From assembly GCA_016872755.1 (NCBI GenBank), contig VGZE01000008.1, positions 1-47,962 on the forward strand: 47,962 nt of DNA, written 5' to 3'. The notes below the pieces were generated by a model. That model was given only the letters and a program-made list of their open reading frames with translations, did no database searches and was not told the DNA's origin. Shown here piece after piece: positions 1 through 47,962 of this stretch (within the stretch, counting starts at the first letter, position 1; every line of letters starts with the position of its first letter). Source of the DNA: Planctomycetota bacterium. Lineage in GTDB: Bacteria; Planctomycetota; UBA1135; GCA-002686595. The position numbers and the translations under genes were made by a program.

Positions 1-546
1 TTCCAACAAGGGAATCTGCTCGCCGCGCTGGCGCTGGCGCGCGCCGCCGGAGCCGGCGCGGATAGCCTGCGCGCCGCCATCCCGGCGCTGCGCGGCCTGG
101 AGTTCCGCGTGCAGGATCTCGGGATCCGCGCCGGGCACCGGGTCATCGACAACGGTGTGTCCACGACGCCCGATTCGACCATCGCCGCGCTGATCGACCA
201 GCGCGAGCCGGTCGTGCTCTTGTGCGGCGGCAAGCAGAAGCAGCTTCCGCTGGACGAACTGGTCGAGTGCGCGAGATCGAGAGTGGCGCTCGCGCTGTGC
301 TTCGGCGCTGCGGCGCCCGCGCTGGCGCGGGCGCTGCGCGCGCGCGGCGTGGCGGCCGAGGAGCTGCCCGACGTGCCGAGCGCGGTGGCCCGCGCGTTCG
401 AACGTGCCGTCGAGGGCCAGGCGATCCTGTTCTCGCCCGCCTGCGCGAGCTTCGACGCGTACCTGAACTTCGAGCAGCGCGCTCGGCACTTCCGGAGCTG
501 CCTGCCACCGGTCGACGCGCCGCAACCCCACGCCGTCGAACGATGA
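1..546 (+). CDS. murD: UDP-N-acetylmuramoylalanine--D-glutamate ligase (MurD), C-terminal part
   Basis: The frame is open from the first base, so the N-terminal part lies outside the window and 181 residues remain. MurD adds D-glutamate to UDP-MurNAc-L-Ala in the cytoplasm during peptidoglycan synthesis. The visible part matches the end of the central domain and the whole C-terminal ligase domain. The clearest signature is SPACASFDAYLNFEQR, the MurD C-terminal motif carrying the conserved Ser and Phe of the D-Glu pocket. IDNGVSTTPDSTIAAL corresponds to the usual DS-ATTP segment and VVLLCGGKQKQ to the AGG-DKG segment. Several positions are divergent: FQQGN stands where GxHN is usual, and NGVST where NDSKAT or NDSIAT is usual. 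The stop overlaps the next start (ATGA), so the two genes are translationally coupled. Confidence 0.85.
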   Translation, partial: FQQGNLLAALALARAAGAGADSLRAAIPALRGLEFRVQDLGIRAGHRVIDNGVSTTPDSTIAALIDQREPVVLLCGGKQKQLPLDELVECARSRVALALCFGAAAPALARALRARGVAAEELPDVPSAVARAFERAVEGQAILFSPACASFDAYLNFEQRARHFRSCLPPVDAPQPHAVER

Positions 547-1409
547 GTCCGCTGGTTCTCGGTACGCGGGAGCTGGCGCGCGTCGAGCGCCTGACGCCCT
601 ACGCGCGGCGCATGCTCGAACTGGCCGGCGGCCACGCGCTGCGCCTGCACGCGCGAGCCGTGTGTCCCGAGCACCTGCTGTGGCAGCTGATGCGGGACGA
701 GGACGGCGCCGCGCACCGCGCGGTCGTGCACGCCTTCGCCGATCCGGATTCGATCGCGGCCGAAGTGCTGGCGCTGTCGGAGGGCCTGCTGGTCGTCGGC
801 TCCGGCGTCAGTCTGCCGTTCTCGGTGCGCGCCGTGCGCGCGTTGTTCGCCGCGCGCGCGCTGGCGGACGCGGACGGCGCGGCGGAGGTCGCTCCGGGCC
901 AGCTGCTCGAGGCCGCCTGCGGCGAACTGCCCGCGGAACTGGGACTGGTCCCGGCGACGCTGCGGCGACTCGATGCACCGATTCGCATCGATCCGGGCGC
1001 CGGCGACGGCCTGTTCCGCGGCTACGGACAGCCGGCGCGGCGCGTGCTGGGATCCTCGTGCAAGCTCGCGCACCGCCTCGGACGCACGTCGATCGCGCCG
1101 GCGCATCTGGTTCTCTCGGCGCTCGAGATCGAGCCCGCGCTGACTGAGCGCTTCGGCATCGGCGCGTTGCGCGCGCGCGCCGCGCTGGCCGGCCATGACG
1201 ACGATCCGACCGAGCCCGTCGAGCGCGCGATCGGGCTCGACCCGTCCTTCGACGCGCTGTTCGATGGAATGGCGCGCGACGCCGACACGCTCGAACTGCT
1301 GGCCGCCTATCTCGCACGCGGTGGCGCCGAAGTGCAGGCGCTACTGAAGCGCCAGCGCGTGACGCCGGCGATGGTCGAGCGCTCGCGCGCGCTGTACCAG
1401 GACCCCTGA
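543..1409 (+). CDS. Stand-alone tandem Clp-N (R-repeat) domain protein
   Basis: The start is the ATG that overlaps the murD stop (ATGA), giving 288 residues. I see about four degenerate copies of the roughly 75-residue Clp N-terminal repeat: residues about 17-62 (LTPYARRMLELAGGHALRLH, then PEHLLWQLMRDEDG), 89-137, 160-205 (QPARRVLGSSCKLAHRLGRT, then PAHLVLSALE) and 222-285. That equals two full Clp-N domains with no AAA+ module. In ClpC and ClpA these domains bind adaptors and substrates. The gene lies just upstream of mcsA and clpC, so a role in modulating ClpC, for example as an adaptor, decoy or substrate-delivery factor, is an inference from context. The repeats are weak and the family name is uncertain. 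No catalytic residues are visible. Confidence 0.65.
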   Translation: MSPLVLGTRELARVERLTPYARRMLELAGGHALRLHARAVCPEHLLWQLMRDEDGAAHRAVVHAFADPDSIAAEVLALSEGLLVVGSGVSLPFSVRAVRALFAARALADADGAAEVAPGQLLEAACGELPAELGLVPATLRRLDAPIRIDPGAGDGLFRGYGQPARRVLGSSCKLAHRLGRTSIAPAHLVLSALEIEPALTERFGIGALRARAALAGHDDDPTEPVERAIGLDPSFDALFDGMARDADTLELLAAYLARGGAEVQALLKRQRVTPAMVERSRALYQDP

Positions 1410-1413
1410 GGCA

Positions 1414-1431
1414 GGCCGCGCCGAGGCGGCC
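1414..1431 (+). terminator. Weak GC hairpin after the Clp-N protein
   Basis: A perfect 6-bp stem (GGCCGC/GCGGCC) with a 6-nt loop begins 5 nt after the stop codon. There is no T-tract, so it may only slow or partly end transcription from the murD side. Confidence 0.25.
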
Positions 1432-1443
1432 GGGCGGCAGCAC

Positions 1444-1472
1444 TCGACACGGGCGCGCGCAGCGCCTATACA
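1444..1472 (+). promoter_or_regulatory. Candidate sigma70-type promoter for mcsA
   Basis: TCGACA (1444-1449) and TATACA (1467-1472) are separated by 17 bp, and the start of mcsA lies 32 bp downstream. The fit to TTGACA/TATAAT is moderate. No CIRCE inverted repeat is visible here or before clpC. Confidence 0.4.
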
Positions 1473-1504
1473 CTTGAGTAGGCGGCGCGCGGGCCGCACT
1501 CGCC

Positions 1505-2062
1505 ATGCTCTGCGAACACTGCACCAAGAACCAGGCCAGCGTGCGCATCACCGAGATCGCGCAAGGGATGTCGCCGGAAGGCCAGAAGACGCAGTCGGTC
1601 TCGCTCAAGCACCTGTGCGCCAAGTGCGCGCAGCAGCTCGACATCGAAGCCCTGCCGCCCACGGTGTCGAAGAACGTCGCGCACATCATGAGCATGCTCG
1701 AGCAGGCCGGGCGCAAGCGGGTGTCCAGTGAGCCCCCGTGCCCGCGCTGCGGCATGACGCTGGCCGAGTTCCGCTCCAAGGGCCGGCTCGGCTGCGCGCA
1801 CGATTACGAACACTTCGCGCGACAAATCGAACCGCTGCTGCGGCGCATGCACAACGCCTCGACGCACGTGGGCCGCTTGCCCGGCCTGGACGAGGCCGAG
1901 CTGCAACGCCGGGCGCGCTCGAGCGAGCTGCGGGCCCAGCTCGAGGCCGCCGTCCGCGATGAAGCCTACGAGACGGCCGCGCGCCTGCGCGACGAGCTCG
2001 CGCGCATGGAGCCGGGCGCGGGGCAGGCCTCCAGCCCGCCGGCGACGGGCTCAGGCGCCTGA
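1505..2062 (+). CDS. mcsA: McsA-like zinc-finger protein with UVR motif
   Basis: This 185-residue protein has the McsA layout. Cysteine pairs lie at C3/C6 (CEHC), C38/C41 (CAKC) and C79/C82 (CPRC), with a further Cys at 97. A C-terminal UVR helix pair follows at about 138-168 (ELRAQLEAAV, AYETAARLRDELA). In Firmicutes McsA activates the arginine kinase McsB and helps ClpC handle stressed proteins. The fourth zinc pair is incomplete: the CxxC expected at 97-100 reads CAHD. The gene is followed directly by clpC, and neither the mcsB kinase nor ctsR is present nearby. McsA may therefore act here as a ClpC partner without local arginine phosphorylation, or mcsB may lie elsewhere. Confidence 0.85.
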   Translation: MLCEHCTKNQASVRITEIAQGMSPEGQKTQSVSLKHLCAKCAQQLDIEALPPTVSKNVAHIMSMLEQAGRKRVSSEPPCPRCGMTLAEFRSKGRLGCAHDYEHFARQIEPLLRRMHNASTHVGRLPGLDEAELQRRARSSELRAQLEAAVRDEAYETAARLRDELARMEPGAGQASSPPATGSGA

Positions 2063-2088
2063 CCGGGGGTGTGACCCGCAAAGTCTCC

Positions 2089-2118
2089 TTGGGTAGCGTG
2101 CCCCGGGCAGCTCATAAT
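2089..2118 (+). promoter_or_regulatory. Possible promoter for clpC
   Basis: TTGGGT (2089-2094) and CATAAT (2113-2118) are spaced by 18 bp, and the clpC start lies about 200 bp downstream. The -10 is good and the -35 weak. The 254 bp between mcsA and clpC hold no other recognisable gene. Confidence 0.3.
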
Positions 2119-2316
2119 GTCCTCGGCCTGCCGGTCGCGAGCGGGTCCCGGATGGAGTCGTAGTGGATCGCGGCGCGGCCTGCCAGGCCGGCGCGCATCC
2201 ACTTGACGGCGATCCGGGATCAACCTCGCGCTCGGAATGGCCGATGTATCTGGTCGATGTCTCCTGGGCGCCGTACTCACGGCACCCAGCTCCCGCGAAC
2301 GGACTCTTCTACACCC

Positions 2317-4917
<2,601 letters not shown>

Positions 4918-4945
4918 GAACTCGGAGCCGGGCGTATGCTGCGGG

Positions 4946-4978
4946 GCGTGGGGCGCGAGCTCCGCGCCCCGCGCGTTT
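4946..4978 (+). terminator. Strong GC hairpin terminator after clpC
   Basis: The perfect 8-bp stem GGGGCGCG/CGCGCCCC (4950-4957 with 4963-4970) has a 5-nt loop. It extends by four more pairs (one G-U) to 4946/4974. A short T run (GTTTCG) follows. It sits 28 nt after the clpC stop and probably ends the mcsA-clpC transcript. Confidence 0.55.
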
Positions 4979-5027
4979 CGTCACCATTGACGCCCTCGCC
5001 GGTTAGAGCTCCGTCGCGGACACTCCC

Positions 5028-5816
5028 ATGCTGATCCCCATCCTCCTCGCATTCGGTTCGTTGCTCCCCGTCCAGGAACCAGTCGTCGCGGATCCCGCGC
5101 GCGTGAAGGCGACGGTCGAGTCGCTCGAGCAGGCCTTCGCGAAAGGCACGCCCGAGGCGCGCGTGCAGGCGATCCAAGCGGCCGCGGAGGTCGTCGACGC
5201 CGCGGTCGTCGAGTCGCTCGCGCGCGGCTTGAAGCTGAAAGGCGAACCGGCGGTGCGCGATGCGACCCTCGAGGCCTTGCGCACGATGCGTCATCCGAAG
5301 GCGTTCGAGATCCTGCTCGACTTCGCGAAACTCGCACCGACGCGCAAGGACGAGCAGCTCTATCCACAGGTGCTGCGCGCCGTGGCATCGCACGGCGACA
5401 AGCGCGCGATCGGTCTCCTGCGCGATGGCGCGCTGGGCACCTCCGGCTTCAAGATCGACCAGGCACGCATCTACGGCCTGGGCAACATCCGCCACCCTGA
5501 GTCGGTCGAAGCGCTGATCGGTCTGATGAACACGCTGGGTCCCCACAAGATCGCGCCGTTCATGAACGAGATCTCGCTGTCCTTGACCGTGCTGACGGGC
5601 GTCGAGGAACAGCGCTACGAGGATTGGCAGCGCTGGTGGAACGACAACAAGCGCAAGCTCGAGATCGCTCCGCAGATTCCGGAGATCCCCAAGGGCAAGC
5701 TCGTGCGCTGGCACCAGTACTGGGGCACGGGAAAGGACGAACTGAAGAAGAAGCTCGGCGGCAAGCGGGACGAGAAGCCCGACACCGAGCCGCCGCCGCC
5801 GCCGAAGAAGGGCTGA
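5028..5816 (+). CDS. Secreted HEAT-like repeat protein
   Basis: A 262-residue protein with a short N-terminal hydrophobic export segment (MLIPILLAFGSLLPV). Alpha-helical HEAT-type repeats follow at roughly 25-170, seen as recurring helix pairs such as AVRDATLEALRTMRHPKAFE and HPESVEALIGLMN. The C-terminal part (about 190-262) is rich in Trp and Lys and ends in a Pro-rich KPDTEPPPPPKKG tail. HEAT arrays are scaffolds for protein contacts; no catalytic motif is seen and the partner is unknown. The following DUF309 gene starts only 5 nt after its stop, so the pair is probably an operon. Confidence 0.7.
   Translation: MLIPILLAFGSLLPVQEPVVADPARVKATVESLEQAFAKGTPEARVQAIQAAAEVVDAAVVESLARGLKLKGEPAVRDATLEALRTMRHPKAFEILLDFAKLAPTRKDEQLYPQVLRAVASHGDKRAIGLLRDGALGTSGFKIDQARIYGLGNIRHPESVEALIGLMNTLGPHKIAPFMNEISLSLTVLTGVEEQRYEDWQRWWNDNKRKLEIAPQIPEIPKGKLVRWHQYWGTGKDELKKKLGGKRDEKPDTEPPPPPKKG
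5805..5812 (+). promoter_or_regulatory. Ribosome binding site deciding a TTG start
   Basis: AAGAAGGG ends 9 nt before TTG at 5822. It lies inside the last codons of the preceding gene and supports the unusual start of the DUF309 gene. Confidence 0.5.
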
Positions 5817-5821
5817 GCGCG

Positions 5822-6202
5822 TTGGTCGCGGATGCCAACTCGGAGCGGCTGCGGGCAGCGCTCGAGCTGTTCGACGCGGGTCGCTACCACGACGCGCACG
5901 AGCTGCTCGACGAGCTATGGGAGTCGACCAGCGGCCCGGACTCGGATTTCTACAAGGGGCTGATCCAGGCCGCGATCTGCCTGCACCACTGGAGCGAGGG
6001 CAACCTCGAGGGCGCGCGCAAGCTCTACAGCGGCCACCGCAAGTTCCTGGCCGCCTACCTGCCGCGCCACCAAGGCGTCGACGTGGCGGACCTGCTCGCG
6101 CAGATGCAGCGCGTGCTCGCCCCGGTGCTGCGCGCCAAGGCCGGTGAGCGTGTGTCCTTCGATGCCGCGGCGCGGCCGCGCCTCGGCCCCCCGCGAGCCT
6201 GA
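5822..6202 (+). CDS. DUF309 family protein
   Basis: A 126-residue protein matching the DUF309 pattern. It carries the helix RYHDAHELLDELWE (about 21-34) followed by FYKGLIQAAICLHHWSEGN (about 42-60), the family's most conserved stretch. The function of the family is not established; the His-Glu/Asp pattern hints at a metal or ligand site but this is not proven. I chose TTG at 5822 because it follows a good ribosome site and the homology begins immediately after it. Starting further upstream would overlap the HEAT gene. It converges with the operon on the other strand, with a gap of 9 nt. Confidence 0.78.
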   Translation: MVADANSERLRAALELFDAGRYHDAHELLDELWESTSGPDSDFYKGLIQAAICLHHWSEGNLEGARKLYSGHRKFLAAYLPRHQGVDVADLLAQMQRVLAPVLRAKAGERVSFDAAARPRLGPPRA

Positions 6203-6211
6203 GCCTGCGCG

Positions 6212-8721
6212 CTACTTGTACAGCGCGACCTCGGTCCAGCCGAGGCATCCGGCGTCCGCGCCGCCCCTGTCACGCGCGACGACCTTCACCTCGAGCCGGT
6301 TGACGACCGCGCCCTTGCCGAGCGGCACGCGGATCGGCTCGAGCTCGTCGGCCGGTGCGTCGACCTCGATCGCCTTCTTGTCGTAATTCAGCCGCACCTG
6401 GATCCTTCGCGCGCGATCGAATCGCCCGAGCTCCGCGTAGCGCGTGCAGGCTGGATGGATCACGAGCTCGCTCGCGCGGATCCCCTTCTTGAATTCCAGG
6501 CTCAGGGTCGGCTGCGGATCATCCTTCGCAGAGATCCAGCGCGTCCACTGCCAGCCGTCCGTGCAAGCGGCTCCCGGATTTCCCGCGACGAGCTCCGAGC
6601 TGACGCGGCTCGTGGCCTCCTGGCCCAGCACGAGGTTCGACGCGCGCTCGCCGGCCGCGGCGAGCATCCATGGTCGCAGCAGGCCGTCGACACGCAGCTT
6701 GATCGTCTGCGAGACGAGCTCATGCGTGGTGCCGGCCTCGCCCGCGCCGGGGATGCGCGCGTGGACGACGGCGCGCACTTCGCGCACACCTGGCCGGTCG
6801 AATACCAGGCTCGTCGCGAGCGGCTCGCCGCTCCACGGAGCGCCCGGATCCGCGGGCACGCGCGCCAGCACTTCGTCGCCCGACTTGTACTCGACGGCGA
6901 CGACGCGCACCCCGTCGGCGTGCGCGGCGAGCACGCGCTCGGCGAATCCCTCGAGCCACACGGTGACGGGACCGCGCCCGCTGGCGCGCAGACGCACGTC
7001 GGCATCGCTCGACTTCTGCATCCGCATCAGCTCGTCCACCGCGATCGTCTTGGCGGCTCGGGTCGCGCGCTTGAGGAACAGCAGCGCGAAGCACGTATCG
7101 GACTCCGACTGCCGCGAATGCGCCGAATCGCCGCCCGCCTCAGGCGCGCGCCAGTAGCCATCCGCGTGCTGGCGCTTGACGATCCACTCCGCGCCTTCCT
7201 CGTACCAGGGCGTCGCTCCGATCCGGTCAATCTCGAGCAGCGAACCGACACGCTCGATCCCGTACAGGAAGTACATGTGCCAGCCCTTTTCGCCGCCGAC
7301 GTCGCCGTTCACGTCGTAGCGCGATGCGAGCCACGCGAGGCCCAGATCGATCCCGCGCCGGCTCGTCTGGTCCGGCTGCGAGGGCATTCGATTGCCCAGT
7401 CCGGTGCGCGCCAACTTCATCACGCAGATCCCGGCCGCCGTCATCGAGCAGGTCGCCTCGCTATCGACCAGATAGCGATAGCCGGCCGCCTCGCCACGCG
7501 CCTTGGCGCCCGTCGAGAGCGTCTTCTCGATCGGACCAAGGTAGGTGTCCGCGGCCGCGATGCTGCGCAACCACGCGTCCTTCGGAACTTCGAGTCCCGC
7601 GATCTGGCACGCCCGCAGCGCGGTCACCGCGTACTGCGTGCACGACAAGTCGGCCTTGTCGTGCATCCATTCGTAGCCGGGGGTTCCGGCCAGCGCGATC
7701 GGATAGCCCCAGCCGGCGTCGTCCTGCCACGACAGCAGCCGCTCCATCAGCTTCTGCATGCGCTTCTTGCGCTCGGGCGGCGGATCGACTCCGTAGGCGA
7801 GCCGTAGGCGAGCAGCGCGAACGACATGCCGTAGGTCTCGCGCGGTTCGACGCTGTCGAGGTACGCATACCCGCGCTGGATCGACGGGTGGTCGGCGCGC
7901 ACTCCGGCGCGCTGCAGCGCGTACAGCGCGAGTCCGGTCATGCCGGCGGGATAGACGGTCTGATGATTCCCCCACGAGCCGTCGCGCTGCTGCTGCTCGA
8001 TCAGCCAGGCGACACCGCGCTCGATCGCCGCGTCGATCGCACCCTCGAGCTTGGCGAGCTTGTCCTCGGGGCTGGGCGGCAGGAGCACGCCGCGTGCCTC
8101 GAACCGATCAAAGCGCAGCGTGCCCTTGCCGGCGACGAGCCCGAAGCCGCCGACGTGGCCAGTCCCACTTCGGCCCGTGCCCGCCAACTCTCCGTCGACG
8201 CGCACGGAGAGTTGCTCACCACTGCGCTCGACCTCCAGGGTGAACACCGCGCTGGCGGCGAGCTTGAACGCGACGGGTTTCTGGAACTGAGAGAACAGCG
8301 GGCCGCTCCACTCGACGCCGCCCGGTGCGTCGACGACGATCTGGTTCTCGCCGAGCACGAGCCCCGCGCCCTGCCCCTTGCGCTCGTCGACGCACAGGCG
8401 CGCGCGCAACAGGAAGTCGCCGGCGCCGAGTTCGAGCGTCGAGATCGCGGCTCCGCCGCGCAGTTGGATCCCGAGCGTCTCAGGCTTCCAAGGTTGGCCG
8501 CGCGAGAGGAGTCCGGGGGCGCGCCGGCCCTCGCTCAGAACCGTCGGCTCGGCGGCCTTGGACTGGGCTGCGCTGACGGTCGGCAACAGCGCTAGGCAAG
8601 CCCATCGGATCGCCCGCTGTAGCAGGAGGAACACCCCATTCACTTGTGCAACTCGCACGTCACGAATGATGAGAACGTCGGAGGGCGAAGCTGGCAAGGG
8701 TCCGAGCGCCTGTGCCATCAC
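6212..8721 (-). pseudogene. Secreted terpene-cyclase-like (alpha/alpha toroid) repeat protein, frameshifted
   Basis: Two frames together encode one protein. The N-terminal frame (8721 to about 7800) has a signal segment, a beta-sandwich region resembling a DUF1080/LamG fold (LELGAGDFLLRARL) and a first toroid repeat (GVAWLIEQQQRDGSWGNHQ). The second frame (about 7800 to 6212) continues with prenyltransferase/squalene-cyclase-type repeats (WIVKRQHADGYWRAP), a fibronectin-like region and a C-terminal discoidin-like beta-sandwich. The break coincides exactly with an 11-bp tandem duplication; with one copy removed the protein runs LLAYGVDPPPERKK and totals 832 codons. The start is uncertain: GTG 8721 is used here, and GTG 8643 sits better before the signal peptide. 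It is the last gene of the secretory operon. True inactivation, phase variation or an assembly error cannot be told apart from this sequence. Confidence 0.75.
7791..7812. repeat. 11-bp perfect tandem duplication causing a frameshift
   Basis: CCGTAGGCGAG occurs twice with no gap (7791-7801 and 7802-7812). Because 11 is not a multiple of three, it shifts the terpene-cyclase-like gene out of frame. Deleting one copy exactly rejoins the two coding frames. Confidence 0.95.
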
Positions 8722-8749
8722 CGGACCCGACGCGCCTCTGCCTCCGACC

Positions 8750-9205
8750 TCAGCGGCCGAATTGCCGCAGGTGATGGTCGAGGTGCTTCGCCATCAGCGT
8801 CGACCACTCCGCCGGGGTCAGCGGACCGAAGAACGGATGCGGGTCCTTGGGAGCACCGGAGGGCCCCTGACGAGCGAAGCGCTGCACGAGCTCGATCAAT
8901 ACCTGGCGCTCGCCGGTGAAATCGCGCTTGGGTTCCACGAGGAAGCGCGGATCGGTCGGCGAGTTCTCCGGAAACGGTTTGGGCTTCGTCAGCGATCTGC
9001 GCGCGAGGCCGCCGAACAGCCGGCCGATCAACGTGCGCGGGAGCTTCTGCTCGCCGAGCGCGACGAGCAGCGGAACCTGGCAGTGCACGACCGCGTGGAT
9101 CGCGTCGAACTTGCCCCAGACCGGCTTGTCGGAAGCTTGGAGCGTTTGCAGGCGTCGCACCAGCTCCTCGCAAGCACCCCGCGCATACAGATCCAACTCG
9201 TTCAT
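8750..9205 (-). CDS. DUF1569 (DinB-like) protein
   Basis: A 151-residue protein starting at the ATG that overlaps the upstream stop (ATGA). The C-terminal signature HPFFGPLTPAEWSTLMAKHL followed by DHHLRQFG is the DUF1569 hallmark, a DinB-like four-helix family. Conserved His (IHAVVH near 37-42, and the DHHL pair near the end) are in the places where DinB-like proteins bind metal. The reaction is unknown. It is the fourth gene of the coupled secretory operon but shows no export signal itself. Members of this family often carry a heme-chaperone or twin-arginine secretion annotation; nothing here confirms either. Confidence 0.8.
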   Translation of the reverse strand: MNELDLYARGACEELVRRLQTLQASDKPVWGKFDAIHAVVHCQVPLLVALGEQKLPRTLIGRLFGGLARRSLTKPKPFPENSPTDPRFLVEPKRDFTGERQVLIELVQRFARQGPSGAPKDPHPFFGPLTPAEWSTLMAKHLDHHLRQFGR

Positions 9206-11351
9206 CGTGACTCCGCGGTGACGACCAGCCAGGTGCGGGCGCGCGCGGGAACGCGCACGCGCACGTGCAACCGCGACGCGCCGTCCAGATCGTGCCGCTG
9301 GGCCGTGGCGCCCTCCAACGCGACGCGGCATGCGCCGCGCAGGCCGGCGTAGTACAGCGGCAGCACGAGCTCGCGCTCGACCTCCTCCGGCAACGGATTG
9401 TGCACCATCGCGAGCGCGCGCTCGTCGAGCGCTGGATTCACGTGCAGCACGACGTCGACATCGCGGCCGGTCGGACGCGAGAGGTGCACGATGTCGGACT
9501 CGAGGATCGCGCGGTGCGCCTTGTACCAGTCGACCCAGCGCTCGACGAGCGCGCGCGTCGGCTCGGAGTCGTACAGCCGCGGCCCGCGGAAGCAGGCCTG
9601 CACGCCGGCGCCGAGATTCGCCGCCAGGTGCGCTTCGTAGTCGACGAGGTGCTCGGACAGCGGTTCGAGCGTCGCCGCCGCTCCCCCGCCGTGGTACTCG
9701 GTCAACGGCACGAACATCCACCCCATCGACGGCGCCTTCGTCCACGTGCCGTCGTAGATGTTCTGACGCGCGTGCAGCACCTGCAGCTCGCGCGGCAGCG
9801 ACCAGTTCGTCTCGCGGTAGCCCATTGCGCACTTGTTCGCGCCGGCGAGGTAGTAGTAGTCGGGCACGTTCAGGTACACGCCGTTCGCGCGGCACTCGCG
9901 ATAGAACGAGGAGATCAGCGCGTACTGCTTCCACTGCGAGTCGGCGTGGCCGCGGTGGCCGACGTGCGCGGTCGATGCGCAGTCGTCGCCCGGATAGCTG
10001 CCGTCGTGCTCGAGCAGCGAGAAGCCGCTCGTCGCGTAGAACTCGCGCAGGATCTCGAAATAGTCGAGTCCCCAGCGGCTCATCAGGCACGGCGCGTTGC
10101 CGAAGACCGCGCCGCCGGGCTTGCCGGTCAGCGCGTCGATCACGTCGGTCTCCGGGCCGATCGAGCGGCTCGAGAGCAGCGAATAGCCGCCCAGCTCGAC
10201 GCCCTTCGACTTTGCATGGGCCGCGAGCCCGCGCAGCTCCTCGCGGTACTTCGGGTCCCTGTTCTCGGGATTGAACCCGCTGCCGAAGGACAGGATCGCC
10301 ATCTCGAAGCCGACCTCGGCGCACTGGTCGAGCGCCAGGCGCACGGCCTCGGGCCGCGCGTCGCGGATGTGCATCATCAGCGGGTTCTCGGTCACCCACG
10401 GCGCGAGCACGCGGTACATCCGCCGCTGCGCGAGCCCACGCCGTTCGCGCTCGGTCGAGTCGTGCAGCAGCTCGAACACCGTGAACGAACGGAAGCGCTC
10501 GCCGGGCGCGAGCACGAGCCCCGGCCCGAGCGGTGGCGCGACGACGAGCTGGCAGCGCGTCTTCTTCTCGTAGCTGACCTGCGTCTCGTAGGCCGGATCG
10601 AGCCCCCACACGACGCACGGATTCGCGGTCTGCGCGTGCATGCCGCCGAACGCCATGTCGGTCTCGACGTGCAGCCGCGACGGCTCCATCCGCGCGAGTT
10701 CCTCGACCGCGCTCTCCCGCTCTCCTCCTCGACGACCGCGAGGCGCTCCGCCTCGAAGCGGTCGAGCGTGAGCGGCGCCGCACCGTTCTCGATCTCGATC
10801 CACTTCGCGAAGACCGGCAGGCCGTCGTACAGCTCGTAGCGCACGTGCACGCGACAGTCGGGGCCGCCAGCCGGCGCGCGGTACACGAAATCGAGGCCCG
10901 CTCCGGGCGGCGGCCAGGCGCGGCCTTCGCTCGGACGGACCTGCTTCCACGCCATCCGCGCCTCGACCGGCAGGACCTCGACGTCCTCGAGCACGAACGC
11001 ATCGGCGGGCGGCTGCAGCGCCTCGACCCAGTCCGCGAGCAGGAATGCGCGGTCGATCTGGCCGGCGAGCCCGCCGACGTCCCAGGCGCGTCCGGCGATC
11101 ACGAGGCGCGCCTCGGGCTCGAGCGCGCGCACGAATTCGTGCGGCTGCAGCTCGAGCGCACCGTCGGCGCCGCGGCGCAGTGAGACGGTCGCGCAGGCAG
11201 CGCCGATCCGCCACTCGCGCCTGACCAGCCCGTTCCCGATCTCGATCCGCCGCCCGTCCTCGGCACGGGTGACGCGCGCTCGATACGCGCTCGCGTCGAT
11301 CAGCCAGTCCGCCTGCGGCGCCGGCAGCGAGAGCAGCAGTGCGGCGATCAC
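9202..11351 (-). pseudogene. Secreted alpha-galactosidase-like (GH36-type) protein, frameshifted
   Basis: The start is GTG 11351, which overlaps the preceding stop (GTGA) and is followed by a clear signal peptide (VIAALLLSLPAPQA). The N-terminal frame has the beta-sandwich typical of GH36-type enzymes (IGNGLVRREWRI, WDVGGLAGQIDRAFLLADWV). The second frame carries a TIM-barrel-like part (GFEMAILSFGSGFNPENRDP, AHAKSKGVELGGYS, VYLNVPDYYYLAGANKCAMG) and a C-terminal beta domain. The frames meet at an 8-bp tandem duplication; with one copy removed the junction reads VVEEESAVEELARM and the protein is 713 residues. Candidate catalytic acids lie in the DYY and DGS segments but cannot be assigned from sequence alone. 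The substrate is unknown, probably a secreted or periplasmic glycoside. The break could be real or an assembly error. Confidence 0.7.
10710..10725. repeat. 8-bp perfect tandem duplication causing a frameshift
   Basis: CGCTCTCC is repeated with no gap (10710-10717 and 10718-10725). It lies exactly where the alpha-galactosidase-like gene changes frame. Removing one copy restores a single open frame. Confidence 0.93.
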
Positions 11352-13993
11352 GGCAGCTCGCGGATCTCGAGCTTCGCGCACTGCACGACCGAGCCCTCGT
11401 GGTGCTGTTGCAACGCGATGTGGCCGCGCGCGTGCTTGCGCTGCTTGTCCAGGTAATCGGTAATCAGCACGCCTTCGACCCAGATCCGGATGCGCGTGCC
11501 CTCGGCCTCTTCCTCGCAGCGCACGCGGTATTCGAACCACGCGTTCGCGGCCATCAGCGCGGTCCGGAGCGGCGCGAGCCCGTACAGGCTGCCGGTCTTC
11601 TGCGGATCGGGGTACGACGCATTGATCTGCGCCTCGTAGCCCTCGGGCCAGCCCTCGCCCCTGGCGGCGCGGAAGTACAAGCCCGAGTTGCTCCCCTCCT
11701 CGATCTTGATCTGCGCGCGCACCTCGAAGTTCTTGTAATCGCCGCGCGGACTGAACAAGTGACTGCGCTTGCCGCCGCTCGTGATGACACCGTCCTCGAT
11801 CGTCCACGTGCCATTCTCGGACGCGTACCAGCCGTCGAGGCTCTCGCCGTCGAAGATCGGCGTCCAACCCGCCTCGTCCCTCGGCGGGTTCATCTGCGAA
11901 TTCATCGGGAGGGCGCGGATGCCGCCGAGAGCGACCTGCCCCTGCGCCATGCGAAAGGCGACCGGCGCGAGCGCGCGCTCGTCGGCCGCGACGCCTCGAC
12001 TCGGACCCGCGAGCTCGACGTTCTCGAGCAGCGGCGTCTCGTCGACGGCGAGCTTGACGATGCGCGCGTTCTTCACCTTGCGGCCACCCTCGAAGCGCGG
12101 CGCCTCGTACACGACGTCGATCGCGTGCTCCTGCCCGGCACCCTTGTACACGCGCAGTTCCGGCAACCGATCCTCCCCCTCGCTCGCGCCGAGCACCGCT
12201 CCGCAGCGCTTGCCGTCGCCCGTGTCGAGGAATTGCACCTCGTACGCGCCGCCGAGCACCAGCCGCAGATCGGCGCCCTCGGTCAGCGTGAACTCGGCGT
12301 GGAACGCGTGATCACCGAAGTCCATCTTCGTCGCGAACGGGCCCGCGCCGGGCTCCGTGTTGACCAGCGCGCCGACGCCGTCGCTGATCCGGAAGGCGCT
12401 CGGATTCGCCATGTCGTAGTCGGCGTTGCAGAGCTTCCAGCCCGCGTGCTTCCACAGTGCGGTCGCATCGTCCCAGCACAGCCGCAACCAGCCGAGCTGC
12501 TCGGGATTGCGCCCGATCGGCGGCGGGACGATGCGCGCGATCGGCGTCGTGCACGGTTCGACCGTGTCCGGGAGCTGATTGATCGTCGTGTTGAACTCCT
12601 CGTGCAGCAGCGGCTCGCCATCCACGGACCTGACGCCGCTGAGAATCACGCGCGCGCAACGGCCGGCCTGCAGGCCAGGAACGACGATGCGCAGTCCGCC
12701 CTCGCCGGGACGCGCATCGACGGCGGTGACCTCGAGCCGTGTGTGATCGCGTTCCGGCGATCCGTATTGCCACCAATAGTCGTAGTGGTATTGCATCACG
12801 ACGACGTTCTCGGGGCCGAGCATGCAGTCCTTCGCGATCGGCTTCGTCAGCATCAGGTGAAACGAGTCGTCGTGCTGGTGCACGGTCTGCACGTCGAACG
12901 GCAGCTTGCCCGTGTAGCGCACGCGCCCGACACCGTGGCTCGGCGGGAAGCCGCCCCAGCCGCGGTTCGTGAACCCGCACATCAGCGTGCCGTCGCCCGC
13001 CTGCAGCACGCGATTGACCGAGCCGATGCGCTGGCGATGCAGGAACACCGTGCCCTGGTACGCGCCCTTCACCTTCTCGGTCTGCACGCGCAGCACCATG
13101 CCGTTCGTCAGCTCGGCGACGAACATCTGGTCCCAGTACGGGCCGAACTTGCCTTCGCTCGTGTCCCACACCATGTTGCCCGCCGAGCGCGACCACTTGT
13201 ACGGGAACCACACGACGGGAGCCTCGCGCGGCACGGCCGTAGGCTCGTGCTGACTCGGGGTGACCTTTGAGTCTTGGTAGTCCTTCGTCCACGCAAGCCC
13301 GGCCGGGTGTCCGTAGAACTTGCCCTTCTCCACGTGGTAGAGCGGACCTGCGGGCTCCCAATCACCTTGGTTGTCCGTGACGAAGAGCTCGCCTTCCGGA
13401 CTGAGGTTGATCCCGTTCGGCGAGCGAAAGCCAGTCGCGAACGGCGTCACCGCGCCATTCGGAGCGATCTGCAGCACCCAACCGCGGTACGGAACGGTCG
13501 ACGAGCCGAGCCACCACGTCTTGTCGAAGAAGCTGACGTTCAGCGACACGTACCAGTTGCCCGCCGCGTCGCGCGGCAGGCCGTACGCGAACTCGTGGTA
13601 GTTGCCGGACAGGCCCCAGTCATCGCTGAGCGTGTCGATGCGGTCGCAGCGGCCGTCGTTGTCGACGTCGACGAGACGCGAGAGCTCGCTGCGCTGGATC
13701 ACGTGGATCTGTCCGTCGACGACTTTGAGCCCGAGCCCTTCGTTCAGGCCTTCGGCGAACAGCGAGAACTTCGCGTCCTTCGGATCCTTCGCGAGCGGGT
13801 TCTCGACGAGCCACACCTGGCCGCGCCGCGTCGACAACGCGAGGCGACCATCGGGCAGGAAGTCCATCCCACCGACTTCGAGGATCGCACCTTCGGGCGG
13901 CGTCAGATAGTCGACCGCATACGAATCCGCTTCGGTCGGAGCCTGCGCGAGCGAGATGCCGCCGACGAGCGCAGCGATGCAAAGCAACTTCAA
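11348..13993 (-). CDS. Secreted quinoprotein-like beta-propeller fused to a DUF1080 (3-keto-disaccharide hydrolase) domain
   Basis: The start is TTG 13993, which overlaps the upstream stop (TTGA) and follows AAGGAGG by 7 nt, giving 881 residues. A signal peptide (LLCIAALVGGISLAQA) precedes a beta-propeller like the soluble sugar-dehydrogenase/membrane-bound-dehydrogenase group (residues about 25-470, with blades such as FRSPNGINLSPEGELFVTDN and GNMVWDTSEGKFGPYWDQMF). A middle beta-rich region follows. The C-terminal DUF1080 domain (about 706-880) has IFDGESLDGWY, SNSGLYFRAARGEG and GHIALQQHHEG. DUF1080 enzymes cleave 3-keto-glycosides, so propeller-type oxidation and keto-sugar cleavage may be joined in one polypeptide. 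No heme-binding CxxCH is present; the cytochrome is encoded by the neighbouring gene. PQQ binding is not demonstrated. Confidence 0.85.
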   Translation of the reverse strand: MKLLCIAALVGGISLAQAPTEADSYAVDYLTPPEGAILEVGGMDFLPDGRLALSTRRGQVWLVENPLAKDPKDAKFSLFAEGLNEGLGLKVVDGQIHVIQRSELSRLVDVDNDGRCDRIDTLSDDWGLSGNYHEFAYGLPRDAAGNWYVSLNVSFFDKTWWLGSSTVPYRGWVLQIAPNGAVTPFATGFRSPNGINLSPEGELFVTDNQGDWEPAGPLYHVEKGKFYGHPAGLAWTKDYQDSKVTPSQHEPTAVPREAPVVWFPYKWSRSAGNMVWDTSEGKFGPYWDQMFVAELTNGMVLRVQTEKVKGAYQGTVFLHRQRIGSVNRVLQAGDGTLMCGFTNRGWGGFPPSHGVGRVRYTGKLPFDVQTVHQHDDSFHLMLTKPIAKDCMLGPENVVVMQYHYDYWWQYGSPERDHTRLEVTAVDARPGEGGLRIVVPGLQAGRCARVILSGVRSVDGEPLLHEEFNTTINQLPDTVEPCTTPIARIVPPPIGRNPEQLGWLRLCWDDATALWKHAGWKLCNADYDMANPSAFRISDGVGALVNTEPGAGPFATKMDFGDHAFHAEFTLTEGADLRLVLGGAYEVQFLDTGDGKRCGAVLGASEGEDRLPELRVYKGAGQEHAIDVVYEAPRFEGGRKVKNARIVKLAVDETPLLENVELAGPSRGVAADERALAPVAFRMAQGQVALGGIRALPMNSQMNPPRDEAGWTPIFDGESLDGWYASENGTWTIEDGVITSGGKRSHLFSPRGDYKNFEVRAQIKIEEGSNSGLYFRAARGEGWPEGYEAQINASYPDPQKTGSLYGLAPLRTALMAANAWFEYRVRCEEEAEGTRIRIWVEGVLITDYLDKQRKHARGHIALQQHHEGSVVQCAKLEIRELP

Positions 13994-15183
13994 CGCAGCA
14001 CCTCCTTCTGCCAAGCCGCCGAGACTTTGTCGTTCCAGATCGGCGCGATCACCGTGAGCAACTCGAACTCGCGCGTCGACTTCGGTTCTACGTTCGCGAC
14101 GCACTCAGCGACGCTCGTGCCTTGCGTGAGACAGCGCCAGTGCCGCAGGAGCGCGGGACCGTTGGTCGTGGAGGTGCTCGAGGCGACCTGTCCGCCGGTA
14201 ATGACGATCGACTGCGTTCGCGTCGTACCGAGCTCGGTTACGCCCAGCTTGGCGAGATCGACTGGTTGCAGCAGCTCCACGTTCACCGCGGAATCCCAGG
14301 CGTTGGCAATGCGAAAGTTGCGTCGCCAACCGCTGCCGACCGACGTCGTCGCACTGCGGATGGACTCCTCGACGGAGAGCAGTGCGGGTCCGCGATCGTT
14401 CTTCTCCTTCACGAGGTCGTATGCAACGAAGATCCGATCGCCCTCGGCTCGCGAGCTTCGCATGCGGGCGAACAACGGGATCGAACGCCCCGCGGGCTCC
14501 GTTGGTTGGGCTCCGAATGCGCGCGGGATCTGGAACATCGCCGTGGGCGCCGTGCCGAGTTCAGCGACGAGCTTGCCGAGCGGTTTGAGTTGCGTACCAC
14601 CGCGACCCATCCAGTCGGTGCGTTCGGCGAACTCGCCTTGGTAGACGGCGATCAGGCGCACATCGTCGGTGCGATACGCGAACGTGAAGCCGTCGGGCGT
14701 ACCGACGAGCAGCCCACGCGGGATCTCTTCGCCGCTCTCGACGATCGGCGGCAGCTTGCCCCGCGCGACGACCGCGCGGTCCTTGACGACCAGCACGCGA
14801 TCGGGACTCTCCGTCGGCAGGTCCTGCGGCCCGAGCGAGATCACGTGCTTGGCGAGCAGCAGGCGCTGCTCGTCCGTCAGCGCTTTGCCGAAACTCGGCA
14901 TCACCGAGCCCGGGATCCCGTACTGCAGCGTCTTGGCGATCACCTCCGGCGTGTTCCCGTACGAAAAGCCGCCGTCCTTGAAGCTGCGCGCCGGCCGGTC
15001 GAGCTTCGTCGTCCCGTTGCCATCGCCGGTCTCCCCGTGACACGCCGCGCAGTAGGTCATGAACAGCGAGCGCGCGTCGAGATTCGACACCGGCGCCTGT
15101 GCCGGCTCCTGAGCGGAGCGGGTCGCTGACGGAAAGCTCGTCGCGAGCAGCGCGACGAGCAACAGGAGGCGCGGCGGATTCAT
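13990..15183 (-). CDS. Secreted mono-heme cytochrome c protein
   Basis: A 397-residue protein with a signal peptide (RLLLLVALLATSF). It has one cytochrome c domain with heme motif CAACH at 45-49 and a likely axial Met95 in PGSVMPSFGKAL. The remaining 270 residues form a beta-rich region with no motif I recognise (DRVLVVKDRAVVARGKLPPI, YRTDDVRLIAVYQGEF). Similar domains follow the heme in periplasmic electron carriers of Planctomycetes-type operons. As first gene of the operon, coupled to the propeller-DUF1080 gene, it is the likely electron acceptor for a periplasmic sugar oxidation. It is divergent from the MFS gene with only 27 nt between the start codons, so at least one promoter must lie inside coding sequence. 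Confidence 0.85.
   Translation of the reverse strand: MNPPRLLLLVALLATSFPSATRSAQEPAQAPVSNLDARSLFMTYCAACHGETGDGNGTTKLDRPARSFKDGGFSYGNTPEVIAKTLQYGIPGSVMPSFGKALTDEQRLLLAKHVISLGPQDLPTESPDRVLVVKDRAVVARGKLPPIVESGEEIPRGLLVGTPDGFTFAYRTDDVRLIAVYQGEFAERTDWMGRGGTQLKPLGKLVAELGTAPTAMFQIPRAFGAQPTEPAGRSIPLFARMRSSRAEGDRIFVAYDLVKEKNDRGPALLSVEESIRSATTSVGSGWRRNFRIANAWDSAVNVELLQPVDLAKLGVTELGTTRTQSIVITGGQVASSTSTTNGPALLRHWRCLTQGTSVAECVANVEPKSTREFELLTVIAPIWNDKVSAAWQKEVLR
14001..14007 (-). promoter_or_regulatory. Strong ribosome binding site deciding a TTG start
   Basis: AAGGAGG on the minus strand lies 7 nt before TTG 13993. It overlaps the end of the cytochrome gene, showing translational coupling and fixing the start of the propeller-DUF1080 gene. 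Confidence 0.7.
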
Positions 15184-15210
15184 GGGTCGCGTACGTTACC
15201 GTACGGCTCG

Positions 15211-16479
15211 ATGAGTCGGCGCTTCGAAGCCCTGGACGCGCTCCGCCACCGCGATTTCAAGCTCTTCTGGCTCGGCCAGCTCGTGTCGCTGTGCGGCTCG
15301 ATGATGCAGAGCGCGACGATCCTGTGGCACGTGACGCTTCTGTGCGATCCCGAGCACAAGGGCGCCGCGCTCGCGCTGGTCGGCGCAGTCAAGTTCGTGC
15401 CGATCGTGGTCTGCTCGCTGCTCGGCGGCGCGGTCGCCGATGTTTTCGACCGGCGCAAGCTGCTGCTCGGCCTGAACGTGCTGCTGGCCGTCGTCGCGGC
15501 GGGGATCTGGTGGGCCACCCGCCAGGGCTCGATCACGCTGCCGCTCTTGTACGCGCTGGCCGGGGTCTCGTCGGTCCTCAACGCGTTCGAGGCGCCGGCG
15601 CGCATGAGCCTCGTGCCGTCGCTGGTCCCCGAGAAGCACCTGCCGCACGCGATCAACCTGAACATGATCCTGTTCCAGGGCGCGGCGGTCGCGGGACCGG
15701 CGCTGTCGGGACTCGTGATGGCGCTGCTCGGTGTCGAGTGGTGCTACCTGATGAACGCGCTGTCGTTCCTCGGCGTGGTCTTGGCGCTCACCCGGATGAG
15801 CGACCGCGGCCCGCTGCGCGGCGTGACCGCGCGCGTGAACCTGACCTCGATCGCGGAAGGACTGCGCTTCGTCTGGCGGCACGACCTGATTCGCTCGAGC
15901 ATGCTGCTCGACTTCCTCGCGACCTTCTTCGCGTCGGCGGTCGGCCTGTTGCCGATGGTCACACAGGACGTGCTCGGCCTGGGCGACAACGAGGCGGCCT
16001 ACGGTTGGCTGGTGTCCGCGCAGGCGATCGGCGCATTCGCCGCCAGCCTCGTGCTGGCCGAGGTCACGCCGCGCATCGTGCCGCGCGGCCGCGTGCTGAT
16101 CGCAAGCGTGGTCGTGTACGGTCTTGCGACGATCGCGTTCGGGCTGACGAAGAGCTACGCGCTGATGTTCGCGTGCCTCGCGCTGTCCGGGGCGGCCGAC
16201 ACGGTCAGCGCGGTGCTGCGCAACCTGATCCGGCAACTGGGCACGCCCGATCACCTGCGCGGCCGGATGAGCAGCGTCAACATGATCTTCTTCATGGGCG
16301 GCCCGCAGCTCGGCGAGCTCGAGGCCGGCCTGGTCGCGCAGCGCTTCGGCGCGCCCTTCTCGATCGCCAGCGGCGGCATTGCGTGCGTGCTCGCGACGCT
16401 GTGGATCGCCGCCAAGACGCCGCGACTGCGGCGCTACCAGCGCGATGATCCGGTGCTCGAGGAGGCGCGCGCGTCGTGA
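15211..16479 (+). CDS. MFS transporter (EntS-like MFS_3 type)
   Basis: A 422-residue inner-membrane protein with about 11-12 predicted helices. Motif A between helices 2 and 3 reads GGAVADVFDRRKLL. The EntS-like start FEALRHRDF-type reads ALDALRHRDFKLFWLGQLVS, as in the MFS_3 exporter group, which includes enterobactin and macrolide exporters. The second half repeats the pattern (TPRIVPRGRVLIAS, HLRGRMSSVNMIFFMG). The substrate cannot be inferred. The methyltransferase gene that follows overlaps its stop (GTGA), so the two are co-translated; the methyltransferase could modify the exported compound, but this is only a context guess. Confidence 0.88.
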   Translation: MSRRFEALDALRHRDFKLFWLGQLVSLCGSMMQSATILWHVTLLCDPEHKGAALALVGAVKFVPIVVCSLLGGAVADVFDRRKLLLGLNVLLAVVAAGIWWATRQGSITLPLLYALAGVSSVLNAFEAPARMSLVPSLVPEKHLPHAINLNMILFQGAAVAGPALSGLVMALLGVEWCYLMNALSFLGVVLALTRMSDRGPLRGVTARVNLTSIAEGLRFVWRHDLIRSSMLLDFLATFFASAVGLLPMVTQDVLGLGDNEAAYGWLVSAQAIGAFAASLVLAEVTPRIVPRGRVLIASVVVYGLATIAFGLTKSYALMFACLALSGAADTVSAVLRNLIRQLGTPDHLRGRMSSVNMIFFMGGPQLGELEAGLVAQRFGAPFSIASGGIACVLATLWIAAKTPRLRRYQRDDPVLEEARAS

Positions 16480-17197
16480 GCGGACGGCAGCTCGCGGGGC
16501 GTACCTTCGCGGCTCCGGAACTCGTGTCCGGCTACGAGGACTGGTACGCCACGCCCTACGGCCGCATCGCGGATGCACTGGAAACGGAGGTCCTGCTCGA
16601 GCTGCTGAAGCCGCTCGGGCCGGGCGCGCGCGTGCTCGAGCTCGGCTGCGGCACCGCGCACTTCGGAGCCGCGCTCGCCGCGCGCGGATTTCGCGTCAGC
16701 GGAGTCGATCCGGAGCCCGCGATGCTTGCGGTCGCGCGCTCGCGGAGCCCGCGATGCTTGCGGTCGCGCGCTCGCGCGTGCCGAGCGTGTGTGGGGACGG
16801 ACTGCGATTGCCGTTTCGCGATCGCGCCTTCGACGGCGTCGTGATCGTGTCGGTGCTCGACTACGTCGATGATCCGCGCGCGCTGCTGCTCGAGGCGCGC
16901 CGCGTCGCGCGCACGCGCGTCGCACTGCTCGCGCTGGTCGCCGGCTCCTACCTCGGGCTGCGACGCCGGTTGGCCGGTCGGCTCGGCCATCCGATCTTCC
17001 GCGCTGCGAGATTCCGCACGCGCGCGGCGATCCTGGCGGCCGCGCGCGAAGCCTGCGGCGAGCCGGAGCGCGTGCGCGGCCTGCTGTGGCTGCCGCCTCT
17101 GCTGGCCGGTCGATTGCCCGGCCTCGAACGACGCCTATCGGCCGCGGCGCGGCCGTTCAGCGGCGTGCTCGGGCTCGCGCTGCACGGCTCCGACTAG
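16476..17197 (+). pseudogene. Class I SAM-dependent methyltransferase, frameshifted by a 32-bp duplication
   Basis: The start GTG overlaps the MFS stop (GTGA). The first frame contains SAM motif I (VLELGCGTAHFG) and the acidic strand-2 end (GVDPEPAML), then leaves frame. The other frame carries the rest: GDGLRLPFRDRAFDGVVIVS (motifs II/III), EARRVARTRVALL and a C-terminal helical part. A perfect 32-bp tandem duplication lies at the junction; removing one copy gives GVDPEPAMLAVARSRVPSVC and a 229-residue enzyme, a normal size for a ubiquinone/menaquinone-like or small-molecule methyltransferase. The substrate is unknown. As written, translation would end at 16844 after about 120 residues, with no functional SAM fold. 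Confidence 0.85.
16711..16774. repeat. 32-bp perfect tandem duplication causing a frameshift
   Basis: Positions 16711-16742 and 16743-16774 are identical and adjacent; the unit begins CGGAGCCCGC and ends CGCGCGCTCG. The period continues for two more bases. The 32-bp unit shifts the frame inside the methyltransferase just after SAM motif I. Confidence 0.97.
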
Positions 17198-17237
17198 TGC
17201 TGGTGTCTTCTGAGGCGAGCCGTGACCGCTCCTGGTC

Positions 17238-17816
17238 TCAACCCCGCCGGGGCAACACGAGCCCGATCACGGCGCCGGTGCACGTGAACCCGATCACGTT
17301 CTCGAGCAGCTTGCCGAACGTGTGCACGGACGAGTAGCCGTACCAGATCCAGTTGGGCGCATCGCTCGCGAGGAACGCGGTGAGCCCGAGGATCGTGCAG
17401 AAGTACACGCGCGGCAGGTAGCCGTTCAATCCGCCGGCCGACGCGAGCAGGAATGCGGCGAGCAGGCCGCAGCCGAGGCAAGTGACGAACTGCTGCACGA
17501 GTTGGCGCGGCATCAGCGCCTGCGTATCCGCGCCGTCGCGCTGGTACACGAGCAGGCCGCGCGGGCCGACCAGGGCCTTGGCATGGTACGCCGCCTCCTG
17601 CTCGGCGGACGGCTTGGGAAAGCCCTCCATGCCCGGCAGGAAATACACACCGCTCTCGGGCAAGGCCTCTCGCAGCGAGTTCAACAGCGCGGGTTCCTTC
17701 TCCACGGGCGGGCTCTGCAGTCCCATCGACCCGATCGGGAGCACCATGTGAGAGAGTGCGCCCCAGACGAACATCGCGACTCCGCCCAACAGACCGGCCA
17801 ACCAAATCCGCATCAT
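17238..17816 (-). CDS. Conserved four-helix membrane protein of unknown function
   Basis: The start is the first ATG of an ATG-ATG pair, preceded by AGGAG, giving 192 residues. It has an N-terminal membrane helix (IWLAGLLGGVAMFVWGALSH), a periplasmic-type loop with SGVYFLPGMEGFPKPSAEQE (about 55-95), and three further helices (FVTCLGCGLLAAFLLASAGG, TILGLTAFLASDA, FTCTGAVIGLVLP). I know similar uncharacterised membrane proteins in other bacteria but no function. It is monocistronic, convergent with the methyltransferase and divergent from dprA. Confidence 0.75.
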   Translation of the reverse strand: MMRIWLAGLLGGVAMFVWGALSHMVLPIGSMGLQSPPVEKEPALLNSLREALPESGVYFLPGMEGFPKPSAEQEAAYHAKALVGPRGLLVYQRDGADTQALMPRQLVQQFVTCLGCGLLAAFLLASAGGLNGYLPRVYFCTILGLTAFLASDAPNWIWYGYSSVHTFGKLLENVIGFTCTGAVIGLVLPRRG

Positions 17817-17950
17817 GACCGTGTTCTCCTGCGTTTCCGGCGGCCCGGCGCGCCGAAGTGGGGCGCGGGCCGGGTGCGCAGACTGCCAATTCGCGCACGA
17901 GAAACCTAGTTTTCGTGCCACCGCAGCGGCCCGCGTGCATCCACAGGGGC

Positions 17951-18862
17951 GTGGACACGCGACAGTCCCCCGCCGAACCCTCCGGGGGTGCGCCGCTGCG
18001 CCTGGCACGCGGCAGCGCGCTCTGGCCCGCCGAATTCGAGAACATCGAGGGCGTGCCGCAGGCGCTGTGGTGCCTCGGCCGGCGCGAATGGTTGAGCCGT
18101 CGTCCGTGTGTCGCGATCGTCGGCACGCGCGCGCCGACGCCGTATGGGCAGGCGCAGGCGGCCCGCTTCGCGCGCGCGTTCGCGAGCGCGGGAGCCGTCG
18201 TCGTCAGCGGTCTCGCGCGCGGCATCGACCATGCGGCGCACGAGGCTGCGCTCGAAGTCGGGGGCGCGACGATCGCGGTGCTCGGATCGAGCGTCGACCG
18301 GCCCTGGCCCGAGTCGCCGCTGGTCGACCGGATGCTCGAGCATGGGCTGCTGATTTCGGAGTTCGAGCCCGGAACCGCTCCACGCCGACACCATTTTCCG
18401 CTGCGCAATCGGTTGATCGCCGGCCTCTCGCAGTACGTGCTCGTCGTGGAGGCGGCCTACGCGTCGGGCTCGCTGATCACCGCGCGCTGGGCGATCGATC
18501 AGGGAAAGCAGGTCGGGGCACTGCCGGGCCGCATCGATCATCCGATGGCGCGCGGCTGCCATCGGCTGCTGCGCGAAGGCGCGCTGCTCGTCGAGAGTCC
18601 CGAGGAGGTGTTGGGCGAACTGGGGCTGGCTGCGCCGGGAGTTGGCACGGGCTCGGGCGAGGCCCCGGGCACGCCCGCGAGCGAATCCACTGCCGCCCCG
18701 AAGTCGGCGCTGCTCGCACTGCTCGTCGGCGAGACGCTCGGCGCGGAGGAATTGAGCGAACGCAGCGGGCGCGCGCTCCCCGAGGTGTTGGTCGAGTTGG
18801 TCGAACTCGAACTCGCGGGCCGAGTGTGGCGGCTGCCGGGCGGCTTGTACCGGCTGGCCTGA
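17951..18862 (+). CDS. dprA: DNA processing protein DprA
   Basis: DprA loads RecA on incoming single-stranded DNA during natural transformation. This copy has 303 residues from GTG 17951; the frame is open further upstream but homology begins at about residue 15. The Rossmann-like domain is clear: VAIVGTR (54-60), TPYG, VVVSGLARGID (83-93), PLRNRLIAGLS and YASGSLITARWAIDQGKQVG. A C-terminal winged-helix region (about 255-300, LLALLVGETLGAEELSERSG) follows a Pro/Ala/Gly-rich linker. The N-terminal SAM domain of some DprA proteins is absent or very reduced. Transformation genes are not otherwise visible here, apart from pilT. Confidence 0.92.
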   Translation: MDTRQSPAEPSGGAPLRLARGSALWPAEFENIEGVPQALWCLGRREWLSRRPCVAIVGTRAPTPYGQAQAARFARAFASAGAVVVSGLARGIDHAAHEAALEVGGATIAVLGSSVDRPWPESPLVDRMLEHGLLISEFEPGTAPRRHHFPLRNRLIAGLSQYVLVVEAAYASGSLITARWAIDQGKQVGALPGRIDHPMARGCHRLLREGALLVESPEEVLGELGLAAPGVGTGSGEAPGTPASESTAAPKSALLALLVGETLGAEELSERSGRALPEVLVELVELELAGRVWRLPGGLYRLA

Positions 18863-18867
18863 TGTCG

Positions 18868-18900
18868 TGAGCGCCGGCTCTGCTCGAAGCCCGGCGCTCA
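18868..18900. terminator. Bidirectional hairpin between convergent genes
   Basis: TGAGCGCCGG pairs perfectly with CCGGCGCTCA (10 bp) around a 13-nt loop. The right arm overlaps the stop of the small membrane protein. There is no T-tract. The position between dprA and the opposing operon suggests a shared terminator. Confidence 0.45.
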
Positions 18901-19101
18901 GCCGTTCAGGTCCAGGAACAGCTTCTGAACCAGCAGCATCACGCCGACGATGCCGGCGCACCACAGCAGGAACTTCAAGTAGCGCGGGCCGAGCATGCGC
19001 AACGCTCGCGAATCGTCCGGCTCGACGTAGAACGTGCTCAGCGCGACGATCGCCAGCGCGACGACGAGGAACAGCGCGATCGAAGTCGCGAGCTCGCTCA
19101 T
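18898..19101 (-). CDS. Small two-helix membrane protein
   Basis: A 67-residue protein starting at an ATG that overlaps the upstream stop (ATGA). It has two membrane helices (about 5-27, IALFLVVALAIVALSTFYV, and about 42-62, FLLWCAGIVGVMLLVQKLFL) joined by a charged loop EPDDSRALRMLGPRY. No family is recognised with confidence. Coupling to the polytopic protein upstream suggests that the two form a complex. Confidence 0.65.
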   Translation of the reverse strand: MSELATSIALFLVVALAIVALSTFYVEPDDSRALRMLGPRYLKFLLWCAGIVGVMLLVQKLFLDLNG

Positions 19102-20006
19102 GTCCGCGCTCCTCCGCCACCCGACGGTCCCGCCCCGGCAACCCCCGACGGCGCGGTCGAGCGCGCCTTGTCCTTGGCCTTGGCCGACTCACCGCGCGGT
19201 GTGAGCGGATTGTCGCCGAAGGCCGTCGCTTCGGCCCACGCGTAGACATCGAGCATCGCGAGTACGTTGAGCAGGCCCGCGACCGAACCGAACAGCAACC
19301 CGGCATCCTCCCACCGAATCGTGTGCGTGATCCGCATGTCGCGCTGCGCGTACTCCATCGCCGCGGCCGGAAGCCCCACCAAGAACTGGCCGCCCCAGTA
19401 GTAGAAGTGCCGCAGCCGCGAGAGGTTCGAGTATTCGGCCAGCACGCACCCGAGCAGGAACAGCCCGAGCAGCAGGCCCGCCACGAGTACCGCGCGCAAC
19501 TTGCGTCCCTGCAGCCAGTGCCCGAGACCGGGCACGGCCCAAGCCGCGAAGGTCTGCAGCGCCGGCGAGAGCTTCGGCCGCGTCAGCACGAGCGCGCTGC
19601 CCGTGGCGCGAGCAGCGCAAGCCGCATCGGCCGCCAGGCACGCATTGCCGATTCCCGACAACGCGCACAGGTAGCTGCCCACGCGGATGAACTCCGGCCA
19701 CTCGCGCGGACCCGCGCCGAAGCCGTAGTGCTTCATCTGGTAGAAGAGCGCGCTCAGGTTGCCCGCTTCCGGGGTGAGCAGCGTCGCGAACGGGCTGCGC
19801 AGCTCAGGATCCAGGAACTCGAAGGTCATGCCTTCGGAGAGGAAGAGGCCCAGCGCATAGAGCCCGCTCAGCAGGACCAGCGCCGTGAGGCCGAACGCGA
19901 TCCGGCCGAGGTAGATGTGCCCGGCTCCGGGAAGGAACCAGGTCAGCAGGATCGCAACGGTGCCGCTCTTGGCAGGTTGGAGCCCGGTGGGGAGGGTAGC
20001 GACCAT
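19098..20006 (-). CDS. Polytopic membrane protein (DUF6677/TM2-like)
   Basis: A 302-residue protein with several membrane helices. The N-terminal pair has the TM2-like signature ILLTWFLPGAGHIYLGRIAF followed by LTALVLLSGLYALGLFL. A second, similar motif AAWAVPGLGHWLQGRKLRAV starts the C-terminal half, so the protein looks like an internal duplication of a P-GxGHxxxGR module. This layout resembles proteins annotated DUF6677 in planctomycetes; that name is from memory. A Ser/Ala/Gly-rich cytoplasmic tail ends the protein. The function is unknown. It is the first gene of a two-gene unit. Confidence 0.75.
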   Translation of the reverse strand: MVATLPTGLQPAKSGTVAILLTWFLPGAGHIYLGRIAFGLTALVLLSGLYALGLFLSEGMTFEFLDPELRSPFATLLTPEAGNLSALFYQMKHYGFGAGPREWPEFIRVGSYLCALSGIGNACLAADAACAARATGSALVLTRPKLSPALQTFAAWAVPGLGHWLQGRKLRAVLVAGLLLGLFLLGCVLAEYSNLSRLRHFYYWGGQFLVGLPAAAMEYAQRDMRITHTIRWEDAGLLFGSVAGLLNVLAMLDVYAWAEATAFGDNPLTPRGESAKAKDKARSTAPSGVAGAGPSGGGGART

Positions 20007-20052
20007 CGCGCGGCGTGGGTTCTACCAGCCGGCGGGTACAGCCGCCACGTCG

Positions 20053-20170
20053 GGACCTTGGTCTGGTTGGCTGCGCGCGCCCGTTCGAACCCCCAGAGCT
20101 GGTGGTCTCCCGATTCGGGTGACCGCGAGCGCTGGGATGCGCGCAGTCAGCTAGTCCAAGGTCCTTTTTT
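20053..20170 (+). ncRNA. Candidate structured small RNA with long closing stem and T6 end
   Basis: GGACCTTGG (20053-20061) pairs perfectly with CCAAGGTCC (20156-20164), and the helix continues inward to 20079/20138. That is about 27 pairs with one U-U mismatch and a few G-U pairs. The tip has CCCAG/CTGGG (20092-20096 with 20132-20136), GCT/AGC, and GGTC-CCCG/CGGG-GACC (20104-20124), with a 12-nt bulge at 20080-20091. TTTTTT (20165-20170) follows the outer stem directly, as in an intrinsic terminator. It lies between divergent genes, so a terminator here only makes sense if an RNA starts in the same 215-bp gap. No SRP GGAA-tetraloop signature and no tRNA fold is present; a short 6S-like RNA is possible. 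Promoter elements upstream are weak. Confidence 0.55.
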
Positions 20171-20221
20171 GGGCCGTTGCCCCTTGCCCGCCGCGTGGGT
20201 GCTCCCGGATCCTTGCAGTCG

Positions 20222-20653
20222 ATGGACCAGCCTCGCCGCCCGCCGTACGAGCACCGGTTGCACGTCCGCTACGCCGAGACCGACCAGATGGGAGTCGCCC
20301 ATCACAGTTCCTATGTGCTCTACCTCGAAGAGGCGCGCATCCGGATGATGGCGGAGGATGGGCTCTCCTACGCCGCGCTCGAACGAATGGGGATCGGACT
20401 CGCCGTTCGGCGCATCGACCTGCGCTACCGCCAGCCGGCCTACTTCGAGGACCAACTGGTGATCCGGACGCGGGTCGAGCGGGTACGCGCCGCTTCGGTG
20501 CTGCTGGGGTACGAACTGCGCCGGGTCGGAGACGGGGAATGTGTGGCCGAGGGCAGTGCGGAACTGGCCTGTGTCGACCTTCGACAGCGACCTGCCCCAC
20601 CGCGGATCCTGCCCGCAGATCTGCGCGCGGCCTTCGAGGCCAGAATGGCCTAG
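20222..20653 (+). CDS. YbgC-type acyl-CoA thioesterase (4HBT hotdog fold)
   Basis: A 143-residue hotdog-fold thioesterase. The active-site motif YAETDQMGVAHHSSYVLYLE (17-36) contains the conserved Asp21 and His residues of the YbgC/4-hydroxybenzoyl-CoA thioesterase family. LRYRQPAYFEDQLVIRTRVE forms the central strand region. Such enzymes hydrolyse short or acyl-ACP-linked thioesters; YbgC members are often linked to the Tol-Pal system, which is not seen here. ATG 20222 is preferred over in-frame codons upstream because homology begins at its tenth residue. Its stop overlaps that of the opposite-strand gene by 3 nt. Confidence 0.88.
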   Translation: MDQPRRPPYEHRLHVRYAETDQMGVAHHSSYVLYLEEARIRMMAEDGLSYAALERMGIGLAVRRIDLRYRQPAYFEDQLVIRTRVERVRAASVLLGYELRRVGDGECVAEGSAELACVDLRQRPAPPRILPADLRAAFEARMA

Positions 20654-20907
20654 GCGGGCTCGGGCTCGGCCCGGTCGATCGGGCCGGGTATGCGCGGCAG
20701 CGCACGCAGGGCTGCCTTGCGTCCATTGCGCGCCGGCTTCTTCTCGTCGGCCACGGCCTTGACCCCCGGCAGCAACGGGCGCAGGGCCTCGAGCAGGCGG
20801 TCGGCGCAGGAAGGGCAGGGGTCGCCGTTGGGCAGGTGGTTGAAGCGCAGCGGTGCGCCCGCCGAATGGCCGCAGGTCATGCAAACGGGCTGGCTGGCTG
20901 CGGACAT
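20650..20907 (-). CDS. Small zinc-ribbon-like protein
   Basis: An 85-residue protein with two Cys pairs, C9/C12 (CMTC) and C31/C34 (CPSC), flanking the motif GAPLRFNHLPNGDP. This matches a small family I have met in planctomycete-type genomes without a known role. The tail is basic (KKPARNGRKAALRALPRIPG). The four cysteines probably bind zinc. It converges with and touches the thioesterase gene at the stop codons. Proximity to the iron-sulfur operon may be coincidental. Confidence 0.65.
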   Translation of the reverse strand: MSAASQPVCMTCGHSAGAPLRFNHLPNGDPCPSCADRLLEALRPLLPGVKAVADEKKPARNGRKAALRALPRIPGPIDRAEPEPA

Positions 20908-21138
20908 GTCGGACTTCTTCGACGGCCCCTCCCGCTCGGCTTGAGGGCGCCCTGACCCGCTCCAGGTCCGGCCGGGGCGGAAATAGCATCGCAAGGGTGC
21001 TCTTTTGGGCCTCCAACATGCCGTGCACGTCAGATTTTCACCGTTCGGGCTCGCTTCCCCGGCCGATAGCGCTATTCTGGTGCGCTGGCACGCCCTGAGC
21101 GCGGCCTTCGCCCCCCCTCGGGTCGGACGGACCGCGCA

Positions 21139-21167
21139 TCGAATGCCGACCGATATAGCACTAAAAT
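21139..21167 (+). promoter_or_regulatory. Candidate promoter and Rrf2-type operator of the isc operon
   Basis: TAAAAT (21162-21167) is a 5/6 match to the -10 box, with TCGAAT (21139-21144) 17 bp upstream as a partial -35. It overlaps CGATATAGCACTAAAAT (21151-21167), which resembles half of an IscR type-1 site (ACTRWWWY core). A related element with the palindrome ATAGCGCTAT lies at 21064-21076. An RNA starting near 21174 would exclude the upstream ATG 21169 as start codon and supports 21208. The 300 bp between the zinc-ribbon gene and the regulator hold nothing else recognised. Confidence 0.45.
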
Positions 21168-21207
21168 CATGCGGATTGCCGCGGATCCTCCGCGCGCCGC
21201 CTCCTCC

Positions 21208-21735
21208 ATGCTCCAGCTGACCAAGAAGACCGAGTACGGCCTGATCGCCCTGATCCACCTGGCGGATCGCGAGGGTCAGATCGTCAGCGCCCGCGAGATC
21301 GCGGCGCACTACCCGGTTCCCAAGCGGCTGATGGCCGAGGTCCTGAAGGAGCTCTGCCAGAAGGAGCTGGTCCACTCGACCCGCGGCGCGACCGGCGGCT
21401 ACATGCTCGCGCGCCCGGCGTATGCGATCACCCTCGGCGAGGTCGTGCGCGTGCTCGAAGGCATGCCGACGCTGACCTCCTGCGAATCCCTCGCGTTGTT
21501 CCGCTCGGACGCCGGCACCTGCGACGTCGAGCCGGTTTGCCCGATCCGCAGCCCGATCCAGCGCGTGCGTGGCGCCATCTGGGCGGTGCTGCAGAAGACG
21601 ACACTGCAGGACATGAGCCGCGCCGGCGCGCGCGCGCGTGTCGACGGCGCAGCGGACCCGCTCGTGCCGATCGAGCCGGCGCTGGCTGCCGAGGTCCGAC
21701 ACTTCTCCCCGCTCTCGCGCAGACCCCGCCCATGA
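21208..21735 (+). CDS. Rrf2-family iron-sulfur regulator (IscR-like)
   Basis: A 175-residue Rrf2 winged-helix regulator. [20 protein letters not shown] is the canonical family start, and the recognition region contains [16 protein letters not shown] and the wing [14 protein letters not shown]. Three cysteines, C92, C105 and C111, sit where IscR holds its [2Fe-2S] cluster. The spacing (12 and 5 intervening residues) differs from the C92/C98/C104 of E. coli, so this may be a different sensor type. It heads the isc operon and probably represses it when clusters are sufficient. The stop overlaps the iscS start (ATGA). Confidence 0.88.
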
Positions 21736-22949
21736 AGACTCCGGTCTATCTCGACTACCAGGCCACCACCCCGGTCGATCCGCGCGTGCTCGACGCGATG
21801 CTGCCCTATTTCCGCGAGCACTTCGGCAATGCGGCCAGTCGCAGCCACGCTTTCGGCTGGAGCGCCGAGAAGGCCGTCGAGGAGGCGCGCACGCAGATCG
21901 GCGCGCTGATCGGCGCCGACGCGAAGGAGATCGTCTTCACATCAGGCTCGACCGAGGGGATCAACCTCGCGTTGAAGGGCGTGGCGGAGATGTACTCCGA
22001 GAAGGGTCGCCACATCATCACGAGCCAGGCCGAGCACAAGGCCGTGCTCGACACCTGCAAGCACCTCGAGAAGCAGGGTTTCGAAGTCACCTACCTGAAG
22101 CCCGACAAGGAAGGCCGCCACTCGGCCGAGCAGGTCGCGGCCGCGCTGCGGCCCGACACGATTCTCGTGGCGATCATGTGGGTCAACAACGAGGTTGGCT
22201 CGGTCAATCCGATCCGCGAGATCGGCAAGCTGTGCCACGAGCGCGGCGTGCTCATGTTCACCGACGCGACGCAGGCCGCCGGCAAGATCCCGGTGGACGT
22301 GCAGGCCGACGGCGTGGACCTGTTGTGCCTGTCCGCACACAAGCTCTACGGGCCCAAGGGCGTCGGCGCGCTGTACGTGCGACGGCGCAACCCGCGCGTG
22401 CGCCTGGTCGCGCAGATGGACGGCGGCGGCCACGAGCGCGGCATGCGTTCGGGCACGCTGAACGTCCCCGGCATCGTCGGGCTCGGAAAGGCCTGTGAGA
22501 TCGCGCGCGAGGAACTCGCTACCGAGGCGGCGCGGTGCATCGAGCTGCGCGAACGCCTGCACCGGCGCATCACGAGCGCGCTCGACCACGTCCATCTCAA
22601 CGGCAGCGCCGAGCACCGACTGCCCGGCAATCTGAACCTGTCCTTCTCCTTCGTCGAGGGCGAGTCGCTGCTGATGGGCCTGAAGGACATCGCGGTCTCC
22701 TCGGGCTCGGCCTGCACGTCGGCCTCGCTCGAGCCCAGTCACGTGCTGCGCTCCATGGATGTCGGCGACGAGCTCGCGCACAGCTCGATTCGCTTCGGCA
22801 TCGGGCGCTTCACGACGCGCGAGGACGTCGATTACGCGGCCGATCAGGTCATCAACGCCGTGCGGCGCCTGCGCGAGATGTCCCCGCTCTACGAAATGGT
22901 CAAGGAAGGCATCGACCTGTCGAGCGTGAACTGGCAGGCCGGGCACTGA
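21732..22949 (+). CDS. iscS: Cysteine desulfurase IscS
   Basis: IscS takes sulfur from L-cysteine and hands it to IscU; this copy has 405 residues. The start is the ATG overlapping the Rrf2 stop. The PLP lysine is K204 in [12 protein letters not shown]. The catalytic Cys328 lies in [17 protein letters not shown], the same number and context as in E. coli IscS. The C-terminal [18 protein letters not shown] matches the group I IscS tail needed to bind IscU. The protein is complete with all hallmarks present. Confidence 0.97.
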
Positions 22950-23003
22950 GACGCACACCCCTTTCCACCGACGACACCGCAACCGAGCTCCACGAGAACG
23001 ACC

Positions 23004-23405
23004 ATGGCCTACAGCGACAAGGTGCTGGACCACTACAACAACCCCCGCAACGTCGGCTCGCTCGACAAGAGCAAGGCCAGCGTCGGAACCGGCGTCGTCG
23101 GCGCGCCCGAGTGCGGCGACGTGATGAAGTTGCAGATCGAGGTCGAGGGCGACCGCATCGTCGATGCGAAGTTCAAGACCTTCGGCTGCGGCTCCGCGAT
23201 CGCCTCGAGCTCGCTCGCCACCGAGTGGCTGAAGGGCAAGACGATCGACGAGGCGATGGAGATCAAGAACACGCAGATCGTCGAGGAGCTGTCGCTTCCG
23301 CCGGTCAAGATCCACTGCTCGGTGCTGGCCGAGGACGCGATCAAGAGCGCCATCGCGGACTTCAAGGCCAAGCACGGCGGCGCGGCGCCCGGCGGCAAGT
23401 CCTGA
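23004..23405 (+). CDS. iscU: Iron-sulfur cluster scaffold IscU
   Basis: A 133-residue scaffold. The cluster ligands C37 (ECGDVM), C62 (GCGSAIASSS) and C105 (KIHCSVLAED) are present with D39 and H104. LPPVK at 98-102 is the motif recognised by HscA, and both hscB and hscA follow, so the chaperone release step is complete. The gap to iscS is 54 nt. Identity to proteobacterial IscU is visibly high across the whole length. Confidence 0.97.
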   Translation: MAYSDKVLDHYNNPRNVGSLDKSKASVGTGVVGAPECGDVMKLQIEVEGDRIVDAKFKTFGCGSAIASSSLATEWLKGKTIDEAMEIKNTQIVEELSLPPVKIHCSVLAEDAIKSAIADFKAKHGGAAPGGKS

Positions 23406-23427
23406 GCAACGCGCGAAAGAGACCATC

Positions 23428-23754
23428 ATGATCACACTGACCGAACGGGCCGCCAAGGAAGTGCGGCGCATCATCGACGAGCAACGACTCTCCGGCACGA
23501 CCGTGCTGCGCGTCGGCGTCAAGGGCGGCGGTTGCTCCGGTTTCTCGTACACGCTGGGCTTCGACGACAAGATCGCCGAGACCGACCAGGTTGCGGAGAT
23601 CGGCGACGTGAAGGTCGCCTGCGACCCGAAGAGCTTTCTGTACCTGTCGGGCACGCAGATCGACTTCGAGGAAAGCCTGATGGGACGCGGATTCAAGTTC
23701 GGGAATCCGAACGCGGCCAAGAGCTGCGGCTGCGGCGAGTCCTTCTCGGTCTGA
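23428..23754 (+). CDS. iscA: A-type iron-sulfur carrier IscA
   Basis: A 108-residue A-type carrier with the three conserved cysteines C36 (GGGCSGFSY), C100 and C102 (SCGCGESFSV). It starts ITLTERAAKEVRRII, the standard HesB/IscA opening. It accepts clusters from IscU and delivers mainly [4Fe-4S] clusters to target enzymes. The gap to iscU is 22 nt. ErpA is a close paralogue; the position in the operon favours IscA. Confidence 0.94.
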   Translation: MITLTERAAKEVRRIIDEQRLSGTTVLRVGVKGGGCSGFSYTLGFDDKIAETDQVAEIGDVKVACDPKSFLYLSGTQIDFEESLMGRGFKFGNPNAAKSCGCGESFSV

Positions 23755-23778
23755 GCGCGATCCGCGCGCGCCCTGCTG

Positions 23779-24411
23779 ATGCCCGACTGCGCCCGCTGCA
23801 GCGCTGCGCTCACCAGCGCACTCGTGTGTGAGGCCTGCGGCGCGTTGGTGCCCGGCGCCGCGGCCGGGGATCCGTTCGCCGTGTTCGGCCTGACGACCGC
23901 CTACACGATCGACGCGCGGGCGCTCCGCAAGCGCTTGTTGAAGCTCTCGCGGCTGCTGCACCCGGACTTCCACGGGACGGCCGAAGCCGCCCAGCGCGAA
24001 CTCGCCGCCCACCACTCGGCCGAGCTGAACTCCGCCCACGAGGTGCTTGCCGACGACTGTCGCCGCGCGGACTGGCTGGTGCGCCACCTCGGCGGCCCCA
24101 GCGAGCAGACGGAGCGCGCCATGCCGCAGGCCTTCCTGATGGAGGTCCTGGAATGGAACGAGGCGCTGGAGGCGGCCCGCGGCAGCGCGCCGGGATCCGC
24201 GCCGCGCGCCGCGCTCGGGGCACTGGCGGCCGACCTCGAGGCGCAGCGCCGCGCGCTGCTCCAGTCGCTGAACCGGCTGCTCGAACCGCTCCCCGCGACC
24301 GGCGCCCCGGCGCTGGCCGACGCGCGCCGCGCGCTCAATGCGCTGCGCTACATCGATCGCGCCGCCGGTGAGATCGCCGAGCTCGTGCTCGGCGCGACCG
24401 CTCCGCGCTAG
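23779..24411 (+). CDS. hscB: Fe-S co-chaperone HscB with N-terminal zinc ribbon
   Basis: A 210-residue J-protein that delivers IscU to HscA. The J domain spans about 31-100 with HPD at 61-63 (LLHPDFHG). The C-terminal helical domain (about 115-205) binds IscU ([28 protein letters not shown]). The N-terminus has a CxxC/CxxC pair, C4/C7 (CARC) and C17/C20 (CEAC), a feature known from human HSCB but absent from E. coli HscB. It lies 24 nt after iscA and 8 nt before hscA. Confidence 0.93.
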
Positions 24412-24419
24412 TTCCTCCC

Positions 24420-26285
24420 ATGGCTTACATCCCGCTCGACGTCCTCGGTCAGCAGTCCGAACCGGTGCTGGGCATCGACCTCGGCACGACGAATTCGCTC
24501 GCCGCGATCTGGCGCGACGGTCGTCCGGTCGTGCTCGCGCCCGAGGGCGGCGATGCGATCGTGCCCAGCGCGATCTACTTCCCGCCCACCGGACTGCCGG
24601 TGATCGGCAAGCGCGCGCGCGAGCATGCGCTGACCGATGCCGATCGCGTGCTGTTCAGCGTGAAGCGCCTGATGGGACGGGGGCTCGACGACGTGCGCGA
24701 CGATCTGCGCACCGTGCCGTTCCCGACCCGCGAGAGCGAGCGCAAGCTCGTGCAAGTCGTCGTCGACGGCAAGCCCTACACGCCGCAGGAACTCTCGGCG
24801 CTGATCCTCCGTGCGGTGCAATACAACGCTGCACGCGCGCTGGGCGGACAGGCGCTGCGGCGCGCCGTGATCACGGTGCCGGCGTATTTCGACGACACCC
24901 AGCGCCAGGCCACGCGCGACGCGGCGCGCCTGGCGGGCCTGGATTGCCTGCGCATCCTGAACGAGCCGACGGCCGCGAGCCTGGCCTACGGCCTCGACCA
25001 GCGCAAGGAAGGCACGATCGCGGTCTACGACCTGGGCGGCGGCACCTTCGACGTGTCGATCCTGACGATCGAGGACGGCGTCTTCCGCGTCTTGTCGACG
25101 AACGGCGACACGCACTTGGGCGGGGACGATTTCGACCAGGCGCTGGCGGCCCGCGTGCTGGCGGAGCTCGGTGCTGCCATCGACGAGGACACGCGCAGGG
25201 ACCCGGCCTTCTTGCAGGCGCTGCGCCTGACCTGCGAGCGCACGAAGATGCAGCTCTCGCGCGATCCGCAGGCCGAGCTCTCGCTGGTCGTTCCCGAACT
25301 CGGACTGCACTGGCGGCAGCGCATCGTGCGCCAGGAGTTCGAATCGCTGATCGAGCCGCTGATCCAGCGCTCGCTCGACTGCTGCAAGCGCGCGCTCGTG
25401 GACGCGAAGCTCGAGCCGGTCAGCATCGACGAGGTCGTCCTCGTCGGGGGTTCGACGCGTGTACCGGCCGTGCGAGCCGCGGTCGAGCGCCTGTTCGGCC
25501 GCAAGCCGCACACGGAGCTCAACCCCGACGAGGTCGTCGCCCTCGGAGCTGCCGTGCAGGGCCACATCCTCGCCGGCGGAACGCGCGACATCCTCCTGAT
25601 GGACGTCACGCCGTTGTCGCTGGGCCTGGAAACGATGGGCGGCGCGGTCGAGAAGGTGATCCCGCGAAACTCGCCGATTCCCTGCCAGCACACCAGCGGC
25701 TTCACGACCTGGGCCGACAATCAGACCGGCATCGACTTCAACGTCGTGCAAGGCGAACGCGAACTGGCCCGGAATTGCCGTTCGCTGGGGCGCTTCAAGC
25801 TCGGCGGCCTGCCGCCGCTGCCGGCCGGCCTCCCGCGCGTCGCGGTGCGCTTCCAGATCGATGCCGACGGAATCCTCTCGGTCACGGCCAAGGAGGAGTC
25901 CACCGGCGCGACGGCCGGCATCGACGTCAATCCGATGCACGGCCTGACCGACGCCGAGGTCGAGCACATGCTCAAGATGTCGTTCGAGAACGCGCGCGAG
26001 GACTTCGATGCGCGCCGGCGCGCCGACCTGCGCACCGAGATCGGCACGATGCTGAAAGCGATCGACAAGCAGCTGCCTGCGGTGCGAGCGCAGCTCGACA
26101 AGGAGACGCTGCTCGACCTCGAGGACGCGATCCGCGCCGCCCGCGCGGCCGAGACCAACGAGCACACCAGCGAGGTGCAGCAGGCCCGCGATCAGCTCGA
26201 GAAGGCCAGCCTGCCGCTGGCGGCCGTGCTGATGGACAACTTCGCGCGCGGCGCGCTCAAGGGCAAGGCGCTGCAGGACCTGTGA
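24420..26285 (+). CDS. hscA: Fe-S assembly chaperone HscA (Hsp70 family)
   Basis: A 621-residue specialised Hsp70. The nucleotide-binding domain opens with [14 protein letters not shown] (18-31) and contains [13 protein letters not shown] and [14 protein letters not shown]. The substrate-binding part includes [14 protein letters not shown] and [10 protein letters not shown]. Genomic position and size identify it as HscA rather than DnaK: no EEVD tail is present, and the lid ends [19 protein letters not shown], as in HscA. It uses ATP to release clusters from IscU through the LPPVK motif. Start ATG 24420, 8 nt after hscB. Confidence 0.96.
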
Positions 26286-26311
26286 GCCTGCGGCGCGCAC
26301 TGGAGAACACG

Positions 26312-26518
26312 ATGCAGCAAGCTCTCGACTGGACCTCGGTTCGCGAGATCGCGATCGCACTGGCGGAGGCGCATCCGGAACTCGACCCGCTGACCGTGCG
26401 CTTCACCGACCTGCACCGCATGGTGCTCGCGCTGCCCGGCTTCCGCGGCGACCCCAAGGCGAGCAACGAGAAGATCCTCGAAGCCATCCAGATGACCTGG
26501 CTCGACGAGCGCGAGTGA
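26312..26518 (+). CDS. iscX: Fe-S assembly protein IscX
   Basis: A 68-residue acidic protein. The region [17 protein letters not shown] and the end [19 protein letters not shown] match IscX of E. coli almost directly. IscX binds IscS and iron and tunes the rate of cluster assembly. It ends the operon. Ferredoxin (fdx), which normally sits between hscA and iscX, is missing here, and only 26 nt separate the two genes. Confidence 0.93.
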
Positions 26519-26554
26519 GCGGCGGGTGCGGTGCCGGCGCGGCCCGCGCTCGGC

Positions 26555-27832
26555 TCAGTGCTGCTTCTTCTTGAACTGCTCGAACGGGTCGGAGTAGTTC
26601 TTCTGCGGAGCGGGCGCCGGCGCTGCACCGGGCGTGGGCGGCCGTGCGGCCGGCTGCTGCGGCAACGGCGCCTTGGGCGCCGCGGGCGCGGAAGAAGCAG
26701 GCATCCCGGGCTTGGTCGCGGGTGCCGCCTTCGCTTGCTCATCAGCGTGCGCGTTGAAGTCGACCTTGATGCTGTTCTCGTTGAACTTCGTGATCAGGTC
26801 TTCCTTGTTGATCGCCTTGAGGTAGGCCTCGGCCGGATCGACGAGGCCCGCCTTCACGTACTCGAGCAGCGAGTCGTTGAGCAGCTTCATCCCGAGCTTG
26901 CCGCCGATCTGCATCGCGCTGGGAATCTGGTGCGTCTTGCCCTCGCGGATGTTCGCCGCGACCGCCGTGTTCACGACCAGGATCTCGAGCGCGGCCATGC
27001 GCCCGCGAGGCACGCGCTTGCAGAGCGTCTGCGCGACGACGCCCTTCAGCGACGAGGCCAGCATCGTGCGGATCTGCGACTGGCGGTCGGCCGGGAACTG
27101 GTCGATGATGCGATCGACCGTCGAGGCCGCCGTGTTCGTGTGCAGCGTGCCGAACACCAGGTGGCCCGTTTCGGCGGTCTCGAGCGCGATCTCGATCGTC
27201 TCGAGGTCGCGCATTTCGCCGACCAGCACGATGTCCGGATCCTCGCGCAGTGCCGCGCGCAGCGCGCGCTTGAACGAACCGGTGTGACGGTGCACTTCGC
27301 GCTGGTTGATCCGGCAGCGCTGGTCCTGGTGCACGAACTCGATCGGGTCCTCGATCGTGATGATGTGCTCGCGCCGACTCTTGTTGATGTGGTCGATCAT
27401 CGCGGCCAGCGTGGTCGACTTGCCCGAACCCGTCGGACCGGTGACGACGACGAGGCCCTTGGACAGCTGGCAGAAATCGAGCACGACCTTGGGCAGGTTC
27501 AGCTGCTCGGCGGTCAGCACGTTCGACGGAATCTGGCGGAACACCGCGCCGGGGCCCTTGCGGTCCATGAACAAGTTCGCGCGGAAGCGCGCCAGCCCCT
27601 CGATCTCGTACGCGAAGTCGCTGTCCCACTCCTCGAGGAACTGCTTCTGATTCAGGTCCGGCGCGATCTCGAGGAGGATCTGCTCCATCTGCTCGGCCGG
27701 GATCGGGCCTTGGCCGTCGACGGGAATCATCTCGCCGTGCAAACGGAACATCGGCACGCACTCCGAGGTCATGTGCAGGTCGGAGGCGCCGACTTCGATC
27801 ATCTTGCGGAACAGGGCATCGATGTGCGGCAT
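26555..27832 (-). CDS. pilT: Twitching motility ATPase PilT
   Basis: A 425-residue PilT-type ATPase that powers type IV pilus retraction. It has Walker A GPTGSGKS (132-139), an Asp box (HIITIEDPIEFVH), Walker B (DIVLVGEMRD), a His box (GHLVFGTLHTN), and the PilT signature ANIREGKTHQI. The last 60 residues form an Ala/Pro/Lys-rich tail not found in typical PilT. This extension may bind partners or may simply be disordered. No other pilus gene is in the window. It converges with iscX across 36 nt. Confidence 0.93.
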   Translation of the reverse strand: MPHIDALFRKMIEVGASDLHMTSECVPMFRLHGEMIPVDGQGPIPAEQMEQILLEIAPDLNQKQFLEEWDSDFAYEIEGLARFRANLFMDRKGPGAVFRQIPSNVLTAEQLNLPKVVLDFCQLSKGLVVVTGPTGSGKSTTLAAMIDHINKSRREHIITIEDPIEFVHQDQRCRINQREVHRHTGSFKRALRAALREDPDIVLVGEMRDLETIEIALETAETGHLVFGTLHTNTAASTVDRIIDQFPADRQSQIRTMLASSLKGVVAQTLCKRVPRGRMAALEILVVNTAVAANIREGKTHQIPSAMQIGGKLGMKLLNDSLLEYVKAGLVDPAEAYLKAINKEDLITKFNENSIKVDFNAHADEQAKAAPATKPGMPASSAPAAPKAPLPQQPAARPPTPGAAPAPAPQKNYSDPFEQFKKKQH

Positions 27833-27917
27833 ACGTACCTGACTTCTCGATCGGGAATGCGGGGACGTCCGTTGATCGAGCCGAGGCCGCGCGGGACTTG
27901 AGGGCGGGCCGCGCGGC

Positions 27918-28754
27918 TCAGTCCGCGAAGCCGAGCGCCGCCAATGCGAAGCTGACCGGCACGGACAAGAGCGCCGCGCCCGCGAGCAGGGCCAGCCAGG
28001 GCGGATTCCGTACGATTTCGGCCATTCGACGCCGCGGTGCCGCCAGCGCGTACCCGAGCAGACCGCCGCCGATCAGACCGCCGAGGTGGCCGGGGATCGA
28101 GACGCCGGGAATCACGAACGAGTACAGCACCCCGCTGATCGCCCAGGTGCGGAACATCGCCCGCGCGTTCTCGCCCCAGGTTCCTCCGTACCGCTTGCCG
28201 AGCGCCCATCCCGCTCCGAGCAGGCCGAACAGCGAGCAGCTCGCGCCGAGCGCGGGCTGTCCCCAGATCGCGCAAGCGATCCAGCCCGCGACTCCGGAAC
28301 CCAGGTACACGAGGGTGAAGCGAGCCCAGCCGTACTCGCGTTCGAGCAGCGGCGCGAGCGCGACCAGCGACCACAGATTGAACGCGATGTGCAGCAGGTT
28401 CGCGTGCAGGAAGCTCGCGGTCACGAAGCGCCAGTACTCACCGGTCGCCTGCACGAGCGGCCAGTAGAACAACCCCATGCGCGCGCTCGTCTCGCGCCCG
28501 ATCGAGAGCGCACCGAGGAAGCCCGGCGGTGTCTCGTCGAGACGCCGCGTGAGCAACAGGCCCGCGAGGAAGGCCAGCGCATTGACAGCCAGGATCGAAT
28601 TGGAAACGCCGCGCTGGGAAACCCAACCGTGCAGGACCTCGGCCGCGCGCCAGCCCGTGCGGCTCGCGCCGCAGTGCGGACAGGCGGGCTCGTTGCGCGA
28701 GATCAGCCTGCCGCAGCTCGCGCAAACGGTCGCGCGGGTGTCGTTGGAGCTCAT
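27918..28754 (-). CDS. Rhomboid family intramembrane serine protease with N-terminal zinc ribbon
   Basis: A 278-residue membrane protein. A zinc ribbon (C11/C14 and C25/C28, CASC and CPHC) precedes six or so helices. Rhomboid motifs are present: HANLLHIAFNLWSL, the catalytic serine S172 in GASCSLFGLLG and the histidine H223 in PGHLGGLIGGGLLGY. The motif after the serine is GASC instead of the usual GxSG, a small variation that keeps the Ser-His dyad. The substrate is unknown. ATG 28754 is the start because the zinc ribbon follows at once. It is 22 nt downstream of hrpB. Confidence 0.9.
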   Translation of the reverse strand: MSSNDTRATVCASCGRLISRNEPACPHCGASRTGWRAAEVLHGWVSQRGVSNSILAVNALAFLAGLLLTRRLDETPPGFLGALSIGRETSARMGLFYWPLVQATGEYWRFVTASFLHANLLHIAFNLWSLVALAPLLEREYGWARFTLVYLGSGVAGWIACAIWGQPALGASCSLFGLLGAGWALGKRYGGTWGENARAMFRTWAISGVLYSFVIPGVSIPGHLGGLIGGGLLGYALAAPRRRMAEIVRNPPWLALLAGAALLSVPVSFALAALGFAD

Positions 28755-28776
28755 GACGGGAAGTGGCGTCGTGATC

Positions 28777-31335
28777 CTATCCAGGCGGCCTGCGCTTCGC
28801 GCGCGCGGTCGGCTCGGCCGTCCACGGATCGTCGGGCCAGGAGTGCTTCGGATAGCGGCCGCGCAGGTCCTTGCGCACCTGCGGATACGTGTTGTTCCAG
28901 AAGCTCGACAGGTCCGCCGTGACCTGCACGACGCGTTGATTCGGCGCGAGCAGGTGCAGGAGCACCGCGATCCTTCCATTCGCGACGCGCGGCGTGTCCG
29001 GTTGTCCGAACAGCTCCTGCAGGCGCACGGCGAGCACCGGCGGCTTGCCGCGCGCGTATTCCAGACGCCGAATCGAGCCGCTCGGCAATTCCAACGACTC
29101 CGGCGCGTGTCGCTCGAGCGCCAGCCGCTGCTCGCGCGACAGTCGCGCCATCAGGATGTCCGACCACGGCAGTGCGCGCAGCTCCGCGAACGAGTGCTTC
29201 CCGTCGATCCAGCCGTCGAGCGCCGCCAGCAGGTCGGCATCCGCCACACCCGGCCATCCGAGCTCGGGCATCCAATCGGACAGGCATGCGAGGCGCTCGC
29301 GCAGGCTTGCCGCCGACTCCGGCAGTGCGAGCGCGCGCTCGGGCGATCGGGTCGCCTGCTCGAGCAGCAGCCGCGCGGCGAGTGCGGGCTCCAGGCTGCC
29401 GGTGCGACCTTCCTCCAGCACCAGATCCCCGTGCAAGGTCCGCGCGACGCCGACGACCTGCTCGCGCTGCGCGTCCCACTCGACTGCGCGCTCGGTCCGC
29501 AGGCCCAGGGCCGAATCCTCGAGCCATGCGCGCCGCACGACGCTCGCGCTGCGCACGCGCGCGCGCTGCGCGCCTGCGGGACCACCCGCGTCGGCGTCGA
29601 GGACGACGAACAGCTCCTCGTCCGTGACCACGCTGTCGGGACCGAGCACGACCTGCTTGCCGCCCATCAGCGCGGCCTCGGGCCTGCCTTGCGCGAGTCG
29701 GCGCGCGACGCGATCGACGTAGCCGAGCCAGACCGCGCGCAACAGCTCCTCCTCGCGCTGCTTTGGTGACTGCGGGCGCGGACCCGGCGCACCGAGAGCG
29801 CGCGCGCCGACGCGTTCGAGCTGATCGGCCGCTTCCGCCACGCGCCGCGCGGCGCGGCGATCGACGAGTCCGCTCGGGTTTCCGCGCTGCTCGGCGACGA
29901 ACAGATCGCGCCGCGCCAGCAGGTCCGACGGTCCGGTCGCCAGCCAGGCGCCGCCGCGCGCGCCGCTGCGCTCGGAGCGGCGCACGAGGTCGCGCTCGGA
30001 GAGCAGGGCCGCGAGCAGCGCGCCATCCGAGAGCATGCCTGCCTCGTGCGCGGCGACCAGCACGCGCGCAAGGCGCGGATGCAGCGGGAGCCGCGCCAGC
30101 GCCACGCCAACCTTCGTCAGTTGCCGCGTGTCCGCGGCGATCGCGCCCATTTCGACGAGCAGGCGCTCGGCGCGCTCGAGCCCCGCGGGGTCGGGAGCCT
30201 CGAACCACGCGAAGCGGGTCAGATCGCGCTCGCCGAATGCGTGCAGGTCCAGCGCCGGCCGCGCCAGGTCGACGCGCCGGATCTCCGGCAACTCCTGCGC
30301 GCGCATCAGCGTTTCCTCGGCGCGACTCCAACAGCGGATCGCGAGGCCCGGCCCCGTGCGCGCGGCGCGGCCGGCGCGCTGCGTCGCCGCGGCCAGGCTG
30401 ATGCGCGCGAGTTCGAGGCGGTCGAGCCCGCTGTCCGGGTCGTGCCGCAGCGAGCGGGCGAGGCCGGTGTCGACCACGATGCGCACGCCCGGCACGGTCA
30501 GCGAGGTCTCCGCGATATTCGTGCACAGCACGATGCGGCGACGCGGTCCCGGGCGCAGCGCGCGCTCTTGCGCGTCGAGCGTGAGCTCGCCGTGCAGCGC
30601 GCGCACGTCGCAATCGCGTGCCAGATCGAGGCCGGCGAGCTCGGCGGCCACGCCCTCGATCTCTCCGGCACCAGGCAAGAAGCACAGCACGTCGCCGTCG
30701 CGGCGCGCGAGCGCGTTGCGCAACCCCAGCAGCGCGCGCTCGACCGCGCGGGCCTCGCGCGGCGGATCGACGTGCTCGAGCTCGAGCGGGTAGACGCGAC
30801 CCGGCACGCGCAGGATCGGCGCGCCGAGGTAGCGCGCGACCGGCTCGGCCTCCAGCGTGGCCGACATCACGACCAGCTTCAGATCGGGACGCAGCTCGCG
30901 CCGCACCTCCGACAAGAGCGCCAGCGCGAGGTCGGCGTGCAGGCTGCGCTCGTGGAACTCGTCGAGCACGACTACGCCGACCCCGGTCAGCTCGGGATCG
31001 TCCTGCAGTCGCCGCCCCAGGATCCCCTCGGTCGCGATCAGCACGCGCGTGCGCGCGCTGCGGCGCGTCTCGAAGCGGATCTGCCAGCCGCAGAAGCCGC
31101 CCGGCTCGTCTCCCCGCTCGGCGCTGATGCGCGCGGCCGCGGCGCGCGCGGCGACGCGGCGCGGCTGCAGCACGATCAGCTCGCCCGACCCGGCCAGACC
31201 CGCATCGACGAGCGCCGGCGGCACGCGCGTCGTCTTGCCCGCGCCGGGCTCGGCGACGAGTACGAGCGCGCCGTGCGTTGCGAGCAGCCGCGTGATCTCG
31301 GGCAGGTGCGCGTCGATCGGCAGCGCTTCGCGCAT
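28777..31335 (-). CDS. hrpB: ATP-dependent RNA helicase HrpB
   Basis: An 852-residue DEAH-type helicase of the HrpB family. Motif I is AEPGAGKTT (28-36), motif Ia QPRRVAARAAA, motif II DEFHERS in place of DEAH, and motif III SATLE. Motifs V/VI lie in TNIAETSLTVPGV and QRAGRAARTGPG. The family-specific C-terminal extension is complete, ending WPDDPWTAEPTARAKRRPPG with the usual HrpB FWxxxYPxVRKDLRGRYPKH region. The physiological role of HrpB is poorly known. It starts 4 nt after the EamA gene. Confidence 0.95.
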   Translation of the reverse strand: MREALPIDAHLPEITRLLATHGALVLVAEPGAGKTTRVPPALVDAGLAGSGELIVLQPRRVAARAAAARISAERGDEPGGFCGWQIRFETRRSARTRVLIATEGILGRRLQDDPELTGVGVVVLDEFHERSLHADLALALLSEVRRELRPDLKLVVMSATLEAEPVARYLGAPILRVPGRVYPLELEHVDPPREARAVERALLGLRNALARRDGDVLCFLPGAGEIEGVAAELAGLDLARDCDVRALHGELTLDAQERALRPGPRRRIVLCTNIAETSLTVPGVRIVVDTGLARSLRHDPDSGLDRLELARISLAAATQRAGRAARTGPGLAIRCWSRAEETLMRAQELPEIRRVDLARPALDLHAFGERDLTRFAWFEAPDPAGLERAERLLVEMGAIAADTRQLTKVGVALARLPLHPRLARVLVAAHEAGMLSDGALLAALLSERDLVRRSERSGARGGAWLATGPSDLLARRDLFVAEQRGNPSGLVDRRAARRVAEAADQLERVGARALGAPGPRPQSPKQREEELLRAVWLGYVDRVARRLAQGRPEAALMGGKQVVLGPDSVVTDEELFVVLDADAGGPAGAQRARVRSASVVRRAWLEDSALGLRTERAVEWDAQREQVVGVARTLHGDLVLEEGRTGSLEPALAARLLLEQATRSPERALALPESAASLRERLACLSDWMPELGWPGVADADLLAALDGWIDGKHSFAELRALPWSDILMARLSREQRLALERHAPESLELPSGSIRRLEYARGKPPVLAVRLQELFGQPDTPRVANGRIAVLLHLLAPNQRVVQVTADLSSFWNNTYPQVRKDLRGRYPKHSWPDDPWTAEPTARAKRRPPG

Positions 31336-31339
31336 CGGC

Positions 31340-32242
31340 TCAGCTCCTCCGGCCCGGCCACAGCAGCGAGATCAGCACGCCCAACGCGATCACGAGCGCG
31401 CCCCACAGCACCTGCAACGAGAAGGGCTCGTCCAGCGCCAGCGTGCCGACCAACACTCCGACGATCGGCTGCAGGAAGATGAACACCGCGACATGGGAGG
31501 CGGCCAGGTGCTTGAGCGCGGCGAGCCACATCACGGTCGATGCGAACGTGATCAGCACGCCCAGGCCGAGCGTCCATCCGATCGCGGGCCAAAGCTGTGG
31601 GCCGGCCCGCCACTCATCGACCTCGGTCAGGCTCCACGGCACGAGCAGCACCAGGCTGAACAGCACCGATGCGAACGTGATCGCGACCGGATCGTGCTTG
31701 TCGGCCAGCGGCTTGGACACCGGCGTGTACAACCCCCACAGGATTCCGTGCAGCGCGAGGATCAGATTGCCGCCCATGTAGTCGCCGCGCACGAGATCGC
31801 CCAGGCCCTCCAGCCCGCGCTCGCCGAGCACGACGATCGTCCCGCCGATCAGGCCGAGCAGCACGCCGAGGATCTGCCCCGAGCCCAAGCGCTCCTTCAG
31901 GAGCAGCCAGCACAGCACCAGGATCGCTCCGGGCTCGAGCAGGATCAGGATCGCGCCGTTGCCCGACGGCGCGTGACGCACACCGATCGCGCCGAGCAGC
32001 ATCGGCAGGCCGTAGCCGGCGGTGCCGAGCAGGACCGCGCGGAACCAATCGCGGCGCGACCACTTCGCGAAGCTCAGTCCACCGAACCACATCCACGCGC
32101 CCAGGCACAGCAGCGCGACCAGATTGCGACCGGCCACGACGGTTGCATCCGGCAGGCCGAGCCCGGCGAGCTTCTGCCCGAGGTAGGACACGCCGCCCAG
32201 CACGTTCGCCGTGGCGATCAGCAGGATCGCGCGCGCTCTCAC
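31340..32242 (-). CDS. EamA/DMT superfamily transporter
   Basis: A 300-residue protein with about ten membrane helices in two EamA repeats. Repeat 1 includes VGRNLVAL-type AGRNLVALLCLGAW and the end PGAILVLCWLLLKERLGSGQ. Repeat 2 has FLQPIVGVLVGTLALDEPFS. It starts at GTG 32242, the first start before the signal-like first helix (ILLIATANVLGGVSYLGQKL). Members export amino acids or other small metabolites; the substrate is unknown. It is 4 nt from hrpB, so likely co-transcribed. Confidence 0.88.
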   Translation of the reverse strand: MRARAILLIATANVLGGVSYLGQKLAGLGLPDATVVAGRNLVALLCLGAWMWFGGLSFAKWSRRDWFRAVLLGTAGYGLPMLLGAIGVRHAPSGNGAILILLEPGAILVLCWLLLKERLGSGQILGVLLGLIGGTIVVLGERGLEGLGDLVRGDYMGGNLILALHGILWGLYTPVSKPLADKHDPVAITFASVLFSLVLLVPWSLTEVDEWRAGPQLWPAIGWTLGLGVLITFASTVMWLAALKHLAASHVAVFIFLQPIVGVLVGTLALDEPFSLQVLWGALVIALGVLISLLWPGRRS

Positions 32243-32269
32243 AGCTCGAGCTGCCTCGGAGATTCTGCG

Positions 32270-32812
32270 TCAGCCTGACGCACGCAGAAGCGCCTCCAGC
32301 CTAGCTAGCCCCGCAGACAACGGACCGCCGCTGTCCAGCATCCAGGCGTCCGGAGCGCGTGGGTCCACGCTGATCCAAGCGGTATCGGAGCCAGCTCGCC
32401 CGGCGTGCTGCGTCAGCTTTCCAATGACGTGGCGCTTCAGTTCCTCTTTGCTCCACGCCCACAAGTGCGCGTCGAATGGTGAGAGGCCAAGGCCGATCAG
32501 CACGTCATAGCCCTGATCGCGCACTTGCTGAAACTTGTATACGTGCCCCTCCCAGAGCGTCAACGTCTTGAGCTCGACTCGTGCTCCATCGACCGTAAGG
32601 TCGTGCTCGGAGGAACTAGCGCGTCCGACGGTGTAGCCCCTGTGCTTCAGCAAGCACTCGACAAGGCCTTTTCCAGCCTTGCCGCGTGGGCTGGCCTGGA
32701 GTGTTCGCATCCAGGCAAACGGACTGCCCTTCCACGGATCGACTGCGGCGACAAACTCGCGCTGCAGACGTGCCGCGCAAGCCGCCAGTTGCTCGAAATC
32801 AGTGTGACTCAA
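32270..32812 (-). CDS. Putative type II restriction endonuclease (PD-(D/E)XK type)
   Basis: A 180-residue protein encoded 9 nt after the adjacent DNA methyltransferase gene. A likely nuclease core is E70/D71 followed by E80-x-K82 in SEHDLTVDGARVELKTLTLW, with a preceding helix (GKGLVECLLKHRGY) and a trailing strand-helix (QQVRDQGYDVLIGLGLSPFD). This fits the PD-(D/E)XK fold in outline, but the assignment relies mostly on gene pairing. It starts at TTG 32812; an in-frame stop lies just upstream. Base composition is a little less GC-rich than its neighbours, suggesting acquisition with the methyltransferase. The recognition site is not deducible. Confidence 0.65.
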   Translation of the reverse strand: MSHTDFEQLAACAARLQREFVAAVDPWKGSPFAWMRTLQASPRGKAGKGLVECLLKHRGYTVGRASSSEHDLTVDGARVELKTLTLWEGHVYKFQQVRDQGYDVLIGLGLSPFDAHLWAWSKEELKRHVIGKLTQHAGRAGSDTAWISVDPRAPDAWMLDSGGPLSAGLARLEALLRASG

Positions 32813-32821
32813 CTCTCACCG

Positions 32822-33694
32822 TCACGCATATAAGCCGGTTCGCGAGGCCGAAGCCGAGGCTTTCCCGTCGCAGCTCGGCTCGAACCGCGCGAGCCGCTCT
32901 CTCATCACACGAACAGCGTCGGAGTTCTGGTCGATGAGCACGCAGTCGCGTCCATGGAGGGCGGCCGCCTCTCCGAACGAACCGCTGCCTGCGAAGAAGT
33001 CGAGCAGACGGTCACCTGGATTCGAGTGGACGGCGACGATCCGCTTGAGGATGCCGAGCGGCTTTTGCGTCGGATAGCCCGTCTTCTCCTTGCCGGTCGG
33101 ACTCACGATCGTGTGCCACCACGTGTCGGTGAGCGTCTTCCCGCGGGCGGCCTTCTCCTCGCCGACCAACGCTGGCGCCATGTACGGGATGCGCTCGATC
33201 TCGTCGTAGTTGAACGTGAAGCTCTCCGAATCGGCCGTGTACCAGAGGATGTTGTCGTGCTTGGCCGACCAGCGCGACTTGCTCCGAGCGCCGTAGTCGT
33301 ACGCCCAGATGATCTCGTTCTGGAAACAGTCGCGCCCGAAAACCTCGTCGCACAGCACCTTCGCGTAATGCACCTCGCGGTAGTCGAGGTGCAAGAAGAA
33401 CGAGCCTGTGTGCGTCAGCAGGCGGCGAGCCTCGACGAGGCGCGGCTCGAGGAACGCGAGATAGTCATCGAACGCGTCCGCGTACGCGCTCCTCCCGAGC
33501 ACCTCGGTTCGATACCGCTGACCCTTGAATCCCGTTCGATCGCCGACACCGTCACGCACGGTACGGAGCCGAGTCCGCGCCTGCTCCTTGCCCGTATTGA
33601 ACGGCGGGTCGATGTAGATGAGCTCGAACGAACGGTCAGGCCAGCTCTTCAAGAGCGGCAGATTGTCGCCCAGGTGGATCTCGAGCTTCGACAT
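32822..33694 (-). CDS. DNA adenine/cytosine-N4 methyltransferase of a type II R-M system
   Basis: A 290-residue beta-class DNA methyltransferase, judged by motif order: the catalytic IDPPFNTG (28-35) precedes the SAM-binding LDFFAGSGSFGEAA near the C-terminus. GYPTQKPLGILKRIV is the conserved motif between them. DPPF favours N6-adenine or N4-cytosine methylation. The start at ATG 33694 (SKLEIHLGDNL) is preferred, since the longer reading begins with unrelated residues. It protects host DNA from the paired nuclease. The two genes interrupt an otherwise housekeeping-type gene row and look horizontally acquired. Confidence 0.9.
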   Translation of the reverse strand: MSKLEIHLGDNLPLLKSWPDRSFELIYIDPPFNTGKEQARTRLRTVRDGVGDRTGFKGQRYRTEVLGRSAYADAFDDYLAFLEPRLVEARRLLTHTGSFFLHLDYREVHYAKVLCDEVFGRDCFQNEIIWAYDYGARSKSRWSAKHDNILWYTADSESFTFNYDEIERIPYMAPALVGEEKAARGKTLTDTWWHTIVSPTGKEKTGYPTQKPLGILKRIVAVHSNPGDRLLDFFAGSGSFGEAAALHGRDCVLIDQNSDAVRVMRERLARFEPSCDGKASASASRTGLYA

Positions 33695-33730
33695 GGCCGC
33701 GATTGTTCCACAACGCACGACTCCTCGCGA

Positions 33731-34360
33731 TCACACATTCGCGACGCCGGTGAACCACGCGCGCAGCTCGTCGCGCAGCTTCTCGCCTTCCGCGCGCAGC
33801 GCCTTCGACGCCAGCAGCCGCGGCTCGAGCCAAGCCTTGTCGGTGATGCCGCCCGCATTGATCGCGACATTGCACCAGGCCGCTTCGAGGCCGGCCCACA
33901 GGCACAGCGCGCCGCTGGCGAGGTCGCTGCCGAGGTTCTTGTTCGCATCGCGGGCGGCAACGGCGGCGAGGCGCAGGCCGGCCAGCGCGGTCTCCATCGT
34001 CTCGAGCGGCAGTTCGAGCGCGCCCTGCAGCGCCTTCTGCACCGCCGCGGCGCGGGCCGCTTTCTCCTCCGGCGTCGCCTTGGGCAACTTGTAGGCCGCG
34101 CTGACCGCGTCGTAGGAGCGGCTGTCGGCATCGACGTTCGCGAGCGCATGCGTGGCCAGCGCATCCAGCTCCTCGGCCCGCCCGCCCATGTAGGCCTCGA
34201 CCGCCGCGTACTTCTCCCCGGTCGAAAAACGACAGGCCATCGCGACCAGCGCCGCCCCGCTGGCGACCAGGCAGGCCGCCTGGCTGCCTCCGCCGGGCGT
34301 GGGGGTCTTCGCGGCGAGTTGCGCGCACCATTGCGTGAGCGAGAGATCGACGAGGGCCAT
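33731..34360 (-). CDS. Formiminotransferase-cyclodeaminase family protein (FtcD/FchA cyclodeaminase domain)
   Basis: A 209-residue all-helical protein. The signature TPTPGGGSQAACLVASGAAL (about 19-38) identifies the cyclodeaminase/methenyl-THF cyclohydrolase domain. Enzymes of this family act on formimino- or methenyl-tetrahydrofolate in one-carbon metabolism. The formiminotransferase domain is absent, as in stand-alone bacterial FchA-type proteins. ATG 34360 is chosen because the family begins about ten residues before the glycine-rich motif. It is divergent from the M48 gene, with 30 nt between starts. Confidence 0.85.
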   Translation of the reverse strand: MALVDLSLTQWCAQLAAKTPTPGGGSQAACLVASGAALVAMACRFSTGEKYAAVEAYMGGRAEELDALATHALANVDADSRSYDAVSAAYKLPKATPEEKAARAAAVQKALQGALELPLETMETALAGLRLAAVAARDANKNLGSDLASGALCLWAGLEAAWCNVAINAGGITDKAWLEPRLLASKALRAEGEKLRDELRAWFTGVANV

Positions 34361-34390
34361 GCCCGCAGCGTACTTGCTAGGCTGCTGGGC

Positions 34391-35266
34391 ATGAAGGCCC
34401 GCATGCTTCTCGACGCTCCGTCCCACCGCCCCTCCGGGTCGCGCCTGGCGCGCAACCTGCTCCCGCTGCTGCTCCTGCTGCTGCTCCTGCTGCTGCCCCT
34501 GCTCGTAGCCTGCGTCAGTACGCCGGTCACCGGGCGGCGCGCGCTGAACCTGCTGCCCGAGTCCCAAGACCTGGAACTCGGCATCGCCGCCTACGAGCAG
34601 GTGCTGCAGGGAGAGAAACTGGTCACCAGCGGGCCGCAGAAGGAATTGGTCGAGCGCGTGATGGCGCGCATCGCGAAGGTCGCCGAGCCACAGGGCTTCG
34701 AGTGGGAGGTGCGCCTGATCGACGACCCGAAGATGGTGAACGCGTTCTGCCTGCCTGGTGGGAAGATGGCGGTCTATACCGGCATTCTGCCGGTGGCCCA
34801 GGACGAGACCGGCCTGGCTGTCGTGATGGGCCATGAAATCGCGCACGCAGTCGCCCGACACGGCACTGAGCGCATGTCGCAGGAGATGCTGCTGCAGACC
34901 GCGCTGGGCGCCGCTCTCTCGCAGGCGAAGGAGAGCACGCAGCAACTGGCATTGGTGGGGACCGAGTTGCTGGTGTCGCTGCCATGGGGCCGCATGCAGG
35001 AGTCAGAGGCCGACCATATCGGGCTCATGTACATGGCTCGTGCCGGGTACGACCCTCGCGCCGCGGTCGAGTTCTGGAAACGGATGAGCGCGCTCGGAGG
35101 TGGCGGAGGCATGCCGGCCTTTCTGTCGACGCACCCGTCCGACGAGAAGCGCGCCAGCGACCTGAAGAAGCTGATGCCCAAGGCGCTGGCCGAGTACGAG
35201 AAGGCGATCGGCTCCCCGGCCGGCGCGGTGCCCCCCCTGAAGGGGGTGGCGCCGGGCCAGAAGTAG
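34391..35266 (+). CDS. M48 family metallopeptidase, lipoprotein
   Basis: A 291-residue zinc peptidase. A signal sequence with an extreme poly-Leu core (24-39) ends in lipobox LLVAC (Cys41), so the protein is probably lipid-anchored. HEIAH at 148-152 holds two zinc His and the catalytic Glu. The third ligand is Glu206 in ESEADHIGLMYMARAGYDPR, the M48 signature. Similar proteins (BepA, LoiP, YcaL) act in envelope quality control. The start is ATG 34391; a second in-frame ATG follows four codons later. The C-terminus is short and lacks TPR repeats. Confidence 0.92.
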   Translation: MKARMLLDAPSHRPSGSRLARNLLPLLLLLLLLLLPLLVACVSTPVTGRRALNLLPESQDLELGIAAYEQVLQGEKLVTSGPQKELVERVMARIAKVAEPQGFEWEVRLIDDPKMVNAFCLPGGKMAVYTGILPVAQDETGLAVVMGHEIAHAVARHGTERMSQEMLLQTALGAALSQAKESTQQLALVGTELLVSLPWGRMQESEADHIGLMYMARAGYDPRAAVEFWKRMSALGGGGGMPAFLSTHPSDEKRASDLKKLMPKALAEYEKAIGSPAGAVPPLKGVAPGQK

Positions 35267-35278
35267 TCCAGAAAAACC

Positions 35279-35331
35279 TGGAGGCGATAATCATAAGTAT
35301 CCATAAATAAAATACTTGTGATGTCGCTCCA
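35279..35331. repeat. AT-rich imperfect hairpin after the M48 gene
   Basis: Arms 35279-35300 and 35312-35331 fold into about 18 pairs with one bulged G and an internal mismatch; the innermost pairing is AAGTAT/ATACTT around an 11-nt A/T-rich loop. It starts 13 nt after the M48 stop. Its A+T richness stands out sharply from the surrounding DNA. It may be a terminator without a T-tract or a remnant of inserted DNA. The rest of this 222-bp gap holds no gene that I recognise. Confidence 0.5.
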
Positions 35332-35488
35332 AGCTTCGTTCTAGGGTTTGCCCGGCTCGGTTTCTACGCTCGTCCCGGCAGCCGACTCCTGCGGTGTCGA
35401 GCGCCCGGCGGCCAGCAGGCCGTAGCGGGCGAGTCGATGCCGGGCAGCGGGCCGGCTCCTCCTCGCTCTGGTCTCGCCAGAGACGTCG

Positions 35489-37024
35489 TTGAAAGTCGCC
35501 GTCGTCACCCCTGAGCTGCAGTCGCTCGTGCTCCGGACCAATCTGGCCGGGGTTGCTGAATCGCTGGCAGCCGCCTTGCGCGCCCAGGGCGCCGATGCGC
35601 GGGTGTTCCTGCCGCTCCACAAGGGGCTCGAACTGTCGAAGCTGCAGCAGGTTCAACCGGTGGCCGAGCTGTCGGTCAAGGACGGCCGCGCCAAGGACGG
35701 GCAGCAGCCGATCCAGCGCTTCAAAGTGCTGCAGGGACGCCTCCCACTGGCCAAGGGCGCGACCGGCAATGCACGGGAGCTACCGGTCTACCTGTTCGAC
35801 CAGCCGGTGCTGTTTGGCACGCGCCAACCGTACAGCGGCGAAGAGGGCCCCTACCCCGACAATTGGCGCCGCTATGCGTTGTTCAGTCGGGCCGTGCTCG
35901 AGAGCCTTCCCGCGCTTGGGTTCGAGCCCGAGGTGATCCACTGCCTCGACTGGACCACGGGCCTGCTGCCGCTGTTCCACCAGGTCGAATACGTCGAACG
36001 CGAGCTCGACCACCCGGCGGCGCGCGCGGGCACCTTCTTCGGCATCCACAACCTCGCCTTGCAGGGGGTGTTCGAGCGCGAGATCCTGCCGCACGTCGGC
36101 ATCCCCCACTCCTACTTCCGCTCGGTGCGCGGGGTCGAGCTGGCCGGCAAGGTCAACTACCTGAAGGCCGGCGCCGAGTTCGCGACGATCATCGGCACGC
36201 ATTCGCCGACCCACGCGCAGAAGATCCAGCAGCGCGACCGCGGCTACGGCCTGGAAGAGGTCTTCCATCGGCGCAGCAAGGAACTGATCGGGATCACCAA
36301 CGGCATCGACTACCAGGCCTGGGACCCTTCCAACGATCCAGCCCTGCCCGCGGCCTTCTCGGCCCGCGACCGCGAATTGGCGGGCAAGAAGAAGTGCAAG
36401 GCGGTGTTGCAGCAGAAGCTCGGACTCGACACGGGCGCGCGCACGCCGCTGGCCTGCTGCATCGGGCGCTGGGATGCCGATGGCGGCATCGACCTGCTGG
36501 CCGAGATCCTGACGCCGATCCTGGAGCGCGGACTCGAGCTGGTCGTGATGGGTACCGGGTCGCCTGAGATCCAGCAGCGCTTGAAGACGATGGAAGGGAC
36601 GTTCATGGGGCGTTGTCGCGTGATCGACGGCTACCAGGTCAACGTCGCGCACCTGGTCATGGCCGGATCGGACCTGTTGGTCCTGCCGTCGCATTACCAG
36701 CCCTCGAACCCGCTCTTCGCGATCGGACTGCGCTACGGCGTCGCTCCGGTGCTCTACGCGCGCTCGGGGCTCGAGGACATCGTGCCGGATTTCGCGACGA
36801 ATCCGCGCCAGGGCCTGGGCTTCCATTTCGAGAACTACAGCGGCGACGGGCTGCTCTCGGGCATCGACAACGCGCTGAAGGCCTACAAGTCTCCGGCCAC
36901 GTGGAAGACGCTATCGCGGCGCTGCCTGGCAAAGGACTTCTCGTGGGCCAGCACCGCCGACGAGTACTTGAAGCTCTACCGACGCGTGACGCGACGCGCG
37001 AAAGCGCGCCAGGAAGCCGAATAA
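35489..37024 (+). CDS. Glycogen synthase-like (GT5) protein with altered donor-site residues
   Basis: A 511-residue GT5-fold protein. The start is TTG 35489, giving the family opening MKVAVVTPE. GT5 features are clear: EVIHCLDWTTGLLPLF, GIHNLALQGVFE, KAGAEFATIIGTHSPTHAQKI, TNGIDYQAWDPSND and C-terminal KDFSWASTADEYLKLY. Three donor-binding positions differ from active synthases. KTGGL is RTNLA (16-20). The QKG lysine is Gly332 (RWDADGG). FEPCGL of the E-x7-E motif reads YQPSNPL, with Gln404 for the Glu. Activity with ADP-glucose is therefore doubtful. It may use another donor, act on another polymer, or be a regulatory pseudoenzyme. A 6-bp hairpin (35466-35482) lies just before the start. A ROK sugar kinase follows. 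Confidence 0.85.
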   Translation: MKVAVVTPELQSLVLRTNLAGVAESLAAALRAQGADARVFLPLHKGLELSKLQQVQPVAELSVKDGRAKDGQQPIQRFKVLQGRLPLAKGATGNARELPVYLFDQPVLFGTRQPYSGEEGPYPDNWRRYALFSRAVLESLPALGFEPEVIHCLDWTTGLLPLFHQVEYVERELDHPAARAGTFFGIHNLALQGVFEREILPHVGIPHSYFRSVRGVELAGKVNYLKAGAEFATIIGTHSPTHAQKIQQRDRGYGLEEVFHRRSKELIGITNGIDYQAWDPSNDPALPAAFSARDRELAGKKKCKAVLQQKLGLDTGARTPLACCIGRWDADGGIDLLAEILTPILERGLELVVMGTGSPEIQQRLKTMEGTFMGRCRVIDGYQVNVAHLVMAGSDLLVLPSHYQPSNPLFAIGLRYGVAPVLYARSGLEDIVPDFATNPRQGLGFHFENYSGDGLLSGIDNALKAYKSPATWKTLSRRCLAKDFSWASTADEYLKLYRRVTRRAKARQEAE

Positions 37025-37046
37025 CCCCTTCGCGCGCCCCCGACGC

Positions 37047-37967
37047 ATGCCGCAAGCCACGCTCGCTCGAGTCGGACTGGATGTCGGCGGCACGTCGATC
37101 AAGGCGGGGCGCATCGACGCGCGTGGCGGCATCGAGGCCGACCTCGCTGCGGTCGATATTCCGCGCGGCATCGATCCCGAGGGCTTTCTGCGCCTGCTCG
37201 TGTCGGTGGCGCGCTCGCTCGAGGCTCGCGACTCGATCGGCATCGGTATCCCGGGCCTGATCGATCGGCAGTTCGGCGGCGTGCGCAAGAGCCCCAATCT
37301 GCCGTACCTGGATCAGCTCCCGCTGCGCGCCCGCGTCGCTGCGGAACTCGGCTTCGACGAGCGCAGCGTGCACGTGGAGAACGACGCCAACGCGGCCGCG
37401 CTCGGCGAGCAGTGGCTGGGCGCGGGCAAGGGAGCCGCCGACCTGCTGTTGTTGACGCTCGGCACCGGTGTCGGCGGCGGCCTGATCCTCGGCGGCGAAC
37501 TGTACGTCGGCGACGGCATGGGAGGCGAGATCGGCCACGTGGTGATCGCGCCCGACGGCCAGCCCTGCGGTTGCGGTTCGCGCGGCTGCCTCGAGCAGTA
37601 CGCGTCGGCAACCGCGGCGCGCCGGCGCGCGCTCGAGCGCGGGCTGCCCGTCAGTGCGCCCGGGGACCTGAAACTGCTCGCCGCGCGCGCGCGCGACGGG
37701 CACGCGGCCGAACGCGCGCTGCTGCACGAGGTGGGAATCGACCTGGGCCGCGGGTTGGGCCCGGTGGTATGCCTGCTCGACCTGTCCTGCTTCGTGTTCG
37801 GCGGCGGGTTCTCGGCCGCGCTCGACGTGCTCGAGCCCGGCATTCGCGCTGGAATCCGCGAACGTTCGTTCGGCTCGCGCGCAGAGACGACGCGCCTGCT
37901 GCGCGCGACGCTCGGTCCGAGCGCCGGCTGGATCGGCGCCGCGCGCCTCGCGCACCGAGCGGCCTGA
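37047..37967 (+). CDS. ROK family sugar kinase (glucokinase-type)
   Basis: A 306-residue ROK kinase. The ATP site begins VGLDVGGTSIKAGRI (9-23). The catalytic Asp lies in VENDANAAALGE, and the second phosphate motif is LTLGTGVGGGLILGG. The zinc-binding ROK signature is present: GHVVIAPDGQPCGCGSRGCLE with the His and Cys ligands. It probably phosphorylates glucose or a related hexose in the cytoplasm. It follows the GlgA-like gene by 22 nt and they may share a transcript, consistent with a glucose/glucan role. Confidence 0.92.
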   Translation: MPQATLARVGLDVGGTSIKAGRIDARGGIEADLAAVDIPRGIDPEGFLRLLVSVARSLEARDSIGIGIPGLIDRQFGGVRKSPNLPYLDQLPLRARVAAELGFDERSVHVENDANAAALGEQWLGAGKGAADLLLLTLGTGVGGGLILGGELYVGDGMGGEIGHVVIAPDGQPCGCGSRGCLEQYASATAARRRALERGLPVSAPGDLKLLAARARDGHAAERALLHEVGIDLGRGLGPVVCLLDLSCFVFGGGFSAALDVLEPGIRAGIRERSFGSRAETTRLLRATLGPSAGWIGAARLAHRAA

Positions 37968-38000
37968 ACGCGCCGCCCCCCCTTCGCCTCCCATTCACGC

Positions 38001-38930
38001 GTGGTCGCCCCCATCATCTCGGTTCGTGGACTCTCGAAGGTCTACGGCAAGAACCTGTTCAAGCCGGGCTTCCGCGCACTCGACTCGATCGACCTCGACA
38101 TCGAGCCCGGCTCGGTCTTCGGGCTGCTCGGCCCCAATGGGGCGGGCAAGACCACGCTGCTCAAGATCCTGATCGGGCTCGCGCACAAGACCGGCGGCGC
38201 CGCGCTCGTGTTCGGTGAACCGGCCGGGCGATCGCTTCCGCGTCAGCGCATCGGCTACCTGCCCGAGGCGCACCGGCTGCCGAACTACCTGACCGGGCGG
38301 CAGGTGCTCGCGCTGTACGGGATGATGTGCGGCCGCGACCGGCGCTGGCTCTCGACGCGCATCCCCGAGTGGATCGAGAAGGTGGGCATGAACCAGGGCG
38401 CGGACCGCAAGATCCGCGAGTACTCGAAGGGCATGCAACAGCGCATCGGGCTCGCCTCCGCGCTGATCCATGAGCCGGAGTTGATCTTCCTCGACGAGCC
38501 AACCGACGGCGTCGACCCGGTCGGTCGAGCGGCGATCCGCGAGATCGTGCTCGACCTCAAGCGCCGCGGCGCGACGGTGTTCATCAACTCGCACCTGTTG
38601 ATGGAGGTCGAGCTGATCTGCGACCGCGTCGTGATCATGGCCGGCGGCAAGGTGCTGCGCGCCGGCACGATCGACGAACTGACGCCGCGCTCGGGACGCG
38701 TGAGCTTCGAACTCGCGCCGGCGGACGAGCGCATCGACACGCTGCTGCAGGGCCTGGGCACGGAGTACTCGCGAACGCCGCGCGGCTGCGACGTGCTGCT
38801 GTCGGACAGCGAGCTCGACATCGCGATCGATCGGCTGCGCGCCGCGGGCGTCTCGATCCGCGCGATCGAGCAACGCCGCCTGACGCTCGAGCAGTCGTTC
38901 ATCGACCTCGTGAAGGGAGGCACTCGATGA
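38001..38930 (+). CDS. ABC transporter ATP-binding protein
   Basis: A 309-residue ATPase with Walker A GPNGAGKTT (44-52), Q-loop region, signature YSKGMQQRIGLASAL, Walker B LIFLDEPTDGVDP and H-switch INSHLL. The degenerate signature (YSKGM for LSGGQ) is common in ABC-2 exporter ATPases. The C-terminal 80 residues form the small extra domain seen in that group. It starts at GTG 38001. Its stop overlaps the permease start (ATGA), so they form one exporter of unknown substrate. Confidence 0.93.
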   Translation: MVAPIISVRGLSKVYGKNLFKPGFRALDSIDLDIEPGSVFGLLGPNGAGKTTLLKILIGLAHKTGGAALVFGEPAGRSLPRQRIGYLPEAHRLPNYLTGRQVLALYGMMCGRDRRWLSTRIPEWIEKVGMNQGADRKIREYSKGMQQRIGLASALIHEPELIFLDEPTDGVDPVGRAAIREIVLDLKRRGATVFINSHLLMEVELICDRVVIMAGGKVLRAGTIDELTPRSGRVSFELAPADERIDTLLQGLGTEYSRTPRGCDVLLSDSELDIAIDRLRAAGVSIRAIEQRRLTLEQSFIDLVKGGTR

Positions 38931-40501
38931 ACGCGACGATGCGCAGGGCGCTGCTGCTCGACTCGGTCTACCAGGTGCTCGACAACCGCGTCTTCCGGAT
39001 CCTGCTCGGAACGGTGCTGTTGCTGGTCTTCCTGACCTTCGCGATCGGCTTCCGCGAGGAGGAGATCGTGCTGTTGTTCGGCTGGAAGTCGTACCCCTAC
39101 GAACGGATCATCGACACCTTCGAGCTGCCGCTGCCCGCCGGCTTCTCCGAGCGCGAGGGACTGATCCGGCTGCTGCAGAAGATCTTCGTCGACAGCGTCG
39201 CCGGCTCGCTCGGGATCACGTTCGCGATCGCGGCGACCGCATTCTTCATCCCGCGCATGCTCGAGAAGGGCCTCGCCGACGGCCTGTTCAGCAAGCCGAT
39301 CTCGCGCGCCTCGTTCTACCTGGCCTGCTACCTGACCGGCGTTGGATTCGTCGGCGCGCTGGCGGTCGTGCTCGTCTGCGGCATGCACGTGGGACTGCTG
39401 GTCAGCTCCGGCTACAGCGATCCGGGCTTCCTGTGGGGCGCGCTGACGCTGACCTACGTGTTCGCGATCGTGCACGCCGTCTCGATGCTGATCGGCGTGT
39501 TCACGCGCAGCAGCGTCGCGGCGCTGCTGCTCGCACTGCTGTTCTTCATGGTCAACGGCTGCATCCACGGCGGCTGGACGGCCAAGGAGGGCGCGCTGCA
39601 GAACGAGGAATTTCAGCGCTTCCTGGCCGACCTGCCGCCCGAACCCGGCAAAGAGCGCGAGGGTCCGCCGGTTGCGCTGGTCGACGGACTGATCACGACG
39701 CTCGACGTGCTGCACTACGTGCTGCCGAAGACGACCGAAGGCGAACTGATCACCGAGCTCCTGCGTGTCAAGATCACCCGCAGCGAGCCCGACTTCTTCG
39801 ATCCCGAGTCGAAGTTGCGCATCCAGAAGTTCGCGCCGGGCACGCGCGCCGATCGCGAGCGGCCGGCGCCCGAGGTGCTCGATCTGTCGATCGCGACGAG
39901 CGCGGCGCGCTTCATGACCTGGCTGCGAGTCGAGGAAGCGGAGGATGATGTGCGGTTGTGGCTGGAGCGAGCGCCGGGGCTCTCCGGCGGCCGTTCGATG
40001 TCGGAGGCGATGGAGAAGCGCCTGCGCGACAAGCCCGGGATCGGAAAGGTGAGGCGCGATCGAACGGGCACCCGCCAATTGTCCGCGCGCACCGTGCAAT
40101 GGGAACACGCCGACGACGGCGAGGTGCACAGCCGCCGCGTGTTCGTGACTTCGGGCGACGAAGGCATCGTCGCGCTGTGCCTGGACGCCAGGGCCGACTG
40201 GGTGCCGCCCGACGCGGACAAGTCGAGGCTCGCCGAAAAATCCGGTGCCGATCTGGTGCAGGAGATCGACGCCGCCCAGTTCGAGTTCCTGCACGAGCAG
40301 TTCGAGACGCTCGAGTTCGACGAGGGCGGCAACGAGCTGTTCGGAGGTGGCGGCAACGATCCCACCCGCCACGTGCGCCAGCGCTTCGGCTGGACAGCGG
40401 AATGGAAGTACAACGCCTGGTTCTCGATCGGCTCCTCGGTCGCCTTCACCGCGCTGATGCTGCTGCTCGGCATCTGGCGCATGCGGCGCATCGACTTCTG
40501 A
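38927..40501 (+). CDS. ABC-2 type permease with large extracytoplasmic domain
   Basis: A 524-residue membrane partner of the preceding ATPase. There is one helix near the N-terminus (ILLGTVLLLVFLTFAIGF), a bundle at about 80-215 (GALAVVLVCGMHVGLLV, VAALLLALLFFMVNG), then about 270 residues of soluble, charged sequence, and a last helix (FSIGSSVAFTALMLLLGIWR). The soluble insert likely lies outside the membrane. GFREEE after the first helix and RRIDF at the end are typical of ABC-2 permeases. The substrate is unknown. Confidence 0.85.
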   Translation: MNATMRRALLLDSVYQVLDNRVFRILLGTVLLLVFLTFAIGFREEEIVLLFGWKSYPYERIIDTFELPLPAGFSEREGLIRLLQKIFVDSVAGSLGITFAIAATAFFIPRMLEKGLADGLFSKPISRASFYLACYLTGVGFVGALAVVLVCGMHVGLLVSSGYSDPGFLWGALTLTYVFAIVHAVSMLIGVFTRSSVAALLLALLFFMVNGCIHGGWTAKEGALQNEEFQRFLADLPPEPGKEREGPPVALVDGLITTLDVLHYVLPKTTEGELITELLRVKITRSEPDFFDPESKLRIQKFAPGTRADRERPAPEVLDLSIATSAARFMTWLRVEEAEDDVRLWLERAPGLSGGRSMSEAMEKRLRDKPGIGKVRRDRTGTRQLSARTVQWEHADDGEVHSRRVFVTSGDEGIVALCLDARADWVPPDADKSRLAEKSGADLVQEIDAAQFEFLHEQFETLEFDEGGNELFGGGGNDPTRHVRQRFGWTAEWKYNAWFSIGSSVAFTALMLLLGIWRMRRIDF

Positions 40502-40532
40502 CGCGCGCGGCCGATCGTATAGTGTGCGGCCC

Positions 40533-41957
40533 ATGGACCGCAGAGTCGTCGATGCGCTGCGCGCGATCGTCGGGCCACGCGGCCTGATCGAGCCCGGCAC
40601 GCGCGCGCTGCCGTACGAATCCGACGGGCTGGCGATCTACGCGCAGCGCCCCGAGCTCGTGCTGCTGCCGGCCGACACCGCCGAGACGGCCGCCTGCATG
40701 AAGATCCTGCACGACGCAGGGGTGCCGATCGTGCCGCGCGGCGCAGGCACGGGCCTGGCCGGCGGCGCGACACCCGTGGCGGGCGGCGTGATCGTCGGGA
40801 CCGCGCGCATGCGCCGCGTGCTCGAGCTCGATGTCGAAAACCGCCGCGCGCGCGTCGAGGCGGGCCTGGTCAACGTGGACCTGACCCACGCCTGCAAGTC
40901 GCATGGGCTGTACTACGCTCCCGATCCCTCCAGCCAGCAGGCCTGCACGCTCGGCGGCAATGTCGCGAACAACTCCGGCGGACCGCACTGCTTCAAGCAC
41001 GGCAACACGAGCCAACACGTGCTCGGCCTGCTGATCGTGCAGCACGACGGCACGCTGCTCGACCTGACCGCGCCGCGGCTCGATCCGCTCGGCTACGACC
41101 TCGTCGGGCTCTTCGTCGGATCGGAGGGCATGTTCGGCATCGCGACCGAGCTCGTCGTGCGCCTGGTGCCCGAAGCTCCGGTCGTCGAGACTTTCCTCGG
41201 GATCTTCGCGACGCTGGAAGCCGCGTGCGATTCGGTCAGCGACATCATCGCCGCGCGGCTGGAGCCTTCGGCGCTGGAGATCTTGGACCGGTTGACGATC
41301 GAAGCGGTCGAAGCGAGCGTCTTCGCGGCCGGTTATCCGCGCGAGGCCGAGGCGGTGCTGCTGGTCGAGGTCGAGGGCAGCGAGCCGGAAGTGGCCGGCT
41401 GCGCGCGGGCCGTGCGCGCGATCCTCGAGCAGCGTGGCGCGCTGTCGGTGCACAGCGCGCGCGACGCCGCGGCGCGCAAGAAGCTCTGGGCCGGCCGCAA
41501 GGGCGCGTTCGGCGCGATGGGCCGCGTCGCTCCGGACCTCTATGTCGCCGACGCCGTCGTGCCGCGCACGAAGCTGCGCGAGCTCGTGCTGCGCACGGTC
41601 GAGATCGCGCGCGCGCACAAGCTGCGGCTGGCGACCGTGTTCCACGCCGGCGACGGCAACCTGCACCCGAACATCTGCTACGACCGCCGCGACAAGGACG
41701 AGCTCGCGCGCGTGCTCGCCGCGGGCGACGAGATGCTCGAGCTGTGCGTGCAGGCCGGCGGCGCGCTGACCGGCGAGCACGGGGTCGGGCTCGAGAAGCA
41801 GCAGCAGATGCACTACCTGTTCAGCGACGCGGACCTGCGCCAGATGTGCCGCGCGCGCGACGCGTGGGATCCGGCGCGGCGGCTCAACCCGGGCAAGTTG
41901 ATCCCGGTGCGCGTCTGCGAGGAAATGCGCGCGGGCAGCGTGCCGGAGGGCGCATGA
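40533..41957 (+). CDS. glcD: Glycolate oxidase FAD subunit GlcD
   Basis: A 474-residue FAD-binding (type 4) oxidoreductase. FAD contacts are clear in PRGAGTGLAGGATPVAGGVI, YAPDPSSQQACTLGGNVANN and GLFVGSEGMFGIATELVVRL. The C-terminal domain has HAGDGNLHPNICYD and GALTGEHGVGLEK with the conserved catalytic His and Glu. With glcE and glcF it oxidises glycolate, or another 2-hydroxy acid such as D-lactate, to the keto acid. ATG 40533 is chosen; a -10-like TATAGT (40518-40523) sits so close that the mRNA may be almost leaderless. It overlaps glcE by ATGA. Confidence 0.95.
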   Translation: MDRRVVDALRAIVGPRGLIEPGTRALPYESDGLAIYAQRPELVLLPADTAETAACMKILHDAGVPIVPRGAGTGLAGGATPVAGGVIVGTARMRRVLELDVENRRARVEAGLVNVDLTHACKSHGLYYAPDPSSQQACTLGGNVANNSGGPHCFKHGNTSQHVLGLLIVQHDGTLLDLTAPRLDPLGYDLVGLFVGSEGMFGIATELVVRLVPEAPVVETFLGIFATLEAACDSVSDIIAARLEPSALEILDRLTIEAVEASVFAAGYPREAEAVLLVEVEGSEPEVAGCARAVRAILEQRGALSVHSARDAAARKKLWAGRKGAFGAMGRVAPDLYVADAVVPRTKLRELVLRTVEIARAHKLRLATVFHAGDGNLHPNICYDRRDKDELARVLAAGDEMLELCVQAGGALTGEHGVGLEKQQQMHYLFSDADLRQMCRARDAWDPARRLNPGKLIPVRVCEEMRAGSVPEGA

Positions 41958-43138
41958 CGACTGCCTTGCGCGCGCCCGATCTCGTCGCCGCGGCACTCGA
42001 GCGCGTCGTCGGTTCGGCCCACGTGCACCCGCTCGAACTCGAGGGGGGAACCCGCGTCGTGCCGCTCGCCTGTCCGGCCGGCGCCGAGGAAGCCCAGGCC
42101 TGTGTGCAGCATGCGCTCGAGCATGGGCTCACGCTGCTGCCGGTCGGCATGCTATCGAAGCTCGGTTGGGCGCGCGCGCCGGCGCGGCTGGATTTCGCCA
42201 TGTCGCTGCGCCGACTGAGGCGCGTGCTGAGCTACGAACCGGGTGACGGCACGATCCGCGTCGAGGCCGGCATCTCGATGGCCGAGCTGGCGCACACGGT
42301 GAACGAGGGCGGGCACTGGCTGACGCCCGACGTCCCGTGCCCCGGCGGCGCGACGATCGGCGGCGTGATCGGCGCCGGCGCCAGCGGCTTCGATCGGCTG
42401 CGCTTCGGCCCGCTGCGCCACCACGTGCTCGGCCTGCGTGTCGTCGACGGGCACGGCGAGCTCACCAAGAGCGGCGGGCAGCTCGTCAAGAACGTCACCG
42501 GCTACGACCTGCACCGGCTCTACACGGGCTCGCACGGCACGCTGTGCGCGATCGTCGAGGCTTCGCTGCGGCTGTTCGCGCGGCCCGAGCACTGGGTGGC
42601 GCTCAGCTACGGCCCGCTGCCGGAACCGCGCGCACTGACAGCGGCGCGAACGCTGCTCGCTCTGCCGATCCGGCCGTATGCCTTGCTCGTGCGCGACCTC
42701 GGCGACGGGTCGGCCGAGCTGTGCATGAACCTCGGCGGTCGCGAGGAAGCGGTGCAGCACGAGCGAGCGCTCGTCATCGCGGCCCTGGGAACACCGGCGC
42801 GATCGAGCGAGGATGCGCATGCGCTCGCACAGGCCCGTGCGTGGCGCGACGAAGGTCAGGCCGAAGGGCGCTGGCCCGACCTCGTTCTTGACTGCCTGCC
42901 GTCGCGCGTCGAGTGCGAAGTCTCCGAGCTGCGCCGGAAGCTCGCCGAGACACGCGTCGATGCGCGCCTCACGATCCTTCCGGGTCTCGCGCGCATCGAG
43001 TGTCGCTCCGCGAATGGACGCGTACCGAGCAGCATCTCGAGCGCGGCGCCCGCCGGACTCGACTTGATGCGGCGCCTGAAGTCCGCGCTCGATCCGCGCG
43101 CCGTATTCGCGGGGGGGAGGGTGCACGCGGATCCATGA
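41954..43138 (+). CDS. glcE: Glycolate oxidase subunit GlcE
   Basis: A 394-residue FAD-binding subunit, starting at the ATG that overlaps the glcD stop. The FAD_binding_4 fold is visible in LLPVGMLSKLGWARAPARLD, YEPGDGTIRVEAGISMAEL and DVPCPGGATIGGVIGAGASG. GELTKSGGQLVKNVTGYDLH is the typical GlcE motif. The second half lacks GlcD's catalytic His and Glu motif, as expected for GlcE, and ends ALDPRAVFAGGRVHAD. It is needed, with GlcD and GlcF, for a working glycolate oxidase complex. Confidence 0.92.
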   Translation: MTTALRAPDLVAAALERVVGSAHVHPLELEGGTRVVPLACPAGAEEAQACVQHALEHGLTLLPVGMLSKLGWARAPARLDFAMSLRRLRRVLSYEPGDGTIRVEAGISMAELAHTVNEGGHWLTPDVPCPGGATIGGVIGAGASGFDRLRFGPLRHHVLGLRVVDGHGELTKSGGQLVKNVTGYDLHRLYTGSHGTLCAIVEASLRLFARPEHWVALSYGPLPEPRALTAARTLLALPIRPYALLVRDLGDGSAELCMNLGGREEAVQHERALVIAALGTPARSSEDAHALAQARAWRDEGQAEGRWPDLVLDCLPSRVECEVSELRRKLAETRVDARLTILPGLARIECRSANGRVPSSISSAAPAGLDLMRRLKSALDPRAVFAGGRVHADP

Positions 43139-44484
43139 GCACGTCCCCCTCCACGCCGCTGTCGTCCGACCGTTCACTGGTCGACTACGCGAAGAGCCTC
43201 GACTGCATCCACTGCGGGCTGTGCCTGCGGACATGTCCGACCTACCAACTGACCGGCGTCGAGACCTCGAGCCCGCGCGGCCGCATCCACTTGATGCGCG
43301 CGGTGGCCGAGGGCCGCGCCAAGGCGGATGCGGACTTCGCCGAGGAGATGGACTTCTGTCTGCTGTGCCGGCACTGCGAGAGCGCCTGCCCGGCCGGCGT
43401 GCGCTTCGGCGAGATGATGGAGCACACTCGCGGCGCGCTCGCGACGGCGCGGCCGCACTCGCTGCGCACGCGCTTCCTGCGCTGGCTCGGCTTCCGCGTC
43501 GCGCTGCCGCGGCGCTGGGTCCTGTCGCTGGCGGCGAGCATCATGCGCGGCGCGCAATCCATCGGCCTGTGGCCGGCCATTGCGCGCCCGTTCGCGCCGC
43601 GCGAGGCCGGGCTCGAGCACTTTCCGAAAGTGCCGCGCTGGAGCGAGCGACGCCCGCTGCCGCGCCTCACGCGCGCGAGCGGCGCCCCCGCGGGGGCCGT
43701 GGCCATGCTCGAAGGCTGCGTGATGCCGCAGCTGTACGGCCGCGTGAACCGCGCGACCGCAGCGAGCCTCGCCGCGCTCGGGTTCGACGTGCACGTACCG
43801 GCGGCCCAGACCTGCTGCGGCTCGCTGCACGCGCACAACGGCGACCTGGAAGGAGCGCGCGCGCTCGCGAAACGCACGATCGAAGCGTTCGGCGAACGGC
43901 TGCCGCTCGTCGTCAACAGCGCGGGCTGCGGCGCGCACTTGCGCGTGCTGCACCATCTGTTCGAGGCGTCCGACCCGTGGCACGCGCGAGCGCGCGAGCT
44001 GGCGGCGCGCGTGCGCGACTACACCGAGGTCGCCGCGCCGCGCTTGTCGACTCTCGGGCCCGCGCCCGACTCCGCGCGCGGCGTGCTCGAGGGCCCGCTG
44101 GTCTACGACGATCCATGCCACCTGTGCCACGGCCAGCAGATCCGCGCGCAGCCGCGCGCGCTGCTCGACGCCGCGTGTCGCGCAGCCGGCATCACCCGCC
44201 TGGAGCTGGCCGACAGCGAGTCCTGTTGCGGCTCCGCCGGCATCTACTCGGTGCTGCGCCCGGTCGACAGCAAGGCGGTGCTGGAACCGAAGCTCGAGAG
44301 CCTGCGCCGGAGCGAGGCGCGCACGCTGGTGACCGCGAATCCGGGCTGCCAGCTGCAGTGGGAACAGGGCATCGCACGCGCCGGGCTCGACGTACGCGTG
44401 CTGCATGTCGCGGAAGTCGTCGCGCGCGTCGTCGAACACGAGGTCAGCGCGCCGGCGGCGGTCGATCCGCCAGCTCCGCCTTGA
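43135..44484 (+). CDS. glcF: Glycolate oxidase iron-sulfur subunit GlcF
   Basis: A 449-residue electron-transfer subunit. Two [4Fe-4S] sets lie near the N-terminus: CIHCGLCLRTCP (about 24-35) and CLLCRHCESACP (about 75-86). Two CCG domains follow, with TCCGSLHAHNGD, SAGCGAHLR, DDPCHLCHGQ and ESCCGSAGIYS. It passes electrons from GlcD/E to the quinone pool at the membrane. The start overlaps the glcE stop (ATGA). Its last 41 bases overlap the tail of the gene on the opposite strand. The clusters would be supplied by the isc operon in this window. Confidence 0.95.
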   Translation: MSTSPSTPLSSDRSLVDYAKSLDCIHCGLCLRTCPTYQLTGVETSSPRGRIHLMRAVAEGRAKADADFAEEMDFCLLCRHCESACPAGVRFGEMMEHTRGALATARPHSLRTRFLRWLGFRVALPRRWVLSLAASIMRGAQSIGLWPAIARPFAPREAGLEHFPKVPRWSERRPLPRLTRASGAPAGAVAMLEGCVMPQLYGRVNRATAASLAALGFDVHVPAAQTCCGSLHAHNGDLEGARALAKRTIEAFGERLPLVVNSAGCGAHLRVLHHLFEASDPWHARARELAARVRDYTEVAAPRLSTLGPAPDSARGVLEGPLVYDDPCHLCHGQQIRAQPRALLDAACRAAGITRLELADSESCCGSAGIYSVLRPVDSKAVLEPKLESLRRSEARTLVTANPGCQLQWEQGIARAGLDVRVLHVAEVVARVVEHEVSAPAAVDPPAPP

Positions 44485-45103
44485 GCTCGAGCTCGGCGAG
44501 CAGCCGCTCGAGCGCCGGCAGCATCGCCGCGACGCCGGGTTCCCACTCGGCAATCAGCAGCGCGTAGCGGCGCCGGTCCGTGATGTTCACGCGCACCTGG
44601 TCGAGGTCGGGCTCTCCCGGCGCGACGCGGCGCAGGCGCACGTAGGTCGAGGTCCAGCGGCCGTAGCTGATGTCGCCGCGCTGGACTTCGCGCCACTTGC
44701 TCTTGGGCTGGCCGAATTCCTTCGGTGCTGGATCGGTCGGCTCTTCGGACTCGGGTGCTTCGTAGTTCGGAAATCCCGTCCAAGCCGCCAGCACCGGGCC
44801 CGCGTCTGCCGCTTCCCAGAGCACGAGCCGAGACGGCTCTCCGGGCACGGGCGTGCCGCTCGCGCCGACCTCGAGCTCGAGCACGCGCACGCCGGAACTG
44901 TCGATGCGCGCATCGCCCAACGCGACCCGCTCGGGCCGTGCCGCGCACCATTCCGAGAAGAAGGTGTGCGCGTCGAGCTCGCCGCCGGAGCGGCGTGCGA
45001 AAGCAACCAAGAACCAAGCCACGGCGCCCAGCACCAGCCACACGCCGAGCAGGCGCGCCCAGCCGCCGGTCTGGGAGGAAGTCCCCGCGGGCGCCTCCGT
45101 CAT
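44444..45103 (-). CDS. Membrane-anchored exosortase-like or unknown protein (one N-terminal helix)
   Basis: A 219-residue protein with one N-terminal membrane helix (LLGVWLVLGAVAWFLVAFA, about 18-36) and an extracytoplasmic beta-rich domain (SSGVRVLELEVG, YVRLRRVAPGEPDLDQVRVN). I do not recognise the domain; the exosortase/EpsI-like mixed topology is only a loose resemblance and I claim no function. The start ATG overlaps the upstream gene's stop (ATGA), so the two are produced together. Its 3' end overlaps glcF by 41 bp. Confidence 0.6.
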   Translation of the reverse strand: MTEAPAGTSSQTGGWARLLGVWLVLGAVAWFLVAFARRSGGELDAHTFFSEWCAARPERVALGDARIDSSGVRVLELEVGASGTPVPGEPSRLVLWEAADAGPVLAAWTGFPNYEAPESEEPTDPAPKEFGQPKSKWREVQRGDISYGRWTSTYVRLRRVAPGEPDLDQVRVNITDRRRYALLIAEWEPGVAAMLPALERLLAELELKAELADRPPPAR

Positions 45104-45738
45104 CGACCTCTCCAGACGTCGAACTCGGACAGGAACGCGAGCGCGGCCGCCCCGAGCGTCGCCGCGTCCCCGTCTGGCAGCTCGTACTGGAAGCTGAGAG
45201 ATCGCCCGCCGGACGAAGACAGGTCGATGCGCAGCTTCGAAACGAAGGCGTGTGCGCCGCTCGCGTCCGCGGAGCGGGCAAGGCCCCGGCCGTGCAGCGT
45301 GCGCACTTTGCGTCCCTGGACCTCGAGTTCGCCGGCCGCCGCGTCCAGCAACGGGCTGGCGTTGGCGAGCGCGGCCGTCCTTGCCTTCTCCGCATCGAAT
45401 AGTGCGTCGAAAGCGCCCTCGGAACCTGGACCGAACGCGAGCAGATCGACGCGCGCTTCGTTGCGCGTGTCCTGCAGTGAGATCGTCGTGCCGCCGAGCG
45501 CGATGCCCAGCAACGGCCGAACCTGCTTCGGGCGCTCGTCGAACGGGAGCACGCTCTGCAGCAGCGGCCAGACCCTCTCCGGATCCTGAGCCTTCTCGAG
45601 CCTGCTCTTCATGAACAGCGCGACACCGATGAAGACGACCACCGCAAGCAGGCCGCAGCCCCCGCAACCGATCAGCCAGTTGCGGCCGGGGGTGTGCCGC
45701 CCTGGTCGAGCGGGTTCTTCGATGCTCAGCGCGCTCAT
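45100..45738 (-). CDS. Membrane-anchored protein of unknown function
   Basis: A 212-residue protein with a cytoplasmic start, one membrane helix preceded by a Gly/Cys patch (WLIGCGGCGLLAVVVFIGVA, about 21-40) and an extracytoplasmic beta-type domain (LLGIALGGTTISLQ, RVDLLAFGPGSEG, SLSFQYELPDGD). No known motif is visible. It has the same topology as the gene coupled to it and may form a complex with it. It starts at ATG 45738, 30 nt after the peptidase gene. Confidence 0.6.
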   Translation of the reverse strand: MSALSIEEPARPGRHTPGRNWLIGCGGCGLLAVVVFIGVALFMKSRLEKAQDPERVWPLLQSVLPFDERPKQVRPLLGIALGGTTISLQDTRNEARVDLLAFGPGSEGAFDALFDAEKARTAALANASPLLDAAAGELEVQGRKVRTLHGRGLARSADASGAHAFVSKLRIDLSSSGGRSLSFQYELPDGDAATLGAAALAFLSEFDVWRGR

Positions 45739-45768
45739 CGGTCGTGGGCAAACAGGATAGCGGAGACC

Positions 45769-47007
45769 TCAGGCGCGCGCCGTCGCCGCGCGGATACGAC
45801 GCGCCGATTGCGCCAACTGTGCTCGTCCGCCGCGCCATAGCGCAGTGAGGGCTGCGCTCTGCGCGGAGTCCGCGCCTGCATTCCAGGAAAGCGCGAATTC
45901 GTACAGCAGCGCGGCGAGGCCCTCGTGGTCGGCCCACTCGACCCACTCCGGCGCCAGCCGGCCGCGCGGCGAACCGTTGTGGTAGTTGCCGAGCGCGAGG
46001 CAGGCCGCGCCGGCGCGCACGCCGCGTGCATTGAAGGCAGTGGATTCGCAGCGCCCGCCGTCCATCAGCGCACGCTGGAATCCGAATCCACGAACCTCCG
46101 CGCGCAGGCGCGCGGCCTGCGCGTGCAACCGCTGCGACAGCTCGGGATCGAACACGCTGGCCGCGTCCCCGACGCGCACGACCGGGCCGCGCCCCGGCCG
46201 GGCCGTTGCGCGCAGCGGCGAGCATTCCAGACCGATCACATGCGTGTCGGCGGGCAGCGAGCGTGCCTCCAGCAGGCCCAGGCATCCGATGAAGCCGGTC
46301 TCCTCGGCACGCGTGAACACACCGAGCAGGCGCACCGGCGAGCGCGCGCGCCACAGTCGATCGAGCACGTGCAGGATCGAGACGGCGCCGAGCAGATCGT
46401 CGCAGACTCGCGCATGAAGGCGCGTGCCGCGCAACGCGCCGGCGCCGAGATCCCACATCCCGGGTGTTCCGCGCGCCAGCTTGCCGCTGAGCTCCACGAG
46501 CTCGAGCTCGGTGCCGCCGCCGACTCGCCGCGCCGCGCGCACGCGAGCGGTGGCGATCGCCGTGCCGTCCTCGAGCGCGAAGAAACGCAGCGGCGCCCCC
46601 GGCAGCACGTCGGGGCGCACGCCTCCGTGCAAGCGCCCGAGCAGAACTCCGCCGCGCCGGCCAAGGTACTCGACCCCCGGGTGATCGAGGTGCGCGCTGT
46701 AGGCAAGCAGCGGAGCGCGCGTGCCCCGGCCGCGCCATTCGAGCAACGCGTTGCCGTGGCGATCGAGGCGTGCCTCGATTCCCGGACGCTCGGCGGCGAA
46801 CTCGAGCAACCCGCGAACTTGCAGATCCTCCGCGTACGGCGCGGTCGGCCGGCGCAGCACGTCCCGCGTGAGGTCCAGCAGGCGCGCTCGCTCGAGGTCC
46901 GGCAGCGCGTCGTGCGCGCGCGGCGGCAGCACCCAACGCTCGCGCGGCGGCGGCGCGAGCGCCGCGGGCGGAGCGGCGCTACGACTTCGGCTGCGCGTCC
47001 CAGGCAT
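45769..47007 (-). CDS. M42/M28-type zinc aminopeptidase
   Basis: A 412-residue co-catalytic metallopeptidase. The usual ligand segments appear in order: AYSAHLDHPG (first His/Asp), ARVCDDLLGA (bridging Asp), FTRAEETGFIG (catalytic Glu plus ligand Glu), IGLECSP and LALGNYHNGS (last His). The order and the EE pair fit the M42 glutamyl-aminopeptidase group, with the insert domain at about 105-200. The N-terminal 35 residues are Arg/Pro-rich and may not be translated. ATG 47007 would overlap the upstream gene by 29 nt, and a later start is possible. Role: probably peptide turnover in the cytoplasm. Confidence 0.8.
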   Translation of the reverse strand: MPGTRSRSRSAAPPAALAPPPRERWVLPPRAHDALPDLERARLLDLTRDVLRRPTAPYAEDLQVRGLLEFAAERPGIEARLDRHGNALLEWRGRGTRAPLLAYSAHLDHPGVEYLGRRGGVLLGRLHGGVRPDVLPGAPLRFFALEDGTAIATARVRAARRVGGGTELELVELSGKLARGTPGMWDLGAGALRGTRLHARVCDDLLGAVSILHVLDRLWRARSPVRLLGVFTRAEETGFIGCLGLLEARSLPADTHVIGLECSPLRATARPGRGPVVRVGDAASVFDPELSQRLHAQAARLRAEVRGFGFQRALMDGGRCESTAFNARGVRAGAACLALGNYHNGSPRGRLAPEWVEWADHEGLAALLYEFALSWNAGADSAQSAALTALWRGGRAQLAQSARRIRAATARA

Positions 47008-47854
47008 AGAAACCGCGCCCGCTCTTCTTGCCGAGCTCGCCGCGCGCGACCTTGTCGCGCAGGATCCGCGGCGGCTCGAAGGACGGGCCGATCTCGCGCG
47101 CCAGGTACTCGGCGATCGACAGGCGCACGTCCAGACCGACCAGGTCGGTCAGCTTTAGCGGCCCCATCGGGAAGCCGTAGCCGAGCACCATCGCCTTGTC
47201 GATGTCCTCCGCGCTCGCGACGTTTTGTTCGACCATGCGCATCGCTTCCAAGCCGATGCAGATGCCCAGGCGAGAGCTGGCGAATCCCGGCGCATCGCGC
47301 ACGACGATCGGATCCTTGCCCATGCGGCGCGCGAGCTCGACCGAGGCCGCCACCGCCGCGTCCGAGCTCGGTTCGGCGCGCACGACCTCGACCAGCTTCA
47401 TCAAGTGCACCGGATTGAAGAAGTGCATGCCGGTCACGCGCTCGGGATGCCGCGCGACGGAAGCGATCCTCGACAGCGACAGCGACGAGGTGTTGCTCGC
47501 CAGCAAGACCTGCGGACCGAGCGCGGCCGAGAGCCTGCGGAAAAGGTCCTGCTTGAGCTCGAGCTTCTCGGGCACCGCTTCGATCACGACGTCGGCGCCA
47601 TCGGTCGCGTGCAGCAACTCGGTGTGACCGGACAACCGCGCCACGGCCGCGTCGCGGGCCGCTGCATCGACCTTGCCGAGCTGCACGCCCTTGTCGAGGT
47701 TGGCGCGGATCTGCGCGAGCCCCTTTTCGACCGGAGCCGGCGCGATGTCGTAGAGACGGGTCGTGAGGCCGGTCGTCGCGAGCACCTGCGCGATGCCGTG
47801 GCCCATCGTGCCGGCGCCGAGCACGGCCGCGATCCGGAAGTCGTTGGCGTTCAT
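46979..47854 (-). CDS. 3-hydroxybutyryl-CoA dehydrogenase
   Basis: A 291-residue NAD(P)-dependent dehydrogenase. The N-terminal Rossmann motif is VLGAGTMGHGIAQVLA (11-26). SNTSSLSLSRIA and the catalytic His in GMHFFNPVHLMKLVEVV follow, and the C-terminal domain has DAPGFASSRLG and GYGFPMGPLKLTDLVGLDVR. It interconverts (S)-3-hydroxybutyryl-CoA and acetoacetyl-CoA in fatty-acid or butyrate metabolism. The size is that of stand-alone PaaH/Hbd enzymes, without a hydratase domain. Confidence 0.94.
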   Translation of the reverse strand: MNANDFRIAAVLGAGTMGHGIAQVLATTGLTTRLYDIAPAPVEKGLAQIRANLDKGVQLGKVDAAARDAAVARLSGHTELLHATDGADVVIEAVPEKLELKQDLFRRLSAALGPQVLLASNTSSLSLSRIASVARHPERVTGMHFFNPVHLMKLVEVVRAEPSSDAAVAASVELARRMGKDPIVVRDAPGFASSRLGICIGLEAMRMVEQNVASAEDIDKAMVLGYGFPMGPLKLTDLVGLDVRLSIAEYLAREIGPSFEPPRILRDKVARGELGKKSGRGFYAWDAQPKS

Positions 47855-47884
47855 CGAGCGGCGATGATATCCGCAACGTCGCGG

Positions 47885-47962
47885 TCAGGGCACGAGCACG
47901 ATCTTCCCCGACACCTGCCGGCTCTCGAGCAGCTCATGCGCGGCGCGCGCCTCGCTGAGCGG
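47885..47962 (-). CDS. NADPH:quinone oxidoreductase (MDR family), C-terminal end
   Basis: Only the last 25 residues are in the window, ending EARAAHELLESRQVSGKIVL followed by VP and the TGA stop. This is the typical end of zinc-independent quinone oxidoreductases of the MDR superfamily. It lies 30 nt upstream of the hydroxybutyryl-CoA dehydrogenase on the same strand, so the two may be co-transcribed. The rest lies beyond the window edge. Confidence 0.7.
   Translation of the reverse strand, partial: PLSEARAAHELLESRQVSGKIVLVP

What the first reader, a model, noticed from the sequence alone, without database searches (positions are those of the whole stretch)
35489..37024. GlgA-like protein lacking three ADP-glucose-site residues
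The fold-wide GT5 motifs are retained, but Lys of KTGGL, Lys of QKG and the first Glu of the E-x7-E motif are replaced by Arg16 (with GG lost), Gly332 and Gln404. All three contact the donor in characterised glycogen synthases. Loss of all together suggests a changed donor or a non-catalytic role rather than random drift.
Basis: partly seen in the sequence, partly recalled or inferred. Interest (0 to 1): 0.5.

Follow-up and report, generated by a model that had tools for sequence, protein, structure and literature searches.

The report
Conserved glycogen-synthase lookalike missing donor site
A family of planctomycete bacteria keeps a gene that looks like glycogen synthase but has lost the part that holds the sugar donor, and some members keep it although the usual glycogen genes were not found in them, so the protein has probably taken on another job.

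Summary
The ORF is real: 35489-37024 (+), 511 aa, full-length GT5 (GlgA). K305 and E377 (E. coli numbering) are lost as claimed. The first motif is misread by one position: KTGG is L15-R16-T17-N18. C379, G380 and L381 are lost too. The losses define a subgroup: of 74 distinct members none keeps more than one of eight donor-loop residues, while acceptor residues E9, L19, Y95 and D137 are near-invariant. The gene is under purifying selection (dN/dS about 0.10). It occurs in 75 of at least 80 sampled genomes of one planctomycete family and in no sampled genome outside it. GlgC follows a second, canonical GlgA instead: of 44 genomes 22 have both, 21 neither, 1 discordant. In seven of the 21, one of them a single-contig chromosome, no alpha-glucan family that I searched was found. 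A sister family has a canonical GlgA at the same locus, in an M48-glgA-GH57-glgC-ROK cluster. Best reading: a former glycogen synthase, now a non-catalytic sugar-binding protein, possibly tied to the neighbouring ROK kinase; a changed donor is not excluded.

The parts
35489..37024 (+). GT5 (GlgA-like) protein lacking the ADP-glucose donor site, 511 aa, TTG start
   Evidence: AlphaFold2 model pLDDT 87.5, best PDB matches are GT5 synthases
35531..35542 (+). L15-R16-T17-N18 in place of K15-T16-G17-G18 (KTGG donor loop)
36467..36469 (+). R327, equivalent of Arg300 (retained)
36482..36484 (+). G332 in place of Lys305
36698..36700 (+). Q404 in place of Glu377
36704..36712 (+). S406-N407-P408 in place of C379-G380-L381
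35948..35950 (+). D154, equivalent of acceptor-binding Asp137 (retained, 74 of 74)
   Evidence: residue role from PMC6210743 Table 1
34391..35266 (+). M48 metallopeptidase, conserved upstream neighbour
   Evidence: start codon chosen by me within a longer open frame
37047..37967 (+). ROK-family sugar kinase, adjacent downstream neighbour
38001..38930 (+). ABC transporter ATPase, conserved further downstream in part of the loci
38927..40501 (+). probable membrane partner of the ABC ATPase (ABC2_membrane_2 below cut-off)
40524..41957 (+). GlcD-like FAD oxidase, conserved downstream neighbour

Best explanation
A former glycogen synthase that has lost the residues holding the glucosyl-phosphate part of ADP-glucose, while keeping its two-domain fold and most residues that hold the acceptor sugar. 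Shown here: shared losses, purifying selection, conserved neighbours, no link to GlgC, retention in genomes where the alpha-glucan families searched were not found. Inferred: it descends from a glgA that stood in an M48-glgA-branching enzyme-glgC-ROK cluster; glgC and the branching enzyme left that locus in this family; it no longer transfers glucose from ADP-glucose; it works as a non-catalytic sugar- or sugar-phosphate-binding protein, probably with or on the neighbouring ROK sugar kinase, in the manner of plant STARCH SYNTHASE 5 (a GT5-related protein reported without transferase activity).
For: None of 74 distinct subgroup sequences keeps more than one of K15, G17, G18, K305, E377, C379, G380, L381; of the 71 with letters at all eight, 69 keep none. 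Replacements vary: E377 to H39/Q21/N9/S/Y/L, C379 to S/T/G/A, K305 to S/G/N/C; H161 is lost in 21 of 74. Acceptor residues: E9 73/73, L19 72/73, Y95 73/73, D137 74/74. Window against same-genus relative: dN 0.050, dS 0.48, both halves alike. Tree: subgroup on one side of a single branch, support 100/100. GlgC follows the canonical GlgA: 22 both, 21 neither, 1 discordant of 44 (p = 2e-11, genomes counted as if independent). Seven of the 21 lack every alpha-glucan family searched, among them G031, the single-contig Pla163 chromosome. Sister family G039: canonical motifs at the syntenic locus M48-GT5-GH57 branching enzyme-GlgC-ROK. ROK adjacent in 50 of 61 loci with room.
Against: Arg300 is kept in 67 of 73 and His161 in 53 of 74, as in an active enzyme. 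Twelve residues are newly fixed in the subgroup, some close in sequence to former donor residues (T17, D331, H402, A411), which fits a new ligand or donor as well as no catalysis. Acceptor residue Y165 is lost in all 74. ROK was not found downstream in 4 of 61 loci and lies 2-4 kb away in 7 more; it also evolves faster (dN/dS about 0.27). Sugar binding, contact with ROK and loss of activity are untested.
Confidence: 0.55

Rival explanations
1. It is an active retaining GT-B glycosyltransferase that has changed donor (and perhaps acceptor), using the new R-R-T loop and Arg300 to hold a different activated sugar.
For: Arg300 and, in most members, His161 and Asn246 are kept; R15 (65/73; Leu in the window), R16 (69/73) and T17 (72/73) are nearly fixed; D331, H402, A411 and Y423 are subgroup-specific and fixed; purifying selection in both halves.
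Against: The E377 position, a donor contact conserved in GlgA and GlgM (PMC7137382 passage), holds six different residues; H161 is lost in 21 of 74 and N246 in 31 of 74.
Confidence: 0.28
2. It is still an ADP-glucose glycogen synthase with compensating changes.
For: Scores above the TIGR02095 subfamily cut-off; full-length GT5 fold.
Against: 21 of 44 genomes carry it with neither GlgC nor a canonical GlgA found; the eight donor-loop residues are lost.
Confidence: 0.05
3. It is a decaying relic on its way to loss.
For: Variable residues in the donor site.
Against: dN/dS about 0.10; found in 75 of at least 80 family genomes, and in the five misses the locus's GlcD was not found or the contig ends beside it.
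Confidence: 0.03
4. It is a non-catalytic protein with a role unrelated to sugars (for example a scaffold for the M48, ABC or GlcD neighbours).
For: M48 (51 of 64) and GlcD (47 of 49) are about as constant as ROK; kept in genomes without detected alpha-glucan enzymes.
Against: Four of five sugar-acceptor residues are among its most conserved.
Confidence: 0.09

Closest known systems
Bacterial glycogen synthase GlgA (GT5, TIGR02095; E. coli 2qzs, A. tumefaciens 1rzu)
   Same: Full-length homology; GT-B fold (VIA-align Z 40.9, 466 residues, rmsd 2.8, 30% identity to 1rzu_A); four of five acceptor residues; Arg300
   Different: K15, G17, G18, K305, E377, C379, G380, L381 lost; occurrence not linked to GlgC
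Plant STARCH SYNTHASE 5 / SSV
   Different: It serves starch granule initiation in plants. The bacterial protein is also kept in genomes where no glycogen enzymes were found. No sequence comparison with it was run here
Canonical second GlgA of the same planctomycetes
   Same: GT5; found in 23 of 44 tested genomes that carry the subgroup protein
   Different: About 30-35% identical, donor motifs complete in the ones read, co-occurs with GlgC

Membership tests
GT5 glycogen/starch synthase fold family | Full-length GT5 sequence match (PF08323; TIGR02095) | tested here: met
GT5 glycogen/starch synthase fold family | GT-B two-domain fold like GlgA | tested here: met
   predicted model:
ADP-glucose glycogen synthase (GlgA) | Score above the cut-offs of the specific GlgA equivalog models of NCBIfam | tested here: not met
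   all 11 such models listed score below their cut-offs
ADP-glucose glycogen synthase (GlgA) | K-x-G-G-L donor loop | tested here: not met
   L-R-T-N-L
ADP-glucose glycogen synthase (GlgA) | Lys305, Glu377 and the C379-G380-L381 loop | tested here: not met
ADP-glucose glycogen synthase (GlgA) | Arg300 | tested here: met
   R327; 67 of 73 in the subgroup
ADP-glucose glycogen synthase (GlgA) | Co-occurrence with ADP-glucose pyrophosphorylase GlgC | tested here: not met
   of 44 genomes with the protein, 22 have no GlgC match at E 1e-20, the window's genome (87% complete) among them; GlgC follows the canonical GlgA
ADP-glucose glycogen synthase (GlgA) | Transferase activity with ADP-glucose | not testable with these tools
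   needs protein
Non-catalytic GT5 (SS5-like) | Loss of donor-site residues with acceptor residues kept (my working definition) | tested here: met
   Y165 excepted
Non-catalytic GT5 (SS5-like) | Absence of activity, and alpha-glucan binding | not testable with these tools
   needs protein
Non-catalytic GT5 (SS5-like) | Common descent with plant SS5 | not tested
   no plant sequences in the tree; the subgroup shares its locus with planctomycete GlgA, so separate origin is likely

The most novel reading that the evidence does not exclude
A whole bacterial family has turned a glycogen synthase into a conserved sensor or regulator of a sugar or sugar phosphate. The lost donor phosphate site has become an arginine-bearing anion site that reads the product of the neighbouring ROK kinase, and it is kept even where alpha-glucan metabolism is gone. 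It would be an independently arisen bacterial counterpart of the plant non-catalytic starch synthase.
Probability: 0.2. Interest if true: 0.7.

Novelty: new variant of a known kind. Interest (0 to 1): 0.5.

Why it matters
The protein passes the TIGR02095 'glycogen/starch synthase, ADP-glucose type' cut-off, so automatic annotation would credit its carriers with ADP-glucose glycogen synthesis, while in 21 of 44 carriers tested neither GlgC nor a canonical GlgA was found. It also offers a tractable case of an enzyme that lost its donor site and stayed under strong selection, with the probable ancestral gene order still visible in a sister family, and with complete genomes of strains (Pla163, Pla86; cultivated as far as I recall) in which only the altered copy was found.

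Tried and rejected
Pseudogene or drift: rejected by the intact frame, dN/dS and distribution. Active GlgA with local compensation: made unlikely by the GlgC pattern. True loss in the five family genomes without it: not shown. In G034, G122 and G142 the locus's GlcD was not found either; but it was not found in G125 either, which does carry the gene, so this is weak. In G119 and G024 the contig ends beside GlcD. One apparent exception fell away on checking: G035 looked like GlgC without canonical GlgA, but the GT5 family search found a second GT5 cut by a contig end, with the canonical KTGGLADV motif; counts were changed from 21/21/2 to 22/21/1. The 2-kb gene between this gene and ROK in some loci (read in L087 and L139) gave no Pfam match for the one copy scanned, L087. 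Folds absent from the structure comparison prove nothing. The first neighbourhood clustering was swamped by shadow ORFs and replaced by tblastn with the window's neighbours. In print: the searches listed no paper whose title or abstract start describes this subgroup (44, 63 and 81 aimed at planctomycetes); only the held open-access library was searched. I saw search listings, and passages of PMC6210743, PMC7137382, PMC11046441, PMC2576272, PMC7582286 and PMC11772324; none was read whole. That E377A strongly lowers E. coli GlgA activity is recalled; no paper read here gave it (a PDB title names the mutant).

Full report
What is there. The window is one contig (C8) of a draft genome of 3.98 Mb in 389 contigs, 87% complete. 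The 70 loci found in named records are planctomycete or unplaced 'bacterium' records, among them the chromosomes of strains Pla163, Pla86 and Poly30. The reported ORF is real and is a full-length GT5 protein. It passes the broad TIGR02095 cut-off but none of the 11 narrower GlgA/starch synthase models listed.

The residues. Against E. coli GlgA the alignment is ungapped through the first motif, so KTGG is L15-R16-T17-N18. K305 is G332 and E377 is Q404, as reported. C379, G380 and L381 are S406, N407 and P408. R300, H161 and N246 are present. Residue roles come from Tables 1 and 2 of PMC6210743 and a passage of PMC7137382: K15, G18, K305, E377, G380 and L381 are donor contacts; E9, L19, Y95, D137 and Y165 acceptor contacts. 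A passage of PMC2576272 agrees that K15 binds substrate and says its role had been questioned.

A conserved subgroup. I aligned 105 subgroup rows (74 distinct) with 30 canonical relatives; L057, a short C-terminal piece of a split gene, and L005, the window's own copy, were left out. Counts are over rows with a letter at the column. K15 is R in 65 of 73; T16 is R in 69 of 73; G17 is T in 72 of 73; G18 is N, Q, P or S except one G; K305 is S, G, N or C; E377 is H, Q, N, S, Y or L; C379, G380 and L381 are lost in all 72. Of the 71 rows complete at these eight positions (K15, G17, G18, K305, E377, C379, G380, L381), 69 keep none and two keep one; three partial rows keep none of those present. Of the 30 canonical rows 28 have all eight, one has Ile for Leu381, and L070 has six. 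Acceptor columns: E9 73/73, L19 72/73, Y95 73/73, D137 74/74; Y165 is lost in all 74. H161 is lost in 21 of 74, N246 in 31 of 74, R300 in 6 of 73. Of 11 donor columns conserved in canonical relatives 8 are lost, against 17 of 94 other conserved columns (p = 4e-4). That list adds G17 and C379 by position and omits V211; with only paper-named residues it is 7 of 10 against 18 of 95 (p = 1.5e-3). Rows are related, so these values are guides.

Selection and descent. Between the window and its same-genus relative dN is 0.050 and dS 0.48 (ratio about 0.10), both halves alike. The ABC and GlcD genes give about 0.16 and 0.14, ROK 0.27. This is one pair and one simple method. A tree of 70 rows (39 of the 74 subgroup rows, 30 canonical, E. 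coli) puts the subgroup on one side of a single branch with full support; it is not rooted and the stem is long. The AlphaFold2 model has mean pLDDT 87.5 and its best solved matches are GT5 synthases.

Distribution. In the first survey 35 of 37 genomes of the window's family carry it and 0 of 24 others do; the nearest outside match is 40% identical and canonical. In the class survey 75 of at least 80 family genomes carry it; 18 genomes without a match are unlisted and may include more of the family. In the phylum survey 21 of 392 genomes match at E 1e-90, all 21 of this family; one listed family genome (G034) does not. The scan of named genomes used two peptide patterns only and cannot show absence elsewhere.

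Independence from glycogen synthesis. I searched 48 genomes, chosen by me mostly for assembly quality: 45 of the family, 44 of these with the subgroup protein, and 3 from other families. GlgC was called at E 1e-20, canonical GlgA from the protein searches and, for 23 genomes in doubt, from a GT5 family search (G000). Of the 44, 22 have both, 21 neither, and G003 (480 contigs) has the GlgA without GlgC. G035 joined the first group because its second GT5 is a fragment at a contig end with the canonical first motif. G034, which lacks the subgroup protein, has GlgC and no GT5 found. Of the 21 with neither, 7 have GT3 glycogen synthase, G000 among them; 6 more have phosphorylase or GH13 matches; G029 has one weak GH57 match. 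Seven (G008, G015, G023, G031, G077, G080, G100) show none of GlgC, second GT5, GT3, phosphorylase, GlgB, GH57 or GH13 at the thresholds used. G031 is a single contig of the length of the Pla163 chromosome; the other six are drafts at 87-92% completeness. GH13 was searched in 17 of the 48; GT4-type synthases were not surveyed. Genomes are not independent events, so p = 2e-11 overstates the evidence.

The locus. With the window's neighbours as queries in 70 loci: M48 upstream on the same strand in 51 of 64 loci with room; ROK within 500 bases downstream in 50 of 61, further off in 7, not found in 4; GlcD in 47 of 49. In G039, of another family of the order, the syntenic gene has the canonical motifs and the order is M48, GT5, GH57 with BE_C (branching enzyme), GlgC, ROK, GH57; its GlgC match, 409 bits, is just under the model's cut-off of 425. 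In two genomes of a third family M48 also precedes a canonical GT5, without ROK in the stretch read. The simplest history is that a glycogen cluster lost its branching enzyme and glgC here and kept the altered GT5 beside ROK; loss here rather than gain in G039 is inferred.

How it may work. A GT-B synthase closes on ADP-glucose with residues that are gone here. With variable replacements at E377, C379 and K305, transfer from a nucleotide sugar seems unlikely, while the acceptor side is nearly untouched except Y165. I therefore favour a non-catalytic sugar-binding protein, with ROK as first candidate partner. Against this, 12 residues are newly fixed in the subgroup, some near former donor residues in the sequence, so a new donor or ligand remains possible. 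The plant precedent is STARCH SYNTHASE 5 (passages).

Verdict. New variant of a known kind.

Noticed in passing
own genome contig C48, 2258-6505 (locus L154): One open frame of 1415 aa joins a GT3 glycogen synthase to DUF3417 and phosphorylase domains. GT3 matches lie in frames of 1234-1702 aa in 24 of the 26 genomes with one; only this copy was scanned for domains. Synthesis and breakdown in one polypeptide would be odd.
   Followed up: partly
own genome contigs C52 (end) and C48 (start), loci L003 and L002: The two contig ends encode the same short peptide, so they seem to overlap within a GT4-like gene, preceded by a debranching-like gene and followed by GH57 and the GT3 fusion.
   Followed up: no
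L070 (G043:C11:18700-21000): A GT5 of another family of the order has partial loss of the donor loop (KAGEIADV, QRG) with FEPCGL kept: possibly an independent start on the same road.
   Followed up: no
L087:3718-5733 and L139:7516-9576: A gene of about 2 kb stands between the GT5 gene and ROK, on the same strand in L087 and the opposite strand in L139; no Pfam match for the L087 copy; gaps of similar size in L084, L089, L095, L096.
   Followed up: partly
genome G034: GlgC and GT3 present, but no GT5 of either kind found; its GT3 might use ADP-glucose, or contigs are missing.
   Followed up: no
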